DNA from: Bacillus sp. REN16
GTDB taxonomy: Bacteria; Bacillota; Bacilli; Bacillales; Bacillaceae_L
Direction of reading: 5' to 3'
DNA length: 58,989 bases
Assembly (NCBI RefSeq): GCF_020731355.1
Contig: NZ_JAJFZK010000003.1
Location: 322,503-381,491 of the forward strand
The notes under the pieces were generated by a model that had not been told where the DNA came from, ran no database searches, and saw only the letters and a list, made by a program, of their open reading frames with translations. Of the stretch, positions 1 to 58,989 are shown piece after piece. Both the position numbers and the translations under genes were made by a program. Every line of letters starts with the position of its first letter. Position 1 is the stretch's first letter.

Positions 1-15
1 CATACACGTCTCCTT
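1..15 (-). promoter_or_regulatory. RBS and start codon of a gene leaving the window
   Basis: Read on the minus strand, bases 20 to 1 hold AAAGGAGA, a short spacer and ATG at bases 3-1. This is a textbook Bacillus ribosome binding site, so a minus-strand gene probably starts exactly at the window edge. Its product cannot be seen. The rest of 16-133 is an A+T-rich leader with no gene that I can support. Confidence 0.4.
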
Positions 16-133
16 TCGAAAATGAAAGTTGGTGTTTATGTACTACTTCTTATTTTCTATGGATATGCAAAAAATCCTTTATCTTTCATGAATTTTCGAT
101 AAGGATAATTGCTAAATTCCAATTGAGCCAAAA

Positions 134-155
134 TAAAAAGCCTCCTGGAGGCCAG
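134..155 (-). terminator. probable terminator of the ThrE-like gene pair
   Basis: On the minus strand a short G+C palindrome (GCCTC, loop CAG, GAGGC) is followed by TTTTTATTTT, about 20 bases after the stop of the 143-aa gene. The stem is short, so termination may be partial. Confidence 0.45.
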
Positions 156-172
156 TTTTCGGAAACTTACTG

Positions 173-604
173 TTAAACTCTTTTTTTCCTTCTGATAATC
201 AACTGATTTAATACCTCAGATATCACGAGCCCGAACGCAATGGCACCAGAGATCATAAAAGCCCTTGCCGCAAGTGGTAATGCAGTTGAATAGTCATTTT
301 CAACAAATTTCCTCATCGCATCATATGAGATTCCACCTGGCACCAACGGGATGATTCCGACGATACTGTAGATAATGACTGGGTTTTTATACACTTTCGC
401 AAAAATATGGCTGATAATCGCAACCAAAACGGAGGCTGCAAGTGTCGCATAAACAGCATCAACCCCCTCCAGGAATAAATAGATATATAACATCCACCCG
501 ATCATTCCAACTAATCCACATTTTAAAAGTGACTTTTTTGGAACATTGAAGATGATGCCAAATGTGCTTGAAGCAATTAAGCTTGTAATCAAATGAGCAA
601 GCAT
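173..604 (-). CDS. threonine/serine exporter family membrane subunit (ThrE C-terminal / YjjB-like)
   Basis: The 143-aa protein has about four hydrophobic segments and resembles the small YjjB-like half of split ThrE exporters, with the typical PLVPGG turn near residue 85 and a basic C-terminal tail (IIRRKKRV). In Corynebacterium ThrE both halves are one protein exporting Thr and Ser; in many bacteria they are two genes, as here. It lies 17 bp downstream of the larger half (YjjP-like) on the same strand, so the two are co-transcribed and probably form one membrane complex. Substrate is inferred from the family only; in enterobacteria the YjjPB pair has been linked to succinate export, so a dicarboxylate is an alternative. 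Confidence 0.75.
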   Translation of the reverse strand: MLAHLITSLIASSTFGIIFNVPKKSLLKCGLVGMIGWMLYIYLFLEGVDAVYATLAASVLVAIISHIFAKVYKNPVIIYSIVGIIPLVPGGISYDAMRKFVENDYSTALPLAARAFMISGAIAFGLVISEVLNQLIIRRKKRV

Positions 605-621
605 TGTAAACTCCTTTCAAC

Positions 622-1365
622 TTAAAAAATAGCAAGGACCACAGCTACTCCCGTTCCGATTGCAAAAGCTGTTAAAAACGCTTCTGCCCCCTTTGAAATT
701 CCTGACACGAGATGTCCTGCAATCAAATCACGAACTGCATTTGTAATCACCAAACCAGGGACAAGCGGCATCACAGAGCCGATTATAATTTTATCAAGCT
801 CAGCCCCAACCCCTGTAATGATAAAGAGATAGGCGATCATTCCAATTAAAAAGGAAGCTAAAAACTCCGCAAAGAATTTGATTCGAACCAACCGGTGAAG
901 GTAGATAAAAAAGGCAAATCCCACCCCTCCAGCAATACACGCTGGTAAAAAGTCCGTCCATGTCCCAAGAAACATGATTGTAAAACAGCCACTAGCAAGG
1001 GCTGCTGCAAGAATCTGAATCCAGATGGGATATGATAGATTCTTTTTTGAAAGCTCATCTAGCTCAGCTTTTGCCGCTTGAAGCGTTAAATCTCCGCTGC
1101 TAATTTTGCGTGAAATGCCATTTACAAGGGTTACTTTTTCTAAATCAGTGGATCGCTCATTGATTCGTATTAAATTTGTAGGTTCAGTCCCATTTGTTGA
1201 AAACATAATCGCCGTGGGCGTGACATAGCTATGGGACGTGAAAATCCCATATGCGGCGGCCATCCGGTTCATCGTATCCTCTACACGATATGTCTCGGCC
1301 CCGCTTTCCAGCATAATTTTACCCGCTAACAAACAAATCTCGACAATTTCACTCTTTTTTTCCAT
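622..1365 (-). CDS. threonine/serine exporter family protein, ThrE N-terminal / YjjP-like
   Basis: This is the larger half of a split ThrE-type transporter. The N-terminal cytosolic part contains the family signature ESGAETYRVEDTM near residue 22, followed by about five membrane segments and an MPLVPG turn near residue 200. I place the start at the ATG at 1365 (MEKKSEIVEICLLAG); the ten extra codons up to 1395 are not typical of the family. It is the first gene of a two-gene unit with the YjjB-like gene. Export of Thr/Ser is inferred from the family; no regulatory site was recognised upstream. Confidence 0.75.
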   Translation of the reverse strand: MEKKSEIVEICLLAGKIMLESGAETYRVEDTMNRMAAAYGIFTSHSYVTPTAIMFSTNGTEPTNLIRINERSTDLEKVTLVNGISRKISSGDLTLQAAKAELDELSKKNLSYPIWIQILAAALASGCFTIMFLGTWTDFLPACIAGGVGFAFFIYLHRLVRIKFFAEFLASFLIGMIAYLFIITGVGAELDKIIIGSVMPLVPGLVITNAVRDLIAGHLVSGISKGAEAFLTAFAIGTGVAVVLAIF

Positions 1366-1568
1366 AATACACCGCTCCATGGTTAAAAAATTCACATACA
1401 GTAAAGCTTATATGAAAGACAGTCTAATAATCAACTTAAACTTCGGCAAACATGGGAATAATGGAAATTATTCTGGATTTATGATATATTCATCCATTAT
1501 AGTACCTTTCAAAAAGACATGAATCAACGTGATTTTTTGAGTTTCAGTACAGGATAACGAAAGAGGTT

Positions 1569-3233
1569 ATGGCCGTGGAAAATAATAACGTTTCAAATTT
1601 TATTAGAAATATCATAATCGACGATTTAGAAACAGGTAAACGCGATCATGTCATTACGCGCTTCCCGCCTGAACCAAATGGATACTTACATATCGGACAC
1701 GCAAAATCAATCGTATTGAATTTCGACTTAGCAGATGAATTCAAGGGTAAAACAAACCTGCGCTTCGATGATACGAACCCTTTAAAAGAGGATATTGAAT
1801 TTGTGAACTCGATTAAAGAGGATGTAAAATGGCTTGGGTATGATTGGGACGGACTCTTCTTTGCTTCGGATTATTTTGAGGAAATGTACAACCGTGCTGT
1901 TTTATTAATTAAAAAAGGTCTTGCGTATGTGGATGATTTAAGTGCAGATGAAATCCGTGAATACCGCGGAACCTTAACAGAGCCAGGTAAAGAAAGTCCA
2001 TATCGTGACCGTTCGATTGAGGAAAACCTTGAGTTATTTGAAAACATGCGTGCCGGCAAGTACGAAAATGGTGAAAAGGTATTACGTGCAAAAATTGATA
2101 TGAAGTCGCCAAATATTAATTTACGTGACCCTGTTATTTACCGAATTTCACATACCACTCATCATAATACCGGTGATAAATGGTGCATCTATCCATTGTA
2201 CGCCTTTGCTCACCCTGTCGAAGATGCAATTGAAGGGGTAACCCATTCCATTTGTACGATTGAGTTTGAGGATCAACGTCCTTTTTACAATTGGGTTGTT
2301 GAGCATTGTGAAATGGAAAATACACCACAGCAAATTGAATTTGGCCGCATCAATTTAACAAATACTGTTATGAGTAAACGAAAGCTGAAACAGCTTGTTG
2401 AGGAAAACTTTGTGGACGGATGGGACGACCCTCGTATGCCAACCATTTCAGGATTAAGACGAAAAGGGTATACACCTGAAGCAATCCGCACCTTCTGTCG
2501 CGAACTAGGGGTTGCGAAAAACAACGGAACGGTTGATACACAAATGCTAGAGCATTTCGTTCGTGAGGATTTGAAGCTAAAAGCACCACGTACAATGGGA
2601 ATCATCAATCCACTTAAAGTCGTGATTACGAACTATCCAGAAGGTCAAGTTGAAATGCTTGATGCGGAAATTAATCCTGAAAATCCAGAAATGGGAATCA
2701 GACAAATTCCGTTTTCACGTGAAATTTATATCGAACAAGAGGATTTCATGGAAGATCCTCCGAAAAAATATTTCCGTCTCTTCCCTGGTAATGAAGTGCG
2801 TCTAAAGCATGCATACTTCATCAAATGTGAAGAAGTCATCAAAGATGAGGATGGCAATGTAGTCGAACTTCGTTGTACGTACGACCCCGAAACAAAGAGT
2901 GGTACTGGATTTACCGGCCGTAAGGTAAAAGGTACGATTCATTGGGTTGAGGCTACACAAGCAGTTCCTGCAGAATTCCGTCTTTATGAGCCACTTATTT
3001 TGGATGAAGAAGAAAAAGAGGAAGAAGAGGATAAAACATTCCTTGATCATGTTAATCCAAACTCTCTTGAGATATTAAGTGGATTCGTTGAGCCAAACAT
3101 GAAGGATGTAAAACCACAGGATAAGTTCCAATTCTTTAGACATGGTTACTTTAATGTAGATCCTAAACTCACAACAGAAGACCATCTTGTCTTTAACCGA
3201 ATTGTTTCCTTGAAAAGTTCATTCAAATTATAA
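1569..3233 (+). CDS. glnS: glutaminyl-tRNA synthetase
   Basis: This class I aminoacyl-tRNA synthetase of 554 aa charges tRNA-Gln with glutamine. HIGH is at residues 41-44 within [14 protein letters not shown], a DDTNP motif follows near 68, and the second signature is MSKRK at 268-272, the GlnRS form rather than the GluRS form. The C-terminal anticodon-binding beta-barrels are complete, with an acidic stretch near residue 480. The start is supported by AAAGAGG just upstream, and a strong terminator follows the stop. Most Bacillaceae lack GlnRS and make Gln-tRNA by GatCAB amidation, so this gene is unusual here and was probably acquired by transfer. Codon use does not look foreign by eye. Confidence 0.93.
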
Positions 3234-3236
3234 AAA

Positions 3237-3271
3237 AACTCGTGCCTTATAATCGGCACGAGTTTTTTTAT
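3237..3271. terminator. bidirectional terminator between glnS and the ABC exporter
   Basis: AAACTCGTGCC and GGCACGAGTTT form an 11-bp stem with an 8-base loop. T runs leave on the plus side and A runs on the other, so it can end both converging transcripts. Confidence 0.85.
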
Positions 3272-3272
3272 A

Positions 3273-4991
3273 TTAGGACTGATATTGAACCTGATGCAGA
3301 TTCGCGAAGATCCCGCCTTTTTCAAGCAGTTCATCATGTCCGCCTTGCTCGGCAATACCATCCTCCGTTACCACTACAATACGGTCTGCATTCCGGATGG
3401 TTGCTAAACGATGCGCAATCACAAGTGTAGTGCGATTTTTGGCGAGCTCTGTCAATGCTTTTTGAATGATTTGTTCCGTTTCGGTATCTAAAGCTGAGGT
3501 CGCTTCATCTAAAATTAAAATTGGCGGGTTTTTCAGGAACATCCGGGCAATCGCAATACGTTGCTTCTGACCACCTGAAAGCTTAAGCCCTCTTTCTCCA
3601 ACCTGTGTTTCATAGCCATCTGGAAGTCCGGCAATGAACTCCTCTAGATGGGCACGCTTTGCGGCTTCCTCGATTTGATCATCTGTTGCTCCTAACAGCC
3701 CGTACGCAATATTTTCACGAAGGGTTCCTGTAAAAAGGAACACATCCTGCTGCACGATTCCAATTTGGGAACGTAACGAATGCTTTGTCATTTTTCGAAT
3801 GTCCATTCCATCAATTGAAATGGCACCAGCATCTACATCATAGAAACGCGGAATTAATGAACAAATCGTCGTTTTACCCGCTCCAGATGGTCCGACAAAT
3901 GCGACTGTTTCACCTGCATGAACCTTTAAATTAATATTCTTTAAAACAGGACCCTGCTTCTCATCATAACCAAATGTGACATCGTCAAATGCAATATCGC
4001 CACGGAGATACGGGACTATCACCGCATCCTTCATATCCTCCACCTCTGGCTCCATATCGAGCAGCTCTGTAAAACGTTTGAATCCTGCCATTCCCTTAGG
4101 ATATAACTCCAATAATGCACTGATTTTATCAATTGGCTTAAAAAGAACATTAACGTAAAGAACAAATCCGACTAGTTCCCCGTACGTCAGCTGGTCGTTA
4201 AAACTTAGCCATGCTCCGACAACTAGAACGATTAGCACAAACAAACGTGTCATTAGGTAAATCCCAGCGGATGTTGATCCCATTACCTTGTAGGCACCTA
4301 GCTTAGAGCGACGAAACTTGCGATTATCCACCTTGAATCTGGAAATCTCGAATTCTTCATTTGTGAAGGATTGTACCACTCGTGCCCCTGCCACACTGTC
4401 CTCGACCCTTGCATTGACATCGGCAATGTTGCTGTACATCGCCTTCCAGGCACGGTTCATACGAACATTTGAAAAAGCAATGAGCCAAATTAAAAATGGC
4501 ACAACAATGATCGCAATTAACGCGAGCTTCACATTGATTGTTAGCATAATCCAAAATGCCCCGACAAAGGTCATAATCGCAATGAATAAATCTTCAGGAC
4601 CATGGTGGGCAAGCTCCCCGATATCAAACAAGTCATTCGTTATCCTGCTCATTACATGACCCGTTTTTGTGTTATCAAAAAAGCGAAATGATTGTCGTTG
4701 GACATGCTGAAACAACTCCTGCCTCATATCGGTCTCAATATTGATTCCAAGCTTATGTCCCCAATAGCCAACGATAAATTGCAGGCCTGAACTGACAACA
4801 TATAAGACTAACAATCCAATACTCACCCAAACGATTGCGGACCAGTTATTGGTTGGCAAGAGATCATCAATGAACTTTTGTACCGCAAGCGGAAAGAAAA
4901 GCTCTAAAAGCGCTACAATTACCGCACAGCTGAAATCAATTATGAACAACCTTCGATGTGGCTTGTAATATGTAAAAAATCGTTGAATCAT
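3273..4991 (-). CDS. ABC exporter half-transporter, fused permease and ATPase
   Basis: The 572-aa protein has a six-helix type IV (exporter) membrane domain over residues ~1-310 and a nucleotide-binding domain over ~330-570. Visible ATPase motifs are Walker A (GPSGAGKTT, near 368), signature LSGGQKQR (near 472), Walker B ILILDEATSALD and the switch histidine in IAHRL. It resembles lipid A/multidrug exporters such as BmrA, YknU and YfiB, and would act as a homodimer. No partner half-transporter is adjacent, which argues for a homodimer. The substrate cannot be told. It converges on glnS and shares its terminator. Confidence 0.88.
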   Translation of the reverse strand: MIQRFFTYYKPHRRLFIIDFSCAVIVALLELFFPLAVQKFIDDLLPTNNWSAIVWVSIGLLVLYVVSSGLQFIVGYWGHKLGINIETDMRQELFQHVQRQSFRFFDNTKTGHVMSRITNDLFDIGELAHHGPEDLFIAIMTFVGAFWIMLTINVKLALIAIIVVPFLIWLIAFSNVRMNRAWKAMYSNIADVNARVEDSVAGARVVQSFTNEEFEISRFKVDNRKFRRSKLGAYKVMGSTSAGIYLMTRLFVLIVLVVGAWLSFNDQLTYGELVGFVLYVNVLFKPIDKISALLELYPKGMAGFKRFTELLDMEPEVEDMKDAVIVPYLRGDIAFDDVTFGYDEKQGPVLKNINLKVHAGETVAFVGPSGAGKTTICSLIPRFYDVDAGAISIDGMDIRKMTKHSLRSQIGIVQQDVFLFTGTLRENIAYGLLGATDDQIEEAAKRAHLEEFIAGLPDGYETQVGERGLKLSGGQKQRIAIARMFLKNPPILILDEATSALDTETEQIIQKALTELAKNRTTLVIAHRLATIRNADRIVVVTEDGIAEQGGHDELLEKGGIFANLHQVQYQS

Positions 4992-5265
4992 TCTACTCTC
5001 TCCTTATGACATCTACCTATTTGGAATTATAAGCTGTATCACCTGAATTTGACAAATTATTTTGCCTCGCGAAATAGTTTGTTTTTAAGTGTCCCCTATT
5101 CATGTATCATGAAATTCTCACTAGATTCTATTTCATACCCTGTACTCTCTTGCGGTACATGACCAGCACCTTTTCCCGGCCACCCAAGACCAGCCCAACC
5201 CCCACATGAACGTCCTCCCAGTATCTGAATAGAATATAGGAAATCTAAGTAGGATGGTGAGCAAA
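4992..5265. other. intergenic region with an unexplained G-rich minus-strand segment
   Basis: This spacer separates two divergent genes. On the minus strand, bases ~5210-5140 are locally G-rich and, from an ATG at 5206 preceded by GGGAGG, encode a 24-aa Trp/Cys-containing peptide; another frame reads as a Gly-rich segment (GGWAGLGWPGKGAGH) but has no canonical start. Neither is recognisable. I found no clear promoter or riboswitch. Confidence 0.3.
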
Positions 5266-7356
5266 ATGGATATACCGACGATATTATCGGGGCCAATCCT
5301 GCGTCGTGTTGAGCCTTCTCAGATCTATATTTGGATTGCATTAAGAAAACGATTCAAACTCGGGGCAAAGCTCTTCCAAATTGAGAATTCAGATGATGCA
5401 AATTTTATATACCATGAAATTAATTGTGATTCAGAAACGACCACTTTTCGTGCAGGTAAACAACTTTATATCAGTCTTATAAAACTAACCCCACATGAAA
5501 ATCAATTCCCAGTAAATTCTCTCCTGGGCTATAATCTCCTTTTTCAACAGAATTCTAAGATTCTTGACCTGAAAGATTTCGGTCTCCTTGGGAAGGATCA
5601 ACCAAATGCCATCACATACGGAGATCTTTCATTTCCGAGTTTTTTTATACCGGACCCCTCCAAAAAACAAACCAATCTTCTGTATGGGTCATGTCGAAAG
5701 CTCCATGGAAAAGGTGCGGATGCTCTTAGTCAAGGGGACGAAACACTTGATAAGAATGTCCTAGACTGCGAGAAACGCCCAAGCACCTTGTTTCTCATGG
5801 GGGATCAAATATATGCAGACGATGTGCCTGATCCGATTTTTCCAATAATGGCGAAGGCCGGTAACAAATTAATTGGTAAACAAGAAAAACTAGAGGATAT
5901 CGAGCCGCGTCTTAAGGAGAAACCGTTTAAGGAAGCATTTTACCAAATACGGGGAAGACAATTTATCATGGAAAGGTTTTGCAAGTTCACCTCCTCGCAT
6001 GCCCGAAACCATGCGATGACATTTGGTGAATATGCTGCTTTATATTTACTGTCGTGGTCGCCAGAATTTTGGGATTCATTTGCCGATAAAGGGAATTTTC
6101 CCTCATTTGAAAACTACACCAAGAAAAAACAAATCTATTTCATTTACGAAGAGGAACAGAAAGATAAACGGAAGAAGGAAGAAAGGCTTTATAAAAAAAA
6201 ATATGACGAGCATGTTGTAGATGTAAGGAAAACATATCAAACTCTTTCAAAGGTTCGAAGGTTACTTGCCAATATTCCAACATATATGATTTTTGATGAC
6301 CATGATATTACCGATGATTGGAATATTAGCCACAATTGGAAGAACAGCGTATACCAATCAAATCTTGGAAGACATGTGATTGCTAACGGGCTTTTTGCTT
6401 ACTGGTTGTTTCAAGGCTGGGGCAATAACCCTAGCCAATTTGATCATTCATTTTTACGTAAGATGTGGAAATATAGTAAAGCGTACGATTCAGCTTCATC
6501 CTCCCATCATGATTGGGAAGAGCTTCTTTGGAATTTTAACGAATGGAATTTTGTTGCACCCACTAATCCGACAGCTCTTTTTCTCGATACAAGGACACAG
6601 CGAAAATATGGCATCATTCCACTTCCTGTTTCTCTTGGACGAATTTTCCAAGAAAAGGAACGCCCTCCACAGCTCATTGGCGAACAAGGCTGGCAAACGG
6701 CTACAAATTGTTTATACAGCAGTGGATGGAAAAGCGGGGAACCGCTACTTGTTATTTCTCCGGCACCTGTATATGGGATTGGCCTAATCGAATCCTTTCT
6801 CACACAATATATCCAGCCCTTAAAAACAATTGGAGTGCCTGTTACGACTGCATTTGATTTTGAATCTTGGAAGTATGATGGGAAAGGCTTTACGGAACTT
6901 CTTTACCAAATCAAGGAGTGGAACCCAAAACATTGTTTCATTTTATCCGGAGATGTGCATTATGCATCGGCAGTTACAACCAATATTGAATTCCAAGGTG
7001 GAGAAAAGCTGCGCATCTACCAATTTACGAGCAGTCCAATGAACAATATGAGTTTTTCTGGATTCCAAGGCGGGTTGATGAAGGCGATTGTTACAATCAA
7101 TGCGGCCAAACGAAGAAATAAAGAAATAAATAGATATTGTGATGAGACCTATGATATTGTGAAGCCAAAAAGAAATGACCCTTGTCCATCCAATTTTTCA
7201 TGGAAAGAAAAGATCAGATATCTGTCAACAAACCAAGGTCCTATTATTGAAACCGGCAATAACATCGGACACCTCGTTCTCACTCCAACCACTGTCCAAA
7301 ATGAGTTGCTGCAAAGCAACAATGAGATCCCCTATGCTCCTATTCAACTCTCATAA
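5266..7356 (+). CDS. PhoD-like metallophosphatase
   Basis: The protein of about 696 aa belongs to the PhoD-like (alkaline phosphatase D) metallophosphatase superfamily. The metal-binding motifs are present in order: GSCRKLHG, MGDQIYADDVPDP, IFDDHDITDDW and SGDVHYAS. It has no signal peptide, Tat motif or membrane segment, so unlike classical secreted PhoD it is probably cytosolic. A basic, charged insertion (KKKQIYFIYEEEQKDKRKKEE region) lies between the second and third motif. I prefer the ATG at 5266, preceded by GGTGA at good spacing; an in-frame ATG at 5254 is the alternative. It is a single gene with its own terminator. Substrate (phosphodiester or polyphosphate) unknown. Confidence 0.8.
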   Translation: MDIPTILSGPILRRVEPSQIYIWIALRKRFKLGAKLFQIENSDDANFIYHEINCDSETTTFRAGKQLYISLIKLTPHENQFPVNSLLGYNLLFQQNSKILDLKDFGLLGKDQPNAITYGDLSFPSFFIPDPSKKQTNLLYGSCRKLHGKGADALSQGDETLDKNVLDCEKRPSTLFLMGDQIYADDVPDPIFPIMAKAGNKLIGKQEKLEDIEPRLKEKPFKEAFYQIRGRQFIMERFCKFTSSHARNHAMTFGEYAALYLLSWSPEFWDSFADKGNFPSFENYTKKKQIYFIYEEEQKDKRKKEERLYKKKYDEHVVDVRKTYQTLSKVRRLLANIPTYMIFDDHDITDDWNISHNWKNSVYQSNLGRHVIANGLFAYWLFQGWGNNPSQFDHSFLRKMWKYSKAYDSASSSHHDWEELLWNFNEWNFVAPTNPTALFLDTRTQRKYGIIPLPVSLGRIFQEKERPPQLIGEQGWQTATNCLYSSGWKSGEPLLVISPAPVYGIGLIESFLTQYIQPLKTIGVPVTTAFDFESWKYDGKGFTELLYQIKEWNPKHCFILSGDVHYASAVTTNIEFQGGEKLRIYQFTSSPMNNMSFSGFQGGLMKAIVTINAAKRRNKEINRYCDETYDIVKPKRNDPCPSNFSWKEKIRYLSTNQGPIIETGNNIGHLVLTPTTVQNELLQSNNEIPYAPIQLS

Positions 7357-7361
7357 AAATA

Positions 7362-7391
7362 ACCCCGTGCTAGCTTTCACACGGGGTTTCC
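7362..7391. terminator. bidirectional terminator between the PhoD-like gene and fruA
   Basis: CCCCGTG and CACGGGG pair around a loop of about 12 bases, with A-rich and T-rich flanks. It sits between two converging genes whose stops are 39 bp apart. Confidence 0.75.
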
Positions 7392-7395
7392 TTCT

Positions 7396-9258
7396 TTATT
7401 TAATTGGCTTCTTCAAGAACCCGACCAATAATGCAGTTATAATCGTTCCAATGATAATTGCAAGTATATATAACATCCAGCTGCCTGATACGAATGGGAT
7501 GACAAAGATTCCGCCATGTGGTGCCGGCAACCCGATTCCGAACAACATTGTTAGAGCACCCGTAACCGCAGAGCCGATCACTGCCGATGGAATAACACGT
7601 CCTGGATCAGCTGCCGCAAATGGGATCGCTCCTTCCGTAATAAACGATGCTCCCATGAAGTAAGCTGTTTTTCCAGCCTCGTGTTCTTGTTTTGTAAATT
7701 TATTTTTAAAGAGGGTTGTCGCTAATGCTAGACCTAATGGCGGCGTCATACCGCCTGCCATAATCGCTGCATGTGGCGCATAATTCCCTGCATCAATCAT
7801 TGCGATACCAAATGTAAATGCGGCCTTATTAATGGGGCCACCCATATCAATCGACATCATTCCGCCTAAAATCAAGCCAAGGACAACCAAGTTCCCTGTT
7901 CCTAAGCTTTCAAGCCAAGTAGTCAAGCCGTCCATTACAGACTTTAATGGCCCGACAAGCACATACATAATTACACCTGTAATCAAGATTCCGAAGAATG
8001 GATAAATCAACACAGGCTTTAGCCCTTCGAATGATGATGGTAAACCTGAAAATATTTTCTTCACTAAAAGCACAACATAACCTGCAAGAAAACCGGCGAT
8101 CAGTCCACCCAAAAATCCGGCTCCACCAGTTGTTGCCATCAAGCCGCCAATCATACCCGGAGCCAATCCAGGGCGGTCAGCAATGCTCATGGCAATAAAC
8201 CCTGCTAGAACAGGTATCATCAATTGAAAAGCATTTGCGCTACCGATCGTCATCAATGCCCCTGCAATCGGATTATAGGAAGGATCCGCAGGGTCAGAAG
8301 CATGAATTCCAAAAACGAATGAAATCGCAATCAACAAACCGCCGCCAACAACAAATGGAAGCATGTTGGAGACACCATTCATCAAGTGCTTATAAAAGCC
8401 GCTTCTTTCTCCACCTTCTGCTTTTTGCTTAGTTGTCTGTTCGGCATGATAAGTTGGTGCATCCTGATTAATGGCCTTCGTTAATAATTCTTCTGGTTTG
8501 CGAATTCCTTGAGCAACCGGGACCTGAATTACTTTTTTACCATTAAAACGCGCCATTTCTACTTGTTTATCTGCTGCCACAATGATGGCCGCAGCTTCAT
8601 CAATTTCTGCTTGGGTTAGTTCATTTTTCACACCTGTCGACCCGTTGGTTTCAACCTTAAAATCAATGTTCATCTCTTTTGCCTTTGCTTTTAGAGCATC
8701 AGCAGCCATATACGTATGGGCAATTCCAGTTGGACAAGCTGTTACCGCAAGAACCTTTTTCTGTCCTGCTTTTTTCTCAACAGGTGCCTCTTCTTGATTT
8801 GACTCATTTTCTTTTTCATTAATGACTTCCATAAGCTCATCTGGAGATTGGACATTCATTAACTTTTCACGAAAACCAGGATCCATTAATAGTGAAGACA
8901 AGCTAGATAATGTTTCAAGATGGGCATTATTTGCTCCTTCACTTGCGGCAATCATAAAAAATAAATGACTTGGTTGCCCATCTAATGATTCATAATCAAT
9001 TCCGTTCGTTGAGCGTCCAAATGCAATTGCGGGTGTTTTCACCGCGGCGGTCTTCGCATGCGGAATCGCAATTCCTTCACCAATACCAGTCGTGCTTTGG
9101 CGTTCTCGTGTTAGTATTGCTTGTTTGTATTGTTCCTTATCTTGAAGTCTTCCGGCTTCATCAAGCTTTGAGACCAACTCATTGATAACATCAGTCTTTG
9201 AAGTAGAGGAAAGCTCGATAATGACTGTATCTTTCTTCAACAAATCCGTAATTCTCAT
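7396..9258 (-). CDS. fruA: PTS fructose transporter, fused subunits IIA-IIB-IIC
   Basis: The 620-aa membrane protein imports fructose and phosphorylates it to fructose 1-phosphate. The IIA domain occupies residues ~1-145, with the phosphorylated histidine in GIAIPHAKT (near 66). The IIB domain follows at ~168-265 with its active-site cysteine in AVTACPTGIAHTYMAADAL. The IIC domain with 8-10 membrane segments spans ~285-620. Domain order matches Bacillus FruA. It is the last gene of fruR-fruK-fruA; 15 bp separate it from fruK. The product feeds directly to FruK. Confidence 0.95.
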   Translation of the reverse strand: MRITDLLKKDTVIIELSSTSKTDVINELVSKLDEAGRLQDKEQYKQAILTRERQSTTGIGEGIAIPHAKTAAVKTPAIAFGRSTNGIDYESLDGQPSHLFFMIAASEGANNAHLETLSSLSSLLMDPGFREKLMNVQSPDELMEVINEKENESNQEEAPVEKKAGQKKVLAVTACPTGIAHTYMAADALKAKAKEMNIDFKVETNGSTGVKNELTQAEIDEAAAIIVAADKQVEMARFNGKKVIQVPVAQGIRKPEELLTKAINQDAPTYHAEQTTKQKAEGGERSGFYKHLMNGVSNMLPFVVGGGLLIAISFVFGIHASDPADPSYNPIAGALMTIGSANAFQLMIPVLAGFIAMSIADRPGLAPGMIGGLMATTGGAGFLGGLIAGFLAGYVVLLVKKIFSGLPSSFEGLKPVLIYPFFGILITGVIMYVLVGPLKSVMDGLTTWLESLGTGNLVVLGLILGGMMSIDMGGPINKAAFTFGIAMIDAGNYAPHAAIMAGGMTPPLGLALATTLFKNKFTKQEHEAGKTAYFMGASFITEGAIPFAAADPGRVIPSAVIGSAVTGALTMLFGIGLPAPHGGIFVIPFVSGSWMLYILAIIIGTIITALLVGFLKKPIK

Positions 9259-9273
9259 GCTGTATGTTCCCTT

Positions 9274-10185
9274 CTATATTTTTTTCACCTGTACCTGTGA
9301 AATCAATTCGTTTATTTTTTCTTTCGTTGCAAGTCCCTCTGAATAAGCTGTTGCACTGCCGGCTGTCGCCCCAAAACGAAAGCTTTGAGTCACATCCTGA
9401 TTCTTTGAATAGGAAGCAATGAAACCAGCTACGACAGAATCTCCAGCACCTACAGAGTTAGCAAGCTTCCCTTCTGGAATATTAGCAAAATAGACCTCGT
9501 CTCCCACAAACAGCAAACTCCCTTTGTCTGCCATCGAAACGATGACATGTTCTGCCCCCATGTCAATCAGTTTTTTTCCATAAGGAATCGCATCTTCTGC
9601 TCTTTTTATCTCAACACCGAAAATTTCTCCTAGTTCATGATGATTGGGTTTGATTAAAAATGGTCGGTAAGGAAGGACCTCGACTAATAAATCTTTTGTA
9701 GCGTCCACGACAACTTTTACTTCTTTGTCTTTTAAACTTTTGGCGACTTGTTGATACAAGGTGGATGGTAATGAAGACGGAATGCTTCCCGCAAGCACCA
9801 ATACATCCCCTTTTTGAAACTGATTAAACTTCTCTAAAAGCTGTTCAAGCTCAGCAGATGTGATTTGAGGGCCAGCTCCATTGATTTCAGTCTCAGTATT
9901 TGAATGAAGCTTCACATTAATCCTTGTGTCACCTTCAACCGAAACAAAGTCTGTTTTAATGTTCCTTTCAGTTAAGGCATCCTCCAGAAATTTGCCTGTG
10001 AAGCCGCCTATAAACCCTAGAGCAACACTACTTACCCCGACGTTTTGTAAGACCGTGGAAACATTAATCCCTTTTCCACCTGGACTTTTTCGATCATTTT
10101 TGATGCGATTTAGTTCTCCTACCTTAAAATCATCTAATTCTATAAAATAATCGATAGAAGGATTTAATGTAACTGTGTAAATCAT
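9274..10185 (-). CDS. fruK: 1-phosphofructokinase
   Basis: This 303-aa PfkB-family kinase converts fructose 1-phosphate to fructose 1,6-bisphosphate. The N-terminal GGKGINVS signature (near residue 37) and the C-terminal NSVGAGDSVVAGF signature (near 247), which carries the catalytic Asp and anion hole, are both present. Its ATG overlaps the fruR stop by four bases (ATGA), showing translational coupling. Neighbouring fruA supplies the substrate, which favours 1-phosphofructokinase over tagatose-6-phosphate kinase. Confidence 0.95.
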   Translation of the reverse strand: MIYTVTLNPSIDYFIELDDFKVGELNRIKNDRKSPGGKGINVSTVLQNVGVSSVALGFIGGFTGKFLEDALTERNIKTDFVSVEGDTRINVKLHSNTETEINGAGPQITSAELEQLLEKFNQFQKGDVLVLAGSIPSSLPSTLYQQVAKSLKDKEVKVVVDATKDLLVEVLPYRPFLIKPNHHELGEIFGVEIKRAEDAIPYGKKLIDMGAEHVIVSMADKGSLLFVGDEVYFANIPEGKLANSVGAGDSVVAGFIASYSKNQDVTQSFRFGATAGSATAYSEGLATKEKINELISQVQVKKI

Positions 10186-10937
10186 GTTGTCACGACCTTT
10201 ATGTTGATATGTTCCTGATAGGATGTAAGTTCATTGTTTGTTAAACCGTCATCTGTTATTAAAAATACATCCTTTAATGAAGAGATTTTAGAAAAAGAAA
10301 CCTCGTTGAATTTTGTGTGATCAGCTAAAATAAAACTTTCCTTTGCTAATCCCATTGCGGTTTGCTTAATCAGTGCCTCTTCGGGATCGGGGGTTGTTAA
10401 GCCGTACTTCACATCAACCCCATTCACTCCTAGAAAGCATTTATCAAACCGATATAAGTTCAAGCTTGATAAAGCGCGGCTCCCAATTAAGGCTTTCGTT
10501 TCTGGTTTCACAACTCCTCCTATTAGATAGGTTGTGATTCCTTTTTCAAGCAAAGGTTCGATTAAATTCACGCCATTTGTCACGACTGTTAATCCTCTAT
10601 AATCAAGAAATGGAATCAGTTCCTGCGTTGTTGTCCCCGCATCCAGATAAATAGAGTCACCCTCTTGAATAAGTTCTGAGGCATATTTTGCAATTGCCCG
10701 TTTTTCTCTTATATTTTTTGTGGCTTTTTCTATATAGGTCGGTTCCATTCGATTTCCGTGGACTAATGAAGCCCCGCCATGGACCCGTCTTAATTTATTT
10801 TCATTTTCAAGATGCACGAGATCACGTCGGATTGTTGATTCCGATGAATTCGCTCTATCCATCAGCTCCTGAAGTTTCACAACACCCTGTTCCTTTAGTA
10901 ACGACAAAATAAGCTGATGTCTTTCCGGAGTTAACAT
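10182..10937 (-). CDS. fruR: DeoR-family repressor of the fructose operon
   Basis: The 251-aa regulator has an N-terminal DeoR winged helix-turn-helix (MLTPERHQLILSLLKEQGVVKL, with SSESTIRRDLVHLE as recognition helix) and a C-terminal DeoR sensor domain of the phosphosugar-isomerase fold, with the GGVV and DAGTT motifs. In Bacillus the orthologue represses fruRKA and is relieved by fructose 1-phosphate. It is the promoter-proximal gene of the operon, so it is autoregulated by inference. Confidence 0.92.
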   Translation of the reverse strand: MLTPERHQLILSLLKEQGVVKLQELMDRANSSESTIRRDLVHLENENKLRRVHGGASLVHGNRMEPTYIEKATKNIREKRAIAKYASELIQEGDSIYLDAGTTTQELIPFLDYRGLTVVTNGVNLIEPLLEKGITTYLIGGVVKPETKALIGSRALSSLNLYRFDKCFLGVNGVDVKYGLTTPDPEEALIKQTAMGLAKESFILADHTKFNEVSFSKISSLKDVFLITDDGLTNNELTSYQEHINIKVVTT

Positions 10938-10967
10938 CCTGTCACTTCCTTAATGGATTGTACTCTC

Positions 10968-10996
10968 ATTATATTGAAACCTTTTTCATAAATCAA
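10968..10996 (-). promoter_or_regulatory. sigma-A promoter of fruRKA
   Basis: Read on the minus strand: -35 TTGATT, 17-bp spacer, -10 TATAAT, about 30 bp before the fruR start. The spacer contains TGAAA-AAGG-TTTCA, a near-palindrome that resembles a cre but lacks its central CG, so it may be the FruR operator or a weak CcpA site. Confidence 0.6.
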
Positions 10997-11096
10997 TCAA
11001 AAACATCCATTACCATTCAAATCCAATCACCTGAAAATTTTCCCCTCTTTCTTCAAAAAAGATTCTATTGTATACTAGGGATAATTGAATACAAAG

Positions 11097-11190
11097 GTTT
11101 TCTAGGGTTCCGTAGCTTAGAGCTAGTCTGGTCCAAGAGAAAACTCATAGCGAGCTCGCTATGCCACGGAGGGATAAAAGCCTGGGAGAT
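11097..11190 (+). ncRNA. guanidine-I riboswitch (ykkC class)
   Basis: The conserved blocks of the ykkC RNA appear in order: CTAGGGTTCCG, CTGGTCCAAGAGAAAAC, CCACGGAGGGATAAAAG and CCTGGGAGA. The P1/P2 helices can form around the AGCGAGCTCGCT hairpin. Known members sense guanidinium and turn on export genes by preventing a terminator; that terminator is present directly downstream, as is an SMR export pair. Confidence 0.95.
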
Positions 11191-11224
11191 TATACATTTG
11201 TTATAATCTCCTAGGCTTTTCCTT
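11179..11224 (+). terminator. riboswitch-controlled intrinsic terminator
   Basis: AGCCTGGGAGATTATA pairs with TATAATCTCCTAGGCT and is followed by TTTTCCTTTT. Its 5' arm overlaps the last conserved block of the guanidine-I aptamer, so ligand binding and terminator formation exclude each other. About 30 bp lie between it and the first start codon. Confidence 0.9.
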
Positions 11225-11256
11225 TTAATCCAAGAGAATAAAGGAGGAAATCATAT

Positions 11257-11598
11257 ATGAACTTGGAATGGGTAAAGGTCTTTTTAGCTGCATTCTTTGA
11301 AGTATTTTGGGTGATAGGTTTAAAACACGCAGATAGCTTTTGGACATGGACAGGAACCGCTATTGCGATTTATATCAGCTTTTATGCGTTAATCGCTGCT
11401 GGTAAAAAACTGCCGGTCGGAACGGCTTATGCTGTTTTTGTTGGGCTGGGTACAGCTGGCACTGTGATATCTGAAATTCTATTTTTTAATGAACCAGTCA
11501 AAATTACAAAGCTTCTATTAATTGGAGTTTTATTAATTGGAGTCATTGGGCTTAAGCTTGTTACAAAAGAAAAGGATACGGAAGGAGCTGAAGGATAA
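11257..11598 (+). CDS. gdnC: SMR guanidinium exporter subunit, YkkC-type
   Basis: This 113-aa small multidrug resistance protein has four membrane helices and the membrane-embedded essential glutamate in [16 protein letters not shown] (Glu-15). It closely resembles B. subtilis YkkC (GdnC), including the VGTAYAVF and [10 protein letters not shown] segments. It forms a heteromer with the next gene. A strong AAAGGAGG lies upstream, and a guanidine-I riboswitch controls the unit, which supports guanidinium as the substrate. Confidence 0.93.
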
Positions 11599-11912
11599 TG
11601 GCATGGTTTTCTCTTATTATTGCAGGAATTTTTGAAATGTTAGGCGTCATGATGATTAACCAATTTCATAAAAAGAAAAACTGGAAATCACTTGTCTTAC
11701 TCCTTGCCACTTTCGGCGGAAGCTTCCTATTTCTTAGCTTCGCTATGGAAACTCTGCCCATGGGCACCGCATATGCTGTATGGACCGGAATTGGAGCCTC
11801 AGGTGGGGCAATCTTGGGGATGCTCCTCTATGGCGAACCAAAAGACTGGAAACGATTTGTTTTTATTGCACTTATCATTAGTTCCGCTGTTGGTTTAAAA
11901 GTAGTGGGATAA
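11598..11912 (+). CDS. gdnD: SMR guanidinium exporter subunit, YkkD-type
   Basis: The 104-aa partner SMR subunit has four helices and the conserved Glu-13 in IAGIFEMLGVMMINQ. Its start codon shares one base with the stop of the first subunit (TAATG), so the two are translationally coupled and made in equal amounts. The sequence resembles B. subtilis YkkD (GdnD), including MGTAYAVWTGIG and AVGLK near the C-terminus. The pair would exchange guanidinium for protons at the cell membrane. Confidence 0.93.
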   Translation: MAWFSLIIAGIFEMLGVMMINQFHKKKNWKSLVLLLATFGGSFLFLSFAMETLPMGTAYAVWTGIGASGGAILGMLLYGEPKDWKRFVFIALIISSAVGLKVVG

Positions 11913-11916
11913 CTCA

Positions 11917-11946
11917 ATCAGGGAGCCTTTTATCTGGCTCCCTATT
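11917..11946 (+). terminator. terminator of gdnCD
   Basis: AGGGAGCC and GGCTCCCT form an 8-bp stem around TTTTATCT, followed by ATTAAT; the U tract is weak. Confidence 0.6.
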
Positions 11947-11978
11947 AATCGACAATTTCCGAGGAAATACAACGAACC

Positions 11979-12884
11979 TCAATATTGGAATTTGTCTAAA
12001 AATGAGAAATAGTCCTTTAAAAAGCCATAAAAGATTTGTTCCGTTGGGAGCAATTTTCGCTCTTTGGGAATTATAACACCTACTGAACGGGTTACCTCTG
12101 GGTGTACTACCGGAAGCTTCACAGTCGAATGTGGAATATTTTCAATCAAGGTTATTTCAGGTATGATTGTGATCCCAAGTCCTGCGGACACTAGTCCCTT
12201 GATTGCATCAATATCCTCCCCTTCAAAGGAAACAGTTGGCTGAAACCCAAGCTGATTGCAAGCTTTTACAATAATATCCCGTAACACAAAGCCATTAGGA
12301 AATAATACAAATTGTTCATCCTTTAACTGACTTAGACTCAATGACTTATTGGATGAGAGTGGATGAGAGCGATGCAAAAGCGCCACCATTCTATCGGTAA
12401 ACAAGGTCGTTCCAATCAATTTCTTTTCTTGGTTTGGCACAGGACCAAGCAAGGCCATATCGATTTCACCCGTTTTCACTCGCTCAACTAATGAATAGTA
12501 ATTACCTTGTGACAAGGAAAACTTCACTTCTGGATGTTTGTCTCGAAATGCAGATATAACTGTTGGCAGTGTATGAGCAGCTAGGCTACTAGGAAATCCA
12601 ATCCGAATCGTCCCTCGTTCAGGATCCAGATATTCTTCAATCTCACGTTTTGCATTATCTATTACATTTAATGCCTGCTCGACATGATCTAAGAAAACTC
12701 TTCCGATCGGCGTTAATTTCACATTTCGTCCATCCCGTATAAATAAATCGACACCTAATTCGGATTCAAGATTGAATAACTGCCGGCTAACCGCAGATTG
12801 TGCAATATGCATGGAATTTGCTGCTTCTGTTACATGTTCTCGCTTTGCAACTTCAATAAAATAGGTCAGTTGTCTAAGTTCCAC
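11979..12884 (-). CDS. gltC: LysR-family regulator, GltC-like
   Basis: This LysR-type activator of about 301 aa has an N-terminal winged helix (VELRQLTYFIEVAKREHVTEAA, QSAVSRQLFNLE) and a C-terminal substrate-binding-like effector domain (SAGLGITIIPE near 225). Similarity to B. subtilis GltC, activator of glutamate synthase and inhibited through RocG, is evident along the length. The GTG at 12884, preceded by GAGGGGGAAG, is the likely start; the ATG at 12905 has no RBS. It is divergent from glutamate dehydrogenase rather than from gltAB, so it may control gdhA. Its exact target is inferred. Confidence 0.78.
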   Translation of the reverse strand: MELRQLTYFIEVAKREHVTEAANSMHIAQSAVSRQLFNLESELGVDLFIRDGRNVKLTPIGRVFLDHVEQALNVIDNAKREIEEYLDPERGTIRIGFPSSLAAHTLPTVISAFRDKHPEVKFSLSQGNYYSLVERVKTGEIDMALLGPVPNQEKKLIGTTLFTDRMVALLHRSHPLSSNKSLSLSQLKDEQFVLFPNGFVLRDIIVKACNQLGFQPTVSFEGEDIDAIKGLVSAGLGITIIPEITLIENIPHSTVKLPVVHPEVTRSVGVIIPKERKLLPTEQIFYGFLKDYFSFLDKFQY

Positions 12885-13027
12885 TAGGCTTCCCCCTCGA
12901 TTCATCTAATTTCGGCATCGTTTATATCTTTTATTTATATTGTTTAGATTAATTATTCATTATACAATAATTAATATCAAGAATTAACAAAAAATTCATT
13001 GTCCGTTAATTTTGGTTGGAAAATTTG

Positions 13028-13171
13028 TGTTCAAAAAGAGGTTAAAAAGGACCAAGAATTTCAAGGCGGCGCAGCTTCGAGTACCGGAGCGTATGTAGTT
13101 AATACGTGAGGAACGGAGGAGCAAGCCAACCCGGAAATTCGATGTGTCATTTTTGGCCGACTTTTTGAACA
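13028..13171. repeat. MITE-like dispersed repeat with 11-bp inverted ends
   Basis: TGTTCAAAAAG at 13028-13038 and its exact complement at 13161-13171 bound a 144-bp segment that is much richer in G+C than its surroundings and carries no gene. The core (GGCGGCGCAGC, GTACCGGAGCGTATG, TTAATACGTGAGGAACGG) resembles a family of repeats I associate with Bacillus intergenic regions. It lies between the gltC-like promoter region and gdhA. Nothing else is recognised in 12885-13212. Confidence 0.6.
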
Positions 13172-13203
13172 TCCTCTAAAAATATATAGCAAAGAAAGGG
13201 TGA

Positions 13204-14598
<1,395 letters not shown>

Positions 14599-14610
14599 TC
14601 CAAACCTACC

Positions 14611-14649
14611 AAACGCTGTATTTCCTTAAATGGGAAACAGCGTTTTTTC
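14611..14649 (+). terminator. terminator of gdhA
   Basis: AACGCTGT/ACAGCGTT extended by TTTCC/GGGAAA gives a long stem followed by TTTTTT. Confidence 0.85.
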
Positions 14650-14659
14650 ATGTCCCCAT

Positions 14660-14701
14660 ATAGTAAAAAGGCACATGCTCCTCAAATTGGAGCATGTGCC
14701 A
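14660..14701 (-). terminator. terminator of odhAB
   Basis: On the minus strand GGCACATGCTCC and GGAGCATGTGCC form a perfect 12-bp stem with a 7-base loop, followed by TTTTTACT. It begins just after the odhB stop. Confidence 0.9.
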
Positions 14702-14707
14702 TAATAA

Positions 14708-15961
14708 TCAACCCTCTAATAATAGATCTTCTGGGTCTTCTAATAGTTCTTTAACTTTTACAAGGAATCCAACGGCATCCTTACCATCGATGATTCTGTG
14801 GTCATAGGACAGTGCCACATACATCATTGGTCGCACTTCGACAGTATCATTATTATCAACAACAACAGGGCGTCTTTGAATTTTGTGCATTCCTAGAATC
14901 CCAACCTGTGGTGCGTTAATAATTGGTGTTGAATTAAGAGAACCGAATGTACCACCATTTGTGATGGTGAATGTACCACCTTGAAGGTCGCTTAATCCTA
15001 ATTTATTATCTCTTGCTTTAGCTGCAAGTCGGCCAATTTCAGCTTCAATACCAGCAAAGCTTAAAGTGTCAGCATTGCGCACAACAGGTACAACTAACCC
15101 TTCTTCTGCTGAAACAGCAATTCCGATGTCATAGAAGTTCTTAAGCAGGATTTCATTTCCTTGAATCTCAGCATTAACAAATGGATATTGCTTTAATGCC
15201 CCGATAACTGCTTTTGTGAAGAATGACATGAAGCCAAGTTTTACACCATGTTTTTTGAAGAAAGCGTCTTTGCGACGTGCTCTTACATCCATAACAGCTG
15301 TCATATCAATTTCATTGAATGTAGTTAGCATAGCAGCTGTGTGCTGTGCTTCTACAAGTTTTTTGGCGATTGTTTGACGACGTCTAGACATTTTAATACG
15401 TTCTATACGCGGGTCGTCATTTACTGCTGGTGCTGCAGCAGGTTGTTTTGCTGCAGGCACTGGTGCTGGAGCAGGTGGTTTCTGATTATAAGCCTCTACT
15501 CCCTCAACACGAACGCGTCCAAGTGGATCTTTGTATGGAACTTCATTTAAGTCAATACCAAGCTCTCTTGCTCTTTTTCTGGCTGCTGGTGAAGCAATTG
15601 CTTGCCTTCCTTTTTTCACTTCAGTTTCAACTGCAACAGGCTCTTGATTTGCTTCTGGCGCCGGTGCCTCAGCTTTTGGCTCCTCAGCTGGCGAAGCTTC
15701 TGGTGCTGCCGCGCTTGATTCTGAACCATTTTCATCAAGTTTAGCAATAATTTGACCTACCTCAACATTATCACCTGGTTGGAATAAAAATTCCTTAATA
15801 ACGCCTGTATATTCACTGTTAATTTCAACATTTACTTTATCTGTTTCTAGTTCAGCGATTGACTCACCTTTGTTAACGAGTTCGCCTTCTTTTTTTAACC
15901 ATTCAACAATAGTTCCTTCTGTAATGGATTCAGCTAGTTCCGGTACTTTAATTTCGATCAT
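14708..15961 (-). CDS. odhB: 2-oxoglutarate dehydrogenase E2, dihydrolipoyl succinyltransferase
   Basis: The 417-aa E2 core of the 2-oxoglutarate dehydrogenase complex moves the succinyl group to CoA. It has a lipoyl domain (residues 1-78, lipoyl lysine in [10 protein letters not shown] near 43), an Ala/Pro-rich linker, a peripheral subunit-binding domain near 120-160 ([16 protein letters not shown]), a second Ala/Pro linker, and a catalytic domain from about 185 ending with [16 protein letters not shown], which holds the active-site His and Asp. Its start overlaps the odhA stop by 14 bp, so translation is coupled. E3 (lipoamide dehydrogenase) is not in the window. Confidence 0.97.
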
Positions 15962-18797
15962 TGCTGATTCCCTCCTTGTCTATAAACAATGCGTCTTGCA
16001 TAATCCAAGCTTGTTCTTGTTTGTGAATATCTGGGTCGCCCGTAGCTGGACTTGAACGCTTCGGTCTGCCAACATAATCTAATTTAATTTCTTCAGATAA
16101 AATGTCCATTAATACTGATTGCAGCGCTGGCCATGCACCCATGTTCTTAGGCTCTTCTTGAACCCAAACAACCTCATTGAGGTTTGGATACTGACTAACT
16201 AATTCTTCTAACTCCTTCTTAGGGAATGGATACATTTGTTCCACTCTTGCAATATGCAAGCTATCTGTTTGTTCAGCAGGTAAATTAGCAGCTTCAGTTG
16301 CCAAGTCAATGGCTACTTTACCCGTACAAAGGACTAAGCGAGTTACTTTCTCTTTCTTCGTTCCCATTCCTGGCTGCTCAAGTAATGGCTTGAAGCTTCC
16401 GTTTGTTAAATCAGCTAGTGAAGAAGCTGTTTGCGGGTGACGAAGCAGACTCTTTGGAGTCATTACAATCAATGGTCTTGCTTGATCAGTTGAAGTAAGC
16501 AATGATTGTCTTCTTAATAAATGGAAGTACTGTGAAGCACTTGTTACGTTCGCAACAATCCAGTTATTTTCCCCGGCTGCATTTAAGAAACGTTCCACTC
16601 TACCACTTGAGTGCTCTGGACCTTGCCCTTCATATCCATGCGGTAAAAGCATCACAAGACCTGATTTTTGTCCCCATTTCGCATGACCTGAAGAAATGAA
16701 TTGGTCAATAATCGGCTGTGCAACGTTCACAAAGTCTCCGAACTGTGCTTCCCAAAGGACTAATGCATTCTCTTCTTGAACACTATACCCATATTCAAAC
16801 CCAAGAACAGCACTTTCAGATAATGGGCTATTATAGATTGAGAATGAAGCTTTAGCCTCTGGAATATTGTGTAATGGAACATATTTTTCATTAGTTTCAT
16901 AGTCATTTAAAGCAACATGACGATGAGCAAATGTTCCTCTCTCACTATCTTGACCAGTTAAACGAACTGTTTTTCCTTCTGCAAGAACGGATCCAAATGC
17001 CAGTGTTTCAGCTAATGCCCAGTCGACTTTGTTTTCTTCATCCAGTGCAGTTTCACGGCGTTTTAAAATACGCTCAAGCTTAGGATAAACGGTTAACGAT
17101 TGTGGCCATTGTAATAATCCTTTATTCATACTGTGTAATAGATCAGCTGATACTGTTGTATCGAACTCAGGAATAGCAGATAAAGCTTTTGGCTTCTGCG
17201 GCTTCACACGCTCTTCATTTTCCACAAAATCATCATAAATCGCTTGAAGACTTTGCATGAATTCATCACGTTTAGCGGTAAGTTCTTCAACTGTCATAAC
17301 ATTTTGGTCAACAAGCTCTTGACCGTATTTATCAGCAATAACAGGATGATTTGCAATCTTCTTATATAATAATGGCTGTGTTACGCTTGGGTCATCCATT
17401 TCATTATGACCAAAACGTCTATAACCAACTAAGTCAATTAAGATATCTTTTTCAAAACGTTTGCGGTACTCATACGCAAAATGAATCGCAGCGTAACAGC
17501 TTTCCGGATCGTCCGCATTTACACGTAAGATAGGAATTTCATACCCTTTCGCAAGGTCACTCGCAAAACGAGTTGAACGGGAATCTGTATTATTGGTTGT
17601 AAAACCAACCATATTATTAGCAATGATATGAACCGATCCGCCGGTATCAAATCCTTTTAATCTGCTTAGGTTCAGTGATTCAGCCACAACACCCTCACCA
17701 GGGAATGCAGCATCACCATGGATAAGAACACTAATTGCGCTTTGCTTATCCTGTACAGGGTAGCCAGCTTTTCTCGTATTATCCTGCGCCGCACGAGTAA
17801 TCCCTAATACAACAGGGTTTACGAATTCCAAGTGACTAGGGTTGTTTGCTAGATTGATATGGGTGGTATGTTCCCTAGGTCCTTTGAAACTATGGTCTGC
17901 ACCTAAGTGATACTTCACATCTCCAGACCAACCATAGTTAATTCCTCTTGAGCCTTCTGATGGAATTAAATCCTTGTTTGGTGAATGATGGAACTCAGAG
18001 AAAATCAATTCATATGGCTTATGAAGAACATGCGCCAATACATTTAAACGGCCGCGGTGAGCCATACCGATCATGATATTGTCAGTACCGTCATTACTGC
18101 CTTCTTGAATTAAGCGTTCAAGCATTGGAACGAGCATATCTAATCCTTCGATTGAGAAACGCTTTTGACCAACGAATGTTTTGTGTAAGAACTTCTCAAA
18201 GCCATCGACATTCATAAGTCGTTCCGCAAGCTTTTTCTTTTCGTCTGCTGTAAGCTTTAAGCCTATTCCATTGATTTCAACTTGCTGTCTTAACCATTGT
18301 CTTTCATCTTCGGCATCAACATGTCCAAATTCATAAGCGATGGTTTGTGTGTATACCGATTTTAAATGTTCATAAGCATCCCAGCCTGTTTGAACGGATG
18401 GAGGAGCTTCCTCCCAAATATATGTTGCTGGAATTTCCATTAAGTCTGCTTTCGTGAGATTATAGTAACCAGGCTCTAAAAAGCTTGTATCTGGCTCCGG
18501 TCTAGTTCGAAGCGGATAGATATCAGCTGCTAAATGCCCGTATGCACGAATGTTTTTAATTAATTTACTTCCAGATGTGATGATCTTGATTGTCTTCGGT
18601 GAGATACCCCCACTTACTAGCTCTGCTGTTGCTGCTTGCTCATCTGCCGGTGGCGGCCCAAGTTCCTCAAAAAGCGCTTTCACTGAGGGGTCTACTGAAC
18701 TTGGATCATTCTTGTATTTTTCATACATGTCAAAGATATAGCCCATGTTCGGTCCATAGAATGACTCCCACACATTTTTCCTTTGTTGATTATCCAT
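15948..18797 (-). CDS. odhA: 2-oxoglutarate dehydrogenase E1
   Basis: The 949-aa thiamine-diphosphate enzyme decarboxylates 2-oxoglutarate in the TCA cycle. The N-terminal E1o/E2-docking region begins [21 protein letters not shown]. Key motifs are the substrate histidine region [15 protein letters not shown], the ThDP/Mg site [13 protein letters not shown] and NNMVGFTTN, and the C-terminal transketolase-like pyrimidine domain ([26 protein letters not shown]). Length fits Bacillus OdhA (about 944). GGAGG stands before the ATG, and a 24-bp palindrome lies immediately upstream. Confidence 0.97.
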
Positions 18798-18812
18798 TTT
18801 TAATTAGCCTCC

Positions 18813-18836
18813 ATATTACATTACATGTTGTAATAT
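18813..18836. promoter_or_regulatory. 24-bp palindrome just upstream of odhA
   Basis: ATATTACA and TGTAATAT face each other around an 8-base centre that is itself almost symmetric. It lies 16-39 bp before the odhA start, next to the RBS. It may be an operator or an mRNA hairpin; I cannot assign a protein. The rest of 18837-19010 has no recognised feature. Confidence 0.4.
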
Positions 18837-19038
18837 TTATATAGACAAATTTGTGTTTCAAAGAACCATGACGTCTACCCCATACTATACCCCATTTCCA
18901 GTTAATTTCTAGTAAAATGCTTACATTTGAAATTTCCAGAAAAAAGCCGGAAAAATAGGCAAAATAACAGTCATTATATAGTCATAATTCTGATTAAATA
19001 TGTTATTCTTATCTTATAATTGAAAGCAAAAAGTTTCC

Positions 19039-19052
19039 TTGATATAAATCAA
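19039..19052 (+). promoter_or_regulatory. perfect FNR-type box (TTGAT-N4-ATCAA)
   Basis: The 14-bp palindrome TTGAT-ATAA-ATCAA matches the consensus of FNR/DNR/NNR-type proteins. It lies about 200 bp upstream of a Crp/Fnr gene whose recognition helix carries the E--SR residues known to read such sites. A TATAAT hexamer at 19015-19020 and a TAAGAT at 19084-19089 are possible -10 elements. Confidence 0.5.
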
Positions 19053-19247
19053 GTTTTCGAAGGATTTTTGCTAAAGAAAAATAATAAGATTTGGAATAAC
19101 ATAAAGTGAAGTCTCTATTGTAGTACAAATTTCCACTTAAAGTAAAGGAACTGTTAGAAAAGTTGATCCATTACACTTTTAGAACCAAAAGTCCGTTTAG
19201 TCTTCAAGAGGTTAGACAAACTAAAGTACAACAGGAGTCCGCATTTT

Positions 19248-19970
19248 ATGGGCATTTTGAAAGGAGAAAAAGTGTTCTGTATGATTAGCAGTCCACATGA
19301 TCCAAGCAGTATTCGTCTGGTACCTATTTTTCAAGGGTTAATCGAGAGGGAAATGAACCTTTTACAAAAGGTCATTCAAATTCGAGATTACCCTAAAGGG
19401 GATGTGATTTTTAGAGAGGGTGACCCTTCTGACACGTTGTATATTATCGGGGAGGGCATTATTAAAATCACAAAAGTTGCAGAAGACGGAAAGGAACAAA
19501 TTGTTCGCCTCTTATTTCCAAATGACTTTTTTGGTCAATCTGCTATGCTTCAATCGGAAAACCATTATGCAAATGCGGTTGCGATTAACGATACCGTTAT
19601 CTATATAATTCAAAAACAGGACTTCTTTGAAACATTAGAGCGCAACCATAAAATGGCACTCCGCTTCATGCGGGCTTTAAATGAAAGGATTTATCAAGCC
19701 GACGAGTGGATGAGCTTACTAAGCTTAATGGAAGTCGAGCAACGGTTAGCAAGTGTACTTCTCTTGTTCAATGACAGAGTCCGCTCGAAGGATGGCCGTT
19801 TTAAGCTTCCTATCACCAAGAAGGTGTTAGCGTCACTTATTGGTACAACACCCGAAACCATTAGCCGAAAGTTTGTCAAATTCATTTCAGATAACCTGAT
19901 TGAGGTAAGTGGTCAAAGAGATATTCACATCCTCGACCTCGAAGGATTAAAAAAGAAGGCAAAAACATAG
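19248..19970 (+). CDS. Crp/Fnr-family transcriptional regulator without Fe-S cysteines
   Basis: The protein of up to 240 aa has an N-terminal cyclic-nucleotide-binding-type domain (FREGDPSDTLYIIGEGIIKI near residue 58), a dimerisation helix and a C-terminal helix-turn-helix (TKKVLASLIGTTPETISRKF). The recognition helix holds ETISR as in FNR. Unlike Fnr of B. subtilis, there is no C-terminal cysteine cluster: only one cysteine exists, near the N-terminus. Oxygen sensing by a 4Fe-4S cluster is therefore unlikely; haem/NO or a small ligand is possible. The start is uncertain: ATG 19248 (GGAG 10 bp before), GTG 19272 (GGAG 5 bp before) or ATG 19281. It stands alone. Confidence 0.85.
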   Translation: MGILKGEKVFCMISSPHDPSSIRLVPIFQGLIEREMNLLQKVIQIRDYPKGDVIFREGDPSDTLYIIGEGIIKITKVAEDGKEQIVRLLFPNDFFGQSAMLQSENHYANAVAINDTVIYIIQKQDFFETLERNHKMALRFMRALNERIYQADEWMSLLSLMEVEQRLASVLLLFNDRVRSKDGRFKLPITKKVLASLIGTTPETISRKFVKFISDNLIEVSGQRDIHILDLEGLKKKAKT

Positions 19971-19976
19971 TAAAGG

Positions 19977-20005
19977 TGGCCCACATTCGAAATGTGGGTT
20001 TTTTG
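19977..20005 (+). terminator. terminator of the Crp/Fnr gene
   Basis: CCCACATT and AATGTGGG enclose CGA-type loop bases and are followed by TTTTTT. Confidence 0.85.
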
Positions 20006-20260
20006 TTGGAGGATTTTATTATTATATTCTTAGTAAAGTTTAGCTTTGGTAAAAGAAGTATAAGCGGAGAATTTCCTGCTAATGTATATATGTAAGCTTA
20101 AAAAGCTAATATAAGAGTAGATATTCCGACTAACCGCTAAAAATAAGGCAGAATCTAAGGATTTAGATGATATAAACGGATAAACTACCTTTATTTTTAA
20201 GAAAACACCAGTATTTTCCAATTTAAGTGGAATTTTTCCGTTTATTTTTCAAATTTAGAA
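20006..20260. other. gene-free A+T-rich spacer
   Basis: The interval between two converging terminators has no open frame with a credible RBS. It holds repeated short elements of the AAACGGATAAA / TCCGTTTATTTTT kind (near 20173 and 20236) in opposite orientation, possibly remnants of a dispersed repeat. Confidence 0.3.
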
Positions 20261-20261
20261 A

Positions 20262-20298
20262 AAAGTAATAAAACGCCCGACCATCACTTGGTCGGGCG
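20262..20298 (-). terminator. terminator of the M23 peptidase gene
   Basis: On the minus strand CGCCCGACC and GGTCGGGCG form a perfect 9-bp stem with a 7-base loop, followed by TTTTATTACTTTTTT. Confidence 0.9.
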
Positions 20299-20307
20299 CC
20301 TCCATTA

Positions 20308-21645
20308 TTAAAATGACACATATTGAAGTGGGTTCACTGCGTTTGAGTGTCCTCCACTATATTGAGTTGGACTATATGGACCATCATAGATTTCAAAGTG
20401 AAGATGCGGGCCAGTTGAGTCTCCTGTATTCCCCATGAAGCCAATCAATTGACCTTGTTCGACTCGGTCATATTGATTAACAAAACGTTGATCTAAATGC
20501 GCATAAACGGTTGTCATTTGACGGCCATTGATATAGTGGGTAATCATGATGACATTTCCGTAACTGCTTTCCAGACGGGAACGTGTAATCGTGCCGCTAG
20601 CGGCTGCATAAATTAGAACATTTCCTACGCGACCACCTTTTCCTATATCAATTCCGAAATGCATTTTCCCCCAACGCATTCCAAAACCAGATGTTAAACG
20701 TCCTGTTGTTGGATTCATAAATGATCCATTATTTACGACAGGTGGTGGTGCATCAGGTAGAGGAGGTGGAGTTTTTCCTTCCGCTTCAGCCTTTTTCCGT
20801 TCCTCTTCGCTCCTTATCCGTTCTTCTTCAGCTTTTCTTCGTTGTTCCTCAAGCTCTGCTTGCCTTTGGTTCCATGCATTGATTTCCATCTGAATCGCTT
20901 TTTCCTGTGCAGCTAATAATTCTCCGACATCTTCTAATGAGTGGAGCTCCTCATGCATCTTTTGTTCTTCTGCCTCTAATTGAGCCATTACTTTATTTTG
21001 TTCTTTAATTTGGGCTTGTAACTGAACTTCTAACCGATCAAGCTCTTTCAGCTGGTCTTCTTGCTGTGCAAGTAAGGAGTGAACCTCTGCTTTATTAGCC
21101 TCAAGCAGTTTAATGTCTGCTTCATGCTCTTTCATAATTTCACGGTCAGCTTGTACGAATGCAGATACCGCGCTAATTCGGTTAATAAAATCATTAAAGC
21201 TTTTCGCACCGAGTAACACATCCACATAGCTTACAACTCCACCGCTTTGCTGAAGGCTTCGCATCCGCTCTTTGATAAGCTCGTCCCGCTTCTGAATCCG
21301 TTCCTCAAGTACCTTCATTTCTGCCTCAAGGCGCTCAATTTCTTCTTTTGTTTCTTGGATTTGCGCTTTTGTACTCTCAATTTTGCTGCGTGTATCATTT
21401 ACGGCAAAATCCAGTCGTTTAATCTCCTGTTCGACACCAACTTTTTGTTGTTTGATTTCACCAATCGCATTTTCCTTTTGAGAGATTTCAGATTCTAGCT
21501 CTGATTTCTTTTCCTGGACTTCTTTTTTCTCATTTTCTAGCTTTTCATTTGTTTGAATCGCTAATGCAGTGTTGGGCATAGCTGTCAATAAACTTCCGAG
21601 TCCTATTGACACACCCATTCCAACCATTAGAAGTTTGCGCTTCAA
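20308..21645 (-). CDS. secreted coiled-coil murein hydrolase, PcsB/EnvC-like with M23 domain
   Basis: The 445-aa protein has a signal peptide (cleavage near ALA-IQ, residue ~29), a long Glu/Lys-rich coiled coil over ~35-280, a Pro-rich linker (PPPLPDAPPPV) and a C-terminal M23 (LytM) domain. The metal ligands are visible as HFGIDIG, and HLDQR and GPHLHFEI in the C-terminal half, so the domain looks catalytically intact. The architecture matches EnvC/PcsB hydrolases that are activated by FtsEX during division, but ftsEX is not adjacent. Upstream, TGTAAT with a degenerate second half (near 21800) recalls a WalR site, only weakly. Confidence 0.85.
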   Translation of the reverse strand: MKRKLLMVGMGVSIGLGSLLTAMPNTALAIQTNEKLENEKKEVQEKKSELESEISQKENAIGEIKQQKVGVEQEIKRLDFAVNDTRSKIESTKAQIQETKEEIERLEAEMKVLEERIQKRDELIKERMRSLQQSGGVVSYVDVLLGAKSFNDFINRISAVSAFVQADREIMKEHEADIKLLEANKAEVHSLLAQQEDQLKELDRLEVQLQAQIKEQNKVMAQLEAEEQKMHEELHSLEDVGELLAAQEKAIQMEINAWNQRQAELEEQRRKAEEERIRSEEERKKAEAEGKTPPPLPDAPPPVVNNGSFMNPTTGRLTSGFGMRWGKMHFGIDIGKGGRVGNVLIYAAASGTITRSRLESSYGNVIMITHYINGRQMTTVYAHLDQRFVNQYDRVEQGQLIGFMGNTGDSTGPHLHFEIYDGPYSPTQYSGGHSNAVNPLQYVSF

Positions 21646-21875
21646 CGAAATAGCATCCCCCTTCTACCAACCTAGCAATCTATCATTTAAATCGGCATGG
21701 ACAGTATTCATTCCCACCCACAATTATCATATTTTGCTATATATTCTCATGTTTTGTATTATAACATAAAAAATTGTCTCAAAACGTCAAACTAATATTA
21801 CAATTTCATTTCATCATCTATTGAAAACACTGGGTTTTGGTTAAGATTTTTCGACAAAGATAGAATACGTACAAA

Positions 21876-21908
21876 AACAAAAAACCCGCCCCTTTTTAGA
21901 CGAGTTTC
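21876..21908 (-). terminator. terminator of the racemase/MurE-like operon
   Basis: On the minus strand AAACTCG and CGGGTTT, with one G-T pair, form the stem and TTTTTTGTTTTTG follows. It lies about 20 bp after the racemase stop and marks the operon end. Confidence 0.65.
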
Positions 21909-21926
21909 ATATTGTTCCCTACATAT

Positions 21927-22634
21927 TTACTTGAGACGCTTGCCTGAGCGTAAAATGGATTTCTCCACTAATACATTCATCGCATCAATACTATATTTCA
22001 TGGCTTCATCATTTAATTTGATGCAGGATAATTCCGTACATGCCAAAATGACCATTTTACAATTTTCTTCTTCAACAAGATGCTTAATTAACTGTTCAAG
22101 CTCACTTGAATCAACATCGAGATCACTTTTAACATTGTTATAAATGATGTCCATAACCTTTTCTTGTAAGTGATCATTCGGAGCTAAAAGCTCCAGCTGA
22201 TACTTCTTACAAACATCAGCATAGATTCCGCTGCGAATCGTCCCGTTTGTAGCAAGAATGCCAATCCTTGCGCCTTCACCATACATATCATGAATTTCTT
22301 TAATCGTTTCTTCTACCATGTTGATGATCGGGATCTCTGTCAGCTTTTGCAGCTCATCGTAAAAATAATGTGATGTGTTACAAGGAATGGCAATGTTTGC
22401 AACCCCTGCCGCTTCTAGCAGCTTAAAATCATTTTTTACAGCATCTATAAACGTTTCACCTGTGTTTGTAAGGATTGCATGGGTTCGATCTGGAAGAGTT
22501 GCGTGATTAAGGATGACCATATTGAGATGGTCCTGGTCCTTATGAGCCTCTGTTCGGTTGACAATTTTATCAAAGAAAACAGAGGTTGCCTTTGGGCCCA
22601 TACCCCCGATAACACCTAATGTTTTATGTTCCAT
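21927..22634 (-). CDS. aspartate/glutamate racemase family protein
   Basis: The 235-aa protein belongs to the PLP-independent Asp/Glu racemase family. It begins EHKTLGVIGGMGPKATSVFF, and both catalytic cysteines are in place: NIAIPCNTSHYFYD (near residue 82) and MVILACTELSCI (near 198). The GGMGP start and spacing favour aspartate racemase over MurI. The ATG at 22634, preceded by AGGTG, is preferred to the GTG at 22652. It is the last gene of a five-gene operon with an ATP-grasp ligase and asparagine synthetase, which suggests that D-Asp is made for ligation and amidation. Confidence 0.85.
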   Translation of the reverse strand: MEHKTLGVIGGMGPKATSVFFDKIVNRTEAHKDQDHLNMVILNHATLPDRTHAILTNTGETFIDAVKNDFKLLEAAGVANIAIPCNTSHYFYDELQKLTEIPIINMVEETIKEIHDMYGEGARIGILATNGTIRSGIYADVCKKYQLELLAPNDHLQEKVMDIIYNNVKSDLDVDSSELEQLIKHLVEEENCKMVILACTELSCIKLNDEAMKYSIDAMNVLVEKSILRSGKRLK

Positions 22635-22654
22635 GTCTACACCTGTTTCCACTT

Positions 22655-23440
22655 TTACTTAACTGTCATTGCATGACTTCCCAAATCTTCATAGCTTGCG
22701 AAGAAGGCATCTGCATCATATGTGATTTGTCCGTGCAATGGATTCATAACGTGTACCTTGTCGCCTACATAGCCATTAAGGACAACTGCATGTAAATTCG
22801 TTGGCGCATCGAACTTTTCGTTGGTACCGTTAATATTCCAAGAATAATTCACTTTTTTCTTACTCAAGTCCAAGGTTACCCAAATAACCACTGGATTCCC
22901 CTCTTCAAGCTCCATCATGATTTCCTCACGAGAACTTCCGCTTAGGTCGACGGGTTCTAATTGAGCCCCTACCTCTTCAATATACGTTTTAGCTGCCTGT
23001 ACAATTGGCGGGGCATAGGTAAAGAATCCACTCATTTGTCGCGGGTTTCCGGCATATGCCTTATGTGGGTCTGGCCCATACAGTACATTGTTGATTGTTT
23101 TAAACTGCTCCTTCGGCAAATAATGGTCAGCCATGTCCAATTTGGAAACACGATAGCCAAAAAAATTGAATAGCGAGGTTAAGGAGGTAATTTCACAACC
23201 GTTTGGTAACTCCGGCAATTGGAGTACCTCCTCGACTGGAATAAACACTTCAATTTCACCGTTCGATACTTCACGATATGGATTGGTTTCCTGAGCATAC
23301 ACTTTTGTGAGCCCAGAAAACGCTCCATCTGTTTCAGAGAGCACACTTCTAGCAATTCCCTTAACGGTTTCAACATTAAGCATTAAATATACGACACATA
23401 TGAGATTCAAAAATAATAGTGCTGTTACTATTTTTTTCAC
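22655..23440 (-). CDS. membrane-anchored C39-like cysteine peptidase
   Basis: From a GTG at 23440 (AAAAGGGG upstream) the protein is 261 aa: an N-terminal hydrophobic segment (signal anchor, residues ~4-22) and an extracellular C39-like papain-fold domain. The catalytic Cys is in LPNGCEITSL, the His in NLHAVVLNGY near residue 220, followed by MNPL. C39-like domains of this type occur in secreted peptidases or amidases and not only in bacteriocin exporters. The GTG start fits better than the ATG at 23467. It lies between asnO and the racemase in one operon, so it may cleave or transfer the product of the pathway outside the cell. Confidence 0.8.
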   Translation of the reverse strand: MKKIVTALLFLNLICVVYLMLNVETVKGIARSVLSETDGAFSGLTKVYAQETNPYREVSNGEIEVFIPVEEVLQLPELPNGCEITSLTSLFNFFGYRVSKLDMADHYLPKEQFKTINNVLYGPDPHKAYAGNPRQMSGFFTYAPPIVQAAKTYIEEVGAQLEPVDLSGSSREEIMMELEEGNPVVIWVTLDLSKKKVNYSWNINGTNEKFDAPTNLHAVVLNGYVGDKVHVMNPLHGQITYDADAFFASYEDLGSHAMTVK

Positions 23441-23519
23441 TTCTATCTGCCCCTTTTCGAACACCATTTTACACTGTTAGAAAACCACTAGAAATCATGT
23501 ATATGTGAAAAAGGTAATT

Positions 23520-25367
23520 TTATAACTCGATAAAGAACTTCTTATACCACACAAGGAATACATAGACCGTATAGATGTATCTTGCATAGTTATGTCTTCC
23601 ATGGTAGTGGTCATCAAGGTATTTCATAAGCTCATCTGTATTAAAGAATTCTTTTGCAATATCAGATTCGAACATTTCCTTTACGATATTGTAATATTTC
23701 TCTTCACGAAGCCAATGTCTCATTGGAACAGGGAATCCGACTTTTTCGCGTTTTGCCCATTCCTCTGGGAGCACCTTTTTGGAAGCAGCACGAAGAGCAT
23801 ATTTTGTATCAATATCATTTACTCGTAAATTCGTCGGAATGTGAGAAGCCATTGACATGACCTCTTTGTCTAAAAATGGTACCCGTAATTCAATCGAGTG
23901 AGCCATACTCATTTTGTCTGCTTTTAAGAGGATATCCCCTGGCAGCCAAAGCTTGAGGTCAAGATACTGCATTTTCGAAACATCATCTTTCCCTTTAACC
24001 TTATCATACACTTTTTTTGTAATACTTTGTATAGAAGGGCCAGTTTGATATTCATCCTTTAAGACTTTGCGAGCATCCTCTTCCTCAAATATCTTCGCTT
24101 GGCCGATGAATTTTTCTTCTACCGGCTGACCACCCTTGATAAGGAAGTTTGTGATTTTATTTTTAGGCAGTGCAGCGCTGATTCCTGAAATCGCACGACG
24201 GATCCCAAATGGAATCTTTTCGTATTTTTCTAGCTTTCCAGACTTTTGATACCAGACATAGCCGCCAAAGATTTCATCTGCCCCTTCACCAGAAAGAACA
24301 ACCGTTACATGCTCACTGGCTAATTTCGATAAAAAGTACAATGGAACCGATGATAGGTTTGATTGTGGCTCATCCATGTGATATTGAATCGTAGGCAGCA
24401 TCTCAAAAGCCTGATCTGCGTTCATCAGTTCTTTGTAGTTCTCAATTTCAAGGATATCCGATAAATCCTTAGCTAAGTTTGTTTCATTGAAGATTCCCTC
24501 ATGATCTTGGAATCCTACGGAAAATGTTTTATTAGGCATTAATAAAGCCGTGATATAACTAGAGTCAACCCCGCCTGAAAGGAACGAACCAACCTTTACG
24601 TCACTAATTTTGTGGTAGTTCACAGATTCCTTTAAGGTATTGTTAATTTCCTCGATATAGTGGTCAAGCCCTTTATCTTCAGCGTTAAAGTCAATATCCC
24701 AATAAGGTTTGATTTCGATATTTCCTTTTTTATAGAGCATGTAATGACCAGGCTTTAATTTATAAACACCTTTAAAGAAGGTCTCATCAAGCACTGAATA
24801 TTGGAAGGTTAAATAAGGCTTAATCGCATCTTTATTTAACTCTTTCTTAAAAGCTGGCTGTTTTAAAAACGACTTGATTTCAGAGCCGAAAATCAGTGAG
24901 TTATCAGTCGTATTTTGGGTATAGTATAAAGGCTTAATCCCAAAGAAATCACGTGCTAAAAACATGGACTCATTGTTTTTATCCCAAATCGCGAAAGCAA
25001 ACATTCCGCGAACCTTTTGTAAGAGGTCCACCCCATATTCCTCGTACGCATGGACGACAACTTCACTGTCAGAACCGGATTTGAAAATATGGCCTTTTTC
25101 AATCAAATCCTCCCGCAGCTCTTGATAGTTGTAGATTTCACCATTGAAAACTAAGACACAGCTACCATCTTCATTGAGCATCGGCTGGCTTCCTTCATCA
25201 GATAAATCAATGATACTTAGGCGACGAAAGCCTAATGTTGTATGATCGTCTGAAAAATAGTTGCCACTATCAGGACCTCTATGAATGATTGTGTCCATCA
25301 TCTCATTTATTACTTTTACTTTATCTATTTCAAGCTTTGAATCAGCAAACCCAACGAAGCCACACAT
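23520..25367 (-). CDS. asnO: asparagine synthetase (glutamine-hydrolysing), AsnO-type
   Basis: The 615-aa enzyme has a class II glutamine amidotransferase domain starting at Cys-2 (MCGFVGFAD; R in RRLSIID; NGEIYN) over ~1-210 and a synthetase domain over ~230-600 with the ATP pyrophosphatase loop SGGVDSSY near 263. Length and sequence fit B. subtilis AsnO (YisO), the sporulation-linked paralogue. Its RBS AAAGGTGA overlaps the stop of the MurE-like gene, so expression is coupled. Members of this family also amidate bound Asp (AsnH of lactic acid bacteria amidates D-Asp of cross-bridges). The operon context makes that alternative substrate worth testing. Confidence 0.9.
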   Translation of the reverse strand: MCGFVGFADSKLEIDKVKVINEMMDTIIHRGPDSGNYFSDDHTTLGFRRLSIIDLSDEGSQPMLNEDGSCVLVFNGEIYNYQELREDLIEKGHIFKSGSDSEVVVHAYEEYGVDLLQKVRGMFAFAIWDKNNESMFLARDFFGIKPLYYTQNTTDNSLIFGSEIKSFLKQPAFKKELNKDAIKPYLTFQYSVLDETFFKGVYKLKPGHYMLYKKGNIEIKPYWDIDFNAEDKGLDHYIEEINNTLKESVNYHKISDVKVGSFLSGGVDSSYITALLMPNKTFSVGFQDHEGIFNETNLAKDLSDILEIENYKELMNADQAFEMLPTIQYHMDEPQSNLSSVPLYFLSKLASEHVTVVLSGEGADEIFGGYVWYQKSGKLEKYEKIPFGIRRAISGISAALPKNKITNFLIKGGQPVEEKFIGQAKIFEEEDARKVLKDEYQTGPSIQSITKKVYDKVKGKDDVSKMQYLDLKLWLPGDILLKADKMSMAHSIELRVPFLDKEVMSMASHIPTNLRVNDIDTKYALRAASKKVLPEEWAKREKVGFPVPMRHWLREEKYYNIVKEMFESDIAKEFFNTDELMKYLDDHYHGRHNYARYIYTVYVFLVWYKKFFIEL

Positions 25368-25374
25368 AGTTTTA

Positions 25375-26895
25375 TCACCTTTTTAGTTTTATAAATTTTC
25401 TGGTTGTCTGTAATTTAAGTTTGTTTTTCCGTTTATTCTCTAGTAGTTCATGCACAATCTCTTTTTCATTAAACGGAATTTCCTCATTGCCAATTACTTG
25501 TGCTGTTTCATGGCCTTTTCCTGCTAGAAGGATAACATCCCCATCCTGACTGTTATCAAGTGCATATTTAATCGCTTCTTTACGATCAATTTCAACATGA
25601 TATTTACCGTCAACTTCATTCATGGATTCTATTATTTCCTTCACGATTAAATTTGGATCCTGCTCCTTAGGGTTATCAGAAGTAACAATCGATAAATCAG
25701 CATAAGTAGCTGCAACTTTTCCCATCGCTCTTCTTTTTTCACTGCCATCTTTTCCTGGTGCAGCATAAACACCAAAGACCACAATGAGTCTTCCTTTTGT
25801 ATAAGGTCTTAAGGTAGAGAGGGCTTTTTCTAAACCATCTTCCGTGTGAGCAAAATCAACGACAACTTTTCGACTTTTATCCTGATAAATAACCTCAAGT
25901 CTTCCTTTTATTCCTTTTACAGCGTCTATTCCTTCTTGAATATCTTCCAAAGATATCTGATTGATGTATGCTGAAGCGATGGCTGCTAGACTATTATAGA
26001 CGAATATAACACCTGGAATATTTACTTTAATTTCTGCTGTACCAGTCGGTGTATTCAGTTGAAATGTACTATAATCTGCATAAAAGTGAAGATCAGTTGG
26101 GTATATATCCGCTTCCTGGTTGATACCATACGTCGTAATCGATTTACCCGAATCTTTTACCTTTTCCAATAGCCTTCTTCCATATGGATCATCAACATTG
26201 ATGACTACATGATCCTGGGCAAGATCAAAAAGCTTAGCCTTGGCATTAAAATACTCTTCCATATTTTTATGAAGCTCCAAGTGGTCGGGCGTTAAATTCG
26301 TAAAAATCGCTGTATTAAAATTACTATCGGCGACACGATTTAAATCCAAGGCATGCGAAGAAACTTCCATAATGCAATCTTCAATGCCCTCATCTACCAT
26401 CTTTGAAAAAGTCTCCTGCAAATGTAATGATTCAGGAGTCGTATTTTTCGTTTCAAAATGCCTATTGTTTATTATAGTACCCATTGTCCCTATCAGACCA
26501 ATGGATTTTTTTGCCTGTTCAAAGATTGATTTTACAAAATAGGTTGTAGATGTTTTACCATTTGTCCCGGTAATCCCTATCAGATTTAATTTTTCAGTCG
26601 GATTTTCATAAAAGTTTGCTGAAATCCGCGCTAACGCTAATCTTGTATCCGAAACCTTAATGATTGTTACAGGGTCCTCAAACCATATATCTCTTTCAAC
26701 GATTATGACAGAGGCACCATTTTTAATCGCTTTTTCAATATAGTTATGACCATCCACTGTAAATCCGGAAATTGCAACAAAAACACCGTTCATCGTTGCT
26801 TCTCTCGAATCAAAAGCGATTGAGGTCACATCTACTTCAAGGCTTCCTTTTATTTCGGTATAATCAAGATTCCTTAAAATTGATTTTAAATGCAT
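25375..26895 (-). CDS. MurE-like UDP-MurNAc-tripeptide ligase paralogue
   Basis: The 506-aa protein (ATG 26895, GGAG 8 bp before) has all three Mur-ligase domains: N-terminal UDP-sugar domain (AFDSREATMNGVFVA), central ATPase (GTNGKT at 110-115; NTTPE; EVSSHALDLNRV; the lysine in NAKAKLF) and C-terminal amino-acid domain (GKGHE). Recognition of a UDP-MurNAc-L-Ala-D-Glu-like substrate thus looks intact. The amino-acid pocket differs: DNPK at 407-410 replaces DNPR of meso-DAP enzymes, and the usual GGDRD segment is GVYAAPGKDG. It probably adds another amino acid. It is second in the five-gene operon; the housekeeping murE is expected in the dcw cluster elsewhere. Confidence 0.85.
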   Translation of the reverse strand: MHLKSILRNLDYTEIKGSLEVDVTSIAFDSREATMNGVFVAISGFTVDGHNYIEKAIKNGASVIIVERDIWFEDPVTIIKVSDTRLALARISANFYENPTEKLNLIGITGTNGKTSTTYFVKSIFEQAKKSIGLIGTMGTIINNRHFETKNTTPESLHLQETFSKMVDEGIEDCIMEVSSHALDLNRVADSNFNTAIFTNLTPDHLELHKNMEEYFNAKAKLFDLAQDHVVINVDDPYGRRLLEKVKDSGKSITTYGINQEADIYPTDLHFYADYSTFQLNTPTGTAEIKVNIPGVIFVYNSLAAIASAYINQISLEDIQEGIDAVKGIKGRLEVIYQDKSRKVVVDFAHTEDGLEKALSTLRPYTKGRLIVVFGVYAAPGKDGSEKRRAMGKVAATYADLSIVTSDNPKEQDPNLIVKEIIESMNEVDGKYHVEIDRKEAIKYALDNSQDGDVILLAGKGHETAQVIGNEEIPFNEKEIVHELLENKRKNKLKLQTTRKFIKLKR

Positions 26896-26932
26896 TGTTA
26901 TCACTCCAATTAATGACCTTAACTTTATTGCA

Positions 26933-28114
26933 TTATCTTTTCATTTTTTTTAGCAGCTTTTTTGAAATCATACCGGCATAGGATAACGCAGGCTTCGGGT
27001 CTTTCCAGTCCCATATCGCATATGCTTTCGGTTTAAAGAAGGATTTTATAACCTGTGCCTTTGTTAATTGACCTGTTTTTAAATAGCCCTTGATTGCGTA
27101 GAAGTCTTCGTATGCATACCAAAAGACCAGGTTCGTATCGTGTTCTATCGCCTTAGGGGGCAGCGGGTTACCTGTTAATTCTCGATATGTGATGTAAGGA
27201 AAGTTAAGTCCTGCCTTATATAACAAACTGTTCAGGTTGGTGATCCTTACATTTAATTCGATTAAGTAATACTTCCCAGTTTCTTCATCTTTTTTAAACT
27301 CAATTTCTACAAAGCCTTTGAACCCAATCGCTTCCAAAAATTTAGAACCAATTTCGTAAAGCTCTGGAACGTATTTCTGCCCCGTATATACGGACGCGCC
27401 AAAATTAATCGGGTATTGGCGGTATTTTTGACAGGTCATCCAGTGTGATACCTTCGCTTCTTGATTTAAATACGCGTCAAATGTATACATATGGTCATCG
27501 AAACCTGGAATGATTCGTTGGACTATCACTTCCTGATTCGCTTCTTTTGCTTTATTTAAGGCTTCGTCTAATTCCTGACGATTATGAACCTTAAATAATT
27601 TCCTGCGAAAGATCGAAACAAAGGTAGGTGAATCAGTTGGTTTTACTAAACATGGAAATTTAATATCTTCTTCAATTTTTTCATAAAAGTTTTCTTCTCC
27701 AAGATGGACGGTTTCAGGTACCGCAACTCCGTGTTCCACGGCCAGCTTATGTAATTCATCCTTATCCATCGTTTTTGTATAAAGGCCCTGCTCGGTTTGA
27801 GGGATAAGATAGAACTCTTTTAACTCATCTAAATATTGATCTATCACTTCTACATAGGAGTCATGACATGGAATTAACACCGGCTTTGCCGTTTGTTTTC
27901 TTCCATATTCCTTTAAAAAGGATATAAATTGTTCCGTTTCTTTTCGATAATGGGGAGCGATTACCCGTTCCGAACAATATTTGGATTCCGCACCGTATGT
28001 ACCCTCGTAAGAATAATCAACGGCTACTGTATGGATCCCTTTTGTACCCAGACATCTCATTGTGCTTAAACCTATATAATAGTTGTTTCCTAAAACAACA
28101 GCTTTATTGTTCAT
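26933..28114 (-). CDS. ATP-grasp carboxylate-amine ligase, D-aspartate-ligase-like
   Basis: The 393-aa cytosolic protein has a Rossmann-like N-terminal domain (VVLGNNYYIGLSTMRCLG), an ATP-grasp core with the ATP lysine in FPCLVKPTDS near 155, the VQRIIPGFDDHMYTF strand, and the Mg-binding IELNVR near 285. The overall pattern resembles D-aspartate ligase (Asl) of Enterococcus/Lactococcus, which attaches D-Asp to Lys of UDP-MurNAc-pentapeptide. It is the first gene of the operon, preceded by AGGAG, and is followed by MurE-like, AsnO and, at the end, a racemase. The family call is firm, the D-Asp specificity is inferred from context. Confidence 0.8.
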   Translation of the reverse strand: MNNKAVVLGNNYYIGLSTMRCLGTKGIHTVAVDYSYEGTYGAESKYCSERVIAPHYRKETEQFISFLKEYGRKQTAKPVLIPCHDSYVEVIDQYLDELKEFYLIPQTEQGLYTKTMDKDELHKLAVEHGVAVPETVHLGEENFYEKIEEDIKFPCLVKPTDSPTFVSIFRRKLFKVHNRQELDEALNKAKEANQEVIVQRIIPGFDDHMYTFDAYLNQEAKVSHWMTCQKYRQYPINFGASVYTGQKYVPELYEIGSKFLEAIGFKGFVEIEFKKDEETGKYYLIELNVRITNLNSLLYKAGLNFPYITYRELTGNPLPPKAIEHDTNLVFWYAYEDFYAIKGYLKTGQLTKAQVIKSFFKPKAYAIWDWKDPKPALSYAGMISKKLLKKMKR

Positions 28115-28249
28115 TCCTACCAGACTCCTTGATTAGCTTCCTAATTTGACTCTTTGTCTAATATTACAATATTGACACAGAATAAGGGGTGTTTCAAGAT
28201 GAAATACCGCTTATACCCGCTTGTTATCAGGTTGTAACAATTGAAATGT

Positions 28250-28365
28250 GCAAGGCGCTTAGCCTTAGGCGACAAGCATAAGACGAGCGCTGACAGAAGG
28301 CGCAATTTGCCTTCAGAAGCGATTGGCTAGACCAGAGAGCCGATGGCGCCTGAACTAGACAACAA
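28250..28365. repeat. G+C-rich dispersed intergenic repeat
   Basis: The segment stands out by composition from the A+T-rich flanks. It has several short inverted repeats (AAGGC-GCAATTT-GCCTT; GGCTAGACCAGAGAGCC) and no open frame. It resembles repeats scattered in Bacillus intergenic regions. It lies upstream of the ATP-grasp operon and could carry or disturb its promoter. No other feature is recognised in 28115-28473. Confidence 0.45.
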
Positions 28366-28473
28366 AACTGAAAAATAAAAACAAAAAATAGAGTACAGTA
28401 AATATATGATTTCGTACTCCATTTCCCTTTTACGACTTAGTTCTATTATATACTATTCCACAATTCCACTCTT

Positions 28474-29229
28474 TTAAGGCTCAATCGGAAAGTGAAATTT
28501 TTGATCGCTTGTTCCTGAACTGGAAAAACTCCGTTCCGCATAATGAATTTCGGTATCCGACATTAATAATACGGTTGAGCTTCTCGTCCCATACCCATTT
28601 GTTTGAATAAATAAGGAAGATAGTATTCGTTCCCATTCAAGGGACACGCCAGTTTTGGGCAGTAGATTGTCATTTGGCCGGTCTGTGTTCTGCAATAACT
28701 CGAACAAGTCCTCCACTAAATTTTCTCCCTTAATAATGGTTGAAAGCCCTTCTTTTCCTTTTTCGACCTTGGGCCAGTTCGTATTGAGCAAATGGTTGCT
28801 TAACCCATGAATACCCGGCTTTACTTTTTCGAGGCTATTTCCGACATTTGAATAATAATAAAGGTCATCAGGGCCACCTACTAGTAGATTGTAACCAGGA
28901 TACTGTGAATTCGTCTTCTCCGCCTGTTTCATATATTCTGCAATCTGTCCATCGTAGGTAAGAGCATCTTTTACGAGTTTTCCTCTCGACTGTTTTCCTT
29001 CTGAAACTTCACTTGGGTCCCGATAGTTCGTGATCGCCGCAAAACGTCCAGCTTTCGTGACCCCCATCCAAGTTCCCATTTTTTCGAGATCCCTTCCAGC
29101 CAATAGGTTCGGCTCATCCTCCCAGAAGTGAATCGGAGCCGTCGGTCGTTGAAGGAACTCATCCCGGTTTGCTGCAACAATGAGTTTATAGACCGGATGC
29201 TTCTTATAGGCGAACAAAATTAAACACAT
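28474..29229 (-). CDS. NRDE (TANGO2-like) family protein
   Basis: The 251-aa protein starts MCLILFAYKKHPVYKLIVAANRDEF, with the Asn-Arg-Asp-Glu motif that names the family. The start at 29229 leaves a cysteine at position 2, as expected for a possible N-terminal nucleophile fold; the seven codons upstream to 29250 are rejected on that ground. A GGTGGG lies upstream. Further conserved segments are GTWMGV and NYRDP. The bacterial function is unknown; the eukaryotic homologue TANGO2 is linked to lipid and haem handling. It is a single gene. Confidence 0.85.
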   Translation of the reverse strand: MCLILFAYKKHPVYKLIVAANRDEFLQRPTAPIHFWEDEPNLLAGRDLEKMGTWMGVTKAGRFAAITNYRDPSEVSEGKQSRGKLVKDALTYDGQIAEYMKQAEKTNSQYPGYNLLVGGPDDLYYYSNVGNSLEKVKPGIHGLSNHLLNTNWPKVEKGKEGLSTIIKGENLVEDLFELLQNTDRPNDNLLPKTGVSLEWERILSSLFIQTNGYGTRSSTVLLMSDTEIHYAERSFSSSGTSDQKFHFPIEP

Positions 29230-29311
29230 TTTACCCACCGCCTTTTTCACAAATTATAGCATTTGATTGCTATTTTCGTAAAAATCTTGGCTTGGATAAA
29301 AACCACCATAC

Positions 29312-29339
29312 AAAAAAGCAAGGGCGATTACCCCTGCTA
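29312..29339 (-). terminator. terminator of the acsA-like gene
   Basis: On the minus strand AGCAGGGG and CCCTTGCT (one mismatch) pair around TAATCG and are followed by TTTTTTG. Confidence 0.7.
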
Positions 29340-29386
29340 ATATGACGAAACTTATTTCTATTAGGTTACACTTTCTAGATATATCC

Positions 29387-31099
29387 TTATGAAACCTGAT
29401 GTGCATTTTGAAGTTCACGTGCTTTTAGCTCTCTTCTTAAAATTTTCCCGCTGATCTTTGTTTTTGGAAGTTCATCCAATACCTCAATTTCCCTTGGTGC
29501 AGCATGGGCAGCCAGATTTTGTTTAACAAACACGCGAATATTTTCCAGTAAGTCCTCTGATGGACTATAGCCCCTCTTTAAAACGATAAAGGCCTTAACA
29601 ATTTCTCCTCTTATCGTGTCGGGCTTTCCAATCACACCTGCTTCAGCGACTGCCTCATGTTCAATTAGCTTGCTTTCAACTTCAAACGGACCAATACGTT
29701 CTCCGGATGAATTGATCATATCATCACTTCGCCCCTGGAAAAACACATATCCGTCCTCATCTAATACAGCTAAATCACCTGATATATACCAACCATTTAC
29801 AAAATAGGAATTAAACTTCTCTTGATTTTTCCATACTTCTTTCATAATAGCTGGCCAGAAAGCCTTGATGCCAAGGTGTCCAACCTGACCATTGGGAAGT
29901 ATATTTCCATCATCATCAAGGATCGCAACTTCAATTCCAGGAAAAGGTCTTCCCATTGAGCCAGGCTTAATAACCTCTGATGGCAAGTTGACGATTAATT
30001 GCGCTCCTGTTTCAGTCATCCACCACGTATCATGGATTCTTTTCTGTAAAGCCTCGATCCCCCAGACGATGACCTCAGGATTTAACGGCTCTCCTACACT
30101 TAAAAGATGTCTTAGTGAACTCAGATCGTATTTTTCCAGCACATCGTCTCCCTCTGCCTTCAGCATTCTGAATGCAGTAGGGGCACTATACCAAACCGTC
30201 ACCCCTGTTTTTTCAATGGTTGAATACCAGGAATCAGCATTAAATCGTCCGCCATTAACGACAACTGTTGCGCGATTTAGCCAAGGAGCAAAAAGTCCGT
30301 ATACGGTTCCCGTTACCCAGCCAAGATGTGCTGTACACCAATAAACATCATTCTCTTTTATATCAAGGACCCATTTTCCTGTTTGGTACTGCTGGATCAT
30401 TGCTCGATGTGCATGTACAATTCCCTTTGGTTTCCCGGTTGATCCGCTCGTATAATGAATATTAAGGCGGTGCTCAAGATCTACCCATTCAATAATATCA
30501 GTCTGGGGCTTTGTTTTTGCTAATTCCTCTACGAGTGAGATTTCAGCTTCCTTACACTTTTCCGGCCCTTCTGTAATAAACACTATTTCTAATGAAGGTA
30601 AGTCCTGTTTCGGAACCCTCTTTACCAACTCAGAGTCAGTGATGAGAAAGCGACCTTCACAGTCTGAAATCCGGTCCTTCACCGCATCCTCCATGAATGC
30701 TTCAAAAAGTGGCCCAACAACAGCCCCAAGCTTAATCGCAGCAATCATCGCAATATGATTTTCCGGGTTTTTCGGTAAAAAGATAAACACAATATCTCCC
30801 TTTTTAACACCGTTTTTTTTCAAAACGGTTGCTAGATGGTCTGATTTATCTTTGATATCTTTAAATGTAAAAACTTGTTCTTCATCTTCATTAATATAGT
30901 GAAGGGCGACTTTGTCACCATACCCATCTGCTACATGGCGGTCAATGCATTCATATGCCATGTTTACTTGCTCCGTTTGGTACCAGCTAAATTCCTTTTC
31001 AACATCCTCCCAGAAAAAATTCTGGAAAACCTTATCATAGTTTTGAAGATTATAGTCTCCGTCAAAAGGTTTTATGAAATTCAATTCTGTGGCTGTCAA
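29387..31099 (-). CDS. acsA: acetyl-CoA synthetase paralogue (AMP-forming acyl-CoA ligase)
   Basis: The 570-aa adenylate-forming enzyme resembles B. subtilis AcsA over its full length. Motifs: HYTSGSTGKPKG (P-loop, near 216), TWWMTETG (near 362; the Trp restricts the pocket to acetate-sized acids), and C-terminal PKTKISGKILRR with the catalytic, acetylatable Lys. Differences from B. subtilis AcsA: CTADPGW reads CTAHLGW here, and one residue is inserted before SGK. The start is TTG with AAAGGGG upstream. It begins 18 bp after the ABC ATPase gene stop, so it is probably in that operon and may activate an acid related to the imported compound. Acetate is the default substrate. Confidence 0.82.
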   Translation of the reverse strand: MTATELNFIKPFDGDYNLQNYDKVFQNFFWEDVEKEFSWYQTEQVNMAYECIDRHVADGYGDKVALHYINEDEEQVFTFKDIKDKSDHLATVLKKNGVKKGDIVFIFLPKNPENHIAMIAAIKLGAVVGPLFEAFMEDAVKDRISDCEGRFLITDSELVKRVPKQDLPSLEIVFITEGPEKCKEAEISLVEELAKTKPQTDIIEWVDLEHRLNIHYTSGSTGKPKGIVHAHRAMIQQYQTGKWVLDIKENDVYWCTAHLGWVTGTVYGLFAPWLNRATVVVNGGRFNADSWYSTIEKTGVTVWYSAPTAFRMLKAEGDDVLEKYDLSSLRHLLSVGEPLNPEVIVWGIEALQKRIHDTWWMTETGAQLIVNLPSEVIKPGSMGRPFPGIEVAILDDDGNILPNGQVGHLGIKAFWPAIMKEVWKNQEKFNSYFVNGWYISGDLAVLDEDGYVFFQGRSDDMINSSGERIGPFEVESKLIEHEAVAEAGVIGKPDTIRGEIVKAFIVLKRGYSPSEDLLENIRVFVKQNLAAHAAPREIEVLDELPKTKISGKILRRELKARELQNAHQVS

Positions 31100-31117
31100 T
31101 TCACCTATCCCCTTTCG

Positions 31118-31831
31118 TTAACTTAGTAGCGTTAATATTTCTGCCTTCAATTGTGCTAGTTTTACATCTCCTCGGGACCTAGGTTTCGGGTCTTCAATTT
31201 GAATAGTTTGATAGATTTCACCCGGCTGCCCTTTTAAAATGACAATCCGGTCACATAAATAAAGAGCTTCATCAATATCATGTGTGACTAAAATCATGGT
31301 AGATTTGTATGTATCCCAAATGGTCAAAAGCAGATCTTGCAGCTGCATTTTCGTAAATGCATCAAGCGCACTAAATGGCTCATCTAAAAGCAGTACTTCT
31401 GGATTGGTTATCAGAGCACGCGCAATCGATACCCTTTGCGCCATACCTCCGGATATATCCTTTGGATAGTGATTTTCAAAACCTTGCAGTCCGACTAGCT
31501 TTACATATTCGATTGCCTTTTCATTTTTTTGCTTATCGTTTTTTAAACCAAACGAAATATTTTCTAACACTGTTAACCATGGCATTAAACGAGATTCTTG
31601 AAAAATAACTCCAACCTTTTCATGAACAGACTTAATCGTATCCCCGCTAATTTCCACGGTTCCTGAATAATCCGGGTCCAATCCGGATAAGACACGCAAT
31701 AAAGTACTTTTTCCACATCCGCTCGTACCTAGAACTCCAATGATTTCACCTTGTTTTGTTTTAAAGCTGATATTTCGAAACCCCGCCGTACCGTTCGAAA
31801 AGGTTCGTGAAACATTCTGAATTGCCAGCAT
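31118..31831 (-). CDS. ABC transporter ATPase, sulfonate/nitrate/taurine type
   Basis: The 237-aa ATPase energises import. Walker A GTSGCGKST (near 35), signature DISGGMAQR (near 125), Walker B VLLLDEPFSALD and the switch His in ILVTHDIDEAL are present. It belongs to the SsuB/TauB/NrtD group by partner genes and sequence. It is third in the binding protein-permease-ATPase unit and 18 bp upstream of the acsA-like gene. Confidence 0.88.
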   Translation of the reverse strand: MLAIQNVSRTFSNGTAGFRNISFKTKQGEIIGVLGTSGCGKSTLLRVLSGLDPDYSGTVEISGDTIKSVHEKVGVIFQESRLMPWLTVLENISFGLKNDKQKNEKAIEYVKLVGLQGFENHYPKDISGGMAQRVSIARALITNPEVLLLDEPFSALDAFTKMQLQDLLLTIWDTYKSTMILVTHDIDEALYLCDRIVILKGQPGEIYQTIQIEDPKPRSRGDVKLAQLKAEILTLLS

Positions 31832-31851
31832 CCTTTTTCATCCTTTCAGGC

Positions 31852-32682
31852 TTACTTCACAAAGCTGTCCTGCCAATGAAGTGTTTTTTCTTCTGTCTTC
31901 TTCAAAATGGAGTCCGTAATTTTACCTAAAATCGCAAATAGAACAATGCTCGCGATGACCGTTTCAGGAGAATAGGAGTTTTGACCAACGACGAGCAAAT
32001 ACCCGATTCCTTGACTGGCTCCCATCAATTCAGCCGCTACAACAAACATCCACCCTAGTCCTAATCCACTTCTGATTCCTACTAAAAAAGAGGGAAGGGA
32101 AGCAGGCAAAATGACCCTTCTAATTAAATCGAACGCTGAAAAATTATAGATTTTACCTACCTCAATCAATTTACGGTCAACACCCTGAATGCCTGACACA
32201 ATGTTTAAATACACTGGGAAAAATACACCGACCGCAATCAGGGTAATTTTTGAAGGTTCCGCAATCCCCATCCAAAGGATAAAAAGAGGTACCCATGCAA
32301 GGGATGGAATTGAACGAAAGGCTTGAAGCATTGGATCTAATAATGCTTCTGCAATTCGAAAATAGCCGACCAATGAACCAAAAACTACAGCCGCAACGAC
32401 TCCAATCAGAAAACCAAAAAAGATTCGATAAAGGGTAATCCCAATGTGCCCCCATAGACTTCCATCACTGGCAAATTCAATTATTTTTGCGAGGATGACC
32501 GTCGGTGCTGGCATTAGATGTGCCTCTAGGACACCGATATAGCTCAAATACTGCCAAACCACGAGTAAAATGGCAGGTATGATACTCCCAAGTAAAACGA
32601 TTTTTACATTTCCAGATACAACAAACTTTAGTTTAGGTTTGACCTTTACTTGCCTTGACCAAGTTTCACTTTTTGTATTCAT
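31852..32682 (-). CDS. ABC transporter permease, SsuC/TauC type
   Basis: The 276-aa permease has about six membrane helices and the EAA coupling loop (EVGKIYNFSAFDLIRRVILPASLPSFLVG region, near 195-222) typical of sulfonate/nitrate/taurine importers. It lies between the lipoprotein and ATPase genes with gaps of 11 and 20 bp. The substrate cannot be read from the permease. Confidence 0.88.
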   Translation of the reverse strand: MNTKSETWSRQVKVKPKLKFVVSGNVKIVLLGSIIPAILLVVWQYLSYIGVLEAHLMPAPTVILAKIIEFASDGSLWGHIGITLYRIFFGFLIGVVAAVVFGSLVGYFRIAEALLDPMLQAFRSIPSLAWVPLFILWMGIAEPSKITLIAVGVFFPVYLNIVSGIQGVDRKLIEVGKIYNFSAFDLIRRVILPASLPSFLVGIRSGLGLGWMFVVAAELMGASQGIGYLLVVGQNSYSPETVIASIVLFAILGKITDSILKKTEEKTLHWQDSFVK

Positions 32683-32693
32683 TTGACCTCCTC

Positions 32694-33689
32694 CTATTGT
32701 TCGATTACTTTTTCTGCAAACGTCGGATTAATCAATTCTTGAACTAATTTATCTATTTCAATATCTTTTTTAATGATTTCCTGTGCTTGAAGAACCTTGC
32801 CTGCTTCCGTTAATGCCTCAATTTGAGCATCCCCGGGGACTGGATTAGAAAAATCATTTCGTTCGTTTAGTTGCTTGTTCGCCACTTCAATATCAATATT
32901 TGCGAATTTTGCCAAGATGTCTGCTGCTTCTTCCGGGTTTTCTAAAGTCCATTTACGCGCTTTTTCGTAAACTTCAATTACTATTTCTACGTACTGCGGG
33001 TATTTTTCCGCAAATTCAGGACGGACATTTAAGACTCCATACGTATTAAAATCGGCATTCCTGTAAAATAACTTCGCATCTGTTTCTAATTCGACTCTTG
33101 CCATGTGAGGATCCAATCCTGACCACGCATCTACCTGACCAGATGATAATGCTGCTGCACCATCTCCGTGCTGCAGATTGACAATTTCAACATCTGATGG
33201 ACTTAAACCTTCCTCATCAAGGGCACGCAATAGGAAAATATAAGGATCTGTCCCGATGGTTGCAGCAACTTTTTTCCCTTTCAAGTCACTTACACTTTGA
33301 ATCTTTGAATCTTTATTAGCCACTAATGCTGTCCATTCCGGCTTTGAGTAAATATAAACGGATTCAATCGGTGCACCGTTTGCTTTCGCCATTAAAGCCG
33401 CTGCACCTGCAGATGAAGTGAAATCTGCACTGCCACTGTTCAAGAATTCGAGTGCTTTATTGCTTCCTTGGCTAAGAACAAACTCAACCTTAATTCCTTC
33501 TTCTTTGAATGCTTCCTCTGCCCAACCGAACTCTTTTAACACCAGACTTGTTGGGGAGTAAAAGGCATAATCCAAGACAATTTTCTCTGGTTTTTCATTT
33601 CCTTGGCTGGCTTTACTCGTGCTATTTGAACAACCTGCAATTCCAACTAACAGCAATACAGCAATAAAAATGGTACTTATTTTTTTCAT
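32694..33689 (-). CDS. substrate-binding lipoprotein of an SsuA/TauA/NrtA-type importer
   Basis: The 331-aa protein has a lipoprotein signal ending in VGIAGC (Cys-20) and a periplasmic-binding type II fold of the NMT1/SsuA group. It captures the ligand outside the membrane and delivers it to the permease. Candidate ligands are alkanesulfonates, taurine or thiamine-precursor-like compounds. The location beside a SAM-riboswitch methionine gene favours a sulfur source. First gene of its unit; a repeat lies directly upstream. Confidence 0.85.
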   Translation of the reverse strand: MKKISTIFIAVLLLVGIAGCSNSTSKASQGNEKPEKIVLDYAFYSPTSLVLKEFGWAEEAFKEEGIKVEFVLSQGSNKALEFLNSGSADFTSSAGAAALMAKANGAPIESVYIYSKPEWTALVANKDSKIQSVSDLKGKKVAATIGTDPYIFLLRALDEEGLSPSDVEIVNLQHGDGAAALSSGQVDAWSGLDPHMARVELETDAKLFYRNADFNTYGVLNVRPEFAEKYPQYVEIVIEVYEKARKWTLENPEEAADILAKFANIDIEVANKQLNERNDFSNPVPGDAQIEALTEAGKVLQAQEIIKKDIEIDKLVQELINPTFAEKVIEQ

Positions 33690-33711
33690 ATCATTCTCCC
33701 CTTTTTAATCA

Positions 33712-33832
33712 AATGCGCCTTGGCGTATTTGCGCCCGATTTTTTTCGAGCATGCTTGAAAAATTCCCTCTGAAAAATCGTGGCATCCGCCGGAGGCTTAA
33801 CTTTATTCAGTCGGGGTTTGGACCCCACTGAA
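33712..33832. repeat. dispersed intergenic repeat with stem-loop end
   Basis: Segments such as GCGCCTTGGCGTATTTGCGCC, GAGCATGCTTGAAAAA and GCATCCGCCGGAGGC match a repeat type I associate with many Bacillus intergenic regions. At 33806-33832 TTCAGTCGGGGT and ACCCCACTGAA form a strong hairpin. It lies between the sulfhydrylase gene and the transporter and may act as a partial terminator or carry the transporter promoter. Confidence 0.5.
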
Positions 33833-33836
33833 AAAA

Positions 33837-35636
33837 TTAAATTTCACAAGCAAATGTGACAATGGATCCTCGTAATCGCTGTGCCTCTTTATACGTACAA
33901 CGGTTGTGAACAACTTCTATCCCAGCCTCAGCAGCAATTTGAGCTGCCACCGGCGAAATGACACCCTCTTGGAGCCAGAAGATTCTTGGTTTTACCTCAA
34001 CTGCCTCCTTGGCAATTTCAATTGCCGCTTCAGGGCTTCTAAACACTTGAACCACATCAATTTCAAATGGAACATCCTTTAGATTTGCGTATGCCTTTTC
34101 CCCAAGGACTTCTGTTTCCCTCGGATTTACTGGTACAATTTGATAGCCTAAGCGCTGCATTTTTCTTGCCAATCGGTTGCTTGGACGGGCAGGATTGCCA
34201 CTTAAGCCGACAACAGCCAAGGTCTTTGGTCTTTGTGTTTCAACACCATCAATCTCTTCACGAACAATCGGTGACTGCAACGCCCAGCGGATTACTCCTT
34301 CATCATTAACGACGACTTCTCCCTTTTCAGCACCCTTAAAAGACAAACCAGTCGCTTCATAAAACGCGCGATCAAGATCATTTTGCAGATCGCGGACAGA
34401 CTCAATACCAACAGAAAGTCGAATCAGGTCTTCTGTAACCCCTGTTTGAACCAGCTCTTCCGCACTTAACTGCTGATGGGTTGTTGATGCTGGTTGAATA
34501 ATTAAGGACTTCGCATCCCCCACATTCGCAACATGTGACCAGAGTGCGATATTGTCAATCACCGTTTTCCCTGCATCACGCCCACCTTTAATACCGAAGT
34601 TTACAATTGAACCAAAGCCATTGTTTAAATATTTTTCCGCTAGTTCATAGGAAGGATGATCTTCTTGCCCCGGATAAGACACCCACTCAACTGCTGGATG
34701 GTTTTTTAAATAGTTTGCTAGTTTTAACGCATTTTCATTATGTTTTTCTACTCGTAAATGGAGAGTTTCAAGTCCCTGCAATAAATAAAATGCATTTTGC
34801 GGACTCAAGCAGGATCCAAAATCACGCAAAAGCTGTACGCGAAGTTTTTGGCTAAATGCAAGTGTCCCAAAATCAAATGCATATCTTACACCGTTATAGC
34901 TTCGATCAGGTTCCGTGAATCCAGGGAATTTAGGATTATTCCAATTAAAGCGACCCCCATCTACAACAAGACCGCCGATTGTGGTTCCATGTCCGCCAAT
35001 CCATTTCGTTGCTGAATGTACGACGATATCTGCGCCCCATGTAATGGGTTTACATATATATGGAGTAGCAAATGTATTGTCTATAATGAGTGGAATTTCT
35101 GCTTCATGTGCAATTGCTGCAACTGCTTCCACATCTAAAACTTGCAGGCTTGGATTTCCGATAATTTCAGCAAATACTGCCTTCGTGTTTGAAGTAATGG
35201 CTTTTCTAAAATTCTCCGGATCTTTTGAATCTACAAAATGTACCTTAATTCCGTACTTTGGCAGTGTTGTAGAAAACAAATTATATGTACCGCCATATAG
35301 ATTTGTAGCGGCAACAATTTCGTCACCCGCTTCGGCGATATTCATAACCGCTAAGGCAATCGCGGCCATTCCTGAAGAAGTCGCAACCGCCGCAACCCCA
35401 TCCTCCAAAAGCGCAATCCGTTTTTCCAATACATCTACAGTTGGATTTCCAATCCTCGAATAAATATTTCCCGGTTCATCAAGCGCAAATAAACTACGCG
35501 CATGCTCAGAATTATGGAAAACATAAGAGCTCGTTTGATATATAGGTACTGCTCGTGATCCAGTTGTCGGATCTGGTGATTGTCCTCCGTGTAATAAAAC
35601 TGTTTCTAAATCATAGCTTTCTAATTGGTTACTCAT
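33837..35636 (-). CDS. O-acetylhomoserine sulfhydrylase fused to a CoA-binding domain
   Basis: The 599-aa protein joins two domains. Residues ~1-430 are a Cys/Met-metabolism PLP enzyme of the O-acetyl-L-homoserine sulfhydrylase class, with the PLP lysine in [12 protein letters not shown] near 210 and the characteristic [18 protein letters not shown]. Residues ~465-599 are a YccU/YneT-like CoA-binding Rossmann domain ([25 protein letters not shown]). In B. subtilis the second domain is a separate protein. The enzyme makes homocysteine directly from sulfide. A SAM-I riboswitch lies upstream on the same strand, so expression rises when SAM is low. The role of the fused domain is unknown. Confidence 0.88.
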
Positions 35637-35712
35637 TTTTATTCCTCCACTATTTTTATAGGAAAACTCAGGATTATACTAATGCAAAACTAAATTTCAT
35701 TATTATTTAGCA

Positions 35713-35747
35713 ATAAAAAACCCTCTTCAATAAGAAGAGGGTTTTTT
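35713..35747 (-). terminator. riboswitch-controlled terminator of the sulfhydrylase gene
   Basis: On the minus strand AACCCTCTTCTTA and TGAAGAGGGTT form a long stem followed by TTTTTTATTG, directly after the SAM-I aptamer. Confidence 0.9.
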
Positions 35748-35750
35748 CCT

Positions 35751-35864
35751 CCTCTTATCTCTCAGGTAATCATACCTGTTGGAATTAGCACCTTTTCAAG
35801 AATCATCTTGAAGGTTGCCGGGTTTCGTAGGGCCATGTCCCTCCACCACTCTGGATAAGAGTCT
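35751..35864 (-). ncRNA. SAM-I riboswitch (S box)
   Basis: On the minus strand the S-box consensus is clear: CTCTTATC, AGAGTGGTGGAGGGA, TGGCCCTACGAAACCCGGCAACC, GGTGCTAATTCC and GAGAGATAAGAG, with the P1 arms at the two ends. SAM binding stabilises P1 and lets the downstream terminator form, turning the gene off. Confidence 0.97.
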
Positions 35865-35903
35865 TTATTAAATTAATACATTCCTGTTTAGCTTTATAAA
35901 AGG

Positions 35904-35932
35904 ATTATAGTCTGCGATTAATCCAAAGTCAA
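35904..35932 (-). promoter_or_regulatory. sigma-A promoter of the SAM-riboswitch leader
   Basis: Minus strand: TTGACT, 17 bp, TATAAT, about 40 bp before the aptamer. Confidence 0.8.
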
Positions 35933-36016
35933 ATACTTTTTCGGAAAATTTTACCTTGTATGAATTTTGTATATATGTTAGACCAAAAATTATTTGTGTC
36001 TTATTTGTGAAGCCTA

Positions 36017-36045
36017 TTGCTTTATTTGCAAATCCGCTGTATATT
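36017..36045 (+). promoter_or_regulatory. probable promoter of the DoxX gene
   Basis: TTGCTT, 17 bp, TATATT. Transcription would begin near 36052, just before the first Rex-type operator. Confidence 0.5.
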
Positions 36046-36060
36046 AAGAGTGTAGAAAGT

Positions 36061-36078
36061 TAGTGAAATACTTCACAA
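36061..36078. promoter_or_regulatory. Rex-type operator 1 (one mismatch)
   Basis: TAGTGAA-ATAC-TTCACAA matches the Rex consensus TTGTGAA-N4-TTCACAA at all but one base. It sits just downstream of the predicted start of transcription, a position for repression. Confidence 0.6.
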
Positions 36079-36132
36079 ACTAACTACAACAAAGCTGGCA
36101 GCTAATAAGCACTCATATTTTTTTACAACAAC

Positions 36133-36150
36133 TTGTGAAGAGTTTCACAA
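36133..36150. promoter_or_regulatory. Rex-type operator 2 (perfect palindrome)
   Basis: TTGTGAA-GAGT-TTCACAA is an exact 18-bp match to the Rex consensus; it also contains TGTGA-N6-TCACA, the Bacillus Fnr consensus. It lies 25 bp before the DoxX start codon. Confidence 0.75.
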
Positions 36151-36174
36151 ATAAAATAATAAGGGGAGATTAGA

Positions 36175-36681
36175 ATGAAAACATTCTTAAAAGGACCTAA
36201 AATGGCAGTTATTTGGACAGTATTACGTGTATGGTTAGGAATTCAATGGCTAGAAGCTGGTTTCCACAAAGTTACAGCAGGCGGATTTGATGCAGGCGGA
36301 TTTATCCAAGGTGCAATCGCAAATGCAGGTGGCGAGCACCCAGCAGTGCAAGGCTGGTATGCTGCATTCCTTGAAGGGTTTGCCGTACCAAACATCGAGT
36401 TATTCAACGTACTCATTCCTTGGGGTGAGGTTCTAGTAGGACTTGGTTTAATTGTTGGTTTTGCAACAATCCCAGCATTACTTGCAGGTGCATTCATGAA
36501 CCTTAACTTCTTACTTGCTGGTACAACAAGCACTAACCCAACACTTTATACAGTAGCAATCATTCTCTTATTCGCAGGCGCTGCAACTTACTACTACGGT
36601 GTAGACAGATTCGCAGTACCATTCCTTACAAAACGTATCAACGAGAAAAAAGGTACTAAAACAGCAGCAAACGTTGCGTAA
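36175..36681 (+). CDS. DoxX-family membrane protein
   Basis: The 168-aa protein has about four membrane helices and the DoxX pattern (VWLGIQWLEAGFHKV near the N-terminus, INPTLYTV-like segments later). DoxX-type proteins were first named as the small subunit of an archaeal thiosulfate:quinone oxidoreductase and are otherwise linked to respiratory or redox stress functions. A strong AAGGGGAG precedes the ATG. Two Rex-type operators upstream suggest induction at high NADH/NAD+, i.e. low oxygen. It is a single gene with its own terminator; the partner protein is unknown. Confidence 0.85.
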   Translation: MKTFLKGPKMAVIWTVLRVWLGIQWLEAGFHKVTAGGFDAGGFIQGAIANAGGEHPAVQGWYAAFLEGFAVPNIELFNVLIPWGEVLVGLGLIVGFATIPALLAGAFMNLNFLLAGTTSTNPTLYTVAIILLFAGAATYYYGVDRFAVPFLTKRINEKKGTKTAANVA

Positions 36682-36687
36682 CGAAGG

Positions 36688-36725
36688 AAAGTGTTCCTCC
36701 TAAACTGGGGGAACACTTTTTTATA
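36688..36725. terminator. bidirectional terminator after the DoxX gene
   Basis: AAAGTGTTCCTCC and GGGGGAACACTTT form a long stem with T and A runs on both sides. It serves the DoxX gene and the converging small lipoprotein gene. Confidence 0.85.
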
Positions 36726-36727
36726 GT

Positions 36728-36877
36728 CTATTCATCATCAATCTCACCATCGCCAATTTCATCCTCTTCTTCAATTTCCTCAATCTTCTCGTCCTCTTCT
36801 GGCATTTCATCGTCCCCACAACCTATTAAGAAAAACATTGGGAATGATAATAATAACAACATAAACAACCGTTTCAT
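36728..36877 (-). CDS. small acidic lipoprotein (49 aa)
   Basis: On the minus strand an ATG at 36877, preceded by AAAAAAGGAGGTTATGTG, opens a 49-codon frame. The product begins MKRLFMLLLLSFPMFFLIGC, a lipoprotein signal with lipobox LIGC (Cys-20). The mature peptide of about 30 residues is nearly all Asp, Glu, Ile and Gly, so it would be a very acidic peptide anchored on the outer face of the membrane. A terminator follows the stop. I do not recognise a family. The strong RBS and lipobox make it a likely real gene despite its size. Confidence 0.75.
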   Translation of the reverse strand: MKRLFMLLLLSFPMFFLIGCGDDEMPEEDEKIEEIEEEDEIGDGEIDDE

Positions 36878-36979
36878 CACATAACCTCCTTTTTTCTAGA
36901 CTTTCCAATCAATATCAAAATATGTAGACTAGAAAGAGGTTACAGTAATAACAGTTCTAAAATTGGAGGTAAAACAATC

Positions 36980-37897
36980 ATGCGAAAAATTAAATTAGGT
37001 ACTAGTACATTAGAGGTGCCAGTTGTTGCAGTCGGCTGTATGAGAATTAATTCATTGGAAAAGGCTGAAGCGGAAAAGTATGTACAAACCGCGTTAGAAA
37101 TTGGCGCAAACTTCTTTGATCACGCTGATATTTACGGAAGTGGTGCTTGCGAGGAAATCTTTGCAGATGCAATACATATGAATGATGATGTCCGTGAAAA
37201 TATTATTCTTCAATCCAAATGTGGGATTCGGAAAGGGATGTTTGATTTTTCAAAAGAGCATATCCTTAATTCTGTTGATGGTATATTAAAACGGCTTAAT
37301 ACTGATTATCTTGATGTCTTACTTTTACATCGTCCAGATGCCCTTGTAGAACCAGAAGAGGTTGCAGAAGCATTTGATAAGTTAGCATCTTCTGGAAAGG
37401 TTCGTCACTTTGGGGTATCCAACCAAAAGCCTATGCAAATTCAGTTACTTAAAAAGTATGTCAAACAGCCAATCGTTGCGAATCAACTTCAATTAAGCAT
37501 CCCAAATGCTCATATGATTGCAAATGGAGTTTCTTCAAATATGCAAATTGATCAATCCATTAACCGTGATGGAGATGTGCTCGATTTTTGCCGCTTGAAT
37601 GACATTACAATTCAGCCATGGTCACCATTCCAATATGGTTATTTTGAAGGACCATTTCTTGGAAATGAAAAATGCCCAGAATTAAATCAAAAAATTGATG
37701 AAATTGCCGAAAAATATGGTGTTTCCAATACTACGATTGCGATTGCATGGCTATTGCGTCACCCGGCAAACATGCAACCTATTATCGGAACAATGAATGT
37801 ACAGCGCTTAAAGGATTCCGTGAAAGCAAGTGAAGTCCAATTAAGCCGTGAAGATTGGTACAGCATTTTTCAAGCTGCCGGTTATCTTCTTCCGTAA
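36980..37897 (+). CDS. aldo/keto reductase
   Basis: This 305-aa NADPH-dependent oxidoreductase has a TIM-barrel AKR fold. The catalytic Asp and Tyr lie in FDHADIYGSG (near 47-53), Lys in ILQSKCGI near 75 and His in VLLLHRPD near 116. It resembles the YdhF/YcsN group of Bacillus/enterobacterial aldo/keto reductases. The physiological substrate is unknown. GGAGG is upstream; it is monocistronic and converges on the FtsZ-like gene. Confidence 0.88.
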   Translation: MRKIKLGTSTLEVPVVAVGCMRINSLEKAEAEKYVQTALEIGANFFDHADIYGSGACEEIFADAIHMNDDVRENIILQSKCGIRKGMFDFSKEHILNSVDGILKRLNTDYLDVLLLHRPDALVEPEEVAEAFDKLASSGKVRHFGVSNQKPMQIQLLKKYVKQPIVANQLQLSIPNAHMIANGVSSNMQIDQSINRDGDVLDFCRLNDITIQPWSPFQYGYFEGPFLGNEKCPELNQKIDEIAEKYGVSNTTIAIAWLLRHPANMQPIIGTMNVQRLKDSVKASEVQLSREDWYSIFQAAGYLLP

Positions 37898-37903
37898 AAA
37901 GCA

Positions 37904-37930
37904 AAGAGGCACCCTCAATAGGTGCCTCTC
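37904..37930. terminator. bidirectional terminator
   Basis: GAGGCACC and GGTGCCTC pair around CTCAATA between two converging genes; A-rich bases precede it, giving the U tract for the minus strand. Confidence 0.75.
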
Positions 37931-37931
37931 A

Positions 37932-38888
37932 TTAGTTTTCCGTAAATCCTGTTGCAATGACGGTTACAATAATCTCGTCTTTTAAATTGTCATTAATGAC
38001 CGAACCAAAAATCATATTTAAGTCTTCATGTGTTGCAGAAGAAATCACTTCGGCTGCTTCCTGAATTTCAAAGAGGCTTAAGTTTCTTCCACCTGTGATA
38101 TTTAAAATCACACCCCGCGCCCCACTAATGGACGTTTCGAGAAGTGGGCTATTGATCGCTTTATGCGCTGCTTCAACTGCACGACCATCCCCTTTTGCCA
38201 TTCCAATCCCCATTAAGGCTGTTCCCCTGTGAGACATAACAGTTTTAACATCTGCAAAATCAAGGTTGATCAACCCAGGGACAGCAATTAAATCGGAAAT
38301 CCCTTGAACGCCACGCAGAAGCACATTATCCGCTTCTCGGAACGCTTCAATCATCGGGGTACGCTTATCCACAATCTCTAATAATTTTTCATTTGGAATA
38401 ATGATTAAGGTATCCACCGCTTGCTTCATCGCATCAATACCCGCATCAGCATTCACGGCTCGTTTCCGGCCTTCAAATCGAAATGGTCTTGTGACAACAC
38501 CGATTGTTAAAGAACCTAATTTCTTTGCAATTCTTGCAATTTCTGGGGCTGCCCCAGTTCCAGTGCCACCGCCCATTCCGGCAGTAACAAAAACCATATC
38601 CGCACCTCTAAGTGCGTCCTCAATCTCTTTTTCACTCTCTTCAACAGCTCTCATCCCAACTTGCGGATTCGCACCTGCTCCCAGACCGCGTGTTAACGAT
38701 GCACCTATTTGAATGATGACCTCTGCTTTTGATTGATTAAGGGCTTGTCCATCTGTATTCACTGCAATGAATTCAACACCCTCTACCCCTGCTTCAATCA
38801 TTCGGTTGACCGCATTATTTCCACCGCCGCCAACACCTACTACTTTTATCCTTGCAAATTGATCTATGTATGGTTCAAACTCAAGCAT
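37932..38888 (-). CDS. FtsZ paralogue lacking the C-terminal tail
   Basis: The 318-aa protein is a complete FtsZ GTPase/tubulin core: [13 protein letters not shown] (near 18), the tubulin signature [15 protein letters not shown] (near 104-118), and the T7 catalytic loop [10 protein letters not shown] with [11 protein letters not shown] (near 210-226). It ends at [11 protein letters not shown], exactly where the disordered linker and the C-terminal peptide that binds FtsA, SepF and ZapA begin in normal FtsZ (about 380 aa in Bacillus). The stop is followed at once by a terminator, with no tail remnant. It stands alone, outside a dcw cluster, so the main ftsZ should be elsewhere. Function of this second copy is unknown. 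Confidence 0.88.
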
Positions 38889-39084
38889 AATTTTTCCTCC
38901 TAAACGCCCATTGCCTTCTTCCTAAAAGAAGTCGGATTAATACTATATACTTCGTAATACTACTTCTCTTTTTGTCATGGATTTCCTTTATAAAATGAAA
39001 ATAAACCACACCCTAGTACCTAATTCGCATAATATTAATTTTGTTTTACAAACTAATAACAATATGTGACGAAAGGATACATTC

Positions 39085-40065
39085 ATGAAAACTAGAATTG
39101 CTTTGATACTTGGAGTCTTTATCTTACTTTTGCCTATAAACACAAATGCAAACAGCCACGACAATATCTACGTCATTCAAGCAGGTGATACATTACCAGA
39201 AATCGCGAAAAAATTTGAAATGACGGTAGATGATTTAAAAATCACCAACGGGCTTCAATCAGATCTATTAGTTGTCGGGCACAGGCTTTGGGTTCCCTAT
39301 ACATATGAAGTAGCATCTGGAGATTCCTTAAAGAAAATTGCTGCACAATTTCATTCATCACTAGAGCAAATCAAAGCTGTAAATGGGCTTTCATCTGAAC
39401 AGGTCGTTCCAGGGCAGGTGCTAAAAATTGTTCCGAAACGAATGAACATGCAAGGGGAACATATTTTAATGACGAAAGAAGAGTTTAAGGATTGGCTCAT
39501 GAATCAGAAGATCAAACGAAAAGTAAGCCTCATCCAACAGCATCATACATGGGTCCCAGACTACAGTCGATTTAACCACTCCAACCATTTCTTGCTATTA
39601 AACGGAATGGAAAACTATCATAAAAATACGATGGGATGGAAGCATATCGCTCAAAACATTACGACTTTTCCAGATGGTAAGGTAGCAGTTTCCAGGCCAT
39701 TATATATAACTCCAGAAGGCACCATTGGGAGCAAGGCGAACTCTGTTGGGATTGCTATTGAACATCTCGGAAATTTCGATATTGGGCATGATATCATGAC
39801 AAAAGAGCAACACGACACGATCATTTATGTGAATGCTGTTCTTAGCCTGAAATTTGGATTAACTCCCTCGATTGACAGTATTACATACCATCATTGGTGG
39901 GATTTACGAAATGGAGAAAGAGTATTGGACAAAGGACCTGACTATAATGTGAAGACCTGCCCAGGTACTGGGTTTTTCGGAGGAAATTCCACTGCAAGTG
40001 CACAAAAATACTTCTACCCGCTCATTACACGTAAAATGGAAGAAATTCAAAAAGAATTGGATTAA
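39085..40065 (+). CDS. LysM N-acetylmuramoyl-L-alanine amidase-like protein
   Basis: The 326-aa protein has a signal peptide (cleavage near NTNA-NS, residue ~22), two LysM repeats (~28-72 and ~74-118; YVIQAGDTLPEIAKKF, YEVASGDSLKKIAAQF) and an amidase_2 (PGRP-type) domain from ~150. Zinc-ligand-like positions are seen in IQQHHTWVPDY, TYHHWWDLR and the KTCPGTGFFGG end typical of the family. It would cleave or bind peptidoglycan in the wall. Its own promoter and terminator make it monocistronic. Confidence 0.85.
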   Translation: MKTRIALILGVFILLLPINTNANSHDNIYVIQAGDTLPEIAKKFEMTVDDLKITNGLQSDLLVVGHRLWVPYTYEVASGDSLKKIAAQFHSSLEQIKAVNGLSSEQVVPGQVLKIVPKRMNMQGEHILMTKEEFKDWLMNQKIKRKVSLIQQHHTWVPDYSRFNHSNHFLLLNGMENYHKNTMGWKHIAQNITTFPDGKVAVSRPLYITPEGTIGSKANSVGIAIEHLGNFDIGHDIMTKEQHDTIIYVNAVLSLKFGLTPSIDSITYHHWWDLRNGERVLDKGPDYNVKTCPGTGFFGGNSTASAQKYFYPLITRKMEEIQKELD

Positions 40066-40069
40066 CAGA

Positions 40070-40098
40070 AAACCACTCAACGAAATTGAGTGGTTTTT
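40070..40098. terminator. bidirectional terminator
   Basis: AAACCACTCAA and TTGAGTGGTTT pair around CGAAA, followed by TTTTC; serves the amidase gene and the converging GntR gene. Confidence 0.8.
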
Positions 40099-40105
40099 CA
40101 TGTTT

Positions 40106-40816
40106 CTAATAGATCGAAATGCCTTCTTTTTTAAAATAATCCGGTTGTTCCTTCTTAAATTCATACAAATGGGAAATCCCTTTTGTGATATGTTCATTTA
40201 CAACATATTCTGCTGCAATGACATCCCTATTTTTTAAAGCATTATAAATAGCCCTGTGTTCATCCAATACATTCTCCCAATCGGGGGCGCTTGTTGTTAT
40301 CAACCGAAGCATTCTAACACGCTTGTATTGTCCATTCATTTGGTCAATCCCCTGCCAAATCCGGTCCCATTCTAGCCCTTTATAGATGATCTCATGAAAC
40401 TCATCATCATATGCTAAAAAATCCCTATGATTTCCCTCTCTTAAAGCAATATCTTGCATGGTTAAGTTTTTTTCCAGTTTATATAAGGTTTGAGAAGTTA
40501 GTTTTTCAGTAGCCTCGCGAATAACCGCAAGTTCAACAGCTTTTCTCACAAAACGTGATTCTTCTATATTTTTAGAATCAATTAATGACACAAACGTCCC
40601 AATTTGGGGACGTATTTCAATTAAACTTTCCTTCGCAAGCTGCATCAATGCTTCTCTAATTGGTGTTCGACTAACATTAAGCTGGGTCCCAATTTCACTT
40701 TCCGAAATAGGAGTCCCCGGCTTTAGTAAAAACTCAATAATTTTATCGTATAAGAAAGAGTATACAAACTCCCTTCTTGTACCCCTATCATTTTTTCTGA
40801 CTTGACTGTATTCCAT
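40106..40816 (-). CDS. GntR-family (FadR/FCD) transcriptional regulator
   Basis: The 236-aa regulator has an N-terminal GntR winged helix (KPGTPISESEIGTQLNVSRTPIREALMQL, near 35-60) and an all-helical C-terminal FCD ligand domain, whose metal-binding positions (Asp and His in YDDEFHEIIYKG near 140) are kept. FCD regulators usually sense small carboxylic or sugar acids. It is monocistronic, so its targets may lie elsewhere; the adjacent lactonase group is a possible one. AGGATAAGG precedes the start. Confidence 0.88.
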   Translation of the reverse strand: MEYSQVRKNDRGTRREFVYSFLYDKIIEFLLKPGTPISESEIGTQLNVSRTPIREALMQLAKESLIEIRPQIGTFVSLIDSKNIEESRFVRKAVELAVIREATEKLTSQTLYKLEKNLTMQDIALREGNHRDFLAYDDEFHEIIYKGLEWDRIWQGIDQMNGQYKRVRMLRLITTSAPDWENVLDEHRAIYNALKNRDVIAAEYVVNEHITKGISHLYEFKKEQPDYFKKEGISIY

Positions 40817-40848
40817 CCTTATCCTCCCCCGGTGACTCCGCCGCCCAT

Positions 40849-40862
40849 TGAAAACGCTTCCT
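40849..40862. promoter_or_regulatory. cre site (CcpA) upstream of the GntR gene
   Basis: TGAAAACGCTTCCT fits the cre consensus TGAAARCGYTTNCW at every position. It lies between the predicted promoter and the GntR start codon, consistent with catabolite repression. Confidence 0.6.
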
Positions 40863-40863
40863 A

Positions 40864-40903
40864 TTATAATAGTATAGTATCATATTACTAATATACTAAT
40901 CAA
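40864..40903 (-). promoter_or_regulatory. promoter with inverted repeats upstream of the GntR gene
   Basis: On the minus strand TTAGTA, 17 bp, TATAAT form a promoter. It is covered by TAGTATA/TATACTA inverted repeats of the GntR operator kind, so autoregulation is likely. Confidence 0.45.
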
Positions 40904-40925
40904 TTTTATATTTCAGTGAAAAAGG

Positions 40926-40962
40926 ATTAAAAAACAGCGAAAAATGAATTCCGCTGCTTTTT
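40926..40962 (-). terminator. terminator of the licT-lactonase unit
   Basis: On the minus strand AGCAGCG and CGCTGTT (one G-T pair) pair around an A+T loop and are followed by TTTTAATCC. It lies about 100 bp beyond the lactonase stop. Confidence 0.5.
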
Positions 40963-41060
40963 AATCGTGTCTTATTTAACACCTTTTCTATTTATTTTCC
41001 TGTAAGAAAACATTTGAATATAGTTTTCATCAACCATGTACCTGAAGTCCCTTAATAAAG

Positions 41061-42110
41061 TTAAACATGCAAAAACTTCACACATACTGGGAACGGTACA
41101 GTTATATCTGAGTCAATTAATGAAAGTTTACCGGTTTTTTCATCTCTTGCATACAATACAAGGTTGCTTGATTCCTGGTTGGAGCCCACAAGGAATTTTT
41201 CAGTTGGATCAAATACAAAATCACGTGGCCAATCTCCCTCTGATGAAGCCATTTCTACCAGTGTTAGCTCACCTGTTGCTTCATTTATCTGGAAGACTGC
41301 AATGCTGTTATGTCCGCGGTTTCCAGCATAGACAAATTTCCCGTCTTTTGAAACATGGATGGCACTTCCTTGACTATTTTCAGTAAAATCCGCAGGAATC
41401 GTTGAAATAGTTTGGAGCTCAGTAAAACTGCCATTACTGCTGTCATAAGATAAAGCAATGACTTCATTGCTGATCTCTGTCATGATGTATGCATGTGTAC
41501 CATTTGGATGGAAGGCAATATGTCTTGGTCCGCTTCCTGGACTTACGGATAAACTACTTACTTCTTTTAATGCACCTTCGTTGATTTCATAAGTAATCAG
41601 TTTGTCGATTCCTAAATCAATCGCCACAACGTACTTTTCATCTGGTGTGAAACCGGAAAAATGAGTATGGGGTTTTTCCTGTCTTTCATGTGGTCCTTTC
41701 CCTTCATGTGCAACCACTGATAGAGAAGATTCAATGCCACCACTTTCGCTGTTTACTGAATAAAGTTCAATTGTTCCTTTATGATAATTCCCCGTAACAA
41801 CTTGATTGTTTGCTTCGTTCACACTAACATGACAAGGGGATGCCCCTTCTGTAACATCTTGATTTATTGCCTTTAGATCACCAGTATTACTGTTAATAGA
41901 GTAAGCGGCTACGCCACCTGATTCTCCGTCTTTTACCACAGAGTAAAGAAAACGATTGTCCTGGCTTACTGTTACATATGTAGGATTTCCCAATTCGGCT
42001 GCAAGCTTCACATCCTCTATTTTTTTGCTATCTGTATCTAATGTAAAAGAATAAATCCCTTTGCTGTCCCCTTTTGTATAGGTACCAACATATCCGATAA
42101 ATTTGCTCAT
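41061..42110 (-). CDS. pgl: 6-phosphogluconolactonase, YkgB-like beta-propeller
   Basis: The 349-aa cytosolic protein is a seven-bladed beta-propeller lactonase of the YbhE/YkgB family: repeated YVTVSQDNRFLYSV-like blades and the conserved HTHFSGFTPDEKYVVAIDLG segment. It hydrolyses 6-phosphogluconolactone in the oxidative pentose-phosphate pathway. The ATG at 42110, with AAAGGGG nine bases before, is the start; the upstream ATG at 42143 overlaps the licT stop and is rejected. It follows licT by 29 bp on the same strand. Confidence 0.85.
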   Translation of the reverse strand: MSKFIGYVGTYTKGDSKGIYSFTLDTDSKKIEDVKLAAELGNPTYVTVSQDNRFLYSVVKDGESGGVAAYSINSNTGDLKAINQDVTEGASPCHVSVNEANNQVVTGNYHKGTIELYSVNSESGGIESSLSVVAHEGKGPHERQEKPHTHFSGFTPDEKYVVAIDLGIDKLITYEINEGALKEVSSLSVSPGSGPRHIAFHPNGTHAYIMTEISNEVIALSYDSSNGSFTELQTISTIPADFTENSQGSAIHVSKDGKFVYAGNRGHNSIAVFQINEATGELTLVEMASSEGDWPRDFVFDPTEKFLVGSNQESSNLVLYARDEKTGKLSLIDSDITVPFPVCVKFLHV

Positions 42111-42139
42111 TTGATAAACCCCTTTCTGTTTACTATCAT

Positions 42140-42991
42140 TCATTCAGAATTTTGATGGCGATTTGTAACACGATGAATATGAACCGATAAATAGACCTTA
42201 TCATCAATTGATATTTCTTGATCTGCCTTTTCCTTCAAATAGGATACTACTTTTTGCATACATTGAAATGCCTCAGGAAATTTTTGTTGAATTTGTTCGT
42301 AAAAAAGTTCATCAAGGGTATTAGTCACTTTTTCCTTACGAACAAACTCCGATGCAACAAAACGTAGATGCATTAAAAATCGTTCATAGTTGACAGAGGA
42401 TTCATCCAATTCCATTTGAAAATGATCCTCGACGATTTTTAAAATGTCATTTACAATCTCCGTCATTTGAAAGACAGCAGACATATTTGCTTGTGAAAGT
42501 TGACTATTAACTAAGTGAAGAGCTATTGAAGCAGCTTCATCATCATCAAACCTAAAGCCGGTTTCTTTTTCAATCATATCAAGAGCTTTTAGTGCAACCT
42601 GAAACTCGGGCTTATAATACCTTTTAATCTCCCATAACAATGGATTTTTCAAAAGGATGCCTTGTTTATACCTAGATACCGCAAAACTTATATGATCGGT
42701 TAAAGCAACATACAGATAATCATCTAATTTATGTGTTAAATGCAACTTTGCATAATCTATGATGTTCGATGAAATATTTAAATAGAGCTCAGATGTGTCT
42801 TTAAGTAATTTGGCAAGTTTATCTGAGACTCCATACTTTTGGAGTATAAAAGCCTTCTCTATTTTTGTAGGATCAATTGTGTCTCCAGCCTTTCTATGAA
42901 AGGCAAGTCCCTTACCCATTACAACAACTTCCTGATTAGTTTCATTCTTTGCCATAATTACATTATTATTTAAAACCTTCTCTATTTTCAT
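42140..42991 (-). CDS. licT: LicT/BglG-family transcription antiterminator
   Basis: The 283-aa protein has an N-terminal CAT RNA-binding domain (MKIEKVLNNNVIMAKNETNQ, residues 1-55) and two PTS regulation domains (~65-170 and ~172-275). PRD histidines for phosphotransfer are in LHLTHKLDDYLY and LALTDHISFAV (PRD1) and FLMHLRF and SVHIHRVTNRH (PRD2). Such proteins bind RAT hairpins and prevent a terminator when their PTS sugar is present. A consensus RAT-terminator lies at 44117-44191, ahead of the HAD phosphatase gene. No PTS permease is adjacent, which is unusual for licT. Confidence 0.92.
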   Translation of the reverse strand: MKIEKVLNNNVIMAKNETNQEVVVMGKGLAFHRKAGDTIDPTKIEKAFILQKYGVSDKLAKLLKDTSELYLNISSNIIDYAKLHLTHKLDDYLYVALTDHISFAVSRYKQGILLKNPLLWEIKRYYKPEFQVALKALDMIEKETGFRFDDDEAASIALHLVNSQLSQANMSAVFQMTEIVNDILKIVEDHFQMELDESSVNYERFLMHLRFVASEFVRKEKVTNTLDELFYEQIQQKFPEAFQCMQKVVSYLKEKADQEISIDDKVYLSVHIHRVTNRHQNSE

Positions 42992-43103
42992 ATTAGCACC
43001 ACACTTTCATCCAAGGCAGCATCAAAAAAAAACTAAATTTGGTTTAAGAATACCATTTTTTGATACACTTTCTCAAACAATTAACTAAACCTAGTAGCAA
43101 ATC

Positions 43104-43153
43104 TAAAAAAGTAGTACAAACAACGGTATTGTTCAGTACTACTTTTTTGAAAA
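43104..43153 (-). terminator. terminator between the HAD phosphatase gene and licT
   Basis: On the minus strand AAAGTAGTAC and GTACTACTTT form a 10-bp stem around an A+T loop, followed by TTTAG. It makes licT at least partly independent of the phosphatase gene. Confidence 0.75.
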
Positions 43154-43223
43154 CATATCATATAAACGAAATCCACTTAGCCACCAAAAGCCGGTTGTCG
43201 GTAATTCCCCATACTTTGAAAGA

Positions 43224-44090
43224 CTAAAGTTTGTACTCTTTTAGCATCTCTTCGATTGCGAACGCTACCCCATCTTCCTCATTTGTTTTCGTCTTAAATT
43301 TACATAGGTCGAGTATTTCCGGATCAGCGTTTCCCATCGCAACGCCACGTCCCGCCATTTCAAGCATGCTTTTATCATTTAAATTGTCTCCCATTGACAT
43401 AACATCTTCCATGTCAATCCCCATGCTATTTGCCAATTCTTTAAGTGCTAGGCCTTTTTTCGCCTCTGGATGGTTAAATTCAAGATTTAAATATCCTGAT
43501 GACGTAATCACTGTTCCAGGCTCATCTTTTAGCTCATCGAACACTTGCTTATGGCTTTCTTCATCTTCAGCAAAGCTTAACAGCTTATAAATTTTTAGAT
43601 CTTCTATTGATTCTAATTGCTCGTAATTCTCCACGAACTGAACACACTCATTCTGAAAACGGAATTCAATTCTTTGATTAATATCCTCTTCGGTTAAATC
43701 AGGATCTACTGTTTTCCACCATCTTGTCATTCTATCGATGAATTGTTCTCTACCAAATGAAAATAAACCTTTGTTTGTAAAAAATTCGGTATACATCCCA
43801 CCATTCTGGCATGCAGTGTATACCTTTTTACAAACCGAGTCTTCCATTGGAATATCACGCAAAGTATTACCATTTATATCAAATGAACTAGCACCGTTTA
43901 AGGTAATGATTGGACAAGTTATACCTACTTCTTTAATAGGCATATTTGCTGCATCATAGGACCTTCCCGTTACAACAACAAATTTTATCCCTTTGTCCAT
44001 TGCCTTTTGAATCGCCTTCACATTTGCCTCACTTACCTTACTATCTTGATTTAATAGTGTCCCATCTAAATCAGAAGCAATCAGTTTCAT
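43224..44090 (-). CDS. Cof-type HAD sugar-phosphatase
   Basis: The 288-aa enzyme is a HAD-superfamily IIB (Cof) phosphatase: nucleophile motif DLDGTLL (Asp-7, Asp-9), motif II VVTGRSYD near 40, Lys in HPEAKKGLALKEL near 208, and motif III/IV MGDNLNDKSML near 231. Family members act on sugar phosphates and similar small phosphates. It follows a LicT-type RAT-terminator, so its expression should depend on a beta-glucoside-like PTS signal. That control suggests a phosphorylated sugar as substrate. Confidence 0.88.
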   Translation of the reverse strand: MKLIASDLDGTLLNQDSKVSEANVKAIQKAMDKGIKFVVVTGRSYDAANMPIKEVGITCPIITLNGASSFDINGNTLRDIPMEDSVCKKVYTACQNGGMYTEFFTNKGLFSFGREQFIDRMTRWWKTVDPDLTEEDINQRIEFRFQNECVQFVENYEQLESIEDLKIYKLLSFAEDEESHKQVFDELKDEPGTVITSSGYLNLEFNHPEAKKGLALKELANSMGIDMEDVMSMGDNLNDKSMLEMAGRGVAMGNADPEILDLCKFKTKTNEEDGVAFAIEEMLKEYKL

Positions 44091-44116
44091 CCCAAATCCC
44101 TCTTTCTTATAAATAA

Positions 44117-44168
44117 TAAAAAACCTAAATAAACTGTCTCAAAAAAAGAAACACTTTACTTAGGTTTT
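44117..44168 (-). terminator. LicT-controlled attenuator terminator
   Basis: On the minus strand AAACCTAAGTAAA and TTTATTTAGGTTT form a long stem followed by TTTTATT. Its 5' arm overlaps the end of the RAT element, the classic arrangement for BglG/LicT antitermination. Confidence 0.85.
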
Positions 44169-44191
44169 GCCTGTTTTACCAGTAACAATCC
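44163..44191 (-). promoter_or_regulatory. RAT (ribonucleic antiterminator) element of LicT/SacT type
   Basis: On the minus strand GGATTGTTACTGG-TAAAA-CAGGCAAAACC matches RAT elements of Bacillus beta-glucoside and sucrose genes base for base in the conserved parts (GGATTGTTACTG, CAGGCAAAACC). It precedes the HAD phosphatase gene; the cognate protein is probably the LicT encoded 1.1 kb downstream. Confidence 0.92.
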
Positions 44192-44199
44192 TAGATTCA

Positions 44200-44227
44200 A
44201 TTATAGCAAGATAAACGTTTATTACAA
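44200..44227 (-). promoter_or_regulatory. promoter of the RAT leader
   Basis: Minus strand TTGTAA, 16 bp, TATAAT. The spacer holds TAAACGTTTA, the core of a cre, though its flanks do not fit the consensus well. Confidence 0.6.
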
Positions 44228-44245
44228 AGTTCATGCTTATTGCAT

Positions 44246-44272
44246 AAGAAAAACCGGGCATAGCCCGGTCCT
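44246..44272 (-). terminator. terminator/end hairpin next to the IS element
   Basis: ACCGGGC-ATA-GCCCGGT at 44253-44269, with TTTTTC following on the minus strand. It ends the IS transcript and could also be the terminal hairpin of the element. Confidence 0.7.
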
Positions 44273-44280
44273 TTTCATGG

Positions 44281-44460
44281 TTAGAGAATATCCGATAATT
44301 TGTACTCTATGCCATGTACCCCTTTATAATACTCAGGATACATTTCACCCCCACATTTTTCACATGCAAACATAGGAGGAGTTGTCGGATCTCCATCATC
44401 CATTAAATCGAAATCCCTTACCACGTTAATAGGAATCTCTTCTTTCTCATGACACGCCAA
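44281..44460 (-). CDS. IS-associated small zinc-ribbon frame, start unclear
   Basis: An open frame overlapping the end of the transposase in the +1 frame encodes ...VCLACHEKEEIPINVV... and ...FACEKCGGEMYPEYY..., ending in LSDIL. Two CxxC pairs form a likely zinc ribbon. The only canonical start is TTG at 44460, which would drop the first cysteine. The frame is open upstream to about 44556 without ATG, GTG or a usable TTG, so a frameshift from the transposase or a rare start codon is possible. Coding is supported by the cysteine pairs and by the terminator right after the stop. Confidence 0.45.
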   Translation of the reverse strand: MACHEKEEIPINVVRDFDLMDDGDPTTPPMFACEKCGGEMYPEYYKGVHGIEYKLSDIL

Positions 44461-45751
44461 ACAAACATAGCTGACGCTCTGTTGCTTGGACTGGTTTAGG
44501 CTTATGTTTTTCTTCTTTTTCTTTCCCTTTTTGCGGGTTTTTGATACCGGTGAGATCGTTAATCATCCTTTCTAAATAAGCTCTTGTGGTTTTGCATAAG
44601 GCTACCTTTATTTCTAATTTACCATTTTCAAGGCAGACTTCTCCCTTGTATTCATAGTAACATTCACACCTCTGACAAACGAGAGGGTCTTTCTTGCCAC
44701 TAGCTACTATTTTTTCACGCCACGTCTGGCGACGTAAGGTTTTCTTAACTTTTACAACCCAACGTCTTGCTTTTTGTTGCCAAGTACTCAACACTTTTTT
44801 ACACACGTTTTTTGATCTTCTAGAATTCATACCGTAATGCCGAATAGTTTTAAATTGCTCGTCTGGGATATGGCGAATTAAACGTGAAATAAATTCTTCG
44901 ACACTTACGGTTTCGGATTTGTCTTTTCCGTCAGTTTTATCCTTATATTTGAACGTAACGAATTGCCCATCATATGCCTCAATCCGATTGATTCCAATCG
45001 CTGGTCGACGAATATAACGGCCAATATAACGAAGTTGTTCTTTTATTTTTCCCCTCTGTTTAGGTGCATACACATAGAAGCCTTCGCCATTATTGGTGAA
45101 CGCCTTTTGAAGTCTTGGTTGGATTCTTTTCTTTTCTCTTGGTGAAACTCCGTTTCTAATTAATTTTAATACGACCGTTTGCCATTGTTTACGAAGCATC
45201 GTAAATGGCAAGAAATCATACTGCTTCCATTCTCCTTTTTCTGTTAATCCACCCATTGTAACTAACATATGTACGTGAGGATTGAAGTTGACCCTTGAAC
45301 CAAAAGTGTGGAGTCCAGCAATAATCCCAGGTGTTACCTTTGCTTTCTTTTTGAAGAAGTCAGTAAGTAGTCTTGCAGAAGCATCCATTAAATCTTTTAA
45401 TAGATGTCGGTGAAGGAGAAATACATCTCTTAGTCCTTCATCAATCGTAAAAATTACGTGCCGATGATTAACCTGAAGAACATCTTCAGTAAGTAACCTA
45501 CTCCATTCTTCACTTTCTCCAACAGAGCACGTGGTACAAAATCGACCTTTACATCGGTAAGGAACCTTTCGCACATCATGACAACCTTCACACACAAATA
45601 ACTTAAATCCATTTTTGATATCCCCACAATCTCGAAATTTCTCAACCTCCTTAATTACGATAGGGCGGATTTTAGCACCGTGTTTTCTTTTGAAAGCTTC
45701 CCAATGTTGGTGTTTATCAAAAAATATTCTTCTCAATATATTGGTCTCCAT
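44447..45751 (-). CDS. IS91-family transposase (HUH/Y2 relaxase)
   Basis: The 434-aa protein has an N-terminal zinc-binding domain (CDGIKNG-like start at residue ~42; FVCEGCHDVRKVPYRCKGRFCTTC) and a Y2_Tnp domain. The HUH motif is seen in NFNPHVHMLV near 165, and the two catalytic tyrosines four residues apart in RYIGRYIRRPAIG near 256. The start is placed at ATG 45751 (METNILRRIFFDKHQ); codons up to 45793 run through a hairpin and are rejected. The length and both active-site motifs suggest an intact, possibly active copy. Confidence 0.88.
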   Translation of the reverse strand: METNILRRIFFDKHQHWEAFKRKHGAKIRPIVIKEVEKFRDCGDIKNGFKLFVCEGCHDVRKVPYRCKGRFCTTCSVGESEEWSRLLTEDVLQVNHRHVIFTIDEGLRDVFLLHRHLLKDLMDASARLLTDFFKKKAKVTPGIIAGLHTFGSRVNFNPHVHMLVTMGGLTEKGEWKQYDFLPFTMLRKQWQTVVLKLIRNGVSPREKKRIQPRLQKAFTNNGEGFYVYAPKQRGKIKEQLRYIGRYIRRPAIGINRIEAYDGQFVTFKYKDKTDGKDKSETVSVEEFISRLIRHIPDEQFKTIRHYGMNSRRSKNVCKKVLSTWQQKARRWVVKVKKTLRRQTWREKIVASGKKDPLVCQRCECYYEYKGEVCLENGKLEIKVALCKTTRAYLERMINDLTGIKNPQKGKEKEEKHKPKPVQATERQLCLFGVS

Positions 45752-45761
45752 AAAATGAAAA

Positions 45762-45786
45762 TACCACAGCTTAAATGACTGTGGTA
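45762..45786. repeat. hairpin upstream of the transposase
   Basis: TACCACAG and CTGTGGTA form a perfect 8-bp stem around CTTAAATGA, 11 bp before the transposase start. It may be the terminal hairpin of the IS or block read-in transcription. Confidence 0.55.
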
Positions 45787-45813
45787 GACCCAAATTTTTA
45801 TACTTTCTTATCT

Positions 45814-45847
45814 TTTTAAAAAAGGCTACTCAGACACGAGTAGCCCT
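45814..45847 (-). terminator. terminator of brnQ
   Basis: On the minus strand GGCTACTC and GAGTAGCC pair around GTGTCT and are followed by TTTTTTAAAAAG. Confidence 0.85.
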
Positions 45848-45852
45848 TCTTC

Positions 45853-47199
45853 TTATTCCTCAATTGGCTCTGGACTTAGAGCACCACGTTTAATGATGCT
45901 AATTAAATATCCGATCACTCCACCGATAATAGCCGGAACAATCCAACCTAATCCTACTGAATATAAAGGGAGAATGGATTCTAATAGTTCATTAACAGCG
46001 GCAATTTTTACACCTGCTGCGTTCAATCCATCGTTAATACTTAGGATGAATGTAACTAAAATACTAACTTGGTATACTTCCTTGCGACCCTGGAATAGAG
46101 GGTGTAAGAAAGTTAACACCATTAAACACATAGCTAATGGATAAAGTGCCACTAACACTGGAATTGAAAAGCTTATAATTGTACTTAAGCCGAAGTTTGA
46201 GACAACTGCACTAAATAATGTAAAGATAACTGCCCATTGCTTATAAGAAAGAGCAGGAACTAATTTTTTAAAATAAGCTGCACATGATGTGATAAGTCCA
46301 ATACTAGTTGTTAAACAAGCGGCAATAACAATTACAGCAAGAATCAATTTACCATACCAACCAAAGAAATGTTGAGATGCAGCCGCTAAAACAGAGCCGC
46401 CATTTTCTAAATACCCTAGACCCTCTACACTTGTTGCACCTAAGAATGCGAGTGAAGAATAGATTACTGCTAACAATACTCCAGCAACTAAAGCAACCTT
46501 ACCTGTTGAGACCATAATTTCTTTTTTTGTGCGTGCACCGCGATCTTTCATGATGTTAATAATGATTATTCCAAATACGAAAGCTGCAAGTGCATCCATT
46601 GTGTTATAGCCTTCCTGGAAGCCTTTAAAAAAGCTATTTGAAATATAGGTTTCAGTCGGATCTTGAATTACCCCAATTGGGTGCACAAATGCCGCTATAA
46701 TAAGAATCGCAATAACCACTAATAAAATCGGTGTTAAAATCTTTCCTACAATATCAACGATCTTACTGGATTTTAATGAAAAGTATAGGGTTAGTCCGAA
46801 AAAGATAATTGTAAAAATAAATAATGGAAGATGGCTCTCCTGGTTTCCAACAAATGGTGCGATCCCAATTTCATAAGCAACCGTGTTTGTTCTAGGAATT
46901 GCAAATAAAGGACCAATCGTTAAATAAAGCGCAACCGTGAAGAAAATACCATATACCGGATTAACTCGACCTGCTAATGATTCCAAATCACTTTTTCCTG
47001 AGAAAGCCAAAGCCAGTATACCAAGTACAGGTAGTCCTACTCCTGTGATAATAAAGCCTAGATTCGCTGAAAAAACATTGCTTCCAGCTAATTGACCTAA
47101 TTGTACCGGGAAGATTAGATTCCCTGCTCCAAAGAATAATGCAAATAACATAAATCCTACCGCTATGATATTACCAAATGAATCTCTTGATGATGACAT
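45853..47199 (-). CDS. brnQ: branched-chain amino acid:cation symporter
   Basis: The 448-aa LIVCS-family transporter with about 12 membrane helices imports Ile, Leu and Val with Na+ or H+. The N-terminal signature GFMLFALFFGAGNLIFP and the GVGLPVLGI and LAFLGATS segments are typical. The start is ATG 47199 with GGGAGGA six bases before; the TTG at 47214 is rejected. Upstream lie a sigma-A-type promoter and a CodY box, so repression in amino-acid-rich conditions is expected. Confidence 0.93.
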   Translation of the reverse strand: MSSSRDSFGNIIAVGFMLFALFFGAGNLIFPVQLGQLAGSNVFSANLGFIITGVGLPVLGILALAFSGKSDLESLAGRVNPVYGIFFTVALYLTIGPLFAIPRTNTVAYEIGIAPFVGNQESHLPLFIFTIIFFGLTLYFSLKSSKIVDIVGKILTPILLVVIAILIIAAFVHPIGVIQDPTETYISNSFFKGFQEGYNTMDALAAFVFGIIIINIMKDRGARTKKEIMVSTGKVALVAGVLLAVIYSSLAFLGATSVEGLGYLENGGSVLAAASQHFFGWYGKLILAVIVIAACLTTSIGLITSCAAYFKKLVPALSYKQWAVIFTLFSAVVSNFGLSTIISFSIPVLVALYPLAMCLMVLTFLHPLFQGRKEVYQVSILVTFILSINDGLNAAGVKIAAVNELLESILPLYSVGLGWIVPAIIGGVIGYLISIIKRGALSPEPIEE

Positions 47200-47320
47200 A
47201 TCTATTCCTCCCAAAACACCCTAGACATCTGATGAATAATAACTTTTCCTATAACATATCTAGAGCATAAAATTATACTAAGAAACTTACTCGCTTACAA
47301 ATCCCAACTTGATAGAAACT

Positions 47321-47349
47321 AATATATCACACAAAAGTCCAAAAAACAA
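47321..47349 (-). promoter_or_regulatory. promoter of brnQ
   Basis: Minus strand: TTGTTT, 17 bp, TATATT, about 120 bp before the start codon. Confidence 0.55.
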
Positions 47350-47350
47350 C

Positions 47351-47365
47351 ACTTTTCAGAAAATA
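47351..47365. promoter_or_regulatory. CodY box next to the brnQ promoter
   Basis: ACTTTTCAGAAAATA matches the CodY consensus AATTTTCWGAAAATT at 13 of 15 positions and abuts the -35 hexamer. CodY is known to repress branched-chain amino acid transporters in Bacillus. Confidence 0.65.
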
Positions 47366-47533
47366 GAATTATATCAAAATAATTTTAATAATAAATGTAA
47401 TTATTGGGATATAGTTCCATAGAACCACAAGAAAATTCCATTGGTCCATTCGTAATATATTAATTGAAGGGAAAAACCTCTGGACATAGAACTATGTATG
47501 TAACGGTCAAAAAGAAAAGAAGGGGATGATCAA

Positions 47534-48337
47534 ATGAAGATTGCTGTTTTATCCGATATTCATGCCGGCTTAAATCGAAAAAATACAGGAATGGATATCA
47601 TTTCACAATTAAGCAAATGGATCGCAGCTAATTCTCCTGAGGTTTTTATCATAAGTGGTGACATGACAGCTGGTCCTGCAAAAAGCCTTAACCTACTAAA
47701 CCAGTTACAAGAGGAATTTCCAAAAATGAAGCTATTATTTGTACATGGAAATCATGATATTTACCATGAAGACTCTAAATCTGCTTATGACATACTGCTA
47801 GAATTTCCCGGCAATCTAGGTAATGGGCCAGTCGAATTGAACGACAGTTGGGTTGTAATTGGTGATGGGGGCTGGTATGACTATACGTTTGGAATTGAAG
47901 GTTATACAGAGGAACAATTTTCAATAGGAACGTTTAATGATTTCACTTGGCCCGATAAAATGAACGCCCACTGGCCGGCTTCAGACCAAATTGAAACGAA
48001 ACAACACCTTGAAAAACTCGAGAACTGGCTTGAGGCCTATAAGGGGAAAAATATCATAATGGTCACACATGTCGTTCCTTTCTCACGATATATTCAAATA
48101 AAAAATGACCCCGGCTGGGATTTCTTCAACGCCATGATGGGAAGTAAGCATTTCGGTGAGTTAGCCGAAGAATACCATGTAAAAAAATATATTTTTGGAC
48201 ATATTCATACGAGATATCATGAACAATATAACGGGATTGAAATTATCTGCAACCCGCTTGGTTATTACCCGCATGAATGGAACAGTAAGGATGCTGAAGA
48301 AGAAATATTTTCTACCATTAAAGTCATTGAAATTTAA
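47534..48337 (+). CDS. calcineurin-like metallophosphoesterase
   Basis: The 267-aa protein holds the metallophosphoesterase motifs in order: SDIHAG (D-x-H), SGDMTAGP (GD), HGNHDIYHED (GNHD), VTHVVPFSRY (H) and FGHIHTRYH (GHxH). All dinuclear metal ligands are present. GGGATGATC-type RBS precedes the ATG. No signal peptide: it is cytosolic. The substrate is unknown; nothing in the context points to one. It is followed by its own terminator and a small membrane protein gene. Confidence 0.85.
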   Translation: MKIAVLSDIHAGLNRKNTGMDIISQLSKWIAANSPEVFIISGDMTAGPAKSLNLLNQLQEEFPKMKLLFVHGNHDIYHEDSKSAYDILLEFPGNLGNGPVELNDSWVVIGDGGWYDYTFGIEGYTEEQFSIGTFNDFTWPDKMNAHWPASDQIETKQHLEKLENWLEAYKGKNIIMVTHVVPFSRYIQIKNDPGWDFFNAMMGSKHFGELAEEYHVKKYIFGHIHTRYHEQYNGIEIICNPLGYYPHEWNSKDAEEEIFSTIKVIEI

Positions 48338-48370
48338 GCCTGCATTATTGCAATGCAGGCTTTGTTTTTC
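48338..48370 (+). terminator. terminator of the phosphoesterase gene
   Basis: GCCTGCAT and ATGCAGGC pair around TATTGCA, followed by TTTGTTTTTC. The stem starts within one base of the stop codon. Confidence 0.85.
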
Positions 48371-48430
48371 GAATAGGAACCCTTTTCTTGGAACAAATTA
48401 AGATAAAGCGATACGAAAGGATTGTTATGC

Positions 48431-48928
48431 ATGTTAAAAAATAGCATCAGGGTCTTTATTGTGATTTGTTCGATAGCCGCGGCAGTGCTGCTTCCAAAGA
48501 AATCGTACATAAAATATTTGCCTGTTACCTTATTTTCCACTAGCATTCTAATGTTTGAGATCTTCTATTTTACGGTGCATAAGCTTTGGAAGGTAAAAGG
48601 CAGCGTTAGTTCGATGGTGTGTGACACCTGTATCCTCATTTTAGGTCCCTATCTTTTTGCAAGTTATTGGGTGTTCTCCCTATCAAAAGGGAAGTTCCTC
48701 CCGTATGCCCTTATCAATCTTGTAGCAGATTGGATTTACGCCTACCCAATTGTTTCCCTGCTTAGAAAGCTGAATTTCTTTAAACTAAAGATTAGTTCGA
48801 GTAAGTTTTTTACTTTAATTTTTTCGGATGCTTTAATGAACTTTGCATTTCATAAGTTTTACGAGAAATACATTGTTCCAAAGCAATCTTCGAATTTCCA
48901 GGAATCGAGCGAGGCTGACTTAATTTAA
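48431..48928 (+). CDS. hypothetical membrane protein
   Basis: From ATG 48431 (AAAGG ten bases before) the protein is 165 aa. It has about four hydrophobic segments: residues ~8-25, 32-50, 65-85 and 92-115, then a basic C-terminal half ending in a short acidic tail. It starts MLKNSIRVFIVICSIAAA. I recognise no family beyond a general likeness to CBO0543-type Bacillus membrane proteins, and I give no function. The TTG at 48422 is a weaker start. A strong terminator follows. Confidence 0.65.
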   Translation: MLKNSIRVFIVICSIAAAVLLPKKSYIKYLPVTLFSTSILMFEIFYFTVHKLWKVKGSVSSMVCDTCILILGPYLFASYWVFSLSKGKFLPYALINLVADWIYAYPIVSLLRKLNFFKLKISSSKFFTLIFSDALMNFAFHKFYEKYIVPKQSSNFQESSEADLI

Positions 48929-48949
48929 CTTTATTAATTCAAAAACCAT

Positions 48950-49000
48950 AACAAAAGAGACCTGTTTAATTCTCATTTGAATTAAAAGGTCTCTTTTTAA
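48950..49000 (+). terminator. terminator of the membrane protein gene
   Basis: AAAAGAGACCT and AGGTCTCTTTT, extended by TTTAATTC/GAATTAAA, form a stem of nearly 20 bp followed by TTTTT. Confidence 0.9.
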
Positions 49001-49087
49001 ATAATACATCAGAAAGTTATTCATTAATGTGTTAATCCACTACAGTACCGGCCCCACCTTCGCCAAGTACCATGATGACCACACGTG

Positions 49088-49159
49088 TCATCCACCTGAC
49101 TTCATTATAATTGATAGCGCTTTCATTATCAACAAAAACAATTCAGCAAGTTTCGACAT
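49088..49159 (-). CDS. possible 23-aa amphipathic peptide
   Basis: On the minus strand GTGGGGG stands eight bases before an ATG that opens a 23-codon frame: MSKLAELFLLIMKALSIIMKSGG. The sequence would form an amphipathic or membrane helix with Lys at intervals, of the kind seen in small toxins or membrane regulators. TTGCCC, 16 bp, TATAAG upstream (near 49207-49235) could be a promoter. No homologue is recalled and the frame is short, so this is a candidate only. The remaining bases of 49001-49300 show no other gene. Confidence 0.3.
   Translation of the reverse strand: MSKLAELFLLIMKALSIIMKSGG
49111..49126. promoter_or_regulatory. cre-like site
   Basis: On the minus strand ATGAAAGCGCTATCAA fits the CcpA consensus WTGNAANCGNWNNCWN throughout. 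It lies inside the possible 23-aa frame and 175 bp before the phosphatase gene at 49301, so it may control either or be fortuitous. Confidence 0.4.
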
Positions 49160-49300
49160 ACATCATTCCCCCACTTTCTTTCCTTTAGATTTTTTTATTA
49201 TTTTTGACTTATAAGAAATTATTCAATAAGGGCAATTCCTCACTGATAAGGCGGGTGTGATAAAATAGAAGAACCTACATTGATAAAGGTTGTGTGATGT

Positions 49301-50002
49301 GTGAAGCAAATGCTTGCGATTAGTGATATTCATGGCGATTTAGACAAATTCGAGCGCCTGTTGGAGCTTGTACAATATGATCAGCAATACGATCAGCTTC
49401 TGTTGTTAGGGGACTATGTGGATCGTGGACCACTCTCAAGGGCTGTTCTAGATAAAGTAATTCAACTTCGAAATGAAGGAGCAATTGCGTTAATTGGCAA
49501 CCATGAAAAAATGATGATAGAAGCTTTCCGTGCAGATGCCATGAGCGTCAAAAGATGGTTTTACAACGGTGGAATTAAAACCTTGCAAAATTATGGCTAC
49601 CATATCGAAAAGGATGATGCCAAATATTGGTACACAACAGAAGAAATGCCAAACCTTCTCGAAACAAATGAAGAAATCTGCCCGCACCTAGAAGTCCTAA
49701 AGGAATTTCCTTACTACTATGAAACGGATACTCATATTTTTGTTCATGCAGGTGTCCACCCAGAAACACCATTGGAATCAACAGACCCCCATTTATTTGT
49801 CTGGATTCGAGAGGAATTTCACAATGGCTATGGAGGTGAAAAGACTGTGGTGTTCGGCCATACCCCAACAAAATACTTACATAAAAGTGAAGAAATGTAT
49901 TTCGGAAAAAATAAGATTATTGGCATTGATGGCGGCTGTGCATATGGCGGAAGACTGTATTGCTATGATGCGACTAATTCAGAAATATATTATATCGATT
50001 AG
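49301..50002 (+). CDS. PPP-family serine/threonine or dinucleoside-polyphosphate phosphatase
   Basis: The 233-aa metallophosphatase begins at a GTG (AAAGG 11 bases before) and has the PPP motifs: SDIHGDLD (GDxHG), LLGDYVDRGP (GDxxDRG), LIGNHEKM (GNHE), FVHAGVHP (HAG) and VFGHTPT. This set is shared by bacterial PrpE/PrpA-type protein phosphatases and symmetrical Ap4A hydrolases; the sequence does not decide between them. It is a single gene, cytosolic. Confidence 0.88.
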   Translation: MKQMLAISDIHGDLDKFERLLELVQYDQQYDQLLLLGDYVDRGPLSRAVLDKVIQLRNEGAIALIGNHEKMMIEAFRADAMSVKRWFYNGGIKTLQNYGYHIEKDDAKYWYTTEEMPNLLETNEEICPHLEVLKEFPYYYETDTHIFVHAGVHPETPLESTDPHLFVWIREEFHNGYGGEKTVVFGHTPTKYLHKSEEMYFGKNKIIGIDGGCAYGGRLYCYDATNSEIYYID

Positions 50003-50007
50003 TACAA

Positions 50008-50033
50008 TGGGACGGTTCAATTAAAACCGTCCT
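50008..50033. terminator. terminator overlapping the LysR 3' end
   Basis: GGACGGTT and AACCGTCC pair around CAATTAA. The stem runs into the last codons of the LysR gene, so it ends the phosphatase transcript; its U tract is weak in both directions. Confidence 0.5.
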
Positions 50034-50916
50034 TATGGTTCCTAATGATCTCCACAAACTTTGTAGATGCTGGTGAGAGTGGTACGTTTTTTACGTAACA
50101 GATGCCAATGCTCCGATTTGGAATTTTTTCATCTAGCTGCACCTCGTGTAAGATGCCCTTTTCTAAATATTCCTGTGAGAATTCCTTGGTGACGCAGGCA
50201 ATTCCCAGATTTATTTTTGCAAACTCTAAAAGTAGGTCGTGTGAACCCAATTCAAATTCGGGGGATATCCTTAACCCCTTCGATATCAGGAATTCATCCA
50301 CATATTTTCTGGATACTGATTTTGGTTCAAGAAAAATGAGTGGATGCTTCACTAATTCATTTACACCCATTAGCTTTGGTAAGAGCTTTTTGTAATGATC
50401 CCCACATACAAAAATATCATGAATGTCCATGCATGGGATTTGTCCTAAGGTAGTGTCAGCCACTGGGAAGTTACAAATCGCTATGTCCACTTCACCCAAT
50501 TTCAATAAAGAAATAAGCTCCTGAGTGGTCCCGTTTTCAATTTTAAACTTGATATTTGGATATTCATTATGGAAGTTTTCTAAGTATGTCAGCAAGAAGT
50601 ACTTCGAAATTGTATCTCCCACACCAATCCTTAATTCACCCTTTGTTAAATTTTTAAATTCTAAAATCATCTCCTCACCAACATTGAGGAGATTCATCGC
50701 GGAATGAACATATTCAAATAACCGTTTTCCTTCATTTGTTAACGTAACTCCTTTGGGCGTACGATTAAACAATCGTATGTCCAGTTCCCTTTCCAATTGC
50801 ATCATCGACTGACTGACCGCTGGCTGTGTCATAAAAAGTTCCTTTGCTGCTTTTGAAAAGCTTCCATTCTTAGCAACCACACTAAAAACTTTATATAAGT
50901 CTAATTTTCCAATCAT
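50017..50916 (-). CDS. LysR-family transcriptional regulator
   Basis: This 299-aa regulator has the LysR winged helix (LDLYKVFSVVAKNGSFSKAA; MTQPAVSQSMMQLE, residues 5-45) and a substrate-binding-like effector domain from ~90. ATG 50916, six bases after AAGGGTGA, is the start; the ORF could extend to 50937 without an RBS. It is divergent from the F420-ligase-like gene with a 118-bp shared promoter region, the usual arrangement for a LysR regulator and its target. Confidence 0.88.
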   Translation of the reverse strand: MIGKLDLYKVFSVVAKNGSFSKAAKELFMTQPAVSQSMMQLERELDIRLFNRTPKGVTLTNEGKRLFEYVHSAMNLLNVGEEMILEFKNLTKGELRIGVGDTISKYFLLTYLENFHNEYPNIKFKIENGTTQELISLLKLGEVDIAICNFPVADTTLGQIPCMDIHDIFVCGDHYKKLLPKLMGVNELVKHPLIFLEPKSVSRKYVDEFLISKGLRISPEFELGSHDLLLEFAKINLGIACVTKEFSQEYLEKGILHEVQLDEKIPNRSIGICYVKNVPLSPASTKFVEIIRNHKDGFN

Positions 50917-51034
50917 ATAAATCACCCTTATACCCATTATTAGATATATTAATTTTACTTATATCACATAATAGATGTATAGTACTAGTGGATACTAATT
51001 ACATTAATCTTATCAGTATGTAGGAGTGATTGTT

Positions 51035-52225
51035 TTGGAAAGAGTAGTAGGAACAGTTGTAAGAGGTTTACGCGGTCCGATCATCAATAAAGGGGACAGC
51101 ATTGAGCAAATCGTTGTTGACACTGTATTAACAGCTTCTGAGGTTGAAGGCTTTACTATACAAGATAAAGACATCGTAACTATAACTGAGTCTATTGTTG
51201 CACGTGCTCAAGGAAACTATGCCACGATTAATGATATCGCGCAAGATGTAGAGGCAAAGTTTGGCGATGACACTGTTGGTGTTATTTTCCCGATCCTAAG
51301 CCGTAACCGTTTTGCGATCTGTCTTCGCGGAATTGCGAAAGGTGCGAAAAAGATTGTCCTTATGTTAAGCTATCCTTCAGATGAAGTGGGTAACCACTTA
51401 GTGGATATTGACCTGCTTGATGAAAAAGGCATAAACCCTTGGACAGACGTTTTAACAGAACAACAATTCCGAGATGCGTTCGGACACAATAAACATCCTT
51501 TTACTGGTGTTGATTATATTGACTACTATAAATCATTAATCGAAGAATACGGGGTTGAATGTGAAGTTATCTTCTCAAACAATCCAAAAACAATACTAGA
51601 CTATACAAAGAACGTGCTAACTTGTGACATTCACACAAGATTCCGCACTAAGAGAATTTTAAAAGCAAATGGCGGCGAAAAAGTATACAGTCTTGACAAT
51701 ATTCTTTCTGAATCGTTCAATGGCAGCGGCTTTAATGAACAATATGGTCTACTTGGCTCTAACAAAGCAACAGAGGAAAGCGTGAAGCTTTTCCCTCGTA
51801 ATTGCCAACCAATCGTTGATAAAATTCAAGAGCTTCTAAAAGAGAAGACTGGTAAAATTGTAGAGGTTATGGTTTACGGAGACGGTGCTTTTAAAGATCC
51901 TGTCGGAAAAATTTGGGAGCTCGCTGATCCAGTTGTTTCTCCTGCCTATACTGCTGGTCTTGAAGGAACACCAAATGAAGTAAAATTAAAATACCTTGCA
52001 GATAACAATTTTGCTGATTTAAAAGGTGAAGAACTTAAAAAAGCAATCTCTGAGTTTATTGCGAACAAAGAAGGTGACCTTGTGGGTCAAATGGAAGCAC
52101 AAGGTACAACACCTAGAAGACTAACAGACCTAATCGGTTCACTTTCTGACTTAACATCTGGAAGCGGTGATAAAGGTACTCCATTCGTCTTCATCCAAGG
52201 ATATTTTGATAATTATACTAAATAA
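51035..52225 (+). CDS. coenzyme F420-0:L-glutamate ligase (CofE)-like protein
   Basis: The 396-aa protein starts at TTG 51035 (AGGAG eight bases before). Residues ~1-250 resemble CofE-like F420-0:gamma-glutamyl ligases: GLRGPIINKGDSIEQIV, ITESIVARAQGNYA and the C-terminal VYGDGAFKDPVGKIWELADP segment seen in this family. CofE uses GTP to add glutamate to F420-0. No other F420 biosynthesis gene is in view and Bacillus is not known to use F420, so another acceptor is likely. The divergent LysR gene probably regulates it. Function unknown. Confidence 0.75.
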   Translation: MERVVGTVVRGLRGPIINKGDSIEQIVVDTVLTASEVEGFTIQDKDIVTITESIVARAQGNYATINDIAQDVEAKFGDDTVGVIFPILSRNRFAICLRGIAKGAKKIVLMLSYPSDEVGNHLVDIDLLDEKGINPWTDVLTEQQFRDAFGHNKHPFTGVDYIDYYKSLIEEYGVECEVIFSNNPKTILDYTKNVLTCDIHTRFRTKRILKANGGEKVYSLDNILSESFNGSGFNEQYGLLGSNKATEESVKLFPRNCQPIVDKIQELLKEKTGKIVEVMVYGDGAFKDPVGKIWELADPVVSPAYTAGLEGTPNEVKLKYLADNNFADLKGEELKKAISEFIANKEGDLVGQMEAQGTTPRRLTDLIGSLSDLTSGSGDKGTPFVFIQGYFDNYTK

Positions 52226-52232
52226 GTAGAAA

Positions 52233-52268
52233 CAAGTCCCCTGTATTCATTCAGGGGATTTTTTTATC
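52233..52268 (+). terminator. terminator of the CofE-like gene
   Basis: AGTCCCCTG and CAGGGGATT pair around TATTCATT, followed by TTTTTT. Confidence 0.88.
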
Positions 52269-52327
52269 GGAAGGATGTTTCATTTTAGCTCTATGTGGTA
52301 TTCTCTTACTAGGAAAAAAGATAAGAC

Positions 52328-53206
52328 ATGAGGAAGGATGATAGTTTGTTCGATTTACTTAGTTTCAATTGGGAGGCCCTACTTATCGATGTAGGATTCA
52401 AAGCCTTAAAAATAATTGGGATTTTCATTGCGTTTATCATTGTAAAAAAGATTGGGAACAAAGTCATTGACCGAGCCTTTACAAGATTACAGGAAAAGCA
52501 AAATATTTCGTTGGGCCGTGCCCATACATTACAAAAATTAATGGAAAATGTCCTCTCCTATGCCTTGATTTTTATTTTTGTCGCTTCAATTTTTAGTATT
52601 TTTAATATATCCGTAGCAAGTTTAATTGCCGGTGCTGGAATTGTGGGGCTGGCAGTTGGATTCGGAGCACAAGGACTTGTGAGTGATGTTGTGACAGGCT
52701 TTTTCCTATTGCTGGAAAAGCAAATTGATGTGAATGATTATGTCACGATCGGAGCTATTGATGGGGTTGTGGAAGCTGTTGGTTTACGAACCACTCAACT
52801 TCGTGGCTTTGATGGGACCTTGCACTATATTCCGAACCGGGACATTACAAGTGTGAGCAATCATTCACGCGGAAATATGCGTGCCCTTGTTGATATTGGG
52901 ATTGCATATGGTGAAGACATTGACCAAGCGATAACCGTGATGCAGGAGGCATGCGACAAAGTGGCTGCCGGCAATTCAGTTATCGTTGAAGGACCGAATG
53001 TCATTGGTGTTCAGGCAATTGGAACATCAGATATTGTGCTTCGTGTCATTGCGAAAACAGTTAATGGCGAGCAATGGGGGGTTGAACGCGCATTTCGTAA
53101 AGCGATTAAAGAAGCCTTTGAAACGAAAGGCATTGAAATTCCACTCCCGCATCAGGTCACCATACATCGAAATGGCGATGGTCCGCAAAGAATGGGACAA
53201 AGTTAA
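52328..53206 (+). CDS. MscS-family mechanosensitive channel
   Basis: The 292-aa protein has three N-terminal membrane helices; the third is the Gly/Ala-rich pore helix (SLIAGAGIVGLAVGFGAQGLVSDVVTGFFLL, ~residues 98-128). The beta domain follows (VEAVGLRTTQLRGFDGTLHYIPN) and a C-terminal alpha/beta domain. It resembles B. subtilis YkuT/YhdY. It releases solutes upon hypo-osmotic shock. The start is either ATG 52328 or TTG 52346; the latter has AGGAAGG upstream. Confidence 0.92.
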   Translation: MRKDDSLFDLLSFNWEALLIDVGFKALKIIGIFIAFIIVKKIGNKVIDRAFTRLQEKQNISLGRAHTLQKLMENVLSYALIFIFVASIFSIFNISVASLIAGAGIVGLAVGFGAQGLVSDVVTGFFLLLEKQIDVNDYVTIGAIDGVVEAVGLRTTQLRGFDGTLHYIPNRDITSVSNHSRGNMRALVDIGIAYGEDIDQAITVMQEACDKVAAGNSVIVEGPNVIGVQAIGTSDIVLRVIAKTVNGEQWGVERAFRKAIKEAFETKGIEIPLPHQVTIHRNGDGPQRMGQS

Positions 53207-53212
53207 AATGAA

Positions 53213-53242
53213 ATGGGCACCCAATCAACAGGGTGCCCCTTC
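53213..53242. terminator. bidirectional terminator
   Basis: GGGCACCC and GGGTGCCC pair around AATCAACA between the MscS gene and the converging codA. Confidence 0.8.
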
Positions 53243-53245
53243 CTT

Positions 53246-54514
53246 TTATCGATTAAAATCAATCACTTCTGTTTGACCTAATGTAATCATCGTTTCACTT
53301 GGTTTTGTTTCGGCAATGATCTTTCCATTTCTGAATGAATAGCGAACCTTTGCTTGTTTGCGGATTGTTTCGTATTCATTTTCAGCGGACATCACAATGA
53401 AGTTTGCTGGTTTTCCTGCTTCAATCCCATAACGATCTTCGATTTGTAAAGTTTTTGCACTATTGGCTGTGATCAAATCGATAGAATTAACGATTTGCTC
53501 ATATCCCATCAATTGTGATGCGTGAATTCCCATATGAAGAACCTGGAGCATATTGCCAGTTCCTAGTGGATACCATGGGTCAAATATATCATCGTGGCCA
53601 AAGCATACATTTAAACCTGCTTCAAGCAACTCTTTTACACGAGTTAACCCTCTGCGCTTTGGATACGTATCAAAACGGCCTTGTAAATGAATGTTCACCA
53701 GTGGATTCGATACAAAATTGATATTAGAAAGCTTTAGCAAACGGAAAAGCTTGTACGTGTATGCATCATTGTATGAGCCCATTGCTGTTGTATGGCTTGC
53801 CGTTGTGCGATTGCCAAGGCCGCGTTCATACGCTTCCTTCGCAACCACCTCAACAAATCTTGATTGTTCATCATCAATTTCATCACAATGAATGTCGATT
53901 AAACGATCATACTTTTCTGCTAAATCAAAAGCAGTTTTCATTGAATCGACGCCATATTCACGCGTGAATTCAAAATGTGGAATCCCGCCAACAACGTCTG
54001 CCCCCATTTTCAATGACTCTTCCAGCAACTCTGCTCCATTTGGATAGGATTGAATTCCTTCTTGTGGAAATGCAACTAGTTGAATATCTACAAATTCTTT
54101 TAATTCCTCTTTCACTTCAAGCATGGCTTTTAATGCCGTCAGAGTTGGATCCGTTACATCAACATGTGTACGAACATGCTGAATACCTTGAGCAATTTGC
54201 CATTTTAGCGCTGTTTTTGATCGTAATTTTACATCCTCATGAGTTAACGATTCTTTACGCTGGGACCAGCGCTGGATCCCTTCAAACAGAGTGCCGCTTT
54301 GATTCCACTCAGGTTCACCCGCAGTTAATGTCGTATCCAAATGAATATGGGGCTCAATGAAAGGAGGAAGAACCAACGCCCCACCAACATCAATAATTTC
54401 CTCATTTCCGTTCACTTCACCAAGCTCTTGTGTAATTTTATCAAACTGTCCATCTTTGATAACGAGATGCCAGTGTCCAGTTTTTCCTCTTAAAGTTGCA
54501 TTTTTAATAATCAA
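53246..54514 (-). CDS. codA: cytosine deaminase
   Basis: The 422-aa amidohydrolase converts cytosine to uracil and ammonia. Metal ligands and active-site residues of the CodA group are visible: PHIHLDTT (HxH, near 57), [21 protein letters not shown] (His and Glu near 210), SHTTAM and GHDDIFDPW (Asp near 310). It begins at a TTG that overlaps the codB stop by four bases, with AAAGGTGA upstream. CodB supplies cytosine, and the PyrR attenuator ahead of codB controls both. Confidence 0.92.
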
Positions 54515-55764
54515 CTTAAAATCACCTTTGCTTCCTTAACTTTTTTAACTTCCGCTAGTTTCATGAATACGAAATAAATAACCGCTGTACCAAGTAGTGC
54601 ATTTAATGGTGTAATACCAGGCGCTACTTGCGCAAACCCTACACCAACAGCCCATGCCGCAATTGAGATCCAGTTCACTGATTTAAATTTCATTTTTTCA
54701 AAAGCGCCATACTCTCTTTTTTTGATAAAGAAGTAATCCGTGATGATGATGGCACCAATAGATGGAATTGCAGCACCGAGAAGTGTTAGGAATCCAACAA
54801 AATTGTTGTACATCCACATGGCAAGTAAGGTTCCTACTAAGCCGTTAACTACGACAAACACTTTTTTAGAAATCTTCGTGATATTCGCAAACCCTAATCC
54901 TGATGCATATAGGGCATTATCATTTGTTGTCCAGATATTTAATCCTAGTACAATAATCGCAGGAATCATTAATCCTTGCAGGAACATAACCTCTGAGATA
55001 TCCGCTAAGCTATAAGTCATAGATCCGATCGCACCGAATAAGAACATTAAAGAGTTACCTAAGAAAAAGGCAATCACGGTTGCGGTTACTGCTGAGCGTG
55101 AAGTTTTTGCAAATCGTGCGAAGTCTGGTGTTAACGTTCCAGCACTAATAAATGAACCTACACAAATTGTGAGTGCTGCTGAAATAGTTATTGATACAGT
55201 TGGCTTGTACTCCAGCAGAGCCGCGAACCCACCTAAGTCGCGAGTTGCTTCAACTGCCGAATAGCTGCCAAGAACCGCAATCGCTGGTACTGCAACAAAG
55301 CCTAAAACAATGAGTGCTTTCATTCCAAAAATGGAAGTTGCGGTCATCGCTAATCCAAAGGCTAAAATTAATGCATACACGTTCCAATCCATTGCATTTG
55401 CAACCGGAACCGCAAACATCGCTACCCCTACTCCAAACCAACCTACCTGAGTAAATCCGAGTAAAAAGGATGGCAGGTAAGATCCCTTTTCACCGAATGC
55501 ATACTTTGCTAAAAGATGTGTCGATAATCCCGTCTTTGAAGCGATATAAGCAAGGGTACCTGTGTAGATCCCGAGTGCAAGATTTCCCGCTAACACGATT
55601 AAGATAAACTGAGTAAAAGTTAAGCCCATTCCAATTTCCCCACCAGCAAGCATACTCGCAGAAAAAAATGTCAAGCCTAGCATGACTGATAATGTCTTCC
55701 AAAATCCGTTTCGATTCGTTTGTGGTACTGCTTGCCATGAAAACTCTGAATCCATTTTTTGCAT
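54511..55764 (-). CDS. codB: cytosine permease
   Basis: The 417-aa NCS1-family transporter has 12 membrane helices and resembles E. coli CodB ([35 protein letters not shown] segments). It imports cytosine with a cation. It is the first gene of codBA and follows a PyrR-type leader, so the pair is expressed when UMP is low and serves pyrimidine salvage. Confidence 0.93.
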
Positions 55765-55811
55765 AAAATGATTCCTCCTGTTTTATCATTTCTGATACCA
55801 GAAGCAAGCAG

Positions 55812-55857
55812 AAAAAAAAGAGACTAATTACCAGGTTTCCTGACAATTAGCCTCTTC
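55812..55857 (-). terminator. PyrR-controlled attenuator terminator of codBA
   Basis: On the minus strand GAGGCTAATTGTCAGG and CCTGGTAATTAGTCTC pair around AAA, followed by eight T. An upstream segment (CATTCTAATAGA) can compete as antiterminator. Confidence 0.88.
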
Positions 55858-55914
55858 ATCTATTAGAATGTACAGGAAAAATCGCACACGAAGTCCCCGC
55901 GCATTCTAATAAAA

Positions 55915-55950
55915 TCCGCCGTCCTTGTCAGCCTCTCTGGACTGAATTAA
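55915..55950 (-). promoter_or_regulatory. PyrR-binding loop in the codBA leader
   Basis: On the minus strand TTTAATTCAGTCCAGAGAGGCTGACAAGG, split here as CAGTCCAGAGAGGCTG and ACAAGG, fits the PyrR-binding anti-antiterminator consensus (AGUCCNGNGAGGCU, ...AAGG). UMP-bound PyrR would stabilise it and favour the downstream terminator. Confidence 0.88.
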
Positions 55951-55975
55951 AGGTACCAGTTATTAAATTAAACTT

Positions 55976-56004
55976 ATTATCACAGAAAATTATTAAAACG
56001 TCAA
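55976..56004 (-). promoter_or_regulatory. promoter of codBA
   Basis: Minus strand: TTGACG, 17 bp, GATAAT, about 25 bp before the PyrR-binding loop. Confidence 0.7.
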
Positions 56005-56013
56005 TAAAAATAT

Positions 56014-56592
56014 TTATGTACCAATTTTTTCAAGCTCTGAAGCTACCAGCTTCATATCCTCCAAGAGAAGCGGATACAAATTTGGCCTTCTTCTAGCTGC
56101 AAGCGGATGGTACGCGACAGTCGTTTGATAACCATTCATCTGATAGAAGTTTCCCCTAAGCCCTTTGACTTCAAGTTCAGGGTTCTGAAAAAAGGATTGA
56201 ACAGCCACATTACCAAGACAAACAATTAGCTTTGGTTTCTGCTGCTCGAGCTGGGCATATAGATGGTTAATGCAGATTTCGCGTGTCTTTTCCTTATCAT
56301 AGGCCCGTTTCGGCTGTCTTTTTAAAATATAGGTCACATACAATTGTTCTTTATCAATCCCTGCATCATGAGCAGCTTTCTGTAAGGTCTGCCTTGTTCC
56401 ACAAATCATTGGATTTCCTTCACGATCTTCACGCGCACCCGGATTATCCAAAATAATCAGGATCGGTGCTTTCGGATCCCCCTCTCCCCAAATCATCCGT
56501 GACCCTTGCTGATACAACCCGCATTCCTTGCAATTCTTCTGATCCTCTGGCGTTGGATCCTCATTCCACATAACCGGACAAAATGAATTCAC
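56014..56592 (-). CDS. uracil-DNA glycosylase superfamily protein, family-4-like
   Basis: The protein of about 192 aa has the UDG fold: GEGDPKAPILIILDNPGAREDREG as motif A (where family 4 has EAPG-type residues) and YHPLAARRR near the C-terminus in place of HPS. Family-4 enzymes hold a 4Fe-4S cluster by four cysteines. Here CKEC near the N-terminus and the Cys in REICINHL are present, but the one normally in a KCRPP-like segment is replaced (LKRQPKR). An extra Cys lies in MICGTRQ. Start: GTG 56592, ten bases after AGGAG. Uracil excision is likely but unproved. Confidence 0.78.
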   Translation of the reverse strand: MNSFCPVMWNEDPTPEDQKNCKECGLYQQGSRMIWGEGDPKAPILIILDNPGAREDREGNPMICGTRQTLQKAAHDAGIDKEQLYVTYILKRQPKRAYDKEKTREICINHLYAQLEQQKPKLIVCLGNVAVQSFFQNPELEVKGLRGNFYQMNGYQTTVAYHPLAARRRPNLYPLLLEDMKLVASELEKIGT

Positions 56593-56703
56593 ATTCTTCA
56601 CACTCCTCAAGATTAGGATAACCAACACTCAGAATTAATCTGATATTCAGAAGGAATTATGGCATTACTAATAAAAAGAGTCTTTTTAGAAAGGAATTGC
56701 CCT

Positions 56704-58884
56704 ATGAAAAATATCAGGATGATCTTTATAAATGATATTAAAAATACATTAACGAATTGGGTTGCGGCTGTTGTCATCTTAGCCCTAATCCTGCTTCCCT
56801 CTCTCTATGCCTGGTTCAACATCAAAGCTTCGTGGGACCCTTACGGAAATACCAATCATATTCCAGTTGGCATTGTCAGTGAGGATCAGGAGACAATGGT
56901 TGACGATAAGGAAATTCATGTAGGGGACGATCTTACTAAAACATTAAAGGATAATAACTCATTTGAATGGCATTTTCTTGACCGCAACCAGGCGATGGAT
57001 GAGGTAAAATCTGGGGAACTATACGCGGTTATTGTTATTCCCTCTGATTTTTCGAAAAAACTGGGAACAGTCATTAGTGATCACCCAACAAAAGCAACAG
57101 TAGAATATTATGTCAACGAAAAGGTCAATGCCATATCACCTAAAATCACAGAAAAAGGCGCAAATGTGATTACTGAAAAAATCACAAGTCAGTTCATTTC
57201 AACCGTGAACGGGGTTATTTTTGAAGTATTTAATCAACTTGGCATCGAAATCGAACAAAATTTACCTGATATCGAGCGATTTCAAACCTATGTCTTTTTA
57301 TTGGAAGAAAAAATGCCTTCCATAAAATTGACACTTGATGATGCTTACAGGGAAATAATCCAAGCTAACTCGGTAATCAGGGACATACAGGAGTTGATTC
57401 CTAAGGCACAAAACACAACCAATCAAGCGTTACAAACAATTGGCGATGCAGACGCCTTCTTATCAAAGGCAGAAACCCGCTTTAAGGAAATATCTCCAAT
57501 TATTAAGCAAAATTTAGTTAAAGTACAAAATGCAACACATGAAGTAGATGACTTTATCCATTCAGTGAATCTAAACCCTGAAGATTTAACTAAAACAAAT
57601 ACAGATTTTGAGTCACTAAAAGTATTACTTTCGGATTTGAAAAATGAGAGTACAAATCAGGGTATACATAAAAGCTTCACTCAATTGGATTCACTCCTGC
57701 AAAACCCAGAAAATGAACAACTTAATGACATTCGAACAGAAGTAAATCAACTAAAGGAACAATACAATACCCAATCTCAAAACCAAGTTAACAATCTTAA
57801 TATTGCGATTCAAGACATAGGTGCCTTACAGCAACAGTTAAATAATATCCCTAGTCTGGAAGAGGTCCAAAATAATTCTAATAACACTAGAACTAAAGTT
57901 GATACTTTCATCAATCAATACAACAATGAAATTGAGACGAACATTCGGACTCAGCTCCAACATGCAAAAGATACCCTTCGTGGTGCTAAGGAAATTATTC
58001 TTGAAATACAAAAAATCATTCCACGGATTGAAACCATCCTGCAAAACGCGGGCGGTCAGCTCCAGGAAGGAAAAAATGTCATTTCAAGCGCAAGGAATCA
58101 ATACCCTTATCTAAATCAAAAAGTCAATGAACTTGCCAATAAAATACGCGATTTAAATCAAAAGGCCAATATAAATGACCTTATCGAGTTACTCCGGAAT
58201 GATCCGGAGGCAGAACGAGGATTCTTCGCTGAACCCGTTGGTTTGGATTCTCATAAACTTTTTCCTATTCCAAATTACGGAACAGGGATGACACCATTTT
58301 ATACAGTCTTATCCTTATGGGTTGGCGGATTATTGATGATTTCCCTGCTTACAATTGATGCACATGGGTATGAAGGTATAGCAGGAAGAGATGAGTATTT
58401 TGGAAAAGCATTAACCTTTTTGACGATTGGCGTTCTGCAAACGATTATCGTAACTGCTGGAGATATGTGGCTACTGGGGGTTGAGGTAAGCGCCCCTTTC
58501 TATTTTATTTTGTTTAGCATTTTTATCAGTCTTGTTTTTGTTGTGATGATTTACACACTTGTATCTGTCCTTGGTAATGTCGGAAAAGCACTCGCGATTG
58601 TGCTACTGGTTTTACAAATCTCAAGTTCTGGCGGCACCTTCCCAGTCGTCCTATTGCCAAACTTTTTTCAGTACATTCATCCATACCTCCCATTTACGTA
58701 TGCCATTAGTCTAACCCGGGAAGCCGTAGGAGGAATTGTCTGGGAAACAGTTTACTACGATCTCTTTATTCTCACTATTTTTGGTTCGGCAGCAATCATT
58801 ATTGGTGCATGGCTAAAAGAGCCGATAAATAAGCTTGGTGCACCAATTAAACAAAAACTAAAAAAATCTGGGCTTTTTCATTGA
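56704..58884 (+). CDS. YhgE/Pip-family membrane protein
   Basis: The 726-aa protein has one N-terminal membrane helix (VAAVVILALILLPSLYAWFN, ~14-35), a large extracellular region (~40-530) that is coiled-coil and Asn/Gln-rich, and five or six C-terminal helices (~540-705) of the ABC-2-permease-like type. This is the YhgE/Pip (phage infection protein) architecture, also seen in EsaA of type VII secretion. In B. subtilis YueB, a relative, is the SPP1 receptor. ATG 56704 with AAAGGA is preferred to 56659. It is divergent from the UDG gene. No ESX genes are in the window. Confidence 0.87.
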   Translation: MKNIRMIFINDIKNTLTNWVAAVVILALILLPSLYAWFNIKASWDPYGNTNHIPVGIVSEDQETMVDDKEIHVGDDLTKTLKDNNSFEWHFLDRNQAMDEVKSGELYAVIVIPSDFSKKLGTVISDHPTKATVEYYVNEKVNAISPKITEKGANVITEKITSQFISTVNGVIFEVFNQLGIEIEQNLPDIERFQTYVFLLEEKMPSIKLTLDDAYREIIQANSVIRDIQELIPKAQNTTNQALQTIGDADAFLSKAETRFKEISPIIKQNLVKVQNATHEVDDFIHSVNLNPEDLTKTNTDFESLKVLLSDLKNESTNQGIHKSFTQLDSLLQNPENEQLNDIRTEVNQLKEQYNTQSQNQVNNLNIAIQDIGALQQQLNNIPSLEEVQNNSNNTRTKVDTFINQYNNEIETNIRTQLQHAKDTLRGAKEIILEIQKIIPRIETILQNAGGQLQEGKNVISSARNQYPYLNQKVNELANKIRDLNQKANINDLIELLRNDPEAERGFFAEPVGLDSHKLFPIPNYGTGMTPFYTVLSLWVGGLLMISLLTIDAHGYEGIAGRDEYFGKALTFLTIGVLQTIIVTAGDMWLLGVEVSAPFYFILFSIFISLVFVVMIYTLVSVLGNVGKALAIVLLVLQISSSGGTFPVVLLPNFFQYIHPYLPFTYAISLTREAVGGIVWETVYYDLFILTIFGSAAIIIGAWLKEPINKLGAPIKQKLKKSGLFH

Positions 58885-58898
58885 GCTCAGATTTTTAG
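58858..58898 (+). terminator. terminator overlapping the end of the YhgE/Pip gene
   Basis: AAATCTGGGCT and AGCTCAGATTT pair around TTTTTCATTG and are followed by TTAGG; the stop codon lies in the hairpin. The last bases (58965-58989) hold one arm of another hairpin for a gene outside the window. Confidence 0.55.
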
Positions 58899-58989
58899 GC
58901 TGAAATTATATGCGAAACAAGCTTGAATTTTATAATTTCCTGGTGTATGAAATAATGTTTTCAGACACAAAAAAGTCCCATGACTATGC

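Follow-up and report, generated by a model that had tools for sequence, protein, structure and literature searches.

A probable peptidoglycan-precursor module with a MurE-like ligase and an ATP-grasp ligase in Bacillus sp. REN16 and related Bacillota

Passages of PMC4155827 describe the D-aspartate ligase AslA as an ATP-grasp enzyme, place racD in the same operon and assign amidation to AsnH. The operon considered here was found in a window of 58,989 nucleotides (the whole stretch of DNA that was analysed) from Bacillus sp. REN16. It resembles the AslA (Aslfm)-RacD-AsnH set of lactic acid bacteria in having a homologous ATP-grasp ligase, an Asp-type racemase and an Asn-synthase-type amidotransferase in conserved linkage, but its ligase belongs to a separate clade, it includes a C39-like protein and an apparently dedicated non-DAP Mur ligase, and its hosts possess a DAP-type MurE besides. 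A preliminary description of this DNA had drawn the analogy with the D-Asp ligase, racemase and AsnH of lactic acid bacteria, which is borne out by homology and gene swaps. Its proposal of a peptidoglycan-type precursor with D-Asp/D-Asn is likewise supported by homology to AslA-type ligases, by these swaps and by the conserved gene set. Judging from the sequence data, the operon is probably a self-contained mobile module for a peptidoglycan precursor with a non-DAP diamino acid in the stem and a D-Asp/D-(iso)Asn bridge. Among the open-licence papers searched none was found on this five-gene set.

Five intact co-oriented open reading frames occupy positions 21927–28114 of the minus strand in the order ATP-grasp, MurE-like, Asn synthase, C39-like and Asp/Glu racemase, and their families, named earlier from the letters alone, were confirmed by Pfam. 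The close packing also stands, while the gap values given before (7–79 bp) hinge on the choice of start codons; with the starts used here the gaps are 28, 7, 52 and 2 bases in operon order. Upstream of the first gene there is a sigma-A-like promoter (28168..28197, minus strand; TTGAAA, 17–18 bases, CAATAT/AATATT), which is a consensus match only and is kept in seven aligned upstream regions of the genus. No consensus of a sporulation sigma factor was seen by eye in this seven-genome alignment, and the idea of a sporulation-specific operon was rejected on account of the sigma-A-like promoter. As for the terminator assumed at the operon end, the hairpin 3' of the racemase gene (21881..21908, minus strand) does exist, but it alone is no proof of termination, since six such sites were found against 5.8 expected from shuffled sequences. 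An Rfam search of 21600–29400 gave no match at E 0.1 or better.

The second gene (25375..26904, minus strand) encodes a Mur ligase of 509 aa (Pfam Mur_ligase_M, 4e-58). The designation of it as a full MurE paralogue proved correct: all three Mur domains are present, and the genome has a separate DNPR-motif MurE that is 41% identical to it. With MurE (UDP-MurNAc-tripeptide synthetase) it shares these domains, the P-loop, the TTP motif and a score above the murE subfamily cut-off (490 for the window enzyme against 257). Unlike MurE, operon ligases of the kind found in the window (type A) have DNPK in place of DNPR, and those of a second kind (type B, 280–292 with the same model) have no such motif. 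DNPR is the mark of DAP-adding MurE, and it was present in 16/16 chromosomal MurE of the genomes checked. Type A was found in 35 loci, all with DNPK; type B in 46, the motif being absent from all 45 sequences that were not cut off. Both types retain the UDP-MurNAc-side motif TTPE (34/35 and 46/46, respectively), and they form separate clades with support of 99 and 100. On the tree of ATP-grasp enzymes the Mur type changes at least eight times, at least four of these changes being forced by supported branches. Within the genus of REN16 the operon neighbours are 82–95% identical and the Mur ligases only 29–30%, which points to a swap in place. Since two separate clades without the DAP motif replace each other at the same position, types A and B very likely share a function other than DAP addition.

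One could assume instead that the bridge enzymes serve an ordinary DAP stem. D-Asp/D-Asn would then decorate DAP peptides or another acceptor, and the Mur ligase would be either an additional DAP-type MurE or a paralogue with a regulator-like role. The change from Arg to Lys in DNPR is conservative indeed, and type A keeps GKGHE (35/35) together with most of the MurE fold; yet type B has lost DNPR, GKGHE and the DYAH form and still takes the place of type A, and beside the DNPR MurE, which each of the 16 genomes checked possesses, another DAP ligase would be superfluous. We regard this explanation as quite unlikely. In the preferred non-DAP reading the Mur ligase would add L-ornithine, most likely, or possibly L-lysine to UDP-MurNAc-L-Ala-D-Glu. 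The DNPR MurE and the operon enzyme are the only MurE-class genes seen in Ornithinibacillus bavariensis; against this assignment, additional MurE-like ligases, also candidates for the ornithine step, are present in Halobacillus, O. californiensis and P. globulus PG.

The first gene (26933..28114, minus strand; 393 aa, Pfam Dala_Dala_lig_C of the ATP-grasp type, E 2e-9) encodes a carboxylate-amine ligase, the proposed D-Asp ligase. Its orthologues are 59–95% identical in all aligned relatives. Homology to AslA-type ligases is evident from HHalign (probability 99.9, E 3e-34), and a model of the AslA clade matches the window enzyme at 3e-39; the partners are alike too, as AslA-like genes are accompanied by a racemase and/or an Asn synthase. 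The window ligase is nevertheless outside the AslA clade, the operon enzymes forming a clade of their own (support 99) and the AslA-type enzymes another (100). It counts against the D-Asp assignment that the operon enzyme has relatives of about equal sequence similarity among the ATP-grasp enzymes of sugar-type clusters. In the proposed pathway the racemase would provide D-Asp from L-Asp, and the ATP-grasp enzyme would join it to the side-chain amine of the diamino acid.

The racemase (21927..22652, minus strand; 241 aa, Pfam Asp_Glu_race, 4e-39), the proposed D-Asp supplier, has both catalytic-type cysteines in CNT and CTE motifs, and its best PDB match is aspartate racemase 1jfl (E 6e-42). 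It also exceeds the cut-off of the cysteate racemase (CuyB) model NF052483, with 198 bits against 190. This counts against the D-Asp reading, but the model does not discriminate, since the racemase beside an AslA-like ligase in locus L174 passes as well (212), and a cysteate racemase was not preferred on this score.

The position of the operon ligase outside the AslA clade leaves room for D-Glu or another D-amino acid as its substrate, and ATP-grasp ligases that make D-Glu bridges are mentioned in a portion of PMC2922099. An aspartate-type racemase, needless for D-Glu, is however encoded at most two genes away from the ATP-grasp gene in 71 of the 83 loci examined (in 12 of them none is adjacent). 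Moreover, genome G775 of the Ornithinibacillus genus, which retains its type B Mur ligase in the usual position, has lost the ATP-grasp and racemase genes there together. A substrate other than D-Asp seems thus improbable. G775 has an AslA-clade ligase elsewhere, which falls into a subclade without adjacent racemase and may for this reason use D-Glu. Two of 11 genomes of this genus that lacked one ligase had the other, but a strict either/or relation between operon and AslA-type ligases was rejected by the tree. Only one swap is counted, because G775 alone lies inside the AslA clade, while in G779 there is only a deep-branching AslA relative and no non-DAP MurE. A deep-branching relative also occurs beside the operon enzyme in G001 of the genus of REN16.

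The third gene (23520..25367, minus strand; 615 aa, Pfam Asn_synthase, 3e-87) encodes an AsnO/AsnH-type glutamine-dependent amidotransferase with N-terminal MCGFVG and SGGVDSS motifs; one other full-length AsnO paralogue is present in the genome. The operon protein is 43–47% identical to the C-terminal part of the synthase that adjoins AslA-like genes in three loci, and it would amidate D-Asp to D-(iso)asparagine where it is present. The product of the fourth gene (22655..23467, minus strand; 270 aa, Pfam Peptidase_C39_2, 2e-23) has a C39-like cysteine peptidase fold behind an N-terminal membrane anchor, the latter judged by eye. It has the Cys and His motifs, Cys91 and His226 being invariant in 24 aligned sequences, and may act on the amidated bridge outside the membrane as a wall enzyme. 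In the Paenibacillus locus L128 an opposed operon has the gene order AsnO, AslA-clade ligase, FemAB (5e-50) and C39, a likeness to FemAB-type cross-bridge sets; for the window operon neither the ORF list nor Pfam revealed a FemAB gene.

Mur and ATP-grasp ligases might also work independently of UDP-MurNAc on a soluble or exported small peptide (an osmolyte, signal or antibiotic-like compound), as in the N-acetylglutaminylglutamine amide (NAGGN) system. Relatives of the ATP-grasp enzyme do occur in sugar or secondary-metabolite-like clusters, and the NAGGN amidotransferase model TIGR03104 scores the operon AsnO at 400 bits, but the cut-off of this model is 570 and the NAGGN system itself was rejected on this ground. 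Retention of the TTP motif and of murE-level scores by both Mur types, the FemAB gene adjoining the AsnO/C39 pair in Paenibacillus and the ubiquity of the operon in a genus known for its unusual wall make a small peptide unlikely. Cyanophycin synthetase, too, unites ATP-grasp and Mur-type ligase modules, and a similar amino-acid polymer had been suggested as the product. In the operon these modules are separate proteins, and they are far under the family cut-off of 850 (122 and 25 bits), so that cyanophycin synthetase was rejected. Polymer synthesis gives no reason for the UDP-MurNAc-side motifs of MurE and is extremely unlikely.

Conservation of the gene set in related genomes was confirmed: a Mur ligase gene lies no more than two genes from the ATP-grasp gene in 81 of the 83 loci, the same holds for AsnO in 28 and for C39 in 25, and no co-oriented C39 without AsnO was encountered among them. 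The recurrence of the same order in other species indicates that the arrangement is not due to chance, and the module was found in differing chromosomal surroundings. In a Halobacillus-like genus the operon is present throughout (22 of 22 genomes), and in the genus of O. bavariensis it occurs in nine of 11; the walls of Halobacillus and Ornithinibacillus are of the L-Orn-D-Asp type (A4beta). In an order-wide sample 24 of 396 genomes were positive, 18 of them being Halobacillus-like, Ornithinibacillus or members of the genus of REN16, where one genome of nine (G006) has no ATP-grasp gene. Presence of the module in genera with DAP walls was counted against the wall reading; meso-DAP is common in the walls of Paenibacillus according to a section of PMC9867441.

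Since the species keeps a normal DAP-type MurE, the DAP cross-link of Bacillus would not be replaced, and the operon would provide a second precursor line. Of the second Mur pathway supposed earlier, which was expected to be new, a second line beside DAP is probable, but the operon is a new arrangement of a known pathway and not a new kind of pathway. More tentatively, many DAP-walled spore-forming Bacillota may hold a complete cassette that moves horizontally and encodes another peptidoglycan chemistry (Orn/Lys stem, D-Asp/D-Asn bridge), to be used beside or instead of the DAP line in certain circumstances. In Halobacillus and Ornithinibacillus this cassette would have become the main wall. 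The Mur ligases that serve it interchangeably would come from two clades unrelated to each other, in one of which the C-terminal active site has been rebuilt. If this is true, candidate genes can be named for the L-Orn-D-Asp wall type, a decades-old classifier of Halobacillus-like bacteria, a moving cassette explains how wall chemistry passes from one lineage to another, bacteria filed as DAP-type are predicted to be able to make a second wall unit, and two independent Mur ligase clades become available for studying the choice of the third amino acid. A small protein of about 100 aa, two tested copies of which had no Pfam match and which has no convincing match in the window, is encoded 3' of the racemase in 22 of the 83 loci.

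The five-gene operon, whose anatomy, protein families, conservation, motif loss and swaps were observed directly, is probably a peptidoglycan-bridge module of known kind in a new arrangement. What appears new in this arrangement is the module's own non-DAP Mur ligase, existing in two interchangeable forms, together with its own clade of ATP-grasp ligase; no publication on this gene set was found in the open-licence literature searched. In the window the module runs from 28114 to 21927 on the minus strand as five intact ORFs with spacings of 28, 7, 52 and 2 bases, which Pfam and NCBIfam name as ATP-grasp ligase, MurE-class Mur ligase, glutamine-dependent asparagine synthase (AsnO), C39-like peptidase (C39) and Asp/Glu-type racemase. 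Both cysteine motifs are present in the racemase, the N-terminal Cys and SGGVDSS in AsnO, and the Cys and His motifs in C39. Mur_ligase_M matches in this genome number six, among them an ordinary MurE with DNPR that shares 41% identity with the DNPK enzyme of the operon; one further full-length asparagine synthase is present besides AsnO. The proposed mechanism would comprise addition of L-Orn (or Lys) by the module Mur ligase, addition of D-Asp, amidation and extracytoplasmic action of C39.

Conservation was counted using the operon ATP-grasp gene as an anchor. It was found in 8 of 9 genomes of the window's own genus (G006 is the exception), in 24 of 396 genomes of the order sample (8 of the own genus, 10 Halobacillus-like, 2 of genus g9 and 4 others) and, at E 1e-100 or better with at most four candidates scored per genome, in 2 of 398 genomes of the class sample. 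Its closest relatives belong to Bacillus sp. HNG and B. timonensis AF060A6 (94–95%), followed by Ferdinandcohnia onubensis (82–83%). From a scan of named genomes the best 80 of 189 ATP-grasp relatives were taken, and the analysis covered 83 distinct loci: 79 of these 80, loci L037, L047 and L049, and the window, with 8 duplicates excluded and L074 left out since it gave no ORF. A Mur ligase lies within two genes of the ATP-grasp gene in 81 loci, in 78 directly downstream on the same strand. Co-oriented downstream partners are the racemase (71 loci), AsnO (28) and C39 (25), combined as racemase alone (43), all three (25), AsnO with racemase (3) or none of the three (12); C39 without AsnO was not encountered in this position among the 83 loci. 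The AsnO/C39 pair is an optional part of the module. Hosts include Bacillaceae, Paenibacillaceae and Clostridia, Acetoanaerobium among them, and the chromosomal surroundings vary from lineage to lineage, which argues that the unit moves as such and is probably mobile across spore-forming Bacillota.

The Mur slot is filled by two clades, type A (35 loci: the window, two of its close relatives and 32 more) and type B (46 loci), which share about 30% identity and are each separate from chromosomal MurE (support 99 and 100). DNPK and GKGHE occur in all 35 type A enzymes; type B has TATNGKT, with TTPE in 46 of 46, while the 45 copies that are not truncated by a contig end have DDHFAN in place of DYAH and lack the DNP motif. 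The ATP-grasp tree requires at least 8 switches of type, and supported branches force at least 4 of these. Between type A and type B strains of the own genus the ATP-grasp ligase, AsnO, C39 and racemase are 82–95% identical, the Mur ligases 29–30%. Because two unlike enzymes replace each other in place, they most likely catalyse the same reaction. DNPR is a mark of DAP-adding enzymes; all 16 chromosomal MurE checked have it and neither type does, so this common reaction is probably not DAP addition. MurE-like ligases of another clade (L142, L144, L204, L205, L207), in which DDLN takes the place of DNPR, were noticed in O. californiensis, P. globulus PG and Halobacillus-like genomes.

Halobacillus and Ornithinibacillus walls are of the L-Orn-D-Asp type. 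This type is described as infrequent, with genus descriptions cited for it, in an excerpt of PMC9781867. The operon ATP-grasp is present in 9 of 11 genomes of the O. bavariensis genus and in all 22 of the G022 genus, which was equated with Halobacillus on the strength of the 81–88% identity between its ligases and the ones in 9 named Halobacillus loci. Among the seven Mur_ligase_M matches of O. bavariensis, the weakest three of which were assessed by score and position, just the DNPR copy and type B resemble MurE-class enzymes. Since Halobacillus, O. californiensis and P. globulus PG have extra MurE-like ligases, a role of the module enzyme as the ornithine step is less certain there. Two genomes of the O. 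bavariensis genus have no operon ligase. In G775 a type B Mur ligase (77% to O. bavariensis) is retained with neither ATP-grasp nor racemase beside it, and an AslA-clade ligase lies elsewhere; in G779 there are only a DNPR MurE and a deep-branching relative of AslA. With the AslA-clade model, strong AslA-type matches were found in 0 of 22 Halobacillus-like genomes and an additional weak match near 1e-29 in three. For Paenibacillus, though not for the species found here, meso-DAP is given in an excerpt of PMC9867441.

According to an excerpt of PMC4155827, AslA is an ATP-grasp D-Asp ligase, racD lies in the same operon in L. lactis, and bridge amidation is done by AsnH; D-Asp and D-Glu cross-links are both made by ATP-grasp ligases (PMC2922099, excerpt). 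The operon ATP-grasp enzymes are homologous to AslA-type ligases (profile comparison, probability 99.9, E 3e-34), yet form their own clade in trees. Their profile matches AslA-like proteins in other Bacilli, adjoined by a racemase in L170, L172, L174, L178 and L180 and by an asparagine synthase in L178, L183 and L184; most of the 19 loci read (L170–L188) have neither within 1.5 kb. Latilactobacillus curvatus shows the order aspS, racemase, carboxylate-amine ligase; L. fermentum has the ligase and no adjoining racemase. Relatives of the operon ATP-grasp at 29–30% identity (L038, L039) lie together with PIG-L deacetylase and glycosyltransferase genes in plasmid clusters of Cytobacillus spongiae and Priestia megaterium.

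In Paenibacillus locus L128 a neighbouring, opposed operon encodes, in this order, AsnO (66% to the window AsnO), an ATP-grasp ligase of the AslA clade, FemAB (5e-50 in Pfam) and a C39 protein that also has a SpaA domain; by clustering, this arrangement is repeated in L126 and L109, FemAB being Pfam-tested in L128. FemAB proteins build peptidoglycan bridges, and their sharing an operon with an AslA-clade ligase and the AsnO/C39 pair links this pair with bridge chemistry, a hint that C39 acts on the amidated bridge. All three Paenibacillus loci carry two bridge systems side by side, the second opposed to the ATP-grasp/MurE/racemase operon.

Between a TANGO2-family gene and the operon promoter lies a 138-base stretch (28225–28362, minus strand) with at least 41 copies in the genome (78–100% identical), present at this upstream site in some strains and absent in others. 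It had no match in the Rfam search, its RNA fold z-score is only −1.7, and its appearance is that of a small dispersed repeat or a MITE-like element. A protein of about 85–140 aa with a conserved FLxxSFxDG...RELRLS core is encoded in 22 of the 83 loci, immediately after the racemase gene or shortly beyond it (L053, L059, L060, L066, L067, L073, L116 and others); two tested copies had no Pfam match, the window gave no convincing match, and the module may have in it a sixth component or a regulator. Close behind the operon the window encodes a PcsB-like protein with an M23-type C-terminal part (20308–21645, minus strand). In 23 of the 83 loci a PcsB-like gene follows downstream at a distance of no more than 4–6 genes, and nine loci of the Halobacillus-like group encode an FtsX-like membrane protein, named by eye, in between.
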